Shown here: in pieces, positions 1-50,958 of the stretch | Numbering within the stretch: the first letter of the stretch is position 1 | Layout of the letters: each line of letters opens with the position of its first letter | DNA from: Candidatus Rifleibacterium amylolyticum | GTDB lineage: Bacteria; Muiribacteriota; Ozemobacteria; Ozemobacterales; Ozemobacteraceae | DNA: 50,958 bases | NCBI GenBank assembly: GCA_009917695.1 | Contig: JAACJG010000014.1 | Coordinates: 1-50,958 of the forward strand | Direction of reading: 5' to 3' | Translations under genes and position numbers: made by a program | The notes under the pieces: generated by a model | Told to the model about the DNA's origin: nothing | Seen by the model: only the letters and a program-made list of their open reading frames with translations | Database searches by the model: none

Positions 1-106
1 TGTTGCGAATAAACTTCTTCGGCAGGCAAGGGCGCTGGCCAGGAAAGGAGAGTCTTTCACTGAAAATTATAAGGAAATTAGCCTGTGTAGAGCAAAAACG
101 ACTTGA

Positions 107-1006
107 CTTTTAACACAGCACATTCTGCCTGAATCATTTCTCAATATCAGAGTGCATTCTGACATTCGGCGCCACATTCTCGCAAACTTTCAGATTCTTG
201 CGATTCATTCGCTTGATCGCCCATTCAAATCAGTTTTCACACCGGTTATGCGACTCGACCTGCGTAAAGCAAAACCAGATGCAGACAGCTCTATCTATCT
301 GAAAAGTGACAGCAAAGACATTCGAATTCTGCCGGCAAGATTTGCATCCAGCAAAAACAGTATCTTCACAACCTCGATGTCTGAAGATGAATACCGAGTT
401 ATCGACAAACTCTATTCAATGCCACATCAGACTCTGCGTAACAACGCCGACTGGGCACTCGGAATAGTCACCGGCGATAACCGTCGGTATCTTGCTGATA
501 TAGCTGAATCTGACATGGAACCAATCTATCGCGGCAGCGATATCATGCCATACCTGCTGCGGCCGGCAACATCTTATATTCGCTTTGATCCAGCGGTTTT
601 TCAGCAGGTTGCGCCGGCAACAAAGTATCGCGCCCCTGAAAAATTAATCTACAGGTTTATCTGCAACCGTCTGACATTCGCTTATGACAACCGGCAGGCA
701 CTGACCCTCAACAGTGCCAACATCCTGATTCCAAAACTGGCGGGTTATCCGGTCAAGGCCACTCTTTGCCTGCTCAATTCAAAACTGCTGCAGTTTATCT
801 TTGCCAGAAAGTTCAATACCCGCAAAGTGCTGCGCGGCGACCTCGAACAACTGCCACTGCCATTATTACCGCCCGGAGCCTTGCACAATCTTGAATTGCT
901 TGCCGAGAGAGCAATCATTGGCGAACCAGTTGCCGACGCTATTGACAACGTAATTTTTGCAGCTCTACAGTTTTCAAAATCAGAGATAGATTTGATTTTG
1001 TCGTGA
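107..1006 (+). pseudogene. Remnant of a TaqI/Eco57I-like adenine-specific DNA methyltransferase (C-terminal part)
   Basis: The open frame runs from just after an in-frame TGA (104-106) to a TGA at 1004-1006. Its first residues (ILPESFLNIRVHSDIRRHIL) resemble the segment after the catalytic NPPY motif in N6-adenine methyltransferases. The rest resembles the TaqI-like target-recognition domain: WALGIVTGDN, then YRGSDI, then a C-terminal region with LNSKLLQF and LEQLPLPLLP. The SAM-binding motif and NPPY are absent. The only start-like codon, GTG at 152, lies inside the conserved block and has no clear ribosome binding site. The same frame is open from base 2 to the TGA, but that peptide is not recognisable methyltransferase sequence. 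I read this as a decayed restriction-modification or BREX/DISARM-type methylase remnant. The window edge prevents deciding between a nonsense mutation and a larger deletion. Confidence 0.7.
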
Positions 1007-1031
1007 ATTGCATTAGAATAGAAGCAGTTTT

Positions 1032-1060
1032 GTCATTGCGAGCGTAGCGAAGCAATCTTA
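1032..1060 (+). repeat. Half copy of a dispersed GTCATTGCGAG-type repeat
   Basis: The stretch begins GTCATTGCGAGCGTAGCGAA and ends GCAATC plus a few bases. It matches the left arm of the inverted repeat at 31159-31240, except that the latter has small insertions (GAG-GAG, GAC-GAAG). It lies between the methyltransferase remnant and the TPR gene, in non-coding DNA. Confidence 0.75.
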
Positions 1061-1103
1061 CTGTTTGTTGAACAGTCAGGCTTTCACAATGAGGAGAAAT
1101 ATG

Positions 1104-2513
1104 ATGACACCGAAAAGCATTACCGGTTCTTATTTATATAAAGTCATGCTCACAGTCGCATTCTGTGCGACGCTTCTACTACCACAGCAACTGGAAGCAC
1201 GGGTTCTTGCCGGCAGCGTCACTGAGCGCAAGATCAACCGCAAGATTGCCAGCATGCTCAAAGCCGCCCGCCGCAACTACGACAACGGCAAGGTACAGGT
1301 TGCACTCGACAACTACTGGAAAATTCTCGAAATCGACCCGCAGGAAACCTTTGCCTATCTGGAACTTGGTGAAATTTACGTCGAACTGCGCATTTACGAC
1401 CGCGCCATCGAACTGCTCGAACCTGGTCTGACCATGGCGCAGCGCGAAATGGACAAAGACACGATCTGCTACTATTTCTGCATTCTGACCACAGCGCATC
1501 TCGCACTCAACCAGACCGGGCAGGCAAATAAAACCCTGATCAAGGCAGCCGAAGCGGCGCCGAAAAACCCGATGCCACGCAAGATACTCGGTGACATTTA
1601 TCTTGCCAACAACCGCATTGCCGACGCAATCAAGGCTTATAAAAAGGCTCTCGAATTCGACCCTGACTACCAGCCGGCCCGCGAAAAGCTCGGTGAAGTC
1701 GTGGCCAAATACGGCGAGCGACCACAGGAAGAAAAGGTAGACCGCCGCGAACTCGCAAAAAAGGCCGAACCATTGCCACCCGCGAAAACGCCTGCTACAC
1801 GACCAGCGGCAGCCACACCAGCAACCCGCCCCCAGCCGACCACAGCTGATTCTCAGCAGACAGCAGCGGTGCCGGCAAATCCCGCCCCAGCCTCAACTGA
1901 GGTAGCCGGCGAACCCGAAGATGAAGAAGACGCTCAAGCCGATCTCGAAGAAGATAACGAAGACGGCGAAAAATTCGAAGAAGTCTCAAGTTCAGACGAA
2001 AGTGGCGCTATTCCTGATGATATGACACCATTGCCACTGCCGGCTCAGACGGCAAAGACACCTTCGACTCAACCGGCCACAACATCAACTCCGCGCCCAA
2101 CCCCGACTGATCAGCCGACGCCGGCGCAACCAGTGCCGACAGAGACCGCTCAGCCAGCTGCAACTACGCCGTCACCTGCTTCGACCGACGCCGTGCCGCA
2201 AACAGCTGCGGCAGCTCCTCCGACAGCAAGTGTCGGTGAAATTAACGACCAGCTCGACAAGCTGCTGGCCGGCTCACCCGAAGAGAAAAAGGCGGCGACC
2301 AGCTTCTTTTTAAAACTTGAAGACAAGGGCCTGACTGAGGTCGAAGAACTTCTCTATGACCCCGATCCTGAAGCACGCATTATTGGCATCAGAACGGTGG
2401 TCGAATTCAAAGCTTACAAACAGCGGGTTAAGACCATGCTCGAAGATGCCATGGAAGACCCCGACCCGACAGTCATCGAAGAAATCGAAAAGGCCCTAGC
2501 ACAACTGCAATAA
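1104..2513 (+). CDS. Secreted TPR-repeat protein with Pro/Thr/Ala-rich linker and HEAT-like C-terminus
   Basis: ATG at 1104 is preceded by GAGGAG (1091-1096) at 7 nt; the adjacent ATG at 1101 is also possible, and the TTG further upstream lacks a site. About 469 residues. Residues 1-32 form a Sec signal peptide. Residues about 50-205 contain three to four TPR units (for example PMPRKILGDIYLANNRIADA followed by a canonical helix pair). Residues about 210-385 are a low-complexity Pro/Thr/Ala linker broken by an acidic block. The last 85 residues form HEAT/armadillo-like helices (ELLYDPDPEARIIGIRTVVE). The protein is probably periplasmic or envelope-associated and scaffolds partners through TPR and HEAT surfaces. 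It converges on the PilZ gene with a 13-bp gap; the palindrome TAAGCGCGCTTA (2511-2522) covers its stop codon. No specific function can be assigned. Confidence 0.85.
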   Translation: MTPKSITGSYLYKVMLTVAFCATLLLPQQLEARVLAGSVTERKINRKIASMLKAARRNYDNGKVQVALDNYWKILEIDPQETFAYLELGEIYVELRIYDRAIELLEPGLTMAQREMDKDTICYYFCILTTAHLALNQTGQANKTLIKAAEAAPKNPMPRKILGDIYLANNRIADAIKAYKKALEFDPDYQPAREKLGEVVAKYGERPQEEKVDRRELAKKAEPLPPAKTPATRPAAATPATRPQPTTADSQQTAAVPANPAPASTEVAGEPEDEEDAQADLEEDNEDGEKFEEVSSSDESGAIPDDMTPLPLPAQTAKTPSTQPATTSTPRPTPTDQPTPAQPVPTETAQPAATTPSPASTDAVPQTAAAAPPTASVGEINDQLDKLLAGSPEEKKAATSFFLKLEDKGLTEVEELLYDPDPEARIIGIRTVVEFKAYKQRVKTMLEDAMEDPDPTVIEEIEKALAQLQ

Positions 2514-2526
2514 GCGCGCTTAAAGC

Positions 2527-3954
2527 TCAGCCGACCCGAAGAACAGCCAGCCACGCCTGCTTCACTTCAGAAGCAATCTGTCCGGAATTTTCGATCATTT
2601 CGCGACTGATCTGCACGGTCATCGGATCGACTCCTGCAATCGGGCTGACAACTGCCGATTCAAGTTCCCAGTCACCCGGAAAAATAAGGCCCTCTGGGCA
2701 GCTGTATTCTGTCAAAACCTTGCCGTGAAACTTCAGTGCGCGATCCATAAACGCAATGCGTCCACTATACAGGCTGCCGCCAGTTTCGATGAGGCTTAGA
2801 ACATGCGTGTTGTGCAATCCGGTGTAAAGGAAACTGCGCGCGCCAGGCGGCGCATAAGACGGGCGGTCAGTTGGCGATGGCACCTCTTCGAGATACTGCG
2901 CCAACAGACGAGGCGCCAGAAATTCCTGCAGACTTGTCTGCCCAACAACATTTTCGACCAGAAGCCTGCCGCCAAGAATGTTTGCATGCGCATAAGCTGG
3001 CTTGAAAGCAGCACGTAGCGAATTCTCGCCAATGATAAGACGACCTGGCAAAGTATCCTCACAGGTAATTGGAGATTCGGGAGAATTGTAGAGTGCAATA
3101 CCATTCATGCTTATATTGAGCACGGTTAGCCGTTGTCCGCCAAGGTCATCGACGACAAAGGCCACAACACCGTCTTTAACGATATAACGATGAAACAAAC
3201 GCTTTTCTTCGCTGGCGATTTCATGCAAAATGCGCGCGCGCGCCTCATCAGGCAGTGCAGAACATTCGAGCACAGTTCGACCAAGCTTTAAAGCACGATA
3301 GGGCGGAATCCGATAAAAAACTACGGAATCAGGCGAAATGCGGCCGAAACCGCTGCGACTTTCTGCTCTGACCTTGCCAGTGCGTAAGCCCTCACCCTCT
3401 TTATCCCAGGTCATGAAATAATCGAAAAAATAAAATTCCTGCTTGACGCTCTCGCCATCGAGCGTCTGCCATAAGAAAACCTGTGCGCCATTCTCCCCCT
3501 GAAACCAGCGCATTTTCAATTCGGGAGTGTCGTTTTTGAGTTTGGCAGCATTGATTTCGCGCAGAGAACAGCCAACAATACGAGGTTTGATAAAATCACT
3601 CACTACTGCCGACTGTGCCGGGGTCATATCGGCAAAAGCACATCCGGCAAGAGTTGCAAAAATATTTTTCACAACGACCCGGCAAGCCAGCTGAATACCC
3701 TGCATGCGCAGCTGACAATCGTATGGCGTATCCTTTTCGATACCGGCTAAGCCCGGCCATCCGGCAAAATCAACGCGAAATCCACCATAGCTCAGATTGC
3801 TTACCGGAAAGGGGCCGCCGCCAAAAAATGAAACTTCACAGTCTTCTAGATTTAGACGCTGAAAACGCCGACGTTCTGCCGAAGTTGTCGAGACCTCTTC
3901 CTTCTTGGCAGAAGTACCTGACAGCCATTTAACAAGCTTTCCGATATCAAGCAT
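2527..3954 (-). CDS. Tandem PilZ-domain protein, probable c-di-GMP receptor
   Basis: 475 residues, no signal peptide or membrane segment. Two PilZ-like modules are visible. The first has the RxxxR element RRFQR (residues 29-33) and the [D/N]xSxxG element NLSYGG (53-58). The second has RLFHR (252-256) and NISMNG (280-285). Each module is followed by a similar tail ending in F-x-P-R (FIKPR about 121-125; FLAPR later). Established knowledge: these two motifs bind c-di-GMP in PilZ domains. Having N rather than D at the second motif is common. The 120-residue segment between the modules and the last 90 residues have no recognised fold. The start ATG at 3954 has only a weak binding site (GAG), but the promoter at 3986-4014 places transcription just upstream. 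It most likely acts as a cytoplasmic effector for c-di-GMP. Confidence 0.82.
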   Translation of the reverse strand: MLDIGKLVKWLSGTSAKKEEVSTTSAERRRFQRLNLEDCEVSFFGGGPFPVSNLSYGGFRVDFAGWPGLAGIEKDTPYDCQLRMQGIQLACRVVVKNIFATLAGCAFADMTPAQSAVVSDFIKPRIVGCSLREINAAKLKNDTPELKMRWFQGENGAQVFLWQTLDGESVKQEFYFFDYFMTWDKEGEGLRTGKVRAESRSGFGRISPDSVVFYRIPPYRALKLGRTVLECSALPDEARARILHEIASEEKRLFHRYIVKDGVVAFVVDDLGGQRLTVLNISMNGIALYNSPESPITCEDTLPGRLIIGENSLRAAFKPAYAHANILGGRLLVENVVGQTSLQEFLAPRLLAQYLEEVPSPTDRPSYAPPGARSFLYTGLHNTHVLSLIETGGSLYSGRIAFMDRALKFHGKVLTEYSCPEGLIFPGDWELESAVVSPIAGVDPMTVQISREMIENSGQIASEVKQAWLAVLRVG

Positions 3955-3985
3955 AGCTCTGCATTATCCTGTAATCTTTTTTCTG

Positions 3986-4014
3986 ATTATATAGCCGTGG
4001 CCGGCTTTAACCAA
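3986..4014 (-). promoter_or_regulatory. Sigma70-like promoter for the tandem-PilZ gene
   Basis: On the minus strand, TTGGTT (4014-4009) and a perfect TATAAT (3991-3986) are separated by 17 nt. Transcription would begin near 3979, giving a leader of about 25 nt to the ATG at 3954. It lies directly downstream of the hairpin that ends the neighbouring gene. Confidence 0.7.
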
Positions 4015-4035
4015 ACAAAATCTGTGCTACAGCAG

Positions 4036-4070
4036 AACAGGCTGTTTCGCCACTTGCGAAACAGCCTGTT
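4036..4070 (-). terminator. Hairpin ending the 904-residue protein gene
   Basis: Perfect 14-bp stem AACAGGCTGTTTCG / CGAAACAGCCTGTT with a 7-nt loop, 22 nt beyond the stop codon. No long U tract follows on either strand, so termination efficiency is uncertain. Confidence 0.6.
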
Positions 4071-4092
4071 TAATGGTCAGAGAATCAGCTCG

Positions 4093-6807
4093 TCAGTCAC
4101 CTGCCGGCACGACTGCCGAAACGGCAAAGTCGAGATCGAGCGCCACCGGTTCTTCGGCGGTAAACTTGTCAGAAAACACGCCGTCATAAAGGGTACTGTC
4201 AGAGAGAGCCATATAGAGACCGGTTTCGTTCTTTATTTTGGCGAAATCATCAACCAGTTTCTTGTAGGCTGTCAGTTCTGCATTCAGATCATCGAGCAGC
4301 TTCTTCGGGTGATAGCCATCTTTGCTGAATACCAGGAAAACCCGACGCGAATCTGAGTTTGATTTGTCGGCGACTTCGGTGAAGTCTTCGACTTCGCGCA
4401 TATAGAGGTTGGTGTGCTTTTCAAGCTCTTCATAAGCTGGATAGATATCAGCAAGCCAATCCCAGAAGGTTTTACCCTTAACGTTAAGGAAAGTGCCCTC
4501 TTTGAGGTATTTAGCGATGTCGTAATTGGTGAATTCACTGCTGAAGTCCTGGAGAACCAGGCGTTTTTCTTCGCCCAGCTCCTTCATCATGACTGCCATA
4601 TCGAGGTTCTTCTTGATGGTGGCAACCATCAGAACGGTGTCAGCAGCTTTCTGAGCGATCGACAACGGATCATAGATCAGCGCCTGTTCGATATCACCCT
4701 GATAAACCTTGATGATATTCTTCGGTGTGGCCTTGCCATTATCCTTGTTCCAGCGCCAGCCAAAGCCTTTTTTAAGCTTCTTTTCGAGATCGCCATGCTC
4801 GCGATCAGGATCGATATTGTAGCATTCAACCAGCTTTTCGAGAGCCTCGCGGGTGTTTTTATAGTATTTCAGATGTTCCTTGCGGATGAAGTCGACCATC
4901 TTGTCGCCATCTTTGATACCCTGCTTCACCTGCTCGCGGGCTGCCTTGATCTGCTCTTTGAAATACATCATTTCCTTGATACCGACCTGAAACGCATCAG
5001 CGTTAAAAGCCTGGATCAGAAGATCTTCATTCCACGCAGCAGTATCGATTCCGACGAGCGGAATATAGTTGAACGGCGACTGTTCCATGCGCAGACCGAC
5101 AACGTCAAAGATACCACCGCGGAAATTGTTGGCGGTGATCCAGTTCTGATACTTCTTGATCAGCACATAGTCTGGATTAAAGAATACCTTGAGAATGTTA
5201 TATTCTTCGATGGTTTTCTTGTAATCGCGAGACTGTATTTTGTCACCAGCCCAGCTGACGTAGGTCATCGGGTTGATGGCATGCCCCACCTTGCCCCAGA
5301 AACCGCGCTTGGCAGCCTTTTCCTTTTCGGCTTCGGTCGGCTTCCATGACATGTAGTCGGCTTTCATTTCCCAGAGTTCCTGCAGGCGTTCCATGCCGAA
5401 ATCCGGCAGAGAAAAACCTTTGCGGCTGTAGTAACTGACAAGCACGCCCTGTTTTTCGAGTTCTTCGTAAACACGCAGGTTCTTTTCGTGTATCTTCTGC
5501 TGCTCTTCATCTTCGGGAGCCTGACTCTTGACGAAATCGCCGTAGTTGGCTTCGGTTACCAGCAGCGCAACAGCTTTCTCGTTGGGGTCGAGCTGAGCCC
5601 GGTTGTCGTAAAACGACTTGAACTCAGGATCGTTCTCGTAGAGATACCAGTAAGACCCTTTGTAAGCAGATTTCCAGCGTTTATTGTAATCGCCGAGAAC
5701 GTTGCCGATAATGGTAAGTGCAGTCCAGATAAGGGCGAGTGCACCAATTACCTGACCGACGACGGGAATACAGAACATTGCAACCAGAGCGGCAGAACCG
5801 AGCGCGAGACCGACATAGTTCTTAACCAGCGAGTATGAGCCGTAGCGGCCCCCCTTGCGGTCTTCAGAAGTAACGATGCCATAAGTGTCGAGCGCAATAC
5901 CAAGCACGCAGAGACCGATACCGACGGTATGCCCCCATCCCTTGGCGTCACCGATTACAGCAGCACCCTTGTTGGTATTGATACCGGCTTTTTTAGCAAC
6001 TGCCTTGTAGGTTTCCTGATTTTCGAGGCCGGTTTTGCGGGCTACCCAGCGCCAGTAAGAATAAAAACCTTCGCCCGGGCCGGCTTTATAGCCGCAGGGA
6101 GGTGCGCAGTGACTCAGGAAAGTCGAAACATTCTTAGCACTGAAAGTCTTCTGCACATTCGAAGCCATATTGCCCATGCGCTGAAAGCCGTTCATCAGAT
6201 TGGCCTTGCGCTGAATGAAGCCGACGCCCTTCTGATAGAGGCGGGAATTGGCAATCTGACTGCCGGTCCATTTGCCAATGGTCGAGACCTTGTTGGCAGC
6301 CCAGGCGGCACCACGGGTTAGACCAACCCTGGAAGCTGCATTGCCAGCCAGTTTAATTCCCTCAACGACCGGAGTTGAATGGGCTATGAATGAAAACGCC
6401 AGCGCCGCCTTGCTCGAAGCCATGGCAACCGCCTTGAAATAGTAAGGCGTGTTGGTGAAATGGGGAGACATGTCGCTGAGCGTACTGTAAAAGCTGAAAA
6501 CGTCGGAACAGCCGTCGTCCATCATGGCGTAGGCACCTGAGATGGTCATCATCCATTCGCCCCAGGCATAAGCCTCGGCGTCTTCCTTGGGGTTGCCATC
6601 TTTCGAGCGCCCCTGCAAGGCCAGAACATACTCAAGGTAATCAGCCGGAGCCTCTACTTCGTTGAGGTCGACTATGCCGTCGATTCCATCAGTGTTCAAA
6701 ATTGGTTGCGGTAAATCATCGTTGGCATAAGCGACCGCCAACGGCTGAACCGCAAACCAGACACAGAACAGAACGACAAACCACCTGTACCGCGCTTTTA
6801 TCTTCAT
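4093..6807 (-). CDS. Large secreted protein of unknown function with a central hydrophobic hairpin
   Basis: ATG at 6807 has an excellent site (AAGGAGGAGATC) and begins a clear signal peptide with a predicted cut after AVAYA (residue about 28); an earlier ATG at 6834 would spoil it. The mature protein is about 875 residues. Residues about 290-315 (GIGLCVLGIALDTYGIV) and 327-368 (YVGLALGSAALVAM, then PVVGQVIGALALIWTALTII) are strongly hydrophobic and Gly-rich, and could insert in a membrane as one or more hairpins. The N-terminal 290 residues are mixed, with a CAPPCGY Cys pair. The C-terminal 530 residues are charged, Lys/Glu/Tyr-rich and largely helical. I recognise no family. The arrangement (signal peptide, Gly-rich hydrophobic core, long helical tail) would fit a membrane-inserting or pore-like envelope protein, but that is inference. 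It is transcribed alone. Confidence 0.8.
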   Translation of the reverse strand: MKIKARYRWFVVLFCVWFAVQPLAVAYANDDLPQPILNTDGIDGIVDLNEVEAPADYLEYVLALQGRSKDGNPKEDAEAYAWGEWMMTISGAYAMMDDGCSDVFSFYSTLSDMSPHFTNTPYYFKAVAMASSKAALAFSFIAHSTPVVEGIKLAGNAASRVGLTRGAAWAANKVSTIGKWTGSQIANSRLYQKGVGFIQRKANLMNGFQRMGNMASNVQKTFSAKNVSTFLSHCAPPCGYKAGPGEGFYSYWRWVARKTGLENQETYKAVAKKAGINTNKGAAVIGDAKGWGHTVGIGLCVLGIALDTYGIVTSEDRKGGRYGSYSLVKNYVGLALGSAALVAMFCIPVVGQVIGALALIWTALTIIGNVLGDYNKRWKSAYKGSYWYLYENDPEFKSFYDNRAQLDPNEKAVALLVTEANYGDFVKSQAPEDEEQQKIHEKNLRVYEELEKQGVLVSYYSRKGFSLPDFGMERLQELWEMKADYMSWKPTEAEKEKAAKRGFWGKVGHAINPMTYVSWAGDKIQSRDYKKTIEEYNILKVFFNPDYVLIKKYQNWITANNFRGGIFDVVGLRMEQSPFNYIPLVGIDTAAWNEDLLIQAFNADAFQVGIKEMMYFKEQIKAAREQVKQGIKDGDKMVDFIRKEHLKYYKNTREALEKLVECYNIDPDREHGDLEKKLKKGFGWRWNKDNGKATPKNIIKVYQGDIEQALIYDPLSIAQKAADTVLMVATIKKNLDMAVMMKELGEEKRLVLQDFSSEFTNYDIAKYLKEGTFLNVKGKTFWDWLADIYPAYEELEKHTNLYMREVEDFTEVADKSNSDSRRVFLVFSKDGYHPKKLLDDLNAELTAYKKLVDDFAKIKNETGLYMALSDSTLYDGVFSDKFTAEEPVALDLDFAVSAVVPAGD

Positions 6808-6995
6808 GATCTCCTCCTTAATGAAGAGCAGCAATTACAGAAACTGTACCGCTGACAATAACAGTATTCTAATGATAACAGAGAATGCCTCTGAACGGAA
6901 GAGGCCGGCGAACCAGTCTGGCAGCCACTCAGACACGACCAGACCGCGCAGATTTTTCCCACGCAGAAAAGAATACTGCAATTATTGCAAAAAGT

Positions 6996-8303
6996 TTACG
7001 ATTCCTGAGAAATCATGCCTTCCTGGCAGGCGACAATGTATGTACAGGTCAGATCACCACTGACATTATTCATTGTTTCGAACATGTCGAGAATCGGATT
7101 GATGCCCAATGCGAAGGCAACGATCTGAGAGATCTGCATCTCGTTGAGACCCATGTTGCTGAGAATGATGAAAAGCAGCATCAGCGAGCCACCGGGAATA
7201 CCGCCAGCACCGACAGCAGCCAGAACCGTGGTGATTACCAGAACGAAAAGGGCTGAGAAACCAAGCTCAACGCCAAATATGTTGGCAGCAAGAATCGCAA
7301 ACATTGGCAGATGTATGCAGACACCGTCCATGTTGACAGTTGCACCCAGCGGCAGCGCAAAATCAGCGAGTTCGCGCCGGATCTTAAGGTCATCGATAGC
7401 AGTTTTGAGGGTAATTGGCAGGGTAGCGCCAGAAGATCTGGTGACAAAAGCGGTTATCATGGCTTCCTGAGCATACTTGAAGAATTTCAGGGGGTTGCTG
7501 CGGGTAAGCACCGCGATCATACCAGAATAAACCAGCCCGATCATCAGGCCAATACCGATTATGATACCTATGGCAATATTGAAATAAGGGCCGGCAAGAG
7601 CCGGACCATGCTGAGTGAAATTGACAACAGTCAGAGCAAGAATGCCTATCGGTGCGTAATCCATGATCCAGCCGACCATAACGAAAAGAATTCGGTTGAA
7701 ATTGGCGGAAAGCTCGAGCAGACGCTCAAGCGGCGCAGTCTTGTCTTCGGCTTCATCATCGAGGATAACCCGCAGAGCCAGTCCGGCCAGAATCGCAAAA
7801 ACGATAACGGCCAGAAAGTTGCCATCGGCCAGTGCCTTGAAAGGATTTTCGAACATACTCATGAAAACGGCGGTTAAAGATGCCGCCCCGCTGCTGGCTG
7901 CGGCGGAAGCTCCCTCTGTCGCGGCATCAGCGGTAGTCAGAGTCATGCCTTCCTTGCCGGGGTTGATGACCAGCGCGAAAATTGTTCCAATCACAGCTGC
8001 CAGCAGAGAGGTGATCAGGTAGAGCACGATAACACGTACGCCGATACGGCCGAATTTTTTCAGCGGCAGGCTGGCTGCGCCCTGAAACAGTGAAAAGAAA
8101 ATCAGCGGCACAACGATCATCTTGAGCATTTTCACGAGAACCAGGCCAAGTGGTGACAGCCAGGTGTCAAGCGGCCCCTTGAGAGCCACGCCATGCTGCG
8201 CTTCAGCATACCAGCAGACAATGCCGATAACCGCACCAACAATAAACGCGCCCAGCATGCGATAAAGAATCGGAATCGCCCGATATCGCGAAATCATACC
8301 CAT
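6996..8303 (-). CDS. Dicarboxylate/amino acid:cation symporter (SLC1/SDF family, GltP-like)
   Basis: 435 residues with the SLC1 layout: N-terminal helices, hairpin 1 with TRSSGATLPITLK, TM7 with NMDGVCIHLPMF, hairpin 2 with GGIPGGSLMLL, and TM8 ending in DMFETMNNVSGD (406-417). These motifs bind substrate and Na+ in the inner membrane. Compared with GltPh DMGRTMVNVTGD, the residues matching D394, N401 and D405 are kept. The arginine matching R397, which holds the substrate side-chain carboxylate, is Glu here (E409). The substrate is therefore probably not aspartate or glutamate; a neutral or cationic amino acid is more plausible (inference). ATG at 8303 is preceded by AGGGGTG. It is transcribed alone, with 188 non-coding bp between it and the 904-residue gene. 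No strong terminator is visible; a short TTGCAATAATTGCAA palindrome lies just past the stop. Confidence 0.93.
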   Translation of the reverse strand: MGMISRYRAIPILYRMLGAFIVGAVIGIVCWYAEAQHGVALKGPLDTWLSPLGLVLVKMLKMIVVPLIFFSLFQGAASLPLKKFGRIGVRVIVLYLITSLLAAVIGTIFALVINPGKEGMTLTTADAATEGASAAASSGAASLTAVFMSMFENPFKALADGNFLAVIVFAILAGLALRVILDDEAEDKTAPLERLLELSANFNRILFVMVGWIMDYAPIGILALTVVNFTQHGPALAGPYFNIAIGIIIGIGLMIGLVYSGMIAVLTRSNPLKFFKYAQEAMITAFVTRSSGATLPITLKTAIDDLKIRRELADFALPLGATVNMDGVCIHLPMFAILAANIFGVELGFSALFVLVITTVLAAVGAGGIPGGSLMLLFIILSNMGLNEMQISQIVAFALGINPILDMFETMNNVSGDLTCTYIVACQEGMISQES

Positions 8304-8381
8304 CTGATCACCCCTGCTGCAGAATTTGCCCCAAGCTTAGAACAATTCCGCCACTCCCCGCAACAAAAAGATTAACTACCC

Positions 8382-8418
8382 AAAAATGAAAAACCGATGC
8401 ATCTGCTACATGCATCGG
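8382..8418 (-). terminator. Rho-independent terminator of the lipoprotein gene
   Basis: On the minus strand an 8-bp stem CCGATGCA / TGCATCGG with a 9-nt loop is followed by TTTTTCATTTTT. It lies 26 nt beyond the stop codon. Confidence 0.8.
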
Positions 8419-8443
8419 CTTGAAAAGGTCTTGAAGCAGAATA

Positions 8444-8986
8444 TCAGTCGTTCAATCCCCAATATTCGCTTGATGTATAGGGCAAACCCTGCACTATTCG
8501 CCAGGTTCCAGATTCATTCTTCCAGGTAATCGATATGTTTTCAAGGTAAATGTCTGTATTCTCAGGAGCATTGCCGACGGCACCAGGCTTAAGCTCTACA
8601 TTTACCACAATAGTAGTCACAACTTTAACCGTGTTGTTGTCAACAACCGTATGACTGGTAGGTGTCATGGTGTATTTGTTAAAATCATAACGTTCAAGAC
8701 GGCTCTTGGTAACGCTTTTCAATTCGTTGAATTTATTTGCATCGCCCGCGATATTCTTGAATTCTGCAGAGATATTGGCCATGAAATTGTTTATTCGCGT
8801 TGTCACATCGCCATCATTATCAAGCATATTAGTTTCGACGGTATCATACGAAGCAGCAATAGTCGGATAATCTGCCAAGGGGTCTGCAGTTGGCGCAACC
8901 GGATTGCTGCTGCCGCCTCCGCCGCCGCAGCCGGTAAGCATGGCGAGAGAAAGAATCATTACCAGAGTCAGTTTGAGTAGCTTCAT
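8444..8986 (-). CDS. Small lipoprotein, possibly NTF2-like fold
   Basis: 180 residues from ATG 8986, which follows CAGGAGATAAAA. The signal peptide ends in the lipobox LTGC (about residues 17-20), followed by a Gly5-Ser linker and a short Pro-rich spacer, so the protein is lipid-anchored. The mature region, with an early helix pair and later strands (TMTPTSHTVVDNNTVKVVTT, then ISITWKNESGTWRIVQGLP), has the feel of a SnoaL/NTF2-like alpha+beta domain, which often binds small ligands or other proteins. That fold call is tentative. It is a single gene with its own promoter and terminator. Confidence 0.8.
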   Translation of the reverse strand: MKLLKLTLVMILSLAMLTGCGGGGGSSNPVAPTADPLADYPTIAASYDTVETNMLDNDGDVTTRINNFMANISAEFKNIAGDANKFNELKSVTKSRLERYDFNKYTMTPTSHTVVDNNTVKVVTTIVVNVELKPGAVGNAPENTDIYLENISITWKNESGTWRIVQGLPYTSSEYWGLND

Positions 8987-9070
8987 TTTTATCTCCTGTT
9001 TTGTTGCAATGCTGTGCTGTAAAGACTTACAGCCGCAAAGCCGCGATGTACACAAATTTATTGCAGGCAG

Positions 9071-9079
9071 ATTATAGCA
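9071..9079 (-). promoter_or_regulatory. Extended -10 promoter of the lipoprotein gene
   Basis: The minus strand reads TGCTATAAT (9079-9071), an extended -10 element with a perfect TATAAT. No good -35 lies 17 nt upstream, which fits an extended -10 promoter. The leader would be about 80 nt. Confidence 0.6.
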
Positions 9080-9130
9080 TAAATCAAATTCTCGCGCAGA
9101 AAAACTGAAACCGGCTGTTAAATAACCTTC

Positions 9131-9162
9131 AAAACAAATCAGGCAGGCCGTTGGCCTGCCTG
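9131..9162 (-). terminator. Terminator of the zinc-finger protein gene
   Basis: Perfect 10-bp stem CAGGCAGGCC / GGCCTGCCTG (9140-9149, 9153-9162) with a 3-nt loop. On the minus strand it is followed by the T-rich ATTTGTTTTG. It lies 55 nt beyond the stop codon. Confidence 0.72.
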
Positions 9163-9216
9163 CATCATCGGTGAAATCTGTGTAATCGGCGGATGCTCTT
9201 GCTTCCAGCCGATTTC

Positions 9217-10365
9217 TTACTTCGCGGCCGGGTCGAGTTTTATCTCACGCAGATCACCGAGGCCGCTGAAGATGGCTTCCCATTGAGTGCCCTTGCGCAA
9301 TTTCATGAACTGATCGAACGTCAGTTCTTTGTCGCGCATCTTTTTGACTTCGTATTCCTTGCCATCGCTGAGGCGCTTAACCTTAACCATATAGGCCTCT
9401 TTTCGGGCCTTTTCCGAAATATCGCCAATCTTTGGCGGAGTATTCTTTATCACTCCCGGGTCTGGCCATTTTGGCTCATCCTGAGTACCTTTTAGCTCAA
9501 CCGGCGCAATATCTATCCAGCGGTCGATGTTATAGGTAACCATTTCGTCGTAAATTGGCTCTTTTCGGAATTTCTGCTTCTTAACAGTGCGGGTGCGCTG
9601 CTCTTCTTTATACTTCGGCACCATCTTGTATTTGACCTGAAAGCGCCCGTTACCTAGATCGATCTTGCCATCTTCGACCTTGTCTTCGCCAATTTTAACC
9701 TTCTCGGTATAGGTTTCCTGAACATCTTCAAAACCATCAGGAATTTCTTTATCACCGCGTTTCTCACGATTGCTCGACAACCGTATTGCAGCCTGAGGAA
9801 CTTCGTTCTGCCAGGCTTTTTCTTCTAATGTCTTATATTCCTGTCGCTCGATTACGCGCGACCACTGGTTATCGATAATCTCTATCTTTTCGGGTGTTTC
9901 GCGACAACTCAAAAATGAAACGATCAGGAACAGCAGCGCAATGATACCGCAACCGATCTTGAAAGCTGCCGGCATTGGCGGAGGTGGCGCTTTCGGCTGT
10001 GACGGCCCGGCCTTGGGCACAGCGCCGCCGGCTGGAATTTCTTTCACAGCCCGCTGTTTGCCGGAGTTGCGCGCAGAACCACAGCCGGTACATTTTTCAG
10101 AAGAAGCCGGACTGGTGTTGTCACAGAATGGGCAGATCCAGTCGGGGCCGGCCTTGGCTTTGGCCAGTTCAGCTTCGTCGGTTATTGCCGGTGCATTGTC
10201 ATCGCAGTGAAACTGCACATCCGCGCCCCGAATCGCGCCACAAGCATCGCACTGCTGCTCAGCGCCACGATTTTTAGCATTGCAGTTGGGGCAGATCCAG
10301 TAACCTTCTACTATTTCCTCAATTACTTTAATCTCGTCAGAACCATCTTTCTTTTTGCCGTTCAC
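9217..10365 (-). CDS. Membrane-anchored protein with two RanBP2-type zinc fingers
   Basis: I place the start at GTG 10365, 7 nt after GGAG; the ATG at 10371 is only 1 nt from that site. 382 residues. Two zinc fingers follow the RanBP2 pattern W-x-C-x2-C-x3-N-x6-C-x2-C: W23, C25, C28, N32, C39, C42; and W77, C78-region cysteines C78, C81, C92, C95, with Ser replacing the Asn. A Pro/Ala/Gly linker leads to one membrane helix (about 136-153, GCGIIALLFLIVSFLSC). A charged domain of about 225 residues follows, with a KYKMVPKYKEEQRTRTVKKQ block and no recognised fold. With N-in topology the fingers face the cytoplasm and the large domain faces the periplasm. RanBP2 fingers bind ssRNA or protein in eukaryotes; the bacterial role is unknown. 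The gene stands alone, downstream of a 470-bp gap. Confidence 0.8.
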   Translation of the reverse strand: MNGKKKDGSDEIKVIEEIVEGYWICPNCNAKNRGAEQQCDACGAIRGADVQFHCDDNAPAITDEAELAKAKAGPDWICPFCDNTSPASSEKCTGCGSARNSGKQRAVKEIPAGGAVPKAGPSQPKAPPPPMPAAFKIGCGIIALLFLIVSFLSCRETPEKIEIIDNQWSRVIERQEYKTLEEKAWQNEVPQAAIRLSSNREKRGDKEIPDGFEDVQETYTEKVKIGEDKVEDGKIDLGNGRFQVKYKMVPKYKEEQRTRTVKKQKFRKEPIYDEMVTYNIDRWIDIAPVELKGTQDEPKWPDPGVIKNTPPKIGDISEKARKEAYMVKVKRLSDGKEYEVKKMRDKELTFDQFMKLRKGTQWEAIFSGLGDLREIKLDPAAK

Positions 10366-10838
10366 AACCATACTCCTCAATTCCAACTCTTGTGCGGTTT
10401 TTCCGCAACATTCAAGAACTTTTCTGTTTATATTTGAGTCCTGTCAGCCCAGTTATATCACAAAAATCCGCGATGTCATACATCTTTACAAAATTCTCGC
10501 ACACCACGCTATATTTGCAGCACACTCTTCCTTATCGGTATCGGTATCGGGATCGGTATCGAAACAGGCTTTCAGTCATGAAGACATTATCCGCAGATTA
10601 CATGATTAGCGCCGATTATTGAGGGGCTTTCCTTGTGCTTTTTGAATTTTTCAGAAAACTATCGACATAATCACCTGGGCAATTCGCCCGGGGAACCCTG
10701 CGGATAGGCTGTTCTAATGGCTACAGCCATAATAGCAACCTAATTTTGATGTACCCAAGTATAACCAACCTCCTGTGGGTGGCTGTGATGTTCTTATCTT
10801 CTTCGGTAATCGCTGTAGGCATCGGGGATTGAGACAGC
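10366..10838. other. 473-bp non-coding gap with hairpins and a short tandem repeat
   Basis: No credible gene is visible. The gap holds the ATCGGT tandem repeat (10534-10561), a CCTGGGC / GCCCGGG stem (10674-10680, 10686-10692; one G-T pair), a GGCTGT / ACAGCC stem (10707-10712, 10723-10728) and a TTGAG / CTCAA stem (10829-10833, 10838-10842) over the end of the NHL gene. It must contain the promoter of the zinc-finger gene and the 3' end of the NHL transcript, but I see no convincing promoter hexamers and no U-tract terminator. A structured RNA on either strand is possible. Confidence 0.5.
10534..10561 (+). repeat. Hexanucleotide tandem repeat (ATCGGT), about 4.7 units
   Basis: Consecutive units ATCGGT, ATCGGT, ATCGGG, ATCGGT, ATCG; one base differs. 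It lies in non-coding DNA and is unlike the GAGCAC repeat at 31313 in sequence but equal in period. Confidence 0.85.
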
Positions 10839-12131
10839 TCAAAACGAATCTTTTGGCGGCACCGGCGGGGGAAGCAGCTCTTCGAGTTTCTGCGGTGGCG
10901 GTGGCGGTTCGGGCGCGGGGCAACGCGGAAATTGCCTGACCTGCGGGCCCCTGAACACCTGAATGCGGGCATTGCCTGTGTCGAGAACATACAGATCACC
11001 GTTGGGGCCAAATCTGACTTCGTGCGGGCGCACAAAACAACCCGGAGCAGTTCCGAAACGGCCGATTACCTGTAGGATTTTATGGTTGGTATCGAGAATG
11101 ACAACCTTGTGGTTGCCGGTATCAGCTATTGCCAGACGACCGTCGAGGGACCGGTCGATGCCATTCGGGTAAAGAAGGCGATATTTTTCCCAGCGCCCGA
11201 TTTCGGCTTTCTTCTTTAACGAGCTGTCAAAGAGCATGACGCGACGGTTGCCATTGTCAGCAACGTAAATATCACCATCAGTGCCGACCCAGACTCTGGT
11301 CAGATCCTTGAACTGCCGGTAATCGCGGCCAGACATGCGATGCATGTGACCGAGGCGTTTAGCCGGTTTGAGGTCTTTGCCGAAAATCTGCAGGCGGTTG
11401 CCTTGTGTGCGCATGCGCTGGGCAAAATCGAGCCCGAGACCTCTGATATACTTGCTGCGCGGTTCGGTAACATAAATCTGGCCGCTGCAATCGACGTCGA
11501 TACCGAGCGGATGATGAAAGTAGCCGTCTTTCCAGCCTTCCTGACCGAGTACCCAGCGAATTTCACCGTTGAAGGCCATGGCCAGCAGACGATGATTGCC
11601 GGTATCAGCGATCAGCAGAGTCGAGGTGCCGAGCCAGGCAATGCCGACCGGCAGGTTGAAATGATCCATCGGAATATGCTCAGCCGGCCGGGTATGCCCC
11701 TGCCCATGCTGATAGGCGCGCCCGACCAGATAATTCGGGTTACGGCCATAAAGAAAGTCTTTTTCGCGATAGGCATCGTGCGAGTCGATCGGGCGGGTGC
11801 GGTCGTCCCAGGGCCAGAGGCCGCCATAAACCCTTTCTAGAGTCAGCGGCGCCGAAGCGTAAGGTGTCGAATCCACCGAAAACAGCTGAATACGGTTACT
11901 GTGTGTATCGCAGACAGCCAGATATTTGCCGTCGGGCGAAAACACCATGCCTTCCGGCTGATTGAAGCAACCTTTTTCGTGGCCGAGCGTCGAATAGAGC
12001 GTAGCGAATTTAAAAAAGCCGGTGCCGTTGGCACACACCTGTGATTGCCCGAAAAGCAGCAACATCACCGGCAGCAGCCACCACCAGCACGCCAGAAAAA
12101 CACTGCAACTTCTTCGCCATCTCTTAATCAT
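10839..12131 (-). CDS. Secreted NHL-repeat beta-propeller protein
   Basis: 430 residues from ATG 12131. This start gives a classic signal peptide (basic MIKRWRRS, Trp/Leu-rich core, cut near VCANG); a start 42 nt upstream would add a hydrophobic extension without a binding site. Six NHL-type blades are readable, each with a P-x-G-hydrophobic entry and a D-x-x-N-x-R exit: FNQPEGMVFS/CDTHSNRIQLF, LPVGIAW/IADTGNHRLLAM, HPLGIDV/YVTEPRSKYI, VWVGTDG/VADNGNRRVMLF, YPNGIDR/IADTGNHKVVIL, RPHEVRF/LDTGNARIQVF. The C-terminus is a Pro-rich tail (PEPPPPPQ). NHL propellers usually bind proteins or glycans; the target here is unknown. It is probably periplasmic or surface-exposed. Confidence 0.88.
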   Translation of the reverse strand: MIKRWRRSCSVFLACWWWLLPVMLLLFGQSQVCANGTGFFKFATLYSTLGHEKGCFNQPEGMVFSPDGKYLAVCDTHSNRIQLFSVDSTPYASAPLTLERVYGGLWPWDDRTRPIDSHDAYREKDFLYGRNPNYLVGRAYQHGQGHTRPAEHIPMDHFNLPVGIAWLGTSTLLIADTGNHRLLAMAFNGEIRWVLGQEGWKDGYFHHPLGIDVDCSGQIYVTEPRSKYIRGLGLDFAQRMRTQGNRLQIFGKDLKPAKRLGHMHRMSGRDYRQFKDLTRVWVGTDGDIYVADNGNRRVMLFDSSLKKKAEIGRWEKYRLLYPNGIDRSLDGRLAIADTGNHKVVILDTNHKILQVIGRFGTAPGCFVRPHEVRFGPNGDLYVLDTGNARIQVFRGPQVRQFPRCPAPEPPPPPQKLEELLPPPVPPKDSF

Positions 12132-12399
12132 TGCAGCCAGAATACCAGAAAACCCCGCCCCTGCCAAAAACATTCGCGAAAGAACAGAACGACCAGACTA
12201 AAACAAGTCTGGTCAGAATTGCGAATGGAATGGCTGAAGCAAAGTGTCAGGTCAGCAGTCGTCTTAAAGGCCTTTTCTGGAGTGGCAAGCCCAAAAAGTG
12301 CTGTCAGCTTGAGAAAAGCTCCCTCGCGACGACGTGAAACAGTCGCCAGTCTGTACAAAGCCACAGGATCTCACTGAATGAGAATTAGCCTTGTGATTC
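12132..12399. other. Non-coding stretch with a strong hairpin, possible leader or small RNA
   Basis: Between the divergent NHL and mtnA genes. The notable element is a perfect 9-bp stem GACCAGACT / AGTCTGGTC (12191-12199, 12206-12214; 6-nt loop). On the minus strand it is followed by the pyrimidine-rich GTTCTGTTCTTTC. No minus-strand gene lies upstream for it to terminate, so it may end a small RNA starting near 12360 or act as an attenuator before the NHL gene. No protein-coding signal is convincing. Confidence 0.4.
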
Positions 12400-12428
12400 T
12401 TGACCATAGAGTACAGGTCTGTTATTAT
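12400..12428 (+). promoter_or_regulatory. Promoter of the mtnA-aldolase-ileS-dnaN operon
   Basis: TTGACC (12400-12405) and TATTAT (12423-12428) with a 17-nt spacer, close to the sigma70 consensus. Transcription would start near 12435, giving a leader of about 60 nt before mtnA. Confidence 0.75.
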
Positions 12429-12495
12429 CGGCGGCGTGAAAGATTTCATATCTTTATAGCAATATTTGAATCTGAATGTATGAGGGTAGAAACAG

Positions 12496-13551
12496 ATGCT
12501 GGAAGCAGTCGTATATAACCGTGAAGAGAGCAGGCTCGAGCTGCTCGATCAGACGCTGCTGCCGGTCGAAACCCGCACGGTGTTCTGCAAAACCGAACAG
12601 GAAACGGCTAAGGCTATTGTCGACATGCAGGTACGCGGCGCGCCGGCCATTGGCGTGGCGGCTGCCTACGGCATAGTGCTCGGCCTGAACAACCCGCAGA
12701 ATCACGGCAAGCCTTTTAAAGCAGCGTTCGCTGAGATATGTGACCTGCTCGCGAGCACCCGTCCCACAGCGGTCAATCTGTTCTGGGCGATCGACCGCAT
12801 GAAAAAAGCGCTGTCCGGCTGCAGTGATTTTGCCGCCGCCGCGGCAACTGCGCTTACAGAAGCTGATGCGATCAAGGCTGAGGACATCGAAATGTGCCGC
12901 AGTATCGGGCGTTTTGGCGCCAGCCTGCTCAAAAACGGCGAAACCTGGCTTACACACTGCAATGCCGGCGCCCTCGCCACCGCAGGCTATGGCACGGCGC
13001 TTGGCGTATTCAGAGCCGCCCGGGAACAGGGCAAGAAGTTTAAAGTCTTTGTCGATGAAACCCGGCCACTGTTGCAGGGCGCCCGCCTGACCGCCTGGGA
13101 AATGGTGCAGGAAAAGATCGACGCCACGCTGATCTGCGACAATATGGCCGGCGGCCTGATTCGCGACGGCAAGGTGCAAGGCGTGGTAGTCGGCGCTGAC
13201 CGCATCACCGCGCATGGTTTCGTTGCCAATAAAATTGGTACCTACCCTTTGGCAGTGCTGGCTAAATACAATGGCGTGCCTTTTTATGTTGCCGCGCCCG
13301 ATTCGACATTCGATATGACCATCAAATACGGCGAAGAAATCAAAATCGAAGAACGTGATCATGACGAGGTCAGATATATCGGCGGGCAGCAGGTCGCTCC
13401 CAAAGAAATCAAAGTTTACAACCCGGCTTTCGACGTGACGCCGCCCGAACTGATAACTGCCATTATCACCAACAAAGGCATTATCAGGCCAATCTATCGC
13501 GATACCATACCGCAATTCATCGGCGCCGACACAAAAGAGGCAGGCGCATGA
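12496..13551 (+). CDS. mtnA: S-methyl-5-thioribose-1-phosphate isomerase
   Basis: 351 residues, the usual MtnA length. It converts 5-methylthioribose-1-phosphate to 5-methylthioribulose-1-phosphate in the salvage of methylthioadenosine from polyamine and SAM metabolism. Visible signatures: RGAPAIGVAAAYG (47-59), THCNAGALAT with catalytic Cys155, VDETRPLLQGARLTAWEM (186-203), and GADRI with catalytic Asp235 followed by NKIGTYPLA. Residues C155 and D235 match the proton-transfer pair known for the family and separate it from regulatory eIF2B-like relatives. The ATG follows GAGGG at about 8 nt. It is the first gene of the operon and overlaps the aldolase gene by ATGA. Confidence 0.97.
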   Translation: MLEAVVYNREESRLELLDQTLLPVETRTVFCKTEQETAKAIVDMQVRGAPAIGVAAAYGIVLGLNNPQNHGKPFKAAFAEICDLLASTRPTAVNLFWAIDRMKKALSGCSDFAAAAATALTEADAIKAEDIEMCRSIGRFGASLLKNGETWLTHCNAGALATAGYGTALGVFRAAREQGKKFKVFVDETRPLLQGARLTAWEMVQEKIDATLICDNMAGGLIRDGKVQGVVVGADRITAHGFVANKIGTYPLAVLAKYNGVPFYVAAPDSTFDMTIKYGEEIKIEERDHDEVRYIGGQQVAPKEIKVYNPAFDVTPPELITAIITNKGIIRPIYRDTIPQFIGADTKEAGA

Positions 13552-14117
13552 CAAATCTTCGTGATTTTCAGCTGACCGGGCAGAATCTGTTCGATGCCGG
13601 CCTGAACAACTCACATTCAGGCAACATGAGCATGCGCAACAATCGCATGATGGCAATAACCCGCAGCGGTGCCATGCTGCACCGACTGGAATTTTGCGAC
13701 ATCATCGAAACCCTTATCGATGGAGAAGATGCGCAGACCCCTCTGGCTTCACGCGAGCGCCCGGTTCACCGTGCGATATACCTGCATACTGGCGCCGGCG
13801 CAATAGTTCACGCACATCCGCCCCACCTGATTGCGCTTTCCCTGCACTGCCATAACTTCATGCCGATCGATGCCGAAGGGCAGTATTTCTTTAAACGCGG
13901 CATCCCGGTGATCGAAGTTGCTAATGCCATCGCCTCAGAAGAGGTGGCCATGAAGGTAGTGCCGGTGCTGCGTGAGTTTCCTGTTGTCATTGTGCGCGGG
14001 CACGGCACCTTTGCGATCGGTGACAGTCTCGAAGATGGATTTCATTATACCAGCAGCCTGGAGCACAGTGCCAGGATCGCTTTGATCAATAACCAGTTAA
14101 TCAAAACTCTCACATAA
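13548..14117 (+). CDS. Class II aldolase/adducin family protein, probably acting on the MtnA product
   Basis: 189 residues, overlapping mtnA by 4 bp (translational coupling). The fold markers are SGNMSMR (24-30), an acidic residue in SRERPVH (E70), the zinc ligands HAH (H88, H90) and RGHGTFAIG (H152). Two family roles fit the context: MtnB dehydratase of classical methionine salvage, or the 5-methylthioribulose-1-phosphate / 5-deoxyribulose-1-phosphate aldolase of the DHAP shunt, which yields DHAP and an aldehyde. The short length and absence of mtnC/D/K nearby slightly favour the aldolase (inference). Sequence alone does not settle the choice, so I give no symbol. Confidence 0.85.
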   Translation: MTNLRDFQLTGQNLFDAGLNNSHSGNMSMRNNRMMAITRSGAMLHRLEFCDIIETLIDGEDAQTPLASRERPVHRAIYLHTGAGAIVHAHPPHLIALSLHCHNFMPIDAEGQYFFKRGIPVIEVANAIASEEVAMKVVPVLREFPVVIVRGHGTFAIGDSLEDGFHYTSSLEHSARIALINNQLIKTLT

Positions 14118-14128
14118 GGACGACAGTG

Positions 14129-17100
14129 ATGCTTTTCGAAAAACCCGAAAATACCGTATCTGCGAAGCGCGAAGAAGAAATACTCCAATACTGGGAAAAG
14201 GAAAATATCTTTAAAAAGTCGATGAGCAACCGCAAGGGCGCGAAGAAATTCGTGTTCTTCGAAGGCCCGCCAACAGCCAACGGCACTCCACACCCCGGAC
14301 ACGTGCTGACCAAGGCGATGAAAGATCTGATTCCGCGTTACAAAACCATGTGCGGCTACCATGTCGGTCGCAAAGCTGGCTGGGATACTCATGGTCTGCC
14401 GGTCGAGCTCGAAGTAGAAAAGCAGCTGGGCATCGAAAGCAAGCAGGACATCGAAAAATACGGCATCGAAAATTTCATCAAGAAGTGCCGTGAAAGCGTA
14501 TTCAAATATGAAGCGCAGTGGCGCGCCATGGTCACCCGCGGCGGTTTCTGGGTTGATATGGATGACCCCTATATCACCTGTACCAACGAATATATCGAGA
14601 CGATCTGGTGGATTCTCGGCCAGTTCTGGAAAGAGAATATGCTTTATGAAGGGCACAAGGTCGTGCCTTACTGCCCGCGCTGCGGCACCGCACTGTCGTC
14701 ACACGAAGTCGCACAGGGTTACCGCGAAGTCGAAGATCCTTCGGTTTATGTGCGTTTCGCGGTTAAAGACCAGCCAGATACCAGCTTTCTGGTATGGACG
14801 ACCACACCCTGGACGCTGATTTCGAACGTCGCGCTGGCTGTTGGCAAAGATATCGAATACGTCAAGGTCAAGCTCAACGATGAATTCATGATTCTCGCCA
14901 AAGCCCGCCTCGAAGTGCTCAAAGGCGAAGGCGAAGTTGTCGAAACCTTCAAGGGCGAGCAACTGGTTGGCCTTGATTATCAGCAGTTGTTCCCATTCGT
15001 CAAGCCCGAGAAAAAAGCTCATTACGTTATTGCCGGCGACTTTGTATCGACCGAAGACGGCTCGGGTATAGTTCATATCGCTCCAGCGTTCGGCGAAGAC
15101 GACTATCGCGTCGGCAAAGAGAACGACCTGCCGGTAATGCAGCCGGTCGGGCTCGACGGCAAGTTCAGAGACGAGGTAGAGCCCTGGAAAGGCCAGTTCG
15201 TCAAAGCGGCTGACCCCGCCATCATCAAAGATCTCAAGCAAAGCGGCAAGCTGTTCGCTTCCGGCAAAATAAAGCACACCTACCCATTCTGCTGGCGCTG
15301 CGACAGTCCTTTGCTCTATTACGCACGCCACAGCTGGTTCATCAAAACCACAGCATTCAAAAACGAAATTCTGCGTAACAATGAACTGATCAACTGGTTC
15401 CCTGGTCACATCAAAGAAGGGCGTTTTCTCAACTTCCTCGAAAACATGATCGACTGGGCAATATCACGCGACCGCTACTGGGGAACTCCCCTGCCAATAT
15501 GGGTCTGCAAAGAGTGTAATCACCATCATCTCGTCGACAGCATCGCCAATCTTAAAGAGCTTGGGCGAGACGTTCCCGACGATATCGAGCTGCACAAGCC
15601 TTATGTCGATCAGCTCGAACTGAGCTGCCCGAAATGTAAGGGTCTGATGAAGCGCGTGCCAGAAGTCATTGACTGCTGGTTCGATTCAGGCGCAATGCAC
15701 ACTGCGCAGTGGCATTACCCGTTCGAAAACAAAGAAACCTTTGCCGAAAATTTCCCGGCCGATTTCATCTGCGAAGCGGTCGATCAGACGCGCGGCTGGT
15801 TCTACAGCCTGCTCGTCACCTCGACCTTTCTGCACAAGGCGCCGCCCTACAAAAACGTTGTGGTTCTCGGCCTGATCTGTGACAAAAATGGCATCAAGAT
15901 GAGCAAATCAAAGGGTAACGTGCTCGACTGTATGTCGCTCTTCGATAAATACGGTGCTGATGCGGTCAGATGGTCGCTCTATAGCGGCACCGCACCCTGG
16001 AATACCCGCCGATTCTATGAAGAAGCGATTGCCGAATCGCAAAAGCGCTATCTTGGCACTTTGCAGAACGTCTACAGCTTTTTCGTTCTCTACGCCAACA
16101 TTGAAAAATTCGACCCAAAGCAGGCATCAATGCCGGTTTCTGAGCGCAGCGAGATCGACCGCTGGATCATTTCCCGCTACAATCACACCGTCGACGAAGT
16201 CAGAAAGGCGATGGATCGTTTCGAAGTCGTCTGGGCCACCGGCCACATGGAAAAATTCGTCGATGACCTGTCGAACTGGTATGTGCGCCGCAGCCGCCGC
16301 CGCTTCTGGAGCAGCGAAAAGAGCCCCGATCAGCGCAGCGCCTTCATCACGCTTTACGAAGTGCTGACCGGCATGGCAAAGCTGACAGCCCCGTTCACAC
16401 CGTTCATCGCAGAAGACATCTACCGCAATCTGGTTGCCCGTACCGATACAGGCGCGCCAGAAAGCGTACATCTCGCTGATTACCCGGCGGCAATAGTTGA
16501 GCTGATTGACGAACAGCTGGAACGCAAGATGGAATTCGTCATGAAGGTCGTTCAGCTTGGTCGCGCCGCTCGCAATGAAGCCAATCTCAAAGTCAGGCAG
16601 CCACTTGCTGAGATGAAAGTGGTAATTGCTGACGATTTCGAACGCGACACACTGAGCGCGATGGAACACCTGCTGCAGGAAGAACTCAACATCAAAAACG
16701 TCTGTCCGATCAGCGATTCGACCAGCCTGATGAAGTATGTCGCCAAACCCAATTTCAGAGCACTCGGCCAGGGCCCGCTCAAGGGTATGATTCCACAGAT
16801 CAAGGCCCACCTGGAAAGCGCTGATGGCAACGAGATTAAAAAACAGCTTGAAAACGGCGGTTACGAATTCACTCTCGATGGCAAACCGGTCAGCCTCAAG
16901 CCAGAAGAGGTCGATATGCAGGCGCTGGCCAGTGTTGATTATGCAGTGCAGACCGAGGGCAAGCTCAGCATAGCTTTGAACAAAGTTTTGTCGCGTGACC
17001 TCGTGCTCGAAGGCCTGGCGCGCGAACTGGTCAATAAAATTCAGTTCATGCGCAAAGAACTCGGTTTTGATATAATAGACCGGATCAAAGTCGGCTACGA

Positions 17101-17278
17101 GGTTCTCGACGCCGACCAGAAAACAGAAATAGACGATACCATCAACCAGTTTGGCAGTTACATAGCCCAGGAAACGCTGGCAAAAGGCATCGACGCCCAT
17201 GCCGGTGGCGAAAGCACCGAATGGAATATAAACGGTATCAGAGTCAAACTGGGAATTACAAAGGAGCTTTCGGCATGA
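14129..17278 (+). CDS. ileS: Isoleucyl-tRNA synthetase, long eukaryote-like type
   Basis: 1049 residues from ATG 14129 (AAGGA 8 nt upstream; GTG at 14126 is an alternative). It charges tRNA-Ile. Class I motifs: the HIGH equivalent HPGH in NGTPHPGHVLTKA (about 55-58) and KMSKS in GIKMSKSKGNVLD (K590). The editing CP1 domain lies between them (VWTTTPWTL, DGSGIVHIAPAFGEDDY). Metal-type Cys pairs CPRC, CWRC, CKEC and CPKC lie in the body. A C-terminal C4 zinc domain typical of the E. coli-type enzyme is not seen, and the length and C-terminal extension match the second, eukaryote-like IleS type, which is often mupirocin-resistant (family knowledge). It sits 11 nt after the aldolase and overlaps dnaN by ATGA. 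Confidence 0.97.
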   Translation: MLFEKPENTVSAKREEEILQYWEKENIFKKSMSNRKGAKKFVFFEGPPTANGTPHPGHVLTKAMKDLIPRYKTMCGYHVGRKAGWDTHGLPVELEVEKQLGIESKQDIEKYGIENFIKKCRESVFKYEAQWRAMVTRGGFWVDMDDPYITCTNEYIETIWWILGQFWKENMLYEGHKVVPYCPRCGTALSSHEVAQGYREVEDPSVYVRFAVKDQPDTSFLVWTTTPWTLISNVALAVGKDIEYVKVKLNDEFMILAKARLEVLKGEGEVVETFKGEQLVGLDYQQLFPFVKPEKKAHYVIAGDFVSTEDGSGIVHIAPAFGEDDYRVGKENDLPVMQPVGLDGKFRDEVEPWKGQFVKAADPAIIKDLKQSGKLFASGKIKHTYPFCWRCDSPLLYYARHSWFIKTTAFKNEILRNNELINWFPGHIKEGRFLNFLENMIDWAISRDRYWGTPLPIWVCKECNHHHLVDSIANLKELGRDVPDDIELHKPYVDQLELSCPKCKGLMKRVPEVIDCWFDSGAMHTAQWHYPFENKETFAENFPADFICEAVDQTRGWFYSLLVTSTFLHKAPPYKNVVVLGLICDKNGIKMSKSKGNVLDCMSLFDKYGADAVRWSLYSGTAPWNTRRFYEEAIAESQKRYLGTLQNVYSFFVLYANIEKFDPKQASMPVSERSEIDRWIISRYNHTVDEVRKAMDRFEVVWATGHMEKFVDDLSNWYVRRSRRRFWSSEKSPDQRSAFITLYEVLTGMAKLTAPFTPFIAEDIYRNLVARTDTGAPESVHLADYPAAIVELIDEQLERKMEFVMKVVQLGRAARNEANLKVRQPLAEMKVVIADDFERDTLSAMEHLLQEELNIKNVCPISDSTSLMKYVAKPNFRALGQGPLKGMIPQIKAHLESADGNEIKKQLENGGYEFTLDGKPVSLKPEEVDMQALASVDYAVQTEGKLSIALNKVLSRDLVLEGLARELVNKIQFMRKELGFDIIDRIKVGYEVLDADQKTEIDDTINQFGSYIAQETLAKGIDAHAGGESTEWNINGIRVKLGITKELSA

Positions 17279-18402
17279 AGTTCAGAATCGAAAAAAAGAC
17301 ACTGCACGAAGCAATAAACGTTGTCAGCCGCGCTGTAGCCAGCAAAACCTCACGCCCGGTATTGCTTAATCTCTTGATGACAGCGCACGACAACAGTCTG
17401 CGCTTTGTCGGCACCGATCTCGACATCATGATGATTTCGAGTCAGGCCGCCGAAATCGAAGAGCAGGGTCATTTCACAATTCCGGCCAAGCTCATTCAGG
17501 AAATAGTCAGCAGCATTCCTGACGAAGAAGACGGCCGCGTTCTTTTTGAACTCGACAACGAAGACACCCGCGAAGTATCGCTGAGCTGTGGTCGCAGCCG
17601 ATTTCATCTGCAGGTTCAGCCGGCTGATGATTTTCCGCCGGTACCGGTTATCGACAACGAAGAATTCGTCTCATTCAGCGTCAATTCAGCTTTACTAAAA
17701 CAAGGGCTCAAAGAAGCCGGAGTCGCCGTTAACACGGAAGAAGGCAACCCGGTGCAAAAGAGCGTCTGCGTTGACTTTGCCGCCGCCGGAATGCCGACAC
17801 TGGCTTCAACTGACAGCAAGCGCCTGGCCGTTACCACCCTGCACGGCATAGAAATACCCGAAAGCATGCGCAAAACCCTTATTGTTCCTTCGCGCGCCGT
17901 AGCTGAACTGGTCAGACTTCTTGACAGCAACGACAGTATAAAATTAGGTCTGTATAAAGAACAGCTGGTTATCTGCACCGAACACTTTCAGCTGATCACC
18001 CGGCTGGTCGATGGCAAGTTTCCTGATTACAACCGTGTTCTCCCGAAAGAGTCGAGCCGCAGCCTGAAGATCGACCGCAAGGACTTTTTACAGGCTCTCA
18101 AGGCAGTCGCACCGATTGCGCGCTCTAACAGCGACCTGGTCAACTTCGACGTGGGCCCGAATGAAACCCGCATCTGGGCCAAGGCCCCAGAAAAAGGGAC
18201 GGCCGAAATGTTTATCAGCACAGAATTGTCAGGCGAACCGATAAACATTTCCTTCAACATCAACTTTGTGCTCGATTTCGTCAACAACGTCAGCGACGCC
18301 CAGATCATTCTCGACATGACGACGCCAAATTACCCGGGGCTGCTCAAGACCGGCAACCCCGAGTCTGAATTCAAATACGTAATAATGCCAATGTCTTACT
18401 GA
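17275..18402 (+). CDS. dnaN: DNA polymerase III sliding clamp (beta subunit)
   Basis: 375 residues from ATG 17275, which follows AAGGAG at 8 nt and overlaps the ileS stop by 4 bp. The dimeric clamp tethers polymerase to DNA. Typical markers are the start MKFRIEKKTLHEAI, SRPVLLNLLM, GTDLDI, FPDYNRVLP in the third domain, and the C-terminal YVIMPMSY, which corresponds to the usual MPMR[LI] end. Three beta-clamp domains of about 120 residues fill the length. The position is unusual: clamp genes normally follow dnaA near the origin, and neither dnaA nor recF is present in this window. It could be the sole clamp in a rearranged genome or a second copy. Confidence 0.95.
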   Translation: MKFRIEKKTLHEAINVVSRAVASKTSRPVLLNLLMTAHDNSLRFVGTDLDIMMISSQAAEIEEQGHFTIPAKLIQEIVSSIPDEEDGRVLFELDNEDTREVSLSCGRSRFHLQVQPADDFPPVPVIDNEEFVSFSVNSALLKQGLKEAGVAVNTEEGNPVQKSVCVDFAAAGMPTLASTDSKRLAVTTLHGIEIPESMRKTLIVPSRAVAELVRLLDSNDSIKLGLYKEQLVICTEHFQLITRLVDGKFPDYNRVLPKESSRSLKIDRKDFLQALKAVAPIARSNSDLVNFDVGPNETRIWAKAPEKGTAEMFISTELSGEPINISFNINFVLDFVNNVSDAQIILDMTTPNYPGLLKTGNPESEFKYVIMPMSY

Positions 18403-18419
18403 CAAGGAAGCAGGATAAA

Positions 18420-19733
18420 ATGAGCCGACAAGACCTCGCCCGTATTCGCCTCGATATCGCCAGTGAAAAGTCTGAGATCCGCAAGAACGCTCTTGCCGAA
18501 ATCAAGAACTGGACTCCGGCTGAAGCGCTTCCCATTCTTGCAGCAACCATAGATCGTAAAAACGATGACGTGTTGCTCGACATCAGCAAAGCGATGCTCT
18601 CATTCAAAGACGAGGCTTTGCCCTATCTGGTCAAGGCGTTGACTTCTGATAACTGGTCGATGCGCCGCTCGGCATCGTTCATTCTTGGCAAACTCGGCGC
18701 CAATTCGCTGAAAAAACTCATGGAAATGATTCCCGAAAATGAAGAAGACGTCGACTACTGGATGGTACAGACCCTCGGCAACATGGGCGGCGAGGCCGTG
18801 CAGTATCTGGTCAGAGTTTTCAAGCACAACAACGAGAAGATAAGGCTGGCTGCGATCAGAGCCGCTCAGAATGTTAACGACCCACGCATGGTAGTGTCTC
18901 TGCTGCATCTGCTGGAAGAGCAGAACTGGCCTGTGCGCAAAGCCGCTTACGACAGCCTTGAACGTCTTTATGTCAACAACCTGCCGGCAGTGGTCGAAGC
19001 TCTCGATAACAGTTCAGACGAAGCCAAATACTGGATAATCAAGCTGCTGGCACAGCAGGCCAATCCCGAGCTGACCGCAAAGTTCGCCAAAATCGTCGAT
19101 AACGGCCCGATGGAATCAAAGCTGGAAGCGATAAAAGCTCTGAGCATGATCGAAAACACCGAAGCACACCGCATTCTGGTCGGTTATCTCGCACACAAAT
19201 CCTGGATCATCAGAAAAACGGCAGCTGACGCGATTTATTCGCAGGGTCTCGGCGCTTCTGACGAGCTGATTTCGGCAATCAACGGATCAAACGTAGATGC
19301 CAGATACTGGTCGGTCAAGCTGCTCGGCCAGTCAAAAGAACCGCGCATATTCGAAGAAATCGTCAAATGCCTGCAGGACACCCACGCTTCCGTGCGCTCA
19401 GCGGCCTGTCAGGCGCTCGGCGCCCTTGGCGACAAACGCTCGCTCGCTCCACTGATGACAATGCTCAACGACGAAGCCGAAGAGGTAAGAACTGCCGCAA
19501 TCCTGGCTCTCAGCCAGATCGGCGAACGCGACGAAGCTCCAGCAAAGTCGGCACTGCCAGCCCATGTGCGTCAGGAAAACATGATGCCCTGCGTTCACTG
19601 CGGCAAAATGGTCGGGCGCAACTTTACCTTCTGCCCCTTCTGCCTCGGTCATCTCCGGCATGCCTGCCGGAACTGCGGCCGTGCTATCGACACCAAATGG
19701 AAAGGCTGCCCCGACTGCGGCACTCCAATTTAG
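18420..19733 (+). CDS. HEAT-repeat protein with C-terminal double zinc ribbon
   Basis: 437 residues; ATG at 18420 follows AGGA 6 nt upstream, 17 nt after dnaN. Residues about 1-370 form about ten HEAT/PBS-lyase-like repeats (for example DNWSMRRSASFILGKLGANS, QNWPVRKAAYDSLERLY, HASVRSAACQALGALGDKRS). The last 47 residues carry eight cysteines in four CxxC pairs (CVHC, CPFC, CRNC, CPDC), a double zinc ribbon. There is no signal peptide, so it is cytoplasmic. HEAT solenoids hold partner proteins, and zinc ribbons often bind nucleic acid or proteins. As the last gene of the dnaN operon it could assist clamp or translation complexes, but this is only guilt by association. Confidence 0.88.
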   Translation: MSRQDLARIRLDIASEKSEIRKNALAEIKNWTPAEALPILAATIDRKNDDVLLDISKAMLSFKDEALPYLVKALTSDNWSMRRSASFILGKLGANSLKKLMEMIPENEEDVDYWMVQTLGNMGGEAVQYLVRVFKHNNEKIRLAAIRAAQNVNDPRMVVSLLHLLEEQNWPVRKAAYDSLERLYVNNLPAVVEALDNSSDEAKYWIIKLLAQQANPELTAKFAKIVDNGPMESKLEAIKALSMIENTEAHRILVGYLAHKSWIIRKTAADAIYSQGLGASDELISAINGSNVDARYWSVKLLGQSKEPRIFEEIVKCLQDTHASVRSAACQALGALGDKRSLAPLMTMLNDEAEEVRTAAILALSQIGERDEAPAKSALPAHVRQENMMPCVHCGKMVGRNFTFCPFCLGHLRHACRNCGRAIDTKWKGCPDCGTPI

Positions 19734-19760
19734 GTTGCTCACCGCCGGTCTCTGACAAAA

Positions 19761-19788
19761 GTGGCCGCTCCATTGTCTGGGCGGCCAC
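19761..19788 (+). terminator. Hairpin after the dnaN operon, no U tract
   Basis: Perfect 8-bp GC-rich stem GTGGCCGC / GCGGCCAC with a 12-nt loop, 28 nt past the HEAT gene stop. It lacks a U run on the plus strand and may protect the 3' end or pause polymerase ahead of the stronger terminator at 19855. Confidence 0.45.
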
Positions 19789-19854
19789 GCATAGGGGATT
19801 AGAGATCAGTGGGAGAAACATTATAGAGAGGGACTTACAAAACTATTGAATCAA

Positions 19855-19882
19855 CTCGCCGCAAGGCGGGTTTTTTCTTTTT
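19855..19882 (+). terminator. Rho-independent terminator of the mtnA-dnaN operon
   Basis: Stem CTCGCC / GGCGGG closed by a GCAA tetraloop, followed by TTTTTTCTTTTT. The end of the operon is therefore about 120 nt past its last stop codon. The same loop and stem style recurs at 35969. Confidence 0.85.
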
Positions 19883-19934
19883 CCAGAATGTTTGACTGTG
19901 GTATTCTTGAAAAGGTTCCAGAAAGTAGGAAAAA

Positions 19935-22900
19935 ATGTTTAAAAACAAAATAAAATTTTTGCTCTTTCTGCTTTTGAGTGCCCTGTTCATAGTAGAAGCG
20001 GGCTTTGCTGACCCGATAAAAAAAGAGATCAAAATCGGGATTTTAAAAAAAGAGAGCATAGGCGGCTGGGATTACGAGTGGCAGGAAACCATCGACTTTC
20101 TGAACCAGAGAGTCAATGACCACGACTTCAAAATTCTCATGTTGTCCTGGTCTGATCTGAAGCAGGCGGTTGCCAGCGGCAAAGTCGACTTTGTCATTGC
20201 CAGCCCGGTGTTCAATATCGAACTCGACCTCGAAGGTCAGCTTACAATAATTGCCACTCTGCGCCGCGAGAGCGAAAAAATAGATGCTTTCGACAACCTG
20301 TTTGGCTCAGTAATTTTCTGGCGCGCTGATAACATAGAAATAAAGTCGTTATGGGATCTTCGCAATAAAACGATTGCAGCTGGCCCGGTGAATTCTATTG
20401 GCGGCTGGCTGGCAGCCGCACGTGAATTCGCCGAAAGAGGCATTGACCTGCGCAATGCCGCCAGTAAAGTATTCCATCACATCGACACCAACAAGATAGT
20501 CGATGAGGTAATGAGCAGAAAGACTGATTTCGGCATCTGCCGTACCTCCAGCCTTGAGCTTCTGGCAGCAACCGGTAAGTTAAACATGGACGACATTGTT
20601 TACAGCCGCGAATTGTATATGCACACTGAACATCTGCCATTTGCCTGCTCAACCAGGCTTTACCCGGAATGGTCTTTTGCCAGAGTAATTCATACACCTG
20701 CCAACCTTGTAGAAAAGGTAACGCTCAACCTTCTGCGCATGTCAAACATTGACGAACCAAGAAAAATTACCTGGGAATTCCCGGCCAACTATTCGCAGGT
20801 TCATCAGATGATGCAGACGCTCAATCTCGAGCCCTTCCGCAGTGAAAATTCTCTGGTCAACATGTTGGTCAAGCGCATGCGCAGGTGGCTGACCGGCCTG
20901 ATAATAACGCTGCTGGCACTGGGTTCACTGGTTTTTTATCTGCTCAAACTCAATTACCGACTACGCAATCTTACCCTGGAACTCAACAGCCAGCGGGGAT
21001 TTCTCAAACATCTGGTAGACTCGCTGCCCGACATGATATTTGTAAAAGATCAGGCCGGGCATTACCTTATGTGCAATCAGGCTTTCGCTGAGGCTTTTAA
21101 TATCAGCTCCGACACTATCCACGACAAATCAGACAGCGACATATTTGGCAGTGCGCACCCATTTCTTGATATTGTCGACCTTCACAGCCAGGGGTCTGCC
21201 ATACAGAAACTTGTCAGAGAAATAGAAATAGCCGGCCCCAGCACGATTTTTGGTGAAATCATCAAGGTGTCCTGCCCGTTACATGGTTTGCAGGAACCGG
21301 TTACTATCGGCATTATCCGCGACATTTCAGTCAGTTACCGCGCCAGACAGCTCCAAGAGCAGCGTGAAAGGCTGATTTCAGGAATTGCCGAAGCAGCCCA
21401 TCTCATTGTCGGCGCCGAAGCTTCGGTTGAAAAATCGATGCCAGCGGCGCTTGACGCCATAGCCAGAGCAGTAGGCGCTGACCGCATCGGCATGATAAGG
21501 CATGAAGAATTCAACGACAAAACCAATGATGAAAAGCCGACATTCCGCTGTTTTTCTTGCCACTGTCGCGACGAACACCAGTGTCACCGCGATACTGCCC
21601 AAATGATTGAAACCATAATCAGAGAGCATTATTCACGACTGCTGGCAGGAAACTGTATCGGCCGCAGTACAACAGAGTTTTCAGGGACAATTATCGCAGA
21701 ACTTGTCAGAATGGGAATAAAGTCACTGCTTATCATACCGGTATTTGTTCATAAAAAATTCTGGGGTTGTCTCGAAGTACACGTTCTGCAAGCGGCACGC
21801 AGCTGGTTCGACTTTGAACTCGCGGCCCTCGAGCTGGCTGCTGAAATTTTCGGATCTATGATCGAGCGCAGCAATGATTTCGTCCAACTGGTCAATTATC
21901 GCGACCGGCTCAAACTGGCGCTCGATTCAGCCGGCCTCTATCTGTGGGAATACGACTTCGAGAACCGCGAGAATATGACACCGGACGACCTTTATCTCAA
22001 TCTCGGCTATCTCGGCCGGGAAAAGATAGTAGAACAGCGAGAACTCGGTTTTGATATACTTCACGAAGATGACCGACATCTGATACGTAACATTGCTGAT
22101 GCCGAGAACTGTCAGTTCGAAGTCAGGCTACTGAGCCAGAGTGGCAAATATCTATGGCACTCTTTTATCGGACGCAACTATTTTGACGCCAGTCATAAAC
22201 ACTTGCGTATCATCGGCTTTTTCCGTAACACCAGCGTCGAACACCAGCGCGATATGGCCTTGCGTATGGAAGAAGGTCGCAACGTTCATGCCCTGACGGC
22301 CGCTCATGCCGCCAGCTGGGAATATGTGCCGGAAGAGCGCAGATTTTACTGGTCGCGCCACATCAAAAAACTTCTGGGCTACAACCCCGAGATTTTCTCT
22401 CCTAATATCCAGTCGGTATACCAGATTATTCACCCTGACGATCTGCCGGCCGCCAAAGATGCCGTGCGCAAATTTCTTGTCTCAGGCAAAGAATTGCGCT
22501 TTGACTGCCGCCTGCGCCATTTTGATGGTTCTTACTCCTGGTTCGTCAACATCGGCACCCAGGTCGAAGACCCTGAACTGGCTGATTACCGCTATTACGG
22601 CATTATCATCGACATATCGGAAACCAGGCGTCTTCAGGAAAATCTCACAGAAGCGCGCAACCGTGCGCTTATGGCGAGCAAAGCCAAAAGCGAATTCCTT
22701 GCCAATATGTCGCATGAAATTCGCACGCCGATGAACGGCATTCTCGGCATGCTCGAGCTGCTCATGGCCACCAGTCTCGATCATCGCCAGCGAGAATTCG
22801 CCGGGCTGATCTATCGTTCCTCGCAGTCACTTCTCGGCATTCTCAACGCTGTTCTCGACCTTTCTAAGATCGAGGCTGGCAAAATCGTTCTTGAAAAAGA

Positions 22901-24644
22901 CAGCATCAACCTGCGCCGGTTGCTCGAAGAAGTTGTCAGCCTGATGCAGCCTCTCGCGGAGAAAAAAAGAATCGAAGTCATTCTCAAATACCCCCCAGCC
23001 GCGCCAGATCAGATAGTTGCCGATGGAGGCCGATTGCGTCAGGTTTTGACCAACCTTCTGAGCAACTCGGTCAAGTTCACTCAAGAAGGCTTCGTCATCG
23101 TCGAGGTGGCTGCCGAAATACAGACTGATGGCAAAACCGGGCGTTTCAGCTTTTCGGTAAAAGACACGGGCATCGGCATGAGCGATGAGCAACAGCAGCT
23201 GGTTTTTGAGAAATTCAGTCAGGCTGATTCTTCTATTACCAGGCGTTTTGGTGGTACCGGCCTGGGCTTGACGATATGCCAGGAACTGATAAGGCTGATG
23301 GGCGGCGAAATATCGCTGGAGAGCGCAACCGGACTGGGCACCAGAATAAGCTTCACTCTCACCCTCGAACTGCTCAATGAAACGCCGGCTGTGCCAACCC
23401 ACTTTCCTGAAAAACTGCGAACATTCGTCGCCGGGCACAACAGCCCGGTTGTCGATACCGTGTGCGAAATAATAAGTTCATGGAATATCGACTGTAGTAA
23501 GGTCAGCTACGACGAACTTCCGGAAGTCATAAGATCCGAGTCTGCCTCCAGTCATCCGGTGGTTACCATTTTCGATTTTCCGCCAGGAGAACAGCTGCCT
23601 GAGCATCTCAAATACCAGAAACCTGACAATGTTACCGGCAGCATTTTCCTGATGACCCCTCGTCAGCTGGCTTCCATAGATAGTCGAGACCAGGATTTCT
23701 CGACCATCTATCTTCTCAGCAAGCCGGTCACCACTGCCAAGCTCTACAATGCCATGCTCGAAATACTGCAAAGACCTGAGCAACGCCTTTACGAAATAAA
23801 CAAATCAGGCCGTTTCAATAGCATCAAGCCGGCAAAAGCATACGAAAACCTCAACCTGCATCTACTGGTGGTCGAAGACAACGAAATCAACCAGGAAGTT
23901 GCCAGAGGAATTCTCGAAATGATGGGTTGCCGTGTCACCCTGGCCAGCTCTGGTGCGGTTGCTCTTGAGCATCTCGAACATGTCAGATTCGACGCCGTGC
24001 TGCTCGATTGCCAGATGCCCGAAATGGATGGATTCGAAGTTGTCAGAATTATCCGCGAAAATCCTGAACTCAAGGATCTGCCGGTAATCGCCATGACTGC
24101 GCATTCAATGCCGGGAGACCGTGAGAAGTGCATTAATTCAGGCATGAACGACTACATCGCCAAACCGGTCGAAGCCCGACAGCTCCAGAGCGTTCTGCGC
24201 CGGGTCACTCAAGCGAAAACAGTTGAAGAAAGCCATGAAAACGAAGGCAGGACTTTTTTGATCTCCAGCGACGAGCAGTCACCCGATGTAATACTTGACA
24301 GCGCGCGGATAAGACGCATTTTTGGTCGCAAGCCACAATCACTCAGCCGCCTGGTAAAGGCTGCTTTTGCCAATTACACAAATCTCGACCGACAAATAAA
24401 AGAACAGATCGTCAATAAAGACTTTCAGGCAGCTGCCAGCAATGCGCATACCATCAAGGGCTCTCTCGGCAATCTCGGCGGCAACCGCGCGGCGGCACTG
24501 GCCGCCGAGCTGGAACAGGCACTCAATAATAGCAACGGTGCGCAGGCCAGCGAAATAAGAAAAAAACTCGAACAAGCATTCAACGAATTTTTCACCCAGC
24601 TCGAAAAGCTTGAAGCCGAAATCAACAGTCCACCTGAAAATTGA
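19935..24644 (+). CDS. Hybrid sensor histidine kinase with PhnD-like sensor, PAS/GAF, receiver and HPt domains
   Basis: 1569 residues. Order: signal peptide (1-25); periplasmic PhnD-like ligand-binding domain (about 28-305, KIGILKKESI to the YSQVHQMMQTL end); membrane helix (about 318-337); PAS (SLPDMIFVKDQAGHYLMCNQ); GAF-like domain (about 485-640) carrying a Cys/His cluster (C539, C542, H543, C544, H548, C550, H551); two more PAS domains; HisKA with FLANMSHEIRTPMNG (H927); HATPase with NLLSNSVKFT, DTGIGMS and GGTGLGLT; a degenerate receiver (about 1170-1290); a full receiver with phospho-acceptor D1358 in LLDCQMPEMDG; and an HPt with HTIKG (H1505). All phosphorelay residues are present. PhnD-like sensors occur in kinases such as TtrS for small oxyanions. 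No partner regulator lies next to it. The start is weakly supported (AGGAAAAA before ATG). Confidence 0.93.
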   Translation: MFKNKIKFLLFLLLSALFIVEAGFADPIKKEIKIGILKKESIGGWDYEWQETIDFLNQRVNDHDFKILMLSWSDLKQAVASGKVDFVIASPVFNIELDLEGQLTIIATLRRESEKIDAFDNLFGSVIFWRADNIEIKSLWDLRNKTIAAGPVNSIGGWLAAAREFAERGIDLRNAASKVFHHIDTNKIVDEVMSRKTDFGICRTSSLELLAATGKLNMDDIVYSRELYMHTEHLPFACSTRLYPEWSFARVIHTPANLVEKVTLNLLRMSNIDEPRKITWEFPANYSQVHQMMQTLNLEPFRSENSLVNMLVKRMRRWLTGLIITLLALGSLVFYLLKLNYRLRNLTLELNSQRGFLKHLVDSLPDMIFVKDQAGHYLMCNQAFAEAFNISSDTIHDKSDSDIFGSAHPFLDIVDLHSQGSAIQKLVREIEIAGPSTIFGEIIKVSCPLHGLQEPVTIGIIRDISVSYRARQLQEQRERLISGIAEAAHLIVGAEASVEKSMPAALDAIARAVGADRIGMIRHEEFNDKTNDEKPTFRCFSCHCRDEHQCHRDTAQMIETIIREHYSRLLAGNCIGRSTTEFSGTIIAELVRMGIKSLLIIPVFVHKKFWGCLEVHVLQAARSWFDFELAALELAAEIFGSMIERSNDFVQLVNYRDRLKLALDSAGLYLWEYDFENRENMTPDDLYLNLGYLGREKIVEQRELGFDILHEDDRHLIRNIADAENCQFEVRLLSQSGKYLWHSFIGRNYFDASHKHLRIIGFFRNTSVEHQRDMALRMEEGRNVHALTAAHAASWEYVPEERRFYWSRHIKKLLGYNPEIFSPNIQSVYQIIHPDDLPAAKDAVRKFLVSGKELRFDCRLRHFDGSYSWFVNIGTQVEDPELADYRYYGIIIDISETRRLQENLTEARNRALMASKAKSEFLANMSHEIRTPMNGILGMLELLMATSLDHRQREFAGLIYRSSQSLLGILNAVLDLSKIEAGKIVLEKDSINLRRLLEEVVSLMQPLAEKKRIEVILKYPPAAPDQIVADGGRLRQVLTNLLSNSVKFTQEGFVIVEVAAEIQTDGKTGRFSFSVKDTGIGMSDEQQQLVFEKFSQADSSITRRFGGTGLGLTICQELIRLMGGEISLESATGLGTRISFTLTLELLNETPAVPTHFPEKLRTFVAGHNSPVVDTVCEIISSWNIDCSKVSYDELPEVIRSESASSHPVVTIFDFPPGEQLPEHLKYQKPDNVTGSIFLMTPRQLASIDSRDQDFSTIYLLSKPVTTAKLYNAMLEILQRPEQRLYEINKSGRFNSIKPAKAYENLNLHLLVVEDNEINQEVARGILEMMGCRVTLASSGAVALEHLEHVRFDAVLLDCQMPEMDGFEVVRIIRENPELKDLPVIAMTAHSMPGDREKCINSGMNDYIAKPVEARQLQSVLRRVTQAKTVEESHENEGRTFLISSDEQSPDVILDSARIRRIFGRKPQSLSRLVKAAFANYTNLDRQIKEQIVNKDFQAAASNAHTIKGSLGNLGGNRAAALAAELEQALNNSNGAQASEIRKKLEQAFNEFFTQLEKLEAEINSPPEN

Positions 24645-24651
24645 CCAGCAA

Positions 24652-24685
24652 AACGGGGCTGTCTCTCCTATGAGACAGCCCCGTT
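24652..24685. terminator. Bidirectional terminator between the kinase and flotillin genes
   Basis: Perfect 14-bp stem AACGGGGCTGTCTC / GAGACAGCCCCGTT with a 6-nt loop, between two convergent stop codons. U-rich tails are short on both strands (GTTATAAA; TTGCTGG), but the stem is very stable. Confidence 0.75.
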
Positions 24686-24710
24686 GTTATAAACCGGGTT
24701 TAGTCAGTAA

Positions 24711-26288
24711 CTATTTGGCGGGCGAGGCCGGGCGGGCCTGCTTGCGCTCTCCTGTCTGCTGCGGCTGCGAATGATTTTCGTGCTTCGACTCATCAGGCAT
24801 TACCTTGCCAAGATAACTGGGCAACTCGACGCCGGCCATACCTGCGATATCCTGCAACGGTGGCAGCGATTTAACAAAGCTCGAAACGAAGTTTGAAGTC
24901 GATGAATTGCCGCCTTCGCCGGAATCCCAGACGGTGATCTTGTCGATCTTGAGATTCTTGATCGCTTCGACCTGCTTTTCGACGATAGATTCGATCTTTT
25001 CGACCATCAGCAGAGTCGCCAGCGCGCGCGGATCATTGTTGACGCTCTTGAGCAGTTCAGAATAACCGAGCGCTTTGGCTTCGAGCACCTTCTTGACGCC
25101 TTCAGCCTCAGCCTGATAGTTGAGCAGCAACGCGTCGGCATTACCCTTGGCTTCGATACTGATCTTGCCGGCTTCCGCCTGAGCATCGAGCTCGATCTTG
25201 CGCTTGTCGATTTCTTTTTGAACGATTTCTTCGGCAGTCAGGCGTTCAAGTTCGGCTTTATACTGGGCTTTCTGAATTTCAACCTGAGCTTCGCGCACGG
25301 CAATTTCGGCCTTTTTGCGGGCCTCTGCTTCTTTTACAACCAGCTCTGAGTTCGAAATTACGATAGAAGCCTTAGATTTGTTTTCGCCTTCGATTGCTTC
25401 GGCTTCACGCTGCTGCACGTAAATACGGCGCTGCGCTTCGGCTTCTTTCTCACCCATTTCAGCTTCGGCCAGCTTCTTGGCAACCTGAACCGTCTTTTCG
25501 CTGTTGGCTGCAGCTTCACCGATTACCGCCTCAGCTTCTTTTTTCTGTACGTAAATGCGGCGGTCGGCTTCGGCTTCCTTTTCACCCTTGTCGGCTTCTG
25601 AAAGGTTGCGGGAAACCTGAATCGCACGCTCGCGGTTAGCCGCAGAAACACCAATATCACCAAGCTGCTTCTGCTGAGCCACATCGATATTGGCTTTGTT
25701 GATAGCTTCTGAAGAAGCCTTTTTACCGATACTCTCAATGTATTCAGAAGTGTCGGTAATGTCGGTGATGTTAACGTTGATCAGATACAGACCGATCTTG
25801 TTGAGCTCGGGCTCGACGTTCTTGCGAACCGACTCAAGAAAGCTTTCGCGGTCCTGGTTGATCTGCTCGATGGTCAACGATGCTACTGTCAGACGCAGCT
25901 GACCGAAAATAATTTCCTTGGCCATGTCTTCCATGGCTGATGAAGACAGCATGAGCAGGCGCTCGGCGGCGTTGTTCATGATCTTGGGGTCAGTGCTGAT
26001 ACCGACGGTAAAAGTCGAAGGCACGTTGATGCGGATATTCTGCAGCGACAGAGCATTCTGCAACGGAATGCTGATAGTCATCGGCGTCAGGCTGAGATAG
26101 GCGTAATCCTGAATGAGCGGCCATACCAGCGCGCCACCGCCATGCAGACACTTGGCCGAGCGATTTTCGGCCACCTTACCGTAAATGACCAGAATCTTAT
26201 CCGATGGACAACGCTTGAACCTCGTCGCCAGAAACACAAATGTCGAAAAAAGTAAGGCAACAACTACAGCTGCAACTACCGGCCACAT
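24711..26288 (-). CDS. Flotillin-like SPFH membrane scaffold protein
   Basis: 525 residues; ATG follows AAGGAGGAAAATT. Layout: N-terminal membrane hairpin (1-22), SPFH/band 7 domain (about 25-190, with DKILVIYGKV and LNKIGLYLINVNITDI), then a long Ala/Glu-rich coiled coil (about 195-430) and a C-terminal flotillin tail (LPPLQDIAGMAGVELP) ending in a polar stretch. The coiled coil has an internal duplication with a 44-residue period: N218 onward and N262 onward share a GEKEAEA-RRIYVQ core. Flotillins organise membrane microdomains and recruit partners. It overlaps the upstream NfeD-like gene by 13 bp, the usual bacterial pairing. Confidence 0.93.
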   Translation of the reverse strand: MWPVVAAVVVALLFSTFVFLATRFKRCPSDKILVIYGKVAENRSAKCLHGGGALVWPLIQDYAYLSLTPMTISIPLQNALSLQNIRINVPSTFTVGISTDPKIMNNAAERLLMLSSSAMEDMAKEIIFGQLRLTVASLTIEQINQDRESFLESVRKNVEPELNKIGLYLINVNITDITDTSEYIESIGKKASSEAINKANIDVAQQKQLGDIGVSAANRERAIQVSRNLSEADKGEKEAEADRRIYVQKKEAEAVIGEAAANSEKTVQVAKKLAEAEMGEKEAEAQRRIYVQQREAEAIEGENKSKASIVISNSELVVKEAEARKKAEIAVREAQVEIQKAQYKAELERLTAEEIVQKEIDKRKIELDAQAEAGKISIEAKGNADALLLNYQAEAEGVKKVLEAKALGYSELLKSVNNDPRALATLLMVEKIESIVEKQVEAIKNLKIDKITVWDSGEGGNSSTSNFVSSFVKSLPPLQDIAGMAGVELPSYLGKVMPDESKHENHSQPQQTGERKQARPASPAK

Positions 26289-26998
26289 AATTTTCCTCCT
26301 TCGTCCCTGTTATCCTTTTCAACTACCAGAATACCATTATCCTGTATCCATACAACAGTTATCTGTTCGCCTGTTTTGATTTCCTCTTTTTTTGCGGAAA
26401 TCGCATCGTAAATACGCAGTCGGCCGTCTACCTCGACCTGAACCTGCCCGGTGCCTTCTGCCGGAATGCGCAGATAAACACAGCCGCCGGTTCCCAGTGC
26501 GGTGCCGATTCTCGCGGTACCATCCGACTGCAGGCGACCGACAAACCTGAACATCTGCGCCAGCAGCCATACCATGGCAAAGCCCGAGACGACCCCGCCC
26601 AGGGTTGCCACCCAGCCCGGCATGCCGCTGTCACGAATCAGCGCCAGACCGACCCAGCCAAACATCATGAAAAATGCAGTAAGCCCCTGAACCGATATGA
26701 AATGAAAGCTGACATCCGAACTGCTCACATGATGGTCGCCATCAGAAGAATCAACCATGTCGCCGGAATCGCCAGAGTCGGCGTCGGCCACCATATCGTG
26801 TGAAATATCGTCATGTACGTCGTCGGCAATCTCACCGGCGGCGTCTGGCGCGTCGTGGCCTATCTCGCCATCTGTGTCGGCAGAGATCAGACCCGAAAAC
26901 ATCAGAATCATTCTGATTGTAAAAACCACCGTGCCGCAAAGTGCACAGGTTAAAAAAACTTTTTCGATCAGGCTCATGGCCAGAATAGCTTCGACCAA
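26276..26998 (-). CDS. NfeD-like membrane protein partnered with flotillin
   Basis: About 240 residues. I choose TTG at 26998, 9 nt after AGGAGG (27013-27008); an ATG at residue 8 is an alternative without a good site. Layout: membrane helix (IEKVFLTCALCGTVVFTIRM), an acidic loop rich in Asp and His (VHDDISHDMVADADSG and neighbours), two further membrane helices (LTAFFMMFGWVGLALI; GVVSGFAMVWLLAQM), and a C-terminal NfeD-type OB-fold (GTALGTGGCVYLRI, VEVDGRLRIYD, GEQITVVWIQDN). NfeD proteins act with flotillins in membrane microdomains. The His/Asp loop should face the periplasm and could bind metal ions (inference). It is the first gene of a two-gene operon. Confidence 0.88.
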   Translation of the reverse strand: MVEAILAMSLIEKVFLTCALCGTVVFTIRMILMFSGLISADTDGEIGHDAPDAAGEIADDVHDDISHDMVADADSGDSGDMVDSSDGDHHVSSSDVSFHFISVQGLTAFFMMFGWVGLALIRDSGMPGWVATLGGVVSGFAMVWLLAQMFRFVGRLQSDGTARIGTALGTGGCVYLRIPAEGTGQVQVEVDGRLRIYDAISAKKEEIKTGEQITVVWIQDNGILVVEKDNRDEGGKLCGR

Positions 26999-27088
26999 CC
27001 TCTGATTCCTCCTCGGCAATCTTTACATAAGCTGATTTTACAACAGTCGCGCCACAATGTATAACAGTTTATTTTGTGCGCTAAAACG

Positions 27089-27125
27089 CCTTCGGGCTCC
27101 AGCCTGATCGACCGGAGCCCAAAGG
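27089..27125 (-). terminator. Second hairpin downstream of the cationic protein gene
   Basis: Stem GGGCTCC / GGAGCCC extended by a CCTT / AAAGG arm with one unpaired base, loop of about 13 nt. On the minus strand it is followed by CGTTTTAG. It lies about 50 nt past the stop codon. Confidence 0.6.
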
Positions 27126-27137
27126 TGTTTATTAGAA

Positions 27138-27153
27138 CAGGGCCGTTGCCCTG
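27138..27153 (-). terminator. Short hairpin just after the cationic protein gene
   Basis: Perfect 6-bp stem CAGGGC / GCCCTG with a CGTT loop (AACG on the minus strand), 18 nt past the stop. The following minus-strand bases are TTCTAATAAA, so it is a weak terminator or processing signal acting with the hairpin at 27089. Confidence 0.45.
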
Positions 27154-27171
27154 ATTATAACAATACTCTGC

Positions 27172-27585
27172 TTATTTTTTGCAGGGCTTGTTGCACTTTA
27201 CTTTTCTGAAGTGACCCTTGGTGTGATTACCGTTCTTGTCGTAGTGACCTTTTACGAAGGTTTTGCATTTCTTGCCGGTTACAGCTTTCTTTACGGCTAC
27301 GCCGCTGTCCATTACTTTGTTCTGAACTGCGTCAAAAGCTTTGGTTCCAACTTTTTTGCCTGCTTTGAAACCCTTTTTGAAAGCCTTTTTAACATTCTTG
27401 AAGAAGCCGGGTTTGTGGCAACCGCTCTGATTAGCATGACCTGACTGACCTACCTGAGTAGCCTGACCAGACTGCTGAGACTGACCGGCCTGGCCTGCGT
27501 TACCTGACTGACCGGGGTTACCGGCAAATGAAGGAGCAGCACACAGAACAAGAGCGAGAACTGAACTCATGATTACCTTACGCAT
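27172..27585 (-). CDS. Small secreted cationic protein with Gly/Gln-rich region, four cysteines and an amphipathic helix
   Basis: 137 residues from ATG 27585, which follows AGGAGGGTG. The signal peptide cuts after SFA (residue 21). Residues 22-55 are a low-complexity Gly/Gln/Ser repeat of the form GQSGxAGQ. Residues 59-80 (PGFFKNVKKAFKKGFKAGKK) form a strongly basic amphipathic helix resembling cecropin-type antimicrobial peptides. A C-terminal basic part contains FVKGHYDKNGNHTKGHFRKV (110-129), similar in shape to the short YxxxGTxVxxHxR motif seen in some small secreted proteins. Cysteines 56, 107, 131 and 135 could form two disulfides. No family is recognised. It might bind anionic polymers (DNA, LPS, exopolysaccharide) or be antimicrobial; this is inference. 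Confidence 0.78.
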   Translation of the reverse strand: MRKVIMSSVLALVLCAAPSFAGNPGQSGNAGQAGQSQQSGQATQVGQSGHANQSGCHKPGFFKNVKKAFKKGFKAGKKVGTKAFDAVQNKVMDSGVAVKKAVTGKKCKTFVKGHYDKNGNHTKGHFRKVKCNKPCKK

Positions 27586-27873
27586 AATAAACACCCTCCT
27601 GATAAACTTATTAAAACTCTTATTAGAATTTATATCGTTCAAACTTGTGAGCATATTTAAGCAATTCTCGTGCCAAAACTGAATTTGTCTTCAAAAGCCT
27701 TATCAAATCAGGATTTCGCTCGATCGGTGTACAGCGTTAAATTTTCAGCAATGCCGGTTTTTCAGCACAGCGCTGCCGGAATTTCGCCAACAGTACAGAG
27801 CAGCGATTGTCAGCGAAGGAGTGCATCCTGCTCGGCTATGCCTCGCAGTCGCAAAGGCGATTTTTAAGTATGA

Positions 27874-28629
27874 TTAAGATTTTGGCGTTTTTTTGCGGCC
27901 GATGGCCATGAACTCGATCTCGTCGAGCTTAACTGGTTCGCGCAGCCAGCCGCCAGCGGTACCGCCGTAGACTTTGTCGATTTTAAGGCCAATGCGGTTA
28001 ACCATGCGCACAAGCTCTGAGGGCGTATAATAGCGTTCGATTCCGCGAACTTTTACAGGTTCTTCGCCATCTTTACCGTTAACCTCGTTTTCGAAGCGGC
28101 TGGTGAGCGTAAAAAGGTCTACTGTACCGGCAGCCACATCGACGTCGTTGATTGAACGAATCAGCCTGAAAGCATTGAGAACAGTGACGATGAAGCGCCC
28201 GTTATCTTTGAGCGCCGCCGCCATATTGGCAAAAATCGCCATGTCGCGGCTCCAGAGATCGTCGTCATCGTCAAACAGGCAGAGAGCGCCCTCACATAAC
28301 GACAAAACAGCATCATACTGTTGTGCCGCTGTAAAATTCTGCGCAGCACATTCGATAAATTCGACCTGCACTCCGGCTTCCGCCATATTTTTACGCGCCA
28401 CCTCCAGCATTCCTGACGAAATATCGACACCGGTAACCCGGTAACCGCGGCGGGCCAGTTCAATTGAATGGCGACCAGTGCCACAGCCGATATCAAGAAT
28501 ACAGGCGCCGGCTTTGAGCTCAAGCTCTTCGACGATAAAATCAACTTCGGCAACCGTGTTGAGCGTAAAAACTTCACGTTCATAACGGTCGGCAATCTGA
28601 TCGAAAAACGATTTCCAGACGCCGTTCAT
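27874..28629 (-). CDS. Class I SAM-dependent methyltransferase
   Basis: 251 residues, overlapping the upstream membrane-protein gene by ATGA. SAM-binding motif I is ILDIGCGTGRHSIELARRGY (about 39-58), followed by VTGVDISSGML and, after the acidic loop, the motif near DAVLSLCEGALCLF. This is a type 11/25 methyltransferase fold. The last 90 residues (RYYTPSELVRMVNRIGLKID) are typical of small-molecule methyltransferases, and the substrate cannot be read from sequence. It is the last gene of the U32-GNAT operon; there is no strong terminator after it. Confidence 0.9.
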   Translation of the reverse strand: MNGVWKSFFDQIADRYEREVFTLNTVAEVDFIVEELELKAGACILDIGCGTGRHSIELARRGYRVTGVDISSGMLEVARKNMAEAGVQVEFIECAAQNFTAAQQYDAVLSLCEGALCLFDDDDDLWSRDMAIFANMAAALKDNGRFIVTVLNAFRLIRSINDVDVAAGTVDLFTLTSRFENEVNGKDGEEPVKVRGIERYYTPSELVRMVNRIGLKIDKVYGGTAGGWLREPVKLDEIEFMAIGRKKTPKS

Positions 28630-29363
28630 TCTTTTTTGCCAGCTTTTTTAAGATCAGCAAAGAAATTGAGCAATTCCTGCTTGACTGCAGCAGTTCGATC
28701 GAAGTCTGCGCCAGGTACCGGCAGGTTGTTCTCGTTGCATATTTTGCGCATCATATCAAGACTGGCGGCCCTGTCTTCTGGTGTCAGCGTTTTTTTCAAA
28801 CGGCGCGAGCTTGTGGTTATGCGACCACTGCCATCCTTGCTCTCGACAGTTTCGGTGTAGCGCTCTACCAGCACAGCTGTCAGCGATGCCGTCTGATCTT
28901 TCGACACTTTTTTGTTCATCATGCCAAAGATAAGGCGATCGACGAGCTCTGCCGGTTCAGCAGCTTCAGCAGGAATCGTTGTTTCAGCCGCTTCGGCGCC
29001 TTCGCCAACCGGCTTTTCGGCTAACTCGTAATTCTGGCGATAAAATGCCAGCAGCATAGCCTGGTTATGCAGGTTATTTTCGAGTTTCTGACCGGTTTCA
29101 GTCATGACTTCCATCAGGCCAATCTCGCCCGAACGAATCTTTTCGGCAACCTCAACCGCAGCTTTATTGATTTCCTCACGATCGGCATCGGCAAACGCCA
29201 TTTCGGTGAGTTTATCAACCGTGTGTATCAGTCCGCTGGCTGCGAATTCAACCCCTTTTCCATGCAGAAAATCGACACCCATATAGCCGCCAATCAGAAA
29301 TGCGGCTATTACTACAAAACATCCGCAGCCAAAACAGCCACAACAGTTTTTCTTGTTCATCAT
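28626..29363 (-). CDS. Membrane-anchored protein with a Cys-rich N-terminus, function unknown
   Basis: 245 residues from ATG 29363, after AAGGAAGCTG. The N-terminus MMNKKNCCGCFGCGCF has five cysteines (7, 8, 10, 13, 15) directly before one membrane helix (FVVIAAFLIGGYMGVDF). The remainder is helical and soluble: two charged helical segments separated by an Ala/Glu/Pro-rich linker (GEGAEAAETTIPAEAAEPAE). There is no lipobox, and the cysteines would be cytoplasmic with an N-in anchor, where they could bind metal or be acylated. It starts 11 bp after the GNAT gene and overlaps the methyltransferase gene. No family recognised. Confidence 0.75.
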   Translation of the reverse strand: MMNKKNCCGCFGCGCFVVIAAFLIGGYMGVDFLHGKGVEFAASGLIHTVDKLTEMAFADADREEINKAAVEVAEKIRSGEIGLMEVMTETGQKLENNLHNQAMLLAFYRQNYELAEKPVGEGAEAAETTIPAEAAEPAELVDRLIFGMMNKKVSKDQTASLTAVLVERYTETVESKDGSGRITTSSRRLKKTLTPEDRAASLDMMRKICNENNLPVPGADFDRTAAVKQELLNFFADLKKAGKKE

Positions 29364-29373
29364 CAGCTTCCTT

Positions 29374-29817
29374 TCAGTAAAGATCCTTCTGCATTCTGTA
29401 ATGCTGAATCTCGCCAAACAACAGGTAACTGTCAGCTGTAACATTATAACCCAGGACAAGATAAAAACCCACCGCATTCTCGCGGGCATCGAGAACTACT
29501 CTGGCAGCACCAAGTTCCCGTGCCTTCGCTTCGAGATACTCGACAATGCGGCGGCCAAGGCCGCGCTTGTGTGAAGCGGGATCTACCGCCATATACCTGA
29601 TCTGAGCTTCTTCATGATCGTTCATCTGTAGACGACCGACGCCAATCACCCGATCGCCGGCAATCACCGCACAATGTTCGGTCTCGCCATCACGTTCGTC
29701 GCGCTCACTGCCCTCTGGCTCGCCCCAGGGCCTGCGCAGCACTGACCAGCGCAGGTGGTAATACTGGCGCCACTCGTCATCTGTTTCGGGCGATCGTAAC
29801 TGCATTTCTTCGTTCAT
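29374..29817 (-). CDS. GNAT-family N-acetyltransferase
   Basis: 147 residues, a normal length for a single GNAT domain. The acetyl-CoA loop is in MAVDPASHKRGLGRRIVEYL (R/K-x-x-G-x-G type, about 86-105), followed by a second motif ARVVLDARENAVGFYLVLGY typical of the family C-terminal half. The ATG abuts the stop of the U32 gene with no gap (TAA-ATG), so translation is probably coupled. The substrate is unknown; the family includes ribosomal-protein and small-molecule acetyltransferases. Confidence 0.92.
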   Translation of the reverse strand: MNEEMQLRSPETDDEWRQYYHLRWSVLRRPWGEPEGSERDERDGETEHCAVIAGDRVIGVGRLQMNDHEEAQIRYMAVDPASHKRGLGRRIVEYLEAKARELGAARVVLDARENAVGFYLVLGYNVTADSYLLFGEIQHYRMQKDLY

Positions 29818-31107
29818 TTACTGCCTCGCATTCTCGACTTCATCAACAGGAAGCATGATATAGACCTGATCGTTCTCTCTCACCACCTGCGACAATCTGA
29901 CTCCCACAAGACTGTTCTTTTCGGCACGGTCGACCGGCTTGAAAGCCTCTTCAATCGATTCGACCTTCTGCGTCAGAACGCCGGTGGCATTACCCTGAAA
30001 CATCAGCTCATCACCCTGAGCAAAACCTGCGCCTTCGACCCTGATTTCGGCCACCATAACCCGTTTAAAAAAATTGGTGACGACTCCGACATGCACTTTG
30101 CGATGTGTCGCCTTGGAGCCATTGCCGCCGCTCCACTCGCCAATCTGGCGACCAAAAAAGAAGCCTTCAGAAAAGCCGCGATGAAAAACAGCGTCGAGCC
30201 GCTTCATAAGCAATTCTTTAAGCTTGTCGGAGAGTTCGACAAAATCGTCATCTGCATGATGAGCGTAGTAAAAATCAATATAAGCACGGTAACAGGCGGT
30301 CACTTCGCTGACATATTCAGGGCTGCGGCCACGGCCCTCGATCTTGAGACTGTCAATGCCCGCTGCCAGAAGTTTATCCAGAAAAGGCAGAGTGCAAAGA
30401 TCGCGTGGGCTCATGACATAATCCTGGCCGATGAGAAACTCTTTTCCATCACGCAGATCGCGAATCTCATACTCACGTCGACAGGGTTGTCGGCATTCGC
30501 CGCGGTTAGCCGACTGATTGAAAGCCAACTGAGACATGAAACAGCGACCACTGACCGATACGCACATGGCACCATGCGCAAATACCTCGATTTCGATGTT
30601 TTCGGCGACTTCACCGAGCTGCGCCCTCAGGTTGCGTCTTATCGACAAGATCTCATCAAGAGTGCATTCGCGCGCCAGCACAAAACGCTTTACACCAAAA
30701 TGTCGATAAAAAAACGCAAGTGCCGAGGAATTGGCTACCGACATCTGAGTCGAAACAAATGCTGCGATCTTATAGCGCAAAGCCAGATCGAGAATGGCGA
30801 AATCCCAGCAGATGATCGCATCGACACCAGCGGCGGCGGCCTGCTCGACCAGAGTCTCAGCCAATTCGAGCTCACTGTCGTAAACTATGGTATTCATCGC
30901 CAGATAGGCTTTGGCGCCATACTCGTGACAGAGTCCGGCAATCTCTGGCATTTCGCAGGCCGCAAAATTTTTGGCACTGGCTCGCATATTCATCGAGACA
31001 ACGCCAAAATAGACAGCGTCGGCACCCGCTTCGAGAGCTGCGCGCAGGCTTATCATATCGCCGGCCGGCGCCATCAGTTCGGGTTTTCGTTTGTCTGAAA
31101 AAGTCAT
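29818..31107 (-). CDS. U32 family protein, TrhP-like (probable tRNA hydroxylation protein)
   Basis: 429 residues from ATG 31107, which follows AAGGG at 6 nt. The in-frame extension back to 31356 is rejected because it would translate the GAGCAC repeat and the 31159 inverted repeat. The family start ELMAPAGD (10-17) and the Cys pattern C182-x6-C189-x15-C205-x3-C209 are present (MCVSVSGRCF, GECRQPC). Single-module U32 proteins of about 430-450 residues include TrhP, which installs 5-hydroxyuridine at tRNA position 34 and uses an Fe-S cluster and prephenate; the longer RlhA acts on 23S rRNA. The older name is collagenase-like peptidase. Length and architecture favour TrhP, but I leave the symbol blank. 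It is the first gene of the four-gene operon ending at 27874. Confidence 0.9.
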   Translation of the reverse strand: MTFSDKRKPELMAPAGDMISLRAALEAGADAVYFGVVSMNMRASAKNFAACEMPEIAGLCHEYGAKAYLAMNTIVYDSELELAETLVEQAAAAGVDAIICWDFAILDLALRYKIAAFVSTQMSVANSSALAFFYRHFGVKRFVLARECTLDEILSIRRNLRAQLGEVAENIEIEVFAHGAMCVSVSGRCFMSQLAFNQSANRGECRQPCRREYEIRDLRDGKEFLIGQDYVMSPRDLCTLPFLDKLLAAGIDSLKIEGRGRSPEYVSEVTACYRAYIDFYYAHHADDDFVELSDKLKELLMKRLDAVFHRGFSEGFFFGRQIGEWSGGNGSKATHRKVHVGVVTNFFKRVMVAEIRVEGAGFAQGDELMFQGNATGVLTQKVESIEEAFKPVDRAEKNSLVGVRLSQVVRENDQVYIMLPVDEVENARQ

Positions 31108-31158
31108 TGGCATCCCTTCAACTAGCGGTCTGTCAAAGTTGAATGCATGTTTAAAATC

Positions 31159-31240
31159 GTCATTGCGAGGAGCGTAGCGACGAAGCAATCTTTCCGACAA
31201 TGGGATTGCCGCGTCGGGCTGACGCCCTCCTCGCAATGAC
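31159..31240. repeat. Dispersed inverted repeat (full copy), REP/MITE-like
   Basis: Terminal arms GTCATTGCGAGGAG (31159-31172) and CTCCTCGCAATGAC (31227-31240) are perfectly complementary over 14 bp. The pairing continues imperfectly inward (GCGACGAAGCAATC against GGATTGCCGCGTCGGG). The left arm resembles the half copy at 1032-1060. Total about 82 bp. It encodes no protein. Confidence 0.85.
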
Positions 31241-31312
31241 CATTTCTTACCATGCAATTCAGATTTGACATATAGCCAGATTAAGCAACAGTTTGCTGAC
31301 AGAAAAATTTTT

Positions 31313-31354
<42 letters not shown>

Positions 31355-31414
31355 AAATAATATTACACGCCTCAGACATAATTAACTACTGCCAGATGCA
31401 ATTTTTTCATAAAA

Positions 31415-31440
31415 AAACACCGGCGGCTGCCGGTGTTTTT
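31415..31440 (-). terminator. Rho-independent terminator after the propeller-like gene
   Basis: Perfect 11-bp stem AAAACACCGGC / GCCGGTGTTTT with a 4-nt loop. On the minus strand the stem runs into TTTTTTTA, and on the plus strand it ends in T residues as well, so it could work in both directions. Confidence 0.85.
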
Positions 31441-31479
31441 TATTAAGCCATTGTCGGGCGCCTGGCCCTAATACATAGA

Positions 31480-32484
31480 TCAGAGACCGTATACAGACAA
31501 TATGTAATCGTTGCCTTCAACGTGAAAGGTCATAACGCGGCCATCAGGAGTCACTACGCGGTCGCGCGGCAGATCGAACGACGCACTCGGAAACACGATG
31601 ATATCTTTATGAGCTGTCGGCCGGCCTGCGGCCGTGCAGCGATAAATGCGGTCGCGGTAGATCGCGCCGCTCTCTTCGTGGCAGGCAACCAGGCTCAGAT
31701 AGAAATTACCTTCCTTATCCTGGCCGATGACCTGTGAACCCACGTATTTTACTGCTGGATCTTCGATATCGAGCGGAAATTTATACAGAGGAATAGTCTC
31801 GGCAGGAGAAGCAGTGCTCCTCAGAAGCAGTTCAGCATTTTTGTCGCTGATTTCAAGAACCATGAGCTTGCCGCCAACACCTTCGATCATGCTCAGACTC
31901 TCATCGCAGGGGTATTCTTCCTTGAGTATCTCTTCTTTGTTGAAGCGCAGAACCGCGCCCATAGTCGGCAGATCGACGAGCAGTTCTTCCATTGGACCGG
32001 TCTCTATAGCGCGGGCATCTGAGAAACCTTCGATCTGACTGATCAATTTTCCAGCCATATCGATGCGATAAATAAAACCGTCAGTCGGACTCAGCAACCA
32101 GAAGCCCTTGTCGCCGTCAAAAGCAAAATCTCTGACAACCGGGCCATATTCAGCCAGCGAAATGTTCTTCTGCAACTTGCCATCGCTGCCAAACAGCTTG
32201 AGAGCCTTATTTACCGAATCAAGAATCCAGACGCCATTTTCGACAGGGCGAAAAGCGTAGGGAACACCGGCGGTATAACGTTCTACATCCTGCTCATCAC
32301 CACCTACAGCAGCTGAATCACTGCCAAGAGGGATCCTGAGATAAACATCGCCTCTGGCCGCCTCAAACATACCCTTGTGGTAGTTAAGGGAGTTGATGAG
32401 CTTGATCTCTGCGTCTTCAGCAGACATCAACGGAGACACAACCATTAAAATTGCAATTACAACGAACAGAACTCTTTTAATCAT
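31480..32484 (-). CDS. Secreted propeller-like protein, function unknown
   Basis: 334 residues with a signal peptide (MIKRVLFVVIAILMVVSP, cut near LMSAED). The mature part contains several beta-propeller-like strands (FRPVENGVWILDSVNKALKL, FAFDGDKGFWLLSPTDGFIY, QVIGQDKEGNFYLSLVA, RVVTPDGRVMTFHVEGND), and may be a six-bladed fold degenerated from NHL/SMP-30 types. Two lone Cys residues are present (PCDE, ACHE and YRCT regions), with no obvious pair. It starts 20 bp after the M23 peptidase gene on the same strand and probably shares its transcript. The binding site (TAGGTATATAATC) is weak, suggesting translational coupling. Periplasmic or surface location; ligand unknown. Confidence 0.75.
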   Translation of the reverse strand: MIKRVLFVVIAILMVVSPLMSAEDAEIKLINSLNYHKGMFEAARGDVYLRIPLGSDSAAVGGDEQDVERYTAGVPYAFRPVENGVWILDSVNKALKLFGSDGKLQKNISLAEYGPVVRDFAFDGDKGFWLLSPTDGFIYRIDMAGKLISQIEGFSDARAIETGPMEELLVDLPTMGAVLRFNKEEILKEEYPCDESLSMIEGVGGKLMVLEISDKNAELLLRSTASPAETIPLYKFPLDIEDPAVKYVGSQVIGQDKEGNFYLSLVACHEESGAIYRDRIYRCTAAGRPTAHKDIIVFPSASFDLPRDRVVTPDGRVMTFHVEGNDYILSVYGL

Positions 32485-32504
32485 TGATTATATACCTATT
32501 ACTG

Positions 32505-33593
32505 TTATCTGGTAAGTTTTACCCCGACACTGCGGGGATTGATAGCCTGGCCATTCTTTCTGATTTCCATGTGCAGGTGGGCGCCAGTCGTATAAACACC
32601 AGTGTTGTCAGACTTAGCTATTTCCTGCCCGGCATTGACGCGCTGCCCCTTTTTGACCGTAGCTCTCTGCAGGTGACAATAGAATGATTCATAGCCATTG
32701 TCATATCTGACCTTGATGTAGTGACCGCCACCGTTTTCATAACCGACGGCAACTACCGTGCCGTTGCCCAGAGCGTTCAGACGTGTGCCGGTAGGAACCG
32801 GCAGATCGATGCCGTTGTGGAATTTTCTTGTTCCGAGGGTCGGATGAATTCTCCAGCCATAATCACTGGAAATACGACTGGGCATTGGCGTGCAGGGAGG
32901 CGATGTAAACCCCCCGCCTTTTTGAACAGTGGCGGGCGTGCTGCCGCTGGAACTCGAAGATGAGCCCGGCTGTTTGACCGGAGTAGTGCCAGCCTTTTTG
33001 TTAGGAGTATCGACATAGTTGGCATGTATATAGGCAGTCTGGCCGTTATAGTTAATCTTGTACCAGTCACCTTCGGTGCCGATAATTTCAACTTTGTTAT
33101 TATTATACAGACTGCCGATGATCTTGCCCCAAGGCCCGGTTCTGACGTTCAGACTCGGACTGACCTTAACCGTACCTGGAGTGGTCTTGGGTTTAGCAGC
33201 TGCTTTTTCTTTGGCCTCTTTGTCTTTCTTAGCCTGTTCCTGCTTTTTGGCCTCGGCGGTAAGAGTGACAAGCTTGTCTTTAACAGCGCCCAGTCGCTTG
33301 GCCAGAGCCGTGAGCTGCTTAACAAAATCACGGTAATCGCCATTCTTGTCGCCATACTTTTCCGGGTTGGCGGCAAATTCGCGCAAAAGCTCAGAATATT
33401 TTTTGTTGGCCTCTTCGAGGCTCTTTTCGAGCTTGGCAACGTCTTTGCTGAGCGACGTGCTTTCGGCTGCGCTGACAGCCGACGCTGATTGATCAATAGT
33501 GACCTTTTGTTCGCCAAAGGGGTTGGTCGAAGCCCACCCGGCAACGGTCAACAGAATGAAAACGGACAAAACCGATAAAATTAACCTCTTCAT
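32505..33593 (-). CDS. Secreted M23 peptidase with coiled coil and SH3b domain
   Basis: 362 residues; ATG after AGGAGAAAGTC. Signal peptide 1-21; coiled coil about 48-132 (ending in a Lys/Glu/Ala-rich run); SH3b domain about 140-197 (LNVRTGPWGKIIG, GDWYKINYNGQTAYIH); Ser/Pro linker; M23 metallopeptidase about 235-357. The zinc site is H259 and D263 (HNGID), H307 in FYCHL, and H339/H341 in TGAHLHMEI. All catalytic residues are present, so it is an active LAS-type enzyme rather than a degenerate EnvC/NlpD-like activator. It would cut peptidoglycan cross-links or stems in the periplasm, anchored by SH3b. It is followed by the propeller-like gene. Confidence 0.93.
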   Translation of the reverse strand: MKRLILSVLSVFILLTVAGWASTNPFGEQKVTIDQSASAVSAAESTSLSKDVAKLEKSLEEANKKYSELLREFAANPEKYGDKNGDYRDFVKQLTALAKRLGAVKDKLVTLTAEAKKQEQAKKDKEAKEKAAAKPKTTPGTVKVSPSLNVRTGPWGKIIGSLYNNNKVEIIGTEGDWYKINYNGQTAYIHANYVDTPNKKAGTTPVKQPGSSSSSSGSTPATVQKGGGFTSPPCTPMPSRISSDYGWRIHPTLGTRKFHNGIDLPVPTGTRLNALGNGTVVAVGYENGGGHYIKVRYDNGYESFYCHLQRATVKKGQRVNAGQEIAKSDNTGVYTTGAHLHMEIRKNGQAINPRSVGVKLTR

Positions 33594-33757
33594 GACTTTC
33601 TCCTGTCAATGATTAAGTCTTTGCTACAGTTTATAATACTTCGGTACAGAAAAAAAGTTTTTCCTGCTTATTTCAGCAATTCCAGGTCAAAGCAGCCTTC
33701 ATTGTGTGAGAGCCGTCAGATGCTGGATGACTGAACAGCAAGTCTCAAACAAAAAAA

Positions 33758-33845
33758 GTAAAGATTCATTCTTGGTGGGTTTTCGCTTACGAGATCCCTG
33801 TCTGCGCACTCACAATAATGATTCCACTCGTAACTGAATCTTTAC
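33758..33845. repeat. Nested inverted repeat, 88 bp
   Basis: Outer arms GTAAAGATTCA (33758-33768) and TGAATCTTTAC (33835-33845) are perfectly complementary. Inner arms TTACGAG (33787-33793) and CTCGTAA (33827-33833) add a second stem, with an 18-nt bulge on the left only. Both sides are flanked by runs of seven or eight A. On the minus strand the structure ends in TTTTTTTG, like a terminator. Confidence 0.7.
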
Positions 33846-33864
33846 AAAAAAAATACTCTTGGCC

Positions 33865-33892
33865 TTGCATAACTTGAATTAACAGGTATAAT
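33865..33892 (+). promoter_or_regulatory. Sigma70 promoter of the cyclase-RDD gene
   Basis: TTGCAT (33865-33870), a 16-nt spacer, and a perfect TATAAT (33887-33892). Transcription would start at about 33899, downstream of the ATG at 33896, so the coding start must be the next ATG, at 33926, which has its own ribosome binding site. Confidence 0.75.
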
Positions 33893-33925
33893 CTTATGGT
33901 CAAGATCAGAGTAGAGGAAGCGGAT

Positions 33926-35131
33926 ATGGCACCTATCAAATCGCAAAATCTTTCGATAATGCTGACAGATATCCAGGGCTATTCGACAACTACTGCCAGC
34001 GCCAGCCGAGATGAAGTTGTCGGCCTGATCCGGCGTCACAACCAGCTGATGCGCCCGGTTATCGAGTTTTACAACGGAAGAATTGTAAAGTCAATCGGAG
34101 ATGCATTTTTGTGCACATTTGGCAGTGCTACTGACGCAGTTATCTGCGCCATCATCATTCAGCTGCTGCTCAAAGAATACAACCAACGGCTCAAAGACGA
34201 AAGCCACAAGCTGAATCTTCGCGTCGTCATCAATTCAGGTGATGTCAGCATCGAGGGCGATGACATTTTCGGAAATGCTGTCAATGTGACCGCCCGCATG
34301 GAAGGCCTCGAGTGTTTTCCCGGCGGGTCGATAGGCATCAGCGAATCAACATATCTACTAATGGATCGCAATGAGATTGTCGCAGAAATAGCCGGACTGG
34401 AAAAGCTTAAAGGCATACCTGATCCAGTAAATGTATTTCGCGTTCCGGTTGAAAAACAAAAGCTCAACCAGCTGCCAGTACAGCTTCTCAACCTGGTCGA
34501 AAAGGTTGCAAATGCCAAAGGCGACGGCCAGAATTCTGAAGTCTCCGAACAGATTAATGAATGGACACAATCTGTCAGCAACTTTCTCAAACAGACCAAC
34601 TGGGGCGACAATATCAACAAAGCCTCGCACCACATTGGCAAAGTGCAAAAATCTCTGGTAAAAACTTTTGGTCAGAAAACCGTTCTCGAAAAGAAGAAAG
34701 AACTCAACGACGCCTCGATTGCTGCCCGCTTCAAGAGCGGCATCATCGACATGATCATTCTGATCATTATTTCAGTAGGGTTGAAAATTGCATGGTGGCC
34801 GATTCAGAGTATATTGTTCGGAACCCCTGAATATGCCGACCCAGGCCTTCTCGAATCATTGATGTCGTTGAATTTCAGATATCCCATAGTCGTTTTCTGG
34901 CTTTATTTTGCCGTTTTCTGGAAAATCAAGCAGGCTTCACCCGGCCAGATTGCCGTTGGCACTGCAGTAGTTAACGAAAACGGCGTTCCCGATCTTTCGT
35001 TTGCCATGGTGGCAAAACGCAGTCTGCTGTTTCTGCTATCCAACTTTATTCTTATCGGAACCGCCATGGTTTTTGTTGGCGAAAAGAAAACTTTTTACGA
35101 CAAGACCTGCAACACTCGGGTAGTCGAATAG
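33926..35131 (+). CDS. Class III adenylate cyclase fused to an RDD membrane domain
   Basis: 401 residues from ATG 33926, with AGAGGAAG 5 nt upstream. The cyclase domain (about 8-180) keeps metal-binding D15 (LTDIQGYS) and D59, adenine-specifying K55 (VKSIGD) and D113 (DIFGNAVNVTAR), and the transition-state residues N120 and R124. It is thus expected to make cAMP from ATP as a homodimer (established family logic). A helical linker (about 190-262) follows. The C-terminal RDD domain (about 268-395) starts ARFKSGIIDMIILIIIS and has three or so membrane helices (IVVFWLYFAVFW; SLLFLLSNFILIGTAMVFVG). The order cyclase-then-membrane is unusual. The RDD part may anchor the enzyme or sense membrane or ion stress. 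It has its own promoter and no operon partner. Confidence 0.9.
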   Translation: MAPIKSQNLSIMLTDIQGYSTTTASASRDEVVGLIRRHNQLMRPVIEFYNGRIVKSIGDAFLCTFGSATDAVICAIIIQLLLKEYNQRLKDESHKLNLRVVINSGDVSIEGDDIFGNAVNVTARMEGLECFPGGSIGISESTYLLMDRNEIVAEIAGLEKLKGIPDPVNVFRVPVEKQKLNQLPVQLLNLVEKVANAKGDGQNSEVSEQINEWTQSVSNFLKQTNWGDNINKASHHIGKVQKSLVKTFGQKTVLEKKKELNDASIAARFKSGIIDMIILIIISVGLKIAWWPIQSILFGTPEYADPGLLESLMSLNFRYPIVVFWLYFAVFWKIKQASPGQIAVGTAVVNENGVPDLSFAMVAKRSLLFLLSNFILIGTAMVFVGEKKTFYDKTCNTRVVE

Positions 35132-35247
35132 GATCTGCCACACAAACCTGCATATTTCGTGTAACACCGAAGCAGTCTGCAACAAGAGCAGGCGGCATCA
35201 GTTCAGCTTTTCCCGACCAGACAACTGTACCTTGCTGGCATCTGCGA

Positions 35248-35265
35248 CTATACCGTAGAGTATAG
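35248..35265. repeat. Short inverted repeat upstream of the Fn3-like gene
   Basis: CTATAC / GTATAG, 6 bp arms with a 6-nt spacer, about 30 nt before the ATG at 35295. It overlaps TATA-like hexamers, so it may be an operator or only part of the promoter. Confidence 0.35.
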
Positions 35266-35294
35266 CAGTGATTCTGGATCAAGGAGAGTAATTT

Positions 35295-35945
35295 ATGCGA
35301 AGCAAGCTGATTCTGTTCATCGCCCTGTGTTTTGCTCTGATCTGCCTGACCGCTCAGGCTCAGACTATCGAAAAGAATTTTTTTCACCAGCTTAAAGTTG
35401 GCGAACAGCCCCAGAGTTGGGAACACCGCATCGACCTGCCCGAAGATGCTGCCATGCAGGGCCGTGTTTTCGTCGCCCGCAGCCTGGATCTGCGCATGGG
35501 CAAGCTGGTTATCGAGCGCGAACTCTTCACTCCGACTTTTTATTACGTAAAAGTGCGCCTGCCCAAGCACCCAGAAGTGCCGATGGCCGGCAATCTCAAA
35601 GTTGAGCTGAAAATCGGCGATGTTATCTCCGGCAATGCACCACAGGCCCCGGCCCAGCTGGCTCTCTCGCCGGTCGGCGCTACTCTCAAGCCCATATTCA
35701 CCTGGAAAACTCCGGCCAGATATGCGGCAATCTCACTCTACGACCTGACAGAGCAGAAAACGGTCTGGGAAAGAGTTTCAACCACAAGCGGTTATATCGG
35801 CTTTGATGAAGGCTGGCTGAAGAAGGATCACCGTTATCGCTGGGCTGTAAAGGTCAGCGAAGCTAACGGCAGATATTCACCTGAAGCCGGTGCCGGATTC
35901 AGAATCGAAGAACAAAACGGCGTTGTCATCGCCATACCTGAATGA
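35295..35945 (+). CDS. Secreted protein with Fn3-like C-terminal domain
   Basis: 216 residues; ATG after AAGGAGAG. Signal peptide MRSKLILFIALCFALICL, cut near AQAQ. The mature protein is all-beta in look: an N-terminal strand-rich half (LVIERELFTPTFYYVKVRLP, LKVELKIGDVISG) and a C-terminal half ending in a fibronectin-III-like sequence (FTWKTPARYAAISLYDLTEQ, then YRWAVKVSEANGRYS). Fn3 and Ig-like modules in bacterial secreted proteins usually mediate binding to other envelope proteins. It lies between the cyclase-RDD gene and the antiporter gene. It has no Cys and no anchor, so it is probably periplasmic. No specific function. Confidence 0.75.
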   Translation: MRSKLILFIALCFALICLTAQAQTIEKNFFHQLKVGEQPQSWEHRIDLPEDAAMQGRVFVARSLDLRMGKLVIERELFTPTFYYVKVRLPKHPEVPMAGNLKVELKIGDVISGNAPQAPAQLALSPVGATLKPIFTWKTPARYAAISLYDLTEQKTVWERVSTTSGYIGFDEGWLKKDHRYRWAVKVSEANGRYSPEAGAGFRIEEQNGVVIAIPE

Positions 35946-35968
35946 CAGACTTTGCAAAAACTTTTTAT

Positions 35969-35996
35969 ATGCTGCCGCAAGGCGGCATTTTTTTTT
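35969..35996 (+). terminator. Rho-independent terminator of the Fn3-like gene
   Basis: Stem ATGCTGCC / GGCGGCAT (one G-T pair) with a GCAA tetraloop, followed by nine T. It shares loop and GC arms with the terminator at 19855. Confidence 0.9.
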
Positions 35997-36080
35997 GCTC
36001 CTTAAACTGGAAAATTCAGGCTCATACTGGTAGTGTAGTTATCTGACGAATATTCTGCCTGTTAGAGGATTACGCTATTA

Positions 36081-38237
36081 ATGAGTGAACTGACGCTGCC
36101 GCTGCATAACCCGGTATTGATCTTTTCACTGCTGTTGTTCATTATTCTCGGTACACCGCTTCTTCTCAATCGGCTTAAGATTCCGCACCTGATCGGCATG
36201 ATCATTGCTGGCGCCATAATCGGGCCGCACGGCCTCAATCTGATGCATCGCGACAGTTCGATAATTCTTTTCGGCACGGTAGGACTGCTCTACATCATGT
36301 TCATGGCCGGACTCGAAATAGACATGGCCGAATTCAAAAAAAACAGCGGGCGCAGTCTGGTGTTCGGTCTGTACACCTTCTCTATTCCCATGTTGCTGGG
36401 CACGCTCGCCGGCATCTATCACCTCGGATTCGGGCTACCGGCATCGATACTGCTGGCAAGCATGTTTGCCTCGCACACTTTGATTGCCTACCCACTGATA
36501 AGCAGTCTCGGAGTAGCCAAAAATCGTGCGGTTACAGTGGCCATAGGCGGAACCATGATCACCGACACACTGGCACTTCTGGTTCTTGCCGCAGTGGTTG
36601 GTGTAAAAACCGGTCACATTACCGAAGGTTTCTGGCTCAAAATGGGTCTGTCTTTTTCCCTGATCGCCCTGGTAATCATGCTGCTCTTTCCGGTAATCGG
36701 GCGCTGGTTTTTCAAGCGCTTCAACAATCACATTTCACAGTACAACTTTGTGCTGGCCATGGTTTTTCTTGCGTCTTTTCTGGTCGAACTGGCCGGCGTC
36801 GAGCCGATTATCGGGGCGTTTCTCGCCGGCCTGGCGCTAAACCGCCTGATACCACACACTTCGGCACTGATGAACCGCATCGAATTTGTCGGTAACGCCC
36901 TATTTATACCGATTTTTCTGATTGGCGTCGGCATGCTCATCAATTACCAGGCTTTTTTTAAAGACTGGGAAACGATCAACGTGGCTCTGACCATGTGTAT
37001 AATTGCGACCGTAGCGAAGTATCTGGCCGCCTGGCTGACCCAGAAAACCTTTGGTTACAGTGCCGATGAACGTCGCCTGATCTTTGGTCTCAGCAACGCA
37101 CAGGCGGCAGCCACCCTGGCGGCAGTGCTTGTCGGCTACAATGTTGTACTGGGGCAGACGCCCGAAGGTGAGCCTGTCAGGTTGCTCAGCGAAAGTGTAC
37201 TCAACGGCACGATTCTGATGATTCTGGTGACCTGCACCATCGCATCTTTTTCAGCCCAGAAAGGTGCTGAGAATATAGCTCTCGATGAAAATCTCGAAGA
37301 AAAATCGAGCCGTGCCACTACCGAAGAACGCATACTTATTCCCATAGGTTATCTTGAAAGCGCTGAAGAGCTGGTAAACTTGAGTGTTACCGTTAAATCA
37401 AAAAGCAATACAGCTGGTCTTTATGCCCTGACAGTCATCGATCATACCAGCAGTGATGAAATCGCAGAACGCGATGCCAACAAAATTCTCGATCTCGCCA
37501 AAAAGACCGCGGCGGCAACTGATACCAAACTCAAAAGACTTTTACGCTACGACCTGAACATAGTTAACGCAATAACCGGCATAGTCAGGCAGCACAAGAT
37601 CACTGATCTGATTCTGGGCCTGCATCATCAGAAGGATTTATCAGAATCTTTTCTCGGTAACGTTACCGAAGGCATTCTCGCACGATGTAATACGACAACG
37701 ATGATTTATCGGCCGGTGCAGCCTCTTTCGACGATAAAACGCGATATCGTCATAGTACCTGAAAATGCCGAGCGCGAAATCGGATTTCCGTTCTGGATGA
37801 CCAAAGTCTGGAACATCGGCCGAAATACCGGTTCCCAGCTGGTTTTTTACGCGCCGGCACGCACCATAGAATATCTCAAGGAAATTCATCAGCGCTTTCC
37901 GATTGAAGCTGAATTTATCGAATTTTCCGAATGGGACGATTTTTTGATTCTGTCCCGCGATTTCAAACCAGATGACAGCCTGATGATAATTCTCAGCCGT
38001 AAAGGCCATCTCTCTTATAACGCCAATATGGCCAGAATTCCGCAATATCTCAACAAGTATTTCACCCGCAACAATTTCATACTGGTTTACCCGATGCAGC
38101 TCGGAATTTCATTCAATACTGAATTCGACCTTGGCAACCCGTCATTTCTCGAACCAATAATGGAAAATTTCGAGCGTCTCGATGAACTTGGCAAGACCAT
38201 AGTCAAACTGTTCCGCAAAATTGATCGTCGCAAATAA
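36081..38237 (+). CDS. CPA2 family cation/proton antiporter with Usp-like C-terminal domain
   Basis: 718 residues. The first 395 or so form the CPA2 (Na+/H+ or K+/H+ exchanger) membrane domain of about 12 helices. Marks: LKIPHLIGMIIAGAIIGPHG, FMAGLEIDM, the TM5 region TMITDTLALL with one conserved Asp, and VEPIIGAFLAGLALNR. The TD rather than ND arrangement suggests electroneutral exchange (inference). The last 320 residues resemble two universal-stress-protein (UspA-like) folds, as in the CHX/Kef-type transporters (ILIPIGYLESAEELV, ITDLILGLHH). The binding site is GAGGA about 11 nt from the ATG. The C-terminus may sense nucleotides and gate the exchanger. It is flanked by cyclase genes at 33.9 and 39.0 kb. 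Confidence 0.92.
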   Translation: MSELTLPLHNPVLIFSLLLFIILGTPLLLNRLKIPHLIGMIIAGAIIGPHGLNLMHRDSSIILFGTVGLLYIMFMAGLEIDMAEFKKNSGRSLVFGLYTFSIPMLLGTLAGIYHLGFGLPASILLASMFASHTLIAYPLISSLGVAKNRAVTVAIGGTMITDTLALLVLAAVVGVKTGHITEGFWLKMGLSFSLIALVIMLLFPVIGRWFFKRFNNHISQYNFVLAMVFLASFLVELAGVEPIIGAFLAGLALNRLIPHTSALMNRIEFVGNALFIPIFLIGVGMLINYQAFFKDWETINVALTMCIIATVAKYLAAWLTQKTFGYSADERRLIFGLSNAQAAATLAAVLVGYNVVLGQTPEGEPVRLLSESVLNGTILMILVTCTIASFSAQKGAENIALDENLEEKSSRATTEERILIPIGYLESAEELVNLSVTVKSKSNTAGLYALTVIDHTSSDEIAERDANKILDLAKKTAAATDTKLKRLLRYDLNIVNAITGIVRQHKITDLILGLHHQKDLSESFLGNVTEGILARCNTTTMIYRPVQPLSTIKRDIVIVPENAEREIGFPFWMTKVWNIGRNTGSQLVFYAPARTIEYLKEIHQRFPIEAEFIEFSEWDDFLILSRDFKPDDSLMIILSRKGHLSYNANMARIPQYLNKYFTRNNFILVYPMQLGISFNTEFDLGNPSFLEPIMENFERLDELGKTIVKLFRKIDRRK

Positions 38238-38317
38238 TCGAGCAGACAGGCAATACTTGACTTTGCCGGGCAAAAGCAGGAAGATTTAGTAATAATGAAC
38301 CGGCAGGAGATATAACC

Positions 38318-39043
38318 ATGAAAATTACAGGAAAATTCGCCATGACCAAATTGCTGGCAATCGCAGTACTGGTATTTGTTCTGGTCGCAGTAATCGCCTC
38401 TGCACAGAACCAGAAGCCACCTCTTGAAAAAATCAACGTATTCGCCGTGGTATCGCAGAATATCGAAAGTGCTTTTACCGATGCAGCAAAAGCGCTGAAA
38501 GAAGAAGAAGGCCTCGAAGCATTTCCGACACTCGGCTACCAGATTCATTGTACGCTGTATATGACGCAGTATCCTGAGGGCACTAAAGACAAAGTTCTTG
38601 CCCTGATCGAAGAACTGGCCAGCAATACCCGTGAATTCGCGGTTAACAGCACCGGCCTCGAAATCACTTCTGGCAACTGGTATTTTATGAATATCGAACG
38701 CAACCGCAATCTTCAGACTTTATCTGATTCTGTCGTTGAGATGCTGGCTCCAATGCGCGCCAAATCTGATTTCGTGCCAGACTGGGCCAAGGAGTTTCCG
38801 ACCAAAGTCGAGTATATATCAAAATACGGCAGCCCCAATGTCTACAGCGAATTTAACCCGCACCTGACCTTTCTCGCCAAAAGCGACGAAGAAAAACTGC
38901 AGAGATTCAATAAAAAGCATGCTGACAGCGATTTTGCCAAAATCATTGGCGGCAGCGTGGTTGCCATAGGCGCTGGAATCGCCGACCGCGACGGTCAGAT
39001 CAAAGAACCCTGGAAAGTGTTTCCGCTCAAGAAAGCTGAATAA
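38318..39043 (+). CDS. Secreted 2H phosphoesterase-like protein
   Basis: 241 residues; ATG after CAGGAG at 8 nt. A hydrophobic signal segment (KLLAIAVLVFVLVAVIASAQ, about 11-30) is followed by an alpha+beta domain with two H-x-T motifs: H77-C-T79 (GYQIHCTLYM) and H182-L-T184 (FNPHLTFLAK). Two such motifs about 105 residues apart are the active site of the 2H superfamily (LigT/ThpR, CPDase, AKAP18-like), which cut cyclic or 2'-5' phosphodiesters. Export is unusual, as the typical enzymes are cytoplasmic. A gene with a very short 3' spacer converges on it. If active, it would act on periplasmic nucleotides or glycans. The exact substrate is unknown. Confidence 0.82.
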   Translation: MKITGKFAMTKLLAIAVLVFVLVAVIASAQNQKPPLEKINVFAVVSQNIESAFTDAAKALKEEEGLEAFPTLGYQIHCTLYMTQYPEGTKDKVLALIEELASNTREFAVNSTGLEITSGNWYFMNIERNRNLQTLSDSVVEMLAPMRAKSDFVPDWAKEFPTKVEYISKYGSPNVYSEFNPHLTFLAKSDEEKLQRFNKKHADSDFAKIIGGSVVAIGAGIADRDGQIKEPWKVFPLKKAE

Positions 39044-39053
39044 TTCAGCTTTC
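39031..39053. terminator. Hairpin over both convergent stop codons
   Basis: GAAAGCTGAA / TTCAGCTTTC with a TAA loop, perfect 10 bp. It covers the last codons of the 2H gene (ending 39043) and of the cyclase-FHA gene (ending 39045), and both genes therefore end in the same GAAAGCTGA sequence. No U tract follows. Confidence 0.6.
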
Positions 39054-39995
39054 CTGGGAAGGCGCAGCCATCTGCGAACCTGATGTGCTGTAATATTTTG
39101 TGCTGAAAACTACGGCTGTCGGCGAATTTTTCGAAGGCTTTTCGCAGCAGAGATCGATGATGCCGTTATCGCCAAGCTGCATCTCGTCGCGCTGCAAAAG
39201 GACTGTAGTACCGCACTCGTTGGTTACATAGGTTCCGTTTGTGCTTTGATCGACAATAAAAAATTTGTCTTTGTGATATTCGATACGGGCATGAAAACGG
39301 GAAACCCGGTTGTCATTCACAACCAGATCGTTATGATCAAGACGGCCGATCGTGATGGTCGGGCGTGCTTCGCCGACTTCGTATTTATTTTCGCCGAAAA
39401 CCAGCTCCAAGCGCGGCCTGATCAGCGACTTGCCTTCACCAGAGCCTTTCAGGGCGACGGTGATTTTTTCTGTTTCCCAGACAACTTCGTAAACCGGCAA
39501 CTCTTCGCTTTTACCTTTAACCATTACATTATCGATACAGCGACAATATTCTGCATACAAGTCAGGCAGAGCCTTGATGACGTTCTCGGTGGTGATAATC
39601 TGACGCCGTTTTGCCAGCTTGACCATACGGGATGCCACATTAACCGAATCACCGAAAACATCTGAGTTTTCTACTATCACCGGCCCGTAATCTATGCCCA
39701 CATATATATCAGGAGCGTAATAACCGGAAAGTTCTGATTCAGGAATGGCATCGACGGCCGCCTGCATGGCCATAGCCGCATCGACTGCGCTTTTTGCCGA
39801 GGAAAACGAGCACATGATCTCGTCACCGATAGTTTTTATGACTGTTCCTTCGTGTTCAGAACAAACTTTTGCCATGACGGCAATACACAATGAGATAAGC
39901 GCATGCGCGGCAGTATTGCCGATTTTATCGTAGAGCTTGGTACTCTGTGCAATATCGGCGAACATTATGGCCAGTGAAGTCGATGATTCGGTCAT
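39045..39995 (-). CDS. Class III adenylate cyclase fused to an FHA domain
   Basis: 316 residues; ATG after GAGGAATT. The cyclase domain (about 5-175) keeps D14 (FADIAQST), K54 and D58 (IKTIGDE), D112 (DVFGDSVNVASR), N119 and R123, the full set for cAMP synthesis. The C-terminal FHA domain (about 195-285) has IGRLDHND, SRFHARIEY and the STNGTYV loop, so it should bind phospho-Thr peptides and may place the enzyme near Ser/Thr kinases. There is no membrane segment. It converges on the 2H phosphoesterase with a 1-bp gap. FHA-cyclase fusions occur in diverse bacteria, but the partner kinase is not in this window. Confidence 0.92.
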   Translation of the reverse strand: MTESSTSLAIMFADIAQSTKLYDKIGNTAAHALISLCIAVMAKVCSEHEGTVIKTIGDEIMCSFSSAKSAVDAAMAMQAAVDAIPESELSGYYAPDIYVGIDYGPVIVENSDVFGDSVNVASRMVKLAKRRQIITTENVIKALPDLYAEYCRCIDNVMVKGKSEELPVYEVVWETEKITVALKGSGEGKSLIRPRLELVFGENKYEVGEARPTITIGRLDHNDLVVNDNRVSRFHARIEYHKDKFFIVDQSTNGTYVTNECGTTVLLQRDEMQLGDNGIIDLCCEKPSKNSPTAVVFSTKYYSTSGSQMAAPSQES

Positions 39996-40153
39996 AATTC
40001 CTCAAAAAAGACAGATTAAAGCTGTTCAAACCATCTTCTGATGTACAGTCATCAAAGCTTTTTCCTTACCATGCTAACAGACGTCAGCGACAATGTCAAA
40101 CCCGCATCAGAACAGCATCGCAAAAAAATATCAGCCAATGTATTGATGAACTG

Positions 40154-43100
40154 TCACGCTCTGGCATTTTTTTCAGGACACAGCAGATCATACAGAACCG
40201 GTATCATTACCATGGTCATCAAAGTCCCTGCCAGCAGGCCAAATGAAGCAACAACACCCAGAGGCGACATGCGCTCAAGACCAACCGCTCTTTCGAATGT
40301 AAGCGGCATGAGTCCGAGAATGGTCGAGAAAGTGGTGATAAGAATCGGGCGCAGGCGGGTTTTGACTGATTCGAACAATGCCTGATGTCTTGGCATGCCT
40401 TCAGCTATAGCTGTGTCAATAAAATCAATCAGAATAATAGCGTTGTTGACTATTGTTCCGCCGAGCAGAATAATACCCATCATTGCCGGCATACACATGG
40501 GTTTGTCGAATATTATCAGTCCCCAGAACGCACCGATCAGCGACAACGGAATTGCTGCCATCACCAGAAACGGCCGCCACCAGTTCTCAAACAGCAGATA
40601 CAAAACAGTATAAAGAAAGACAAAGGCAAAGAGCAAAGCCTTGGCGAGGCGCATTCCAGTATCAGCCATATCGGCCATGGTTCCGGTAAGCCTGGCGCTA
40701 TACCCAGCCGGAAGCTCTACTTCACCGAGAACTTTGTTTACATCCTCGGCAACCGCAGACAGCGGTCTTATTGAATTTATGCCCAGTATATCGATGGTTT
40801 CGTTAAGATTCTCACGGGTTACCAGAGTCGGTTGCAGAACATGCCTCTGTTCACCCAGAGAACCGATAAACAGATCACCGGACTGACCCGGCAAAGCCAG
40901 GTGGGTAATGTCTTCGTTCCAGCGCCGGCCACCGGACCCAATTTCGACTCTGATACCGAGATCGACAAAACCATGCATCTTGAGTGCCGAAGGTGAACGC
41001 CCGGTTAGAGTCAGACCAAGAAATTCGCCGATGACCTGTGGAGACAACTGATAACGGCCGGTAAGGCTGAGATCTGGCATAAAGTGAGTTTCCGGCTTGC
41101 TTTTGCTCCAGTTCAGGCGAAGATCGTTGAGCCCTTTGATGCGGCGAAGACGGTTTTCCATATCGTTGGCGATATAAAAAAGCACATCAGGATCTCTGCC
41201 GGAAATCATTACGTCTATTGGCGCTCTGGTTGTAGCCATGGGAGTTGCCCCGAACTCAGAAACAGAATAATTCACCAGTTCTGGAATCTTTGCAAACTCT
41301 TCCCGCCAGTCGCCCATGATCTGCCAGATGGTCTGCTCACGTTTATCGCGAGTTGTCAGCCGCACCTGAATATCGAGCTGCTGTAGAAGCTGACCACCGG
41401 CGCCGAAGCTTACCTGACCGGGCTCCGAGCCAGCAACAGTCGATATGCTCAACACGTGTGGACTGCGCTTAATTATCTGCTGCATCTGGTTTATCACAGC
41501 TTCGACACCTGAGATATCGGTAGAAGGTGGCAAATCTGTCTTTACCGTGATCATGCCGGTATCCATTCGCGGCATGAGTTCGCGACCGATCAGCGGTAAT
41601 ACAATTCTTGCCGTGATCAGCAGAAGAATAAGAGAGACGATGACCAGCGGCCACTTCAATTTCAATCCAAGCCGCAGCAGCTTGAGATATATGCTGGTAA
41701 CGAATTCGAGAAAGAGATCAATGACTTGATAAAACCGCTCTAGCCAACCACTCTTGTCTTCGTTTGAAAACTTTGCAATATCACCCGGCTCTTCGGCCAC
41801 AGCCATTTTGCGCAGTAGCAGAGGCACTACGGTAACCGCAGCGATAAAAGAACCGAGAAGAGTAGCGGTTATTGTCATGCTCAGTGGCCGCAGAACCTGT
41901 TGTACGTAACCGCCGACAAACATTATGGGAATCATGACCACTACCGTAGTGAGCATGCCGCCCCAGATCGAGAAGATCACTTCTTCGACACCTTTGACCA
42001 ACGCGGCGAAGCTGTGCTTTTCAGCATTGAGATGTCGCCACGAATTTTCGACAACGACGATAGCGGCATCGACAACCATACCTACTGCGATAATGAGACC
42101 AGACAGCGTAACCATGTTAACGGTAAAGGGCGTAAAGTATAGAAATGCAAAAGCAGTTAAAAACGCGAGAGGAATTGAAGCACCGACAATTAGAGCGGCG
42201 CGCAGGTTCTGCAGAAAAACCAGTACGATCAGCATGGTCAACCAGACTGCCGAAAACAGGGCATCTTTCATACCGGCGACGTTGACCGAGATAATTGGTT
42301 CCTGGTCTGTAGTTACAGCGAATTCGATTTCGGCATAACGCTTTTGTAGTTCGGGAAGATATGATTTAACACTGTTTAGTGCGCCAACCGCATAGCCATC
42401 TTCGGGTTTGAGAATGTTCAAAGCGATGGCAGGCCGGCCATCTCCATGATATATACTGCGTGGCGTGCTGACTCCAAGAGTTACCGAAGCCACATCGCCA
42501 AGTCTGATTATGCCGCCCTGCTGCACTCGCATCGGCATGTCGGCAAGTTCCTGCGGTGTGCGTGCTTCATTCAACGTTTTCACCAGTGACTCGCGCCCGC
42601 CAATTTCGAGATAGCCGCCGGGCAATGAAAGGTTCTGTGCACCGATCGCCTGTAGAACCTGAGCCGGACTAAGCCTGAACTGCCGCAATTTTTCGATATC
42701 CATGCGCACCAGCACCTCTGGCTGGTTGGCGCCAAACACGTCTACTTTACCGACTCCAGGCAGACGCAGCAGATCTTCTTTTATGTCATTTTCCGCCAGC
42801 AGTCTTATCGCACGCAGATCGAGAGATGAGCTGGCAGCCGGTGATAAAGCCAGAGTCATGACCGGGCGGTTGGCATCGGTAATTCTGAAAAACTGTGAAG
42901 TCTGCGTACCGGCAGGAAATCGCCGGGCAACCCGGTTAACTGCATTGATCACATCGGTCATGGCGGCCGCCATATCAACGCCATATTCAAAGTGTGCGTT
43001 GACTGAAGAGACCTCATCGCGTGAAGTCGAAACCACATTCTTTATGCCGGTTAAACCTCTGAGTTCGCGGTCGATAAGGGTAGTTACACGCCGGTTGACG

Positions 43101-43273
43101 TCGCCGGCCGAAGCTCCAGGAACCACCGTCATCGCGACAATTTGCGGTGGAACCGTGTCAGGAAAAAGATCGACAGGCATCATATACCAGGATATTATGC
43201 CGAGCGCGCCAACCAGCAACCAGAAGGCAATCGACCACGCAGGTTTGCGGATGACCTGTTCAACAATTTTCAT
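40154..43273 (-). CDS. RND efflux transporter permease
   Basis: 1039 residues, the usual AcrB-like length with two large periplasmic loops and about 12 helices. It overlaps the adaptor gene by ATGA. Marks: DLFPDTVPPQI near the N-terminus, LPGVGKVDVFG in the porter domain, TM4 GMVVDAAIVVVEN and TM10 LLGGTIVNNAIILIDF. TM4 carries one Asp (VDAAI rather than the VDDAI of AcrB), and the AcrB Lys940 position is Asn. Such single-Asp pumps are a known branch, and the substrate range cannot be read. It is energised by the proton motive force and exports through an outer-membrane channel supplied from elsewhere; no TolC gene is in the window. It is the third gene of the tetR operon. Confidence 0.95.
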   Translation of the reverse strand: MKIVEQVIRKPAWSIAFWLLVGALGIISWYMMPVDLFPDTVPPQIVAMTVVPGASAGDVNRRVTTLIDRELRGLTGIKNVVSTSRDEVSSVNAHFEYGVDMAAAMTDVINAVNRVARRFPAGTQTSQFFRITDANRPVMTLALSPAASSSLDLRAIRLLAENDIKEDLLRLPGVGKVDVFGANQPEVLVRMDIEKLRQFRLSPAQVLQAIGAQNLSLPGGYLEIGGRESLVKTLNEARTPQELADMPMRVQQGGIIRLGDVASVTLGVSTPRSIYHGDGRPAIALNILKPEDGYAVGALNSVKSYLPELQKRYAEIEFAVTTDQEPIISVNVAGMKDALFSAVWLTMLIVLVFLQNLRAALIVGASIPLAFLTAFAFLYFTPFTVNMVTLSGLIIAVGMVVDAAIVVVENSWRHLNAEKHSFAALVKGVEEVIFSIWGGMLTTVVVMIPIMFVGGYVQQVLRPLSMTITATLLGSFIAAVTVVPLLLRKMAVAEEPGDIAKFSNEDKSGWLERFYQVIDLFLEFVTSIYLKLLRLGLKLKWPLVIVSLILLLITARIVLPLIGRELMPRMDTGMITVKTDLPPSTDISGVEAVINQMQQIIKRSPHVLSISTVAGSEPGQVSFGAGGQLLQQLDIQVRLTTRDKREQTIWQIMGDWREEFAKIPELVNYSVSEFGATPMATTRAPIDVMISGRDPDVLFYIANDMENRLRRIKGLNDLRLNWSKSKPETHFMPDLSLTGRYQLSPQVIGEFLGLTLTGRSPSALKMHGFVDLGIRVEIGSGGRRWNEDITHLALPGQSGDLFIGSLGEQRHVLQPTLVTRENLNETIDILGINSIRPLSAVAEDVNKVLGEVELPAGYSARLTGTMADMADTGMRLAKALLFAFVFLYTVLYLLFENWWRPFLVMAAIPLSLIGAFWGLIIFDKPMCMPAMMGIILLGGTIVNNAIILIDFIDTAIAEGMPRHQALFESVKTRLRPILITTFSTILGLMPLTFERAVGLERMSPLGVVASFGLLAGTLMTMVMIPVLYDLLCPEKNARA

Positions 43274-44514
43274 CTGATCACCTCTATGCTGAAAGAAGCC
43301 GGCAATCTGACGTTTTCGAGATAACTACCGAGTGCCAGCACGGTTCCAGCCGGCATGAACTCTGGCGACACTGCAATAAGACCATTATCACCGCGCAGCA
43401 GAGGACTCACCTGCATGCGTCTGGCGTAATCACCTTCAACCACATATACCTGAATCATCTCGGAAGCAGTGAAATCGATAAAACCGGCGGCAGCAGGCAC
43501 GACAATTCCTTCAACACTCTTCACGGTTATCCGCACCGGAATCTGCATATCGTAAACCAGGCCGCTCTCTTCACCAGGTTTTGAGGCTTCGACCACGACC
43601 TGACGCAACTCATTCTGTACCGGATAAATTCGACTGACAACAAAACCATTGCTGCCATCATCATTAAGCGTCACTGCCTGACCGACACGAACGCTGACCG
43701 CTTCCTGCTGCGGCACCTGCATCAGCAGGCGGGTCATCGAAACGTCTTCGAGTGTATAAACAGCGACCCCCGGCTGCACAAGATTTCCTTCTTCCTGCAT
43801 GCGCACAGAAATAACGCCATCTATCGGAGCAAGAATTTCAGCATAATCGAGCCGCGCCTGCCATACTGCAACATCTTTTTCGCTCGCCTGTTTTTGTGAG
43901 ACCACCGCCGAAATCTGCGCTTTCTGCGCTGCTATCTGTGATTGCAAGGTAGCGAGACGGCTTTCTGCTTCAGCATGTCTATTTATTGTAGCGTCGAGTG
44001 CACTTTTAGCAATTGCTCTCGCCGCATATAGTTTTTCATCTCTCGCCAAAGTTGTTTTCCAGTAATCCAAGTTTACCTGATGGGCATCGAGCTGACTGGT
44101 CAGAGCCTGCAAACTGGCCTGCATGGCTGAGACCTGACCAGTAGCCGAATCAGAACGGGCGCGCGCCGCCTGCAACTGCGCCTTCTGCTCGCGGCTGTCG
44201 ATAACAGCGAGAACGCTGCCGGCCTTTACCCGGTCGCCTTCACGATATTTCAGTTCACTGATCTTGCCGACAGTTTCAGCTTTGAGCACAATGCTTGCTG
44301 CGCTCTTAACCGTTGCCAGAGCCGGCACACTGCGACTTACCAGACCAGGCGCGAGAGTCACAGTCTTGACTGCCAGCGGTGGTTGCGGCATAGGCTTTGC
44401 CTGCGCTAACGATGCTTTTTTGCGCAGCAGACCAAATATTGCAGCCGCGACAAAAGCCGCTATAACTATTATTATCACCAGGTTCTGCCAGTTCAGATAT
44501 TTATGTCTGCTCAT
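43270..44514 (-). CDS. RND efflux periplasmic adaptor (membrane fusion protein)
   Basis: 414 residues from ATG 44514 after AGAGGTAAACAG; it overlaps tetR by ATGA. N-terminal anchor helix (about 11-31, NLVIIIVIAAFVAAAIFGLL), then a barrel-sandwich/lipoyl region (VLKAETVGKISELKYREGDR), an alpha-hairpin coiled coil rich in Ala/Gln (about 140-225), the second lipoyl half (ILAPIDGVISVRMQEEGNLV), and the beta-barrel and membrane-proximal domains. The anchor is a helix rather than a lipid, as no lipobox Cys is present. It bridges the permease and an outer-membrane factor. Confidence 0.95.
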   Translation of the reverse strand: MSRHKYLNWQNLVIIIVIAAFVAAAIFGLLRKKASLAQAKPMPQPPLAVKTVTLAPGLVSRSVPALATVKSAASIVLKAETVGKISELKYREGDRVKAGSVLAVIDSREQKAQLQAARARSDSATGQVSAMQASLQALTSQLDAHQVNLDYWKTTLARDEKLYAARAIAKSALDATINRHAEAESRLATLQSQIAAQKAQISAVVSQKQASEKDVAVWQARLDYAEILAPIDGVISVRMQEEGNLVQPGVAVYTLEDVSMTRLLMQVPQQEAVSVRVGQAVTLNDDGSNGFVVSRIYPVQNELRQVVVEASKPGEESGLVYDMQIPVRITVKSVEGIVVPAAAGFIDFTASEMIQVYVVEGDYARRMQVSPLLRGDNGLIAVSPEFMPAGTVLALGSYLENVRLPASFSIEVIR

Positions 44515-45248
44515 CTGTTTACCTCTTGTGTCGTTACTGTTGCTGCGAGTGCAGCCATATTGCGGGCGCCATCTTCCAGAAGATTTTCGCTGCTGCGCTG
44601 CAAAGTCCATCTGATCACCGAGTTTTGCAGCAGGCCCAGGATGGCTGCCACCAGTGATTCAACTGAAACTGTTTGTCTGATCTGCCGGCTTTTCAGTCCA
44701 GCAACGACCAGCGACTTGACCGCATCTCTGAGATAACCAAGATTCAAGCGCATAGTAGCCAACAGCCTCTGATTTTGCGGATTAACCGCCTCTGACAGAA
44801 AGAGAATGGGATTGAGGCGTTCATTCAGCAGATGATGAAGATGCAGCTGGCTTAGTTCTTCAAGCTTTCTGGCAAAGGGTAGATCATCTTCTACCAGTTG
44901 ACAGAGAGCATCACGCCATGGCGTAAAAAGAGCATCGAGCAAGGCCAGCAGCATTTCTTCCTTGCTGGGAAAGTGCCGGTAAATTGCCGCTTCGCTGATT
45001 CCAACCCGGCCGGCGACTTCCCTGACCGTGAAATTACTGAATCCTTCGTTAAAGATCAGATCGCGGGCAGTTTCAAGGATTTCATTACGGCGGTCTTCAC
45101 CGCTTTTTCGGCGCACTATTTTTCTTTCTACCTGCAGCAAAGCAGATTTTGCCTCTTTTACCGCCGTCAGAGCGCGGCCGGCAGTTTTGCGTGGTGTTGC
45201 CGCAGCAGAGTTTTTGCTGCTTCCATTATCTTTTCTTCGTAATGTCAT
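44511..45248 (-). CDS. TetR-family repressor of the efflux operon
   Basis: 245 residues; ATG after GGAG at 8 nt. A basic extension of about 45 residues precedes the helix-turn-helix (REVAGRVGISEAAIYRHFPS), which is longer than in most TetR proteins. The C-terminal half is a ligand-binding helical bundle. The repressor is the first gene of the operon with its targets, so it is probably autoregulated. A perfect palindrome at 45332-45345 just downstream of the -10 box is the likely operator. The inducer is unknown. Confidence 0.93.
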   Translation of the reverse strand: MTLRRKDNGSSKNSAAATPRKTAGRALTAVKEAKSALLQVERKIVRRKSGEDRRNEILETARDLIFNEGFSNFTVREVAGRVGISEAAIYRHFPSKEEMLLALLDALFTPWRDALCQLVEDDLPFARKLEELSQLHLHHLLNERLNPILFLSEAVNPQNQRLLATMRLNLGYLRDAVKSLVVAGLKSRQIRQTVSVESLVAAILGLLQNSVIRWTLQRSSENLLEDGARNMAALAATVTTQEVNR

Positions 45249-45331
45249 CTTGCTGACTCCATCTTTACGAGCATGTCGATCGCATCAGATCTGCACATCT
45301 GCGATATTTTGCCAGCCCGCATCACTAAGTT

Positions 45332-45345
45332 AGTTAACGTTAACT
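45332..45345. promoter_or_regulatory. Palindromic operator, probably bound by the TetR-family repressor
   Basis: AGTTAACGTTAACT is a perfect 14-bp palindrome. It begins 3 bp from the -10 box of the tetR promoter, covering the expected transcription start. That is the classic position for an autoregulating repressor. Confidence 0.7.
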
Positions 45346-45347
45346 TA

Positions 45348-45376
45348 AATATATAATTTTATCGTCAGTTTGTCAA
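45348..45376 (-). promoter_or_regulatory. Sigma70 promoter of the tetR-adaptor-permease operon
   Basis: Minus strand: TTGACA (45376-45371), 17-nt spacer, TATATT (45353-45348). This is a strong consensus with a perfect -35. Transcription starts near 45341, within the operator. The leader is about 90 nt. Confidence 0.8.
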
Positions 45377-45509
45377 CAGTCATGAAAACCCGGCCAGCAG
45401 AGCTCCAGTAAAGGAGCAGTATCGGCTGATCACACGGATTGACGAAATTTTTCAGAGATCTGCAAGAAAATCGCAAAATCGACTCAGCGAAATGATCAGG
45501 GTGTAAAAT

Positions 45510-47915
45510 TTGCCTGCTGTATTGAAAAAAGCGTCGGAGCAGATTAAAATAGGCGCGCAATCACCGACAGGCAGGCAAATCTTGATTTATCTATATTCGG
45601 GCTGTATTTTTCTTTCGGCATTTCTGCTGTTTCTCGTACAGCCGATGATCGGCAAAATGTTCCTGCCATGGGTCGGCGGCTCATCAGCCGCCTGGAACAC
45701 CTGCATGTTCTTTTTCCAGGCACTGTTGCTGGCGGGATACGGTTACACGCATCTCTCGCTCAGCCGACTTGGCGTTAAAAAACAATCTTTTCTACAATTT
45801 CCTCTAATGTTGCTGGCACTGCTGTTTTTGCCATTTATCTACAGCAACTCGGTGCCAGTTCCCGAAGACCCTTCGCTCTGGCTGCTCGTACAGCTATTAA
45901 AAACCATCGGCCTGCCCTTCTTTGTCATCGCCGGCATAGCACCTCTGCTGCAGGTATGGTTTGCCAATACCGGGCATATTCGCTCCCAGAATCCTTTCTT
46001 TCTTTACGCCGCCAGCAACACCGGCAGCCTTTTTGCACTGCTGGCTTACCCCACTCTGCTCGAACCATCATTCGATCTCGCCACGCAAACCCGCATCTGG
46101 ACTGGCGGTTACCTTTTGCTGACCATCCTTATGGCTTTGTGTTACGCACAGACAAAGAAATCAGAAGCCGGCAGCGATACGTCCGAAAACACAGAATCAA
46201 AAGCACAGCCGCCTGCCACCAGAACCATCCTGTTCTGGGTTGCCGCCGCCTTCGTTCCTTCCAGCCTTCTGCTTGCGGTTACTCAATATGTAACCACTGA
46301 CCTCGTGCCTGTCCCTCTTTTCTGGATCATACCTTTGATGATCTACCTGATCACTTTCATCGTCGCATTTTCTGAAAATCTGGCCCCACGCGCTCTTACC
46401 TTCAGTCGAGTTTCTCTGCTGGTAATACTGTCGTTTCTATCGCTGTATCTGTTCGTCGAGATCAACTTTTTCTGGTTCAGTGTAGTGGTGCATCTTTTCA
46501 CGCTGTTCAGCGTAGCCATGTTCTGCCACTGCGCAATAGCAGAGCGTAAACCGGCGGTAAGTCACCTGACCTCATATTATCTGTGGATATCGTTCGGCGG
46601 CGTGCTTGGCGGTTTTTTCAACTCACTTGTGGCGCCGCTGATCTTTTCTGATTACCTTGAATACCCTCTGCTCATCGTCTTGAGCTGCCTGATCATAGAT
46701 CGTTTCAATAACAGCCAGTCTGAGAGCGCAGGGGAAAACGCCGGCAAAGCTTTTCTGCCCGGCACGCTTTCAGCGCTGATCGGCTTTTACATTTTTGCCG
46801 CCATCATCTATTTCTCAAATCTCAACCTGCCTGAACAGATATTTCACCTTGCCACCTACTTCGGCTACGACATTACGGCGCCAGGCCTCAAGGCTTTTCT
46901 TGAGTTCCTCGCAAGAAATCACGGTACGATCCGACAATCTCTCTTTGCATTATCAGCCATAATCCCCGCTTTCGTTCTGATGAAACGTTACCGCGTTTCA
47001 TTCACTCCCCTGGTTGCAGTTGTGCTGCTGATGATCTTTATTTACAACATAGGCCAGCACAAAATCATCCGACGCTATCGCAATTTTTTCGGGGTGAAGA
47101 AGATATTCTTCGATACCGAGGCCAACCTGCGCCATCTTGCACATGGCTCAACCGTTCACGGCAAACAGAGTTTGAAAGAAGCCCTGCGCGAAGAACCGCT
47201 GACTTACTATCATCGCCGCGGCCCGCTCGGCGACATCTTTGCTCTGCCAATGTTCGGCAAAGACAACCTCAAGGTTGCCATTATCGGGCTGGGAGTCGGT
47301 TCGATGGCAGCTTATTCGCGCACCGGCAACGAATTCGTCTTCTACGAGCTTGACCCGCAGGTTGTCGAAATAGCCCAGAACACAGGCATTTTCTCGTATC
47401 TCAAGGACTTCGCTCATAACTGTCGCGTAGAAACAGGCGATGGGCGGCTTAAAATCATGCAGGCCGCACCAAAATATTTCGATATGATCTTAATCGATGC
47501 TTTTTCGTCTGACGCAGTTCCGATTCATCTGCTGACCGTTGAAGCGCTGCAGATATATCTTGATCGACTCAAAGACACCGGCCTCATCGCTGTTCACATC
47601 TCAAATCGCTATCTCAATCTGCAACCCAACCTCCAGGCGCTGGCAAAAGAGCACAATCTCTACCAGACCTTCATTGCCGACAATTATTTCGACCCGGAAG
47701 AACCCGCCAACTATGAACGCAGTCCAGCTGAGTATGCAATATTTACCAGAGACCAGAGCATAGTGAACTACCTGAGTCGGGTATCAGGCGACACCTGGGC
47801 ACCGATTAAAGACTGGCCAGAATTCAGAGCCTGGACAGACAGCCATTCAAGCATATTCCCGCTCCTCAATTTCAAGGCAGATCCAAGTCAGGCCGCTGCA
47901 GCAGCTGAAAATTGA
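45510..47915 (+). CDS. Membrane-fused spermidine-synthase-like protein
   Basis: About 801 residues if the TTG at 45510 is used; AGGG lies 9 nt upstream, and no better start is seen before the first helix. The N-terminal 520 residues have 11-12 membrane helices (for example IFLSAFLLFLVQPMIGKMF, TRTILFWVAAAFVPSSLLLA). The C-terminal 270 residues have a class I SAM-type fold related to spermidine synthase: LTYYHRRGPLGD, VAIIGLGVGSMAAY (about 589-602), FYELDPQVVEIAQ, and DAFSSDAVPIHLLTVEAL. The DAFSSDxVPxHL signature is that of the large fused transporter/spermidine-synthase-like family, whose reaction is not established; it need not make spermidine. It is transcribed alone, divergent from the tetR operon. 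Confidence 0.88.
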   Translation: MPAVLKKASEQIKIGAQSPTGRQILIYLYSGCIFLSAFLLFLVQPMIGKMFLPWVGGSSAAWNTCMFFFQALLLAGYGYTHLSLSRLGVKKQSFLQFPLMLLALLFLPFIYSNSVPVPEDPSLWLLVQLLKTIGLPFFVIAGIAPLLQVWFANTGHIRSQNPFFLYAASNTGSLFALLAYPTLLEPSFDLATQTRIWTGGYLLLTILMALCYAQTKKSEAGSDTSENTESKAQPPATRTILFWVAAAFVPSSLLLAVTQYVTTDLVPVPLFWIIPLMIYLITFIVAFSENLAPRALTFSRVSLLVILSFLSLYLFVEINFFWFSVVVHLFTLFSVAMFCHCAIAERKPAVSHLTSYYLWISFGGVLGGFFNSLVAPLIFSDYLEYPLLIVLSCLIIDRFNNSQSESAGENAGKAFLPGTLSALIGFYIFAAIIYFSNLNLPEQIFHLATYFGYDITAPGLKAFLEFLARNHGTIRQSLFALSAIIPAFVLMKRYRVSFTPLVAVVLLMIFIYNIGQHKIIRRYRNFFGVKKIFFDTEANLRHLAHGSTVHGKQSLKEALREEPLTYYHRRGPLGDIFALPMFGKDNLKVAIIGLGVGSMAAYSRTGNEFVFYELDPQVVEIAQNTGIFSYLKDFAHNCRVETGDGRLKIMQAAPKYFDMILIDAFSSDAVPIHLLTVEALQIYLDRLKDTGLIAVHISNRYLNLQPNLQALAKEHNLYQTFIADNYFDPEEPANYERSPAEYAIFTRDQSIVNYLSRVSGDTWAPIKDWPEFRAWTDSHSSIFPLLNFKADPSQAAAAAEN

Positions 47916-47957
47916 CTACTCTGGCAATTAAAACACTATATCAGAACAGGTGATTAA

Positions 47958-49013
47958 ATGAACGACACTACAGACACCATGCAGTTTAAATTCCACATAA
48001 GATGCATATTGGCCATTCTGGCCTGCTTCATGATAATTTTTACGAGCGGCTGCGGTAGTGCTGAAAAAGAAGTAATTGTTTACACTTCCGTCGATCAGCC
48101 CTTTGCTGAGCCAGTATTCAAGGCTTTCAGCGAAAAAACCGGGATCAGAGTCAGACCCGTGTTTGACACAGAAGCAGCAAAAACCGTCGGTCTTGCCAAC
48201 CGGCTGCGGGCCGAAGCTGCTGCACCCAGAGCCGATGTTTTCTGGAGTTCAGAATTCTCACACACAATCAGACTGGCAAGAGAGAACATTTTTGCGCCAT
48301 ATCGGCCAAAGCAGGCAGAAGACATTCCCGCACATTTTCGCGATGCGCAAAACCTCTGGACAGGCTCAGGGCAACGCGCCCGTGTGCTTATCGTCAATAA
48401 GACCAAACTTCCGGCGGAAGAATGGCCAAAGTCACTCAATGAGCTGCTCGATGAAAAGTGGCAGCCCGAACAGATTACCGTGGCAAGACCGCTGTTTGGC
48501 ACTACCAACACGCAAGCATCAGCCATATTCGCACGCGAGGGCGAAGAAGGTCTGCGCAACTTTTTTGAAACTCTCAAACAACGTCAGGCCGCCTTTGTTG
48601 ATGGCAACGCTTCGACCCGCGACCGCGTTGTCGCCGGCACCAGTCTGGTAGGCCTGACAGACAGCGATGATGCAGTAGTTGCAATCAAGCGCGGCGACCC
48701 GGTCGCCATGGTTTTTCCAGATCAAGGCGATGATCAGATCGGCACCCTGCTGATACCAAACACGGCGGCGCTGATAAAGAACGGCCCAAACCCTGATCAG
48801 GGCAAGGCGTTTCTTGACTATATAACCAGCTCTGAGGGTGAACTCATGTTGACCCGCCTTGGTGAGGGCTTTTTTCCGATTCGCAGAAATCTCGCGACTC
48901 AGCTGGAATGGCTGCCGCAAACAGGCGTAAAAGAACTGCAGATTTCGCTGCCAGAGGTGGCCGACGCTATTGCATCAGCCAGCCTGATCATCAATGCGAT
49001 GTTTTTACAGTAA
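47958..49013 (+). CDS. ABC transporter substrate-binding lipoprotein, ferric-iron type family
   Basis: 351 residues; ATG after AGGTGATTAA. The signal ends in the lipobox FTSGC (C32), so it is lipid-anchored. The body is a family 1 extracellular binding fold: VIVYTSVDQPFAEPVF, PRADVFWSSEFSHT, VGLTDSDDAVVAIKRGDPV, LGEGFFPIRRN. It resembles the AfuA/FbpA-type iron binders, but the adjacent Tyr-Tyr pair that binds Fe3+ in FbpA is missing, so iron specificity rests on family likeness only. It is first of a three-gene operon with permease and ATPase; the stop overlaps the permease ATG (TAATG). Confidence 0.88.
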   Translation: MNDTTDTMQFKFHIRCILAILACFMIIFTSGCGSAEKEVIVYTSVDQPFAEPVFKAFSEKTGIRVRPVFDTEAAKTVGLANRLRAEAAAPRADVFWSSEFSHTIRLARENIFAPYRPKQAEDIPAHFRDAQNLWTGSGQRARVLIVNKTKLPAEEWPKSLNELLDEKWQPEQITVARPLFGTTNTQASAIFAREGEEGLRNFFETLKQRQAAFVDGNASTRDRVVAGTSLVGLTDSDDAVVAIKRGDPVAMVFPDQGDDQIGTLLIPNTAALIKNGPNPDQGKAFLDYITSSEGELMLTRLGEGFFPIRRNLATQLEWLPQTGVKELQISLPEVADAIASASLIINAMFLQ

Positions 49014-50548
49014 TGACGCAGCGCTGGGATCCGTTAACCGGCTATGACCGGAGCACGCTGCTGCTGGCCATACTGGCGTACCTTTTCCTGACTCTATTGC
49101 CGCTTACTCTGCCTTTTATCGAAACCGGCTGGAAATCAGCCATTGACTCGGGGCCGGTTATCAAACTGCTGGCGCGGTCGTTGCAACTCGCCGCGTTATC
49201 GGCGTTCATAGCGACCGGACTTGGCCTGTTCGCCGGCATAGGGCTCTGGCACTGCCAAAGCCCTGTTTACAAGTTGCGCAATCTGCTGATCCTTTCCCTG
49301 TTGCTGCCACCGTATCTGCTTATACAGGGTTGGATGGCGCTGGCCTGGGCGCCGCCACCCGGACTGTCTTTTATCAGGACACCAGCCGGACTGAGCTGGG
49401 CCGCGCTGATTCTGGGAACCTCGATGGCGCCGCTGGCCGCTCTTCTGATCGGACTCGGCCGCTATTTTGTTCCGGTCGCCGCCCTCGAAAGCCTGGCCTT
49501 GAACGATGGCCCGACAACAGCACTGCGCCGGCTGGCTCTGCCGGTTGTATGGCCACTGCTGGCGGCGGCCTGGCTGATCATTGCCATGCTCTGCCTGCTC
49601 GAAGGAGGCGTGCCTCTAAGCCTGCAGTTTCCGGTCTTTGCAACCGAGATAACTTCGCGTTTTCTCGGCGGCGAGAACCCGGTATCACTTGCCAGAAATG
49701 TCTGGCCACTTTACTTATGCTCGCTGGCACTGGGAATATGCGCGCTTTTAATCATTCGCCGGTTCAATCGCAGCAGCGACGGCAATACGCCTGGCCCGCA
49801 GCACTTTCTGCTGCATATCGGCTCACTGCCGAGATGGCTGAGATTGCTGACCCGGGCCAGCTGGCTTTTGCTGGCAATTCTGGTTTTGTTGCCATTGCTC
49901 GGGCTCATACGCCTTGCTTTTACCGGTAGTTCATATAATCTGACCATGAATTACGATGGCATGGCGCTCATGCGTTCGCTTCTGCTGGCACTGGCAAGTG
50001 CTTCAATTGCGGCATTGCTGGCGGTTCCTGCTGCGGCAACCCTGTCCGGAAAAAAGCACAACTGGCTGGTGTTACCAGTTCTACTGCCACTGGCATTGCC
50101 CGCCAGCATTACCGGCATCACCTGGGCCGCCTGGGGGGCGCGCATTCACGCCTGCTGCAGCTGGCTGCCAGAAGCCACGCCGCTGCTGCTGAGTCATCTC
50201 GGTCGCATCATGCCTTTTGCTTTGCTGGTTTCGCTGGCATTGTGGGTTCTGCAACATAGAAAGTCAGCACGTGAAGCAGTTTTTATGCACCAACATCACT
50301 TCTGGCAGCGAATGCGCATAGAATGGCCACATTATCTGCTGGTTTTCATGGTCGCTGCCGTTTTTTCGCTGCGAGAACTCGAGGTTTCGCTGCTTACCGT
50401 TCCACCTGGTGGTGAGACTATGCCATTAAGAGTTTTCAACCTGCTGCACTATGGCGCCGGCTCCGATGTAGCGCGTCTGAGTCTTCTGCTTGCAGTGCCG
50501 ATAACCCTGGCAGCCTGGCAGATTGCGCGAAAGTGGGAAAAAGCCTGA
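49013..50548 (+). CDS. ABC transporter permease, fused two-domain iron type
   Basis: 511 residues from ATG 49013, overlapping the binding-protein stop by TAATG. It has about 12 helices in two halves, each a BPD_transp_1-type domain, as in FbpB-type permeases. The first EAA-type loop is ALESLALNDGPTTALRRLAL. The matching loop in the second half, SAREAVFMHQHHFWQRMRIE, is more divergent. It imports the ligand presented by the lipoprotein, coupled to the ATPase that follows. It overlaps that gene by TGATG. Confidence 0.9.
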   Translation: MTQRWDPLTGYDRSTLLLAILAYLFLTLLPLTLPFIETGWKSAIDSGPVIKLLARSLQLAALSAFIATGLGLFAGIGLWHCQSPVYKLRNLLILSLLLPPYLLIQGWMALAWAPPPGLSFIRTPAGLSWAALILGTSMAPLAALLIGLGRYFVPVAALESLALNDGPTTALRRLALPVVWPLLAAAWLIIAMLCLLEGGVPLSLQFPVFATEITSRFLGGENPVSLARNVWPLYLCSLALGICALLIIRRFNRSSDGNTPGPQHFLLHIGSLPRWLRLLTRASWLLLAILVLLPLLGLIRLAFTGSSYNLTMNYDGMALMRSLLLALASASIAALLAVPAAATLSGKKHNWLVLPVLLPLALPASITGITWAAWGARIHACCSWLPEATPLLLSHLGRIMPFALLVSLALWVLQHRKSAREAVFMHQHHFWQRMRIEWPHYLLVFMVAAVFSLRELEVSLLTVPPGGETMPLRVFNLLHYGAGSDVARLSLLLAVPITLAAWQIARKWEKA

Positions 50549-50958
50549 TGAAGACGAAAGCTGATTCGACTACTCCAGATGCAACAAAAATTGAGATTAC
50601 CGAACTGACGTTCAAGCGGGGAACCCAGACTATCATCAACAAGCTCTCGCATGAGTTTTCCGGCGGCGGAGTCACATTGCTGACCGGCCCCTCAGGCTGC
50701 GGAAAGACCACGTTTCTGCGTCTGCTTGCCGGGCTTGAAGCGCCTGACTCAGGAGAAGTAACAGCAAACGGCAGGCTCTGGAGCAGTGCCAGCCAGATTT
50801 TGCCGCCATGGCTGCGCAATCTCGATCTGCTCTTTCAAAATGACGCGCTCTGGCCAGATCAGACCGTCGGCAACCAGATTGCCTGGGTAAGAGAACGGCG
50901 AAAGAACGGCAACCCGGACTGGAATATCGAAGAAATCACTGCGGAACTTGGCATAAAC
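50548..50958 (+). CDS. ABC transporter ATP-binding protein (5' part, cut by window end)
   Basis: ATG at 50548 overlaps the permease stop (TGATG). 137 codons are visible, with no stop before the window ends. Walker A is GPSGCGKTTFLRLLAG (about 54-69); a Q-loop is in LLFQNDALWPDQTV. The signature and Walker B motifs lie beyond the end. It powers the importer encoded upstream. The N-terminal 20 residues are polar and not conserved. Confidence 0.93.
   Translation, partial: MKTKADSTTPDATKIEITELTFKRGTQTIINKLSHEFSGGGVTLLTGPSGCGKTTFLRLLAGLEAPDSGEVTANGRLWSSASQILPPWLRNLDLLFQNDALWPDQTVGNQIAWVRERRKNGNPDWNIEEITAELGIN

Follow-up and report, generated by a model that had tools for sequence, protein, structure and literature searches.

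The two-histidine (2H) enzymes characterized to date are, to our knowledge, mostly intracellular, and a limited literature search found no account of a bacterial one that is exported. For some 2H proteins, ligand binding is known but turnover is not. Arabidopsis CPDase acts on ADP-ribose 1'',2''-cyclic phosphate, which arises within the cell as a by-product of tRNA splicing. The periplasmic 2',3'-cyclic phosphodiesterase CpdB has a metallophosphoesterase fold unrelated to 2H, and is a functional analogue rather than a member of the superfamily. In E. coli LigT, Arg130, located five residues past the second His, binds phosphate (PMC5283653). For C-P lyase clusters that have no phnP, a 2H protein has been proposed as the hydrolase of 5-phosphoribosyl 1,2-cyclic phosphate (PMC3840354).

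The gene described here lies on contig JAACJG010000014.1 of Candidatus Rifleibacterium amylolyticum, of which the whole stretch analysed (50,958 nucleotides) is referred to as the window. It is a forward-strand ORF of 241 residues (38318..39043); a GGAG-type ribosome-binding site precedes its ATG start codon. Two further genes of the 2H superfamily were found in the genome.

Superfamily assignment

The initial annotation described the product as a 2H enzyme with two HxT motifs. Both are present, with the same numbering: H77-C78-T79 (38546..38554, forward strand), inside the block HCTLYMT, and H182-L183-T184 (38861..38869, forward strand), giving the two conserved HxS/T motifs about 100 residues apart by which the superfamily is recognized. 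The 17 orthologues share 39 invariant positions, which include H77, T79, H182 and T184 as well as R147, W156, K163 and G171-V175. Residues G171-V175 belong to a clade motif just ahead of the second HxT, Y170-G-S-P-N-V175 (38825..38842, forward strand). Shuffled sequences of the same composition contain two HxS/T motifs in 3.5% of cases and an HxT pair 80–130 residues apart in 0.2%, so the motifs by themselves are suggestive and call for further evidence.

Such evidence is provided by profiles and predicted structure. The protein matches the Pfam families DUF1045 (PF06299; E-value 7.8e-7, 29.6 bits against a gathering cut-off of 24.3) and 2_5_RNA_ligase2 (E-value 4.2e-6, above the curated cut-off), and both families are also matched by all ten orthologues tested, with E-values up to 1. 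An AlphaFold model based on seven sequences (pLDDT 85, pTM 0.77) was used instead of a single-sequence prediction, which was useless (pLDDT 40). This model has the two-lobed 2H fold, its best PDB matches being 2H proteins with E-values down to 2.5e-7, including Arabidopsis CPDase, TT0787, LigT, YjcG, Usb1 and AKAP18. The top match is the Arabidopsis CPDase (1jh6/1fsi), with a TM-score of 0.58 normalized by query and 0.74 by target, and 11% sequence identity. A PDB sequence search with the single protein gave no match, and a PDB profile search gave weak matches alone, to archaeal 2H proteins; since these sequence-only searches yielded almost nothing, the assignment rests on fold and profile. 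Within the genus the gene is under purifying selection, with dN/dS values of 0.08–0.12 (dN 0.11–0.14 and dS 1.1–1.4 against three congeners). Together with the invariant HxT residues, these data bear out the original identification, and membership of the predicted product in the 2H phosphoesterase superfamily is well supported.

N-terminal segment and cellular location

Residues 1–29 (38318..38404, forward strand) resemble a signal peptide, with a basic start (MKITGKFAMTK), a very hydrophobic core of about 16–18 residues, and A-S-A before Q30. Judged by eye and by hydropathy, the features of Sec export (basic n-region, hydrophobic h-region and AxA site) are found in the window protein and in most orthologues. 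The hydrophobic N terminus is present in 17 of 17 orthologues, ahead of a conserved core that begins with KINVF in most of them, and the best 15-residue mean hydropathy ranges from 2.0 to 3.6, compared to 0.8–1.4 in cytoplasmic paralogues. In most of the 17, there is also an AxA-like site with Q or E next to it. Cytoplasmic relatives of the same family (L018–L022) have no N-terminal hydrophobic segment. The signal segment noted in the initial annotation is thus a conserved feature, and the protein is probably exported. The window also encodes RND pump components (40154–44610, from inspection of translations), which fit a diderm cell, and hence the periplasm is the likely location of the 2H protein.

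The segment could instead be an uncleaved anchor that holds the enzyme at the outer face of the inner membrane, which would be compatible with either of the substrate readings considered below. We regard this as unlikely: the hydrophobic core is indeed long, with a mean hydropathy of 3.3–3.6 in the genus, and two orthologues (L015 and L016) have no clear AxA|Q/E site, but most orthologues retain an AxA-like site and the Q or E after it even though their N termini otherwise diverge. Cleaved or anchored, the catalytic domain would lie outside in both cases. The route that we favour is export by Sec into the periplasm, probably with processing by signal peptidase I.

Distribution and gene neighbourhood

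Of the 24 genomes of the source organism's family, which belongs to the uncultured Riflebacteria, 17 carry the exported orthologue, each time with both HxT motifs; several of the genomes in which it is missing are incomplete. It is absent from the 16 other genomes of the phylum (Riflebacteria) that were searched, and from about 340 other genomes, except for one weak partial match. Relatives with 78–82% identity come from Candidatus Riflebacteria genomes. Two plasmids of Novosphingobium resinovorum encode a 36% identical protein, the sole clear relative found outside the phylum, where the range is based on plasmids and a domain-wide sample. Neither phage records nor viral contigs contain a relative. 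A further 2H lineage of the family, which is cytoplasmic, consists of L018–L022 (genomes G007, G012, G020, G008 and G015); it has GFPWV before the second HxT, as the counterpart of YGSPNV, and is closer to TIGR03223.

Upstream of the 2H gene lies an ORF with a Na/H-exchanger-type membrane domain fused to a universal-stress-protein domain (36081–38237, forward strand). Only some members of the genus keep this antiporter-2H gene order, and in other genera the genes around the 2H gene are unrelated; on synteny grounds, an operon that includes the antiporter gene or the nearby cyclase genes was rejected. Between the two genes is a stretch kept in four genomes of the genus (38256..38289, forward strand; CTTGAC ... 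GAAgATT), which is a possible promoter of the 2H gene itself, while a sigma-70 consensus scan found no promoter upstream of the gene and missed this stretch. The gene may be transcribed alone. With a promoter-like stretch ahead of it and neighbours that change from genus to genus, the gene appears to encode a stand-alone enzyme and not part of a system.

Two other neighbours encode class III cyclase domains, one fused to an RDD membrane domain (33896–35131, forward strand) and one fused to an FHA domain (39045–39995, reverse strand), the latter convergent with the 2H gene and one base away. These cyclases match PADLOC models of Pycsar cyclases, as is expected of class III cyclases, in the case of 39045–39995 probably just through the shared cyclase domain. 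Further upstream, seven perfect copies of the hexamer GAGCAC (31313–31354) occur at the start of a long U32-peptidase-like ORF (29818–31356, reverse strand), whose true start is probably further in, as the ORFs of relatives are shorter.

The flanking cyclase genes, and the fact that Acb1 has the same fold, could suggest that the 2H protein degrades cyclic nucleotide signals, or serves in defence or counter-defence together with these cyclases. This is highly improbable, however, as the neighbours are conserved neither outside the genus nor throughout it, PADLOC gave no defence-family match for the 2H protein, phages and viral contigs have no relative of it, and the cyclase domains are expected to be cytoplasmic while the enzyme is probably exported. 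Degradation of nucleotide signals had been put forward in the initial annotation; nothing in the synteny, viral contigs or PADLOC results connects the protein with signalling or defence.

Proposed role and comparison with named systems

The reading that we prefer, with about even confidence, infers export, catalysis, substrate and role alike: the protein would be a Sec-exported periplasmic 2H phosphoesterase that opens ribose cyclic phosphates for salvage. The two HxT motifs would form an active site of the usual 2H type, in which the two His residues act as general base and general acid while the two Thr residues hold the phosphate, and the ring would most likely be opened to a monoester. Candidate substrates are RNA fragments or nucleotides with 2',3'-cyclic ends, and also related cyclic phosphates of sugars, after which enzymes of the 5'-nucleotidase family could release nucleoside and phosphate for uptake.

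The six matches to 5_nucleotid_C (5'-nucleotidase family) in the genome count in favour of this salvage role, as do the N-terminal hydrophobic segment and the neighbouring genes of the Novosphingobium relative. Against it count the failure to find any periplasmic RNase T2 in the source organism's family that could supply 2',3'-cyclic ends, the lack of salvage genes beside the 2H gene in Riflebacteria, and the possibility that the ubiquitous 5_nucleotid_C genes include CpdB-type enzymes doing the same job. Pairing with RNase T2 is accordingly unlikely, and the idea of a stand-in for a missing CpdB is weakened by the many 5_nucleotid_C genes. The substrates first listed for this protein (2',3'-cNMP, 2'-5' linkages and nucleotide signals) were a fair guess for the superfamily, and none of them is singled out by the present data. 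Comparison narrows the choice to some degree: the 2'-5' ligase type of ThpR/LigT can be dropped, and the nearest fold is that of a ribose cyclic-phosphate CPDase.

ThpR/LigT (TIGR02258) has the 2H fold and both HxT motifs in common with the window protein, but the latter scores 12.4 bits, below the equivalog cut-off of 65.7. Moreover, the equivalent of LigT Arg130 is missing: A187 occupies the position of the phosphate-binding Arg of LigT and ThpR, and the exported clade has Ala here (Pro in one member), whereas the genome's own ThpR keeps the Arg. R147 or K163, both invariant, are candidates to stand in for Arg130. That gene, a clear ThpR beside a cinA-like gene, is one of the two other 2H genes of the genome. 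On these three grounds (score, missing Arg and separate ThpR) the window protein was rejected as ThpR.

By sequence, the window protein is closer to the DUF1045 branch, which is linked to phosphonate operons, than to ThpR/LigT. Its score with the phosphonate-operon protein model TIGR03223 is 22.7 bits, far below the cut-off of 248.95; cytoplasmic relatives score higher, still far below the cut-off, and have in common with it the aligned core and, a short way ahead of the second HxT, the motif Y-G-x-P-x-V. It differs from the DUF1045/TIGR03223 proteins by its export signal and by the lack of a phosphonate operon, no phn genes being seen near the 2H gene. The proposal for the 2H protein of C-P lyase clusters (PMC3840354) speaks for ribose cyclic phosphates as the generally preferred substrates, without proving this.

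The same proposal, the two best profile matches (DUF1045 and TIGR03223), the missing Arg130 and the missing RNase T2 would also fit an exported 2H enzyme with a non-RNA substrate, either the cyclic phosphate of a sugar or polyol, or else a phosphodiester of an envelope polymer or lipid head group. We consider this a lesser possibility, since the TIGR03223 score is so low, 5-phosphoribosyl 1,2-cyclic phosphate arises in the cytoplasm while the window protein is probably exported, and phosphonate genes were not seen nearby. Also less likely than not is the suggestion that the proteins with the export signal, HCTLYMT and YGSPNV, and without Arg130, form an undescribed extracytoplasmic 2H clade whose substrate is a specific cyclic phosphate from the envelope or the environment, and not cytoplasmic RNA ends. 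If true, a conserved exported clade would bring 2H chemistry to the periplasm, where it would be an alternative to metalloenzymes of the CpdB type, and transfer of the name '2'-5' RNA ligase family protein' to such genes would call for caution. The gene is otherwise an ordinary, single-gene find in a well-known superfamily.

Returning to salvage as the preferred role, CpdB corresponds to the window protein in proposed place and reaction, and Arabidopsis CPDase is its best fold match despite the low identity. The closest parallel outside the phylum is WP_248006450.1 of N. resinovorum, named '2'-5' RNA ligase family protein', whose 36% identity extends over the core and which has both HxT motifs and YGSPNV. 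Like the window protein, it starts with a hydrophobic segment that is a likely export signal; it belongs to a different phylum, and on the one plasmid examined its gene is adjoined by genes for a PAP2 phosphatase, a NUDIX hydrolase and an S1/P1 nuclease.
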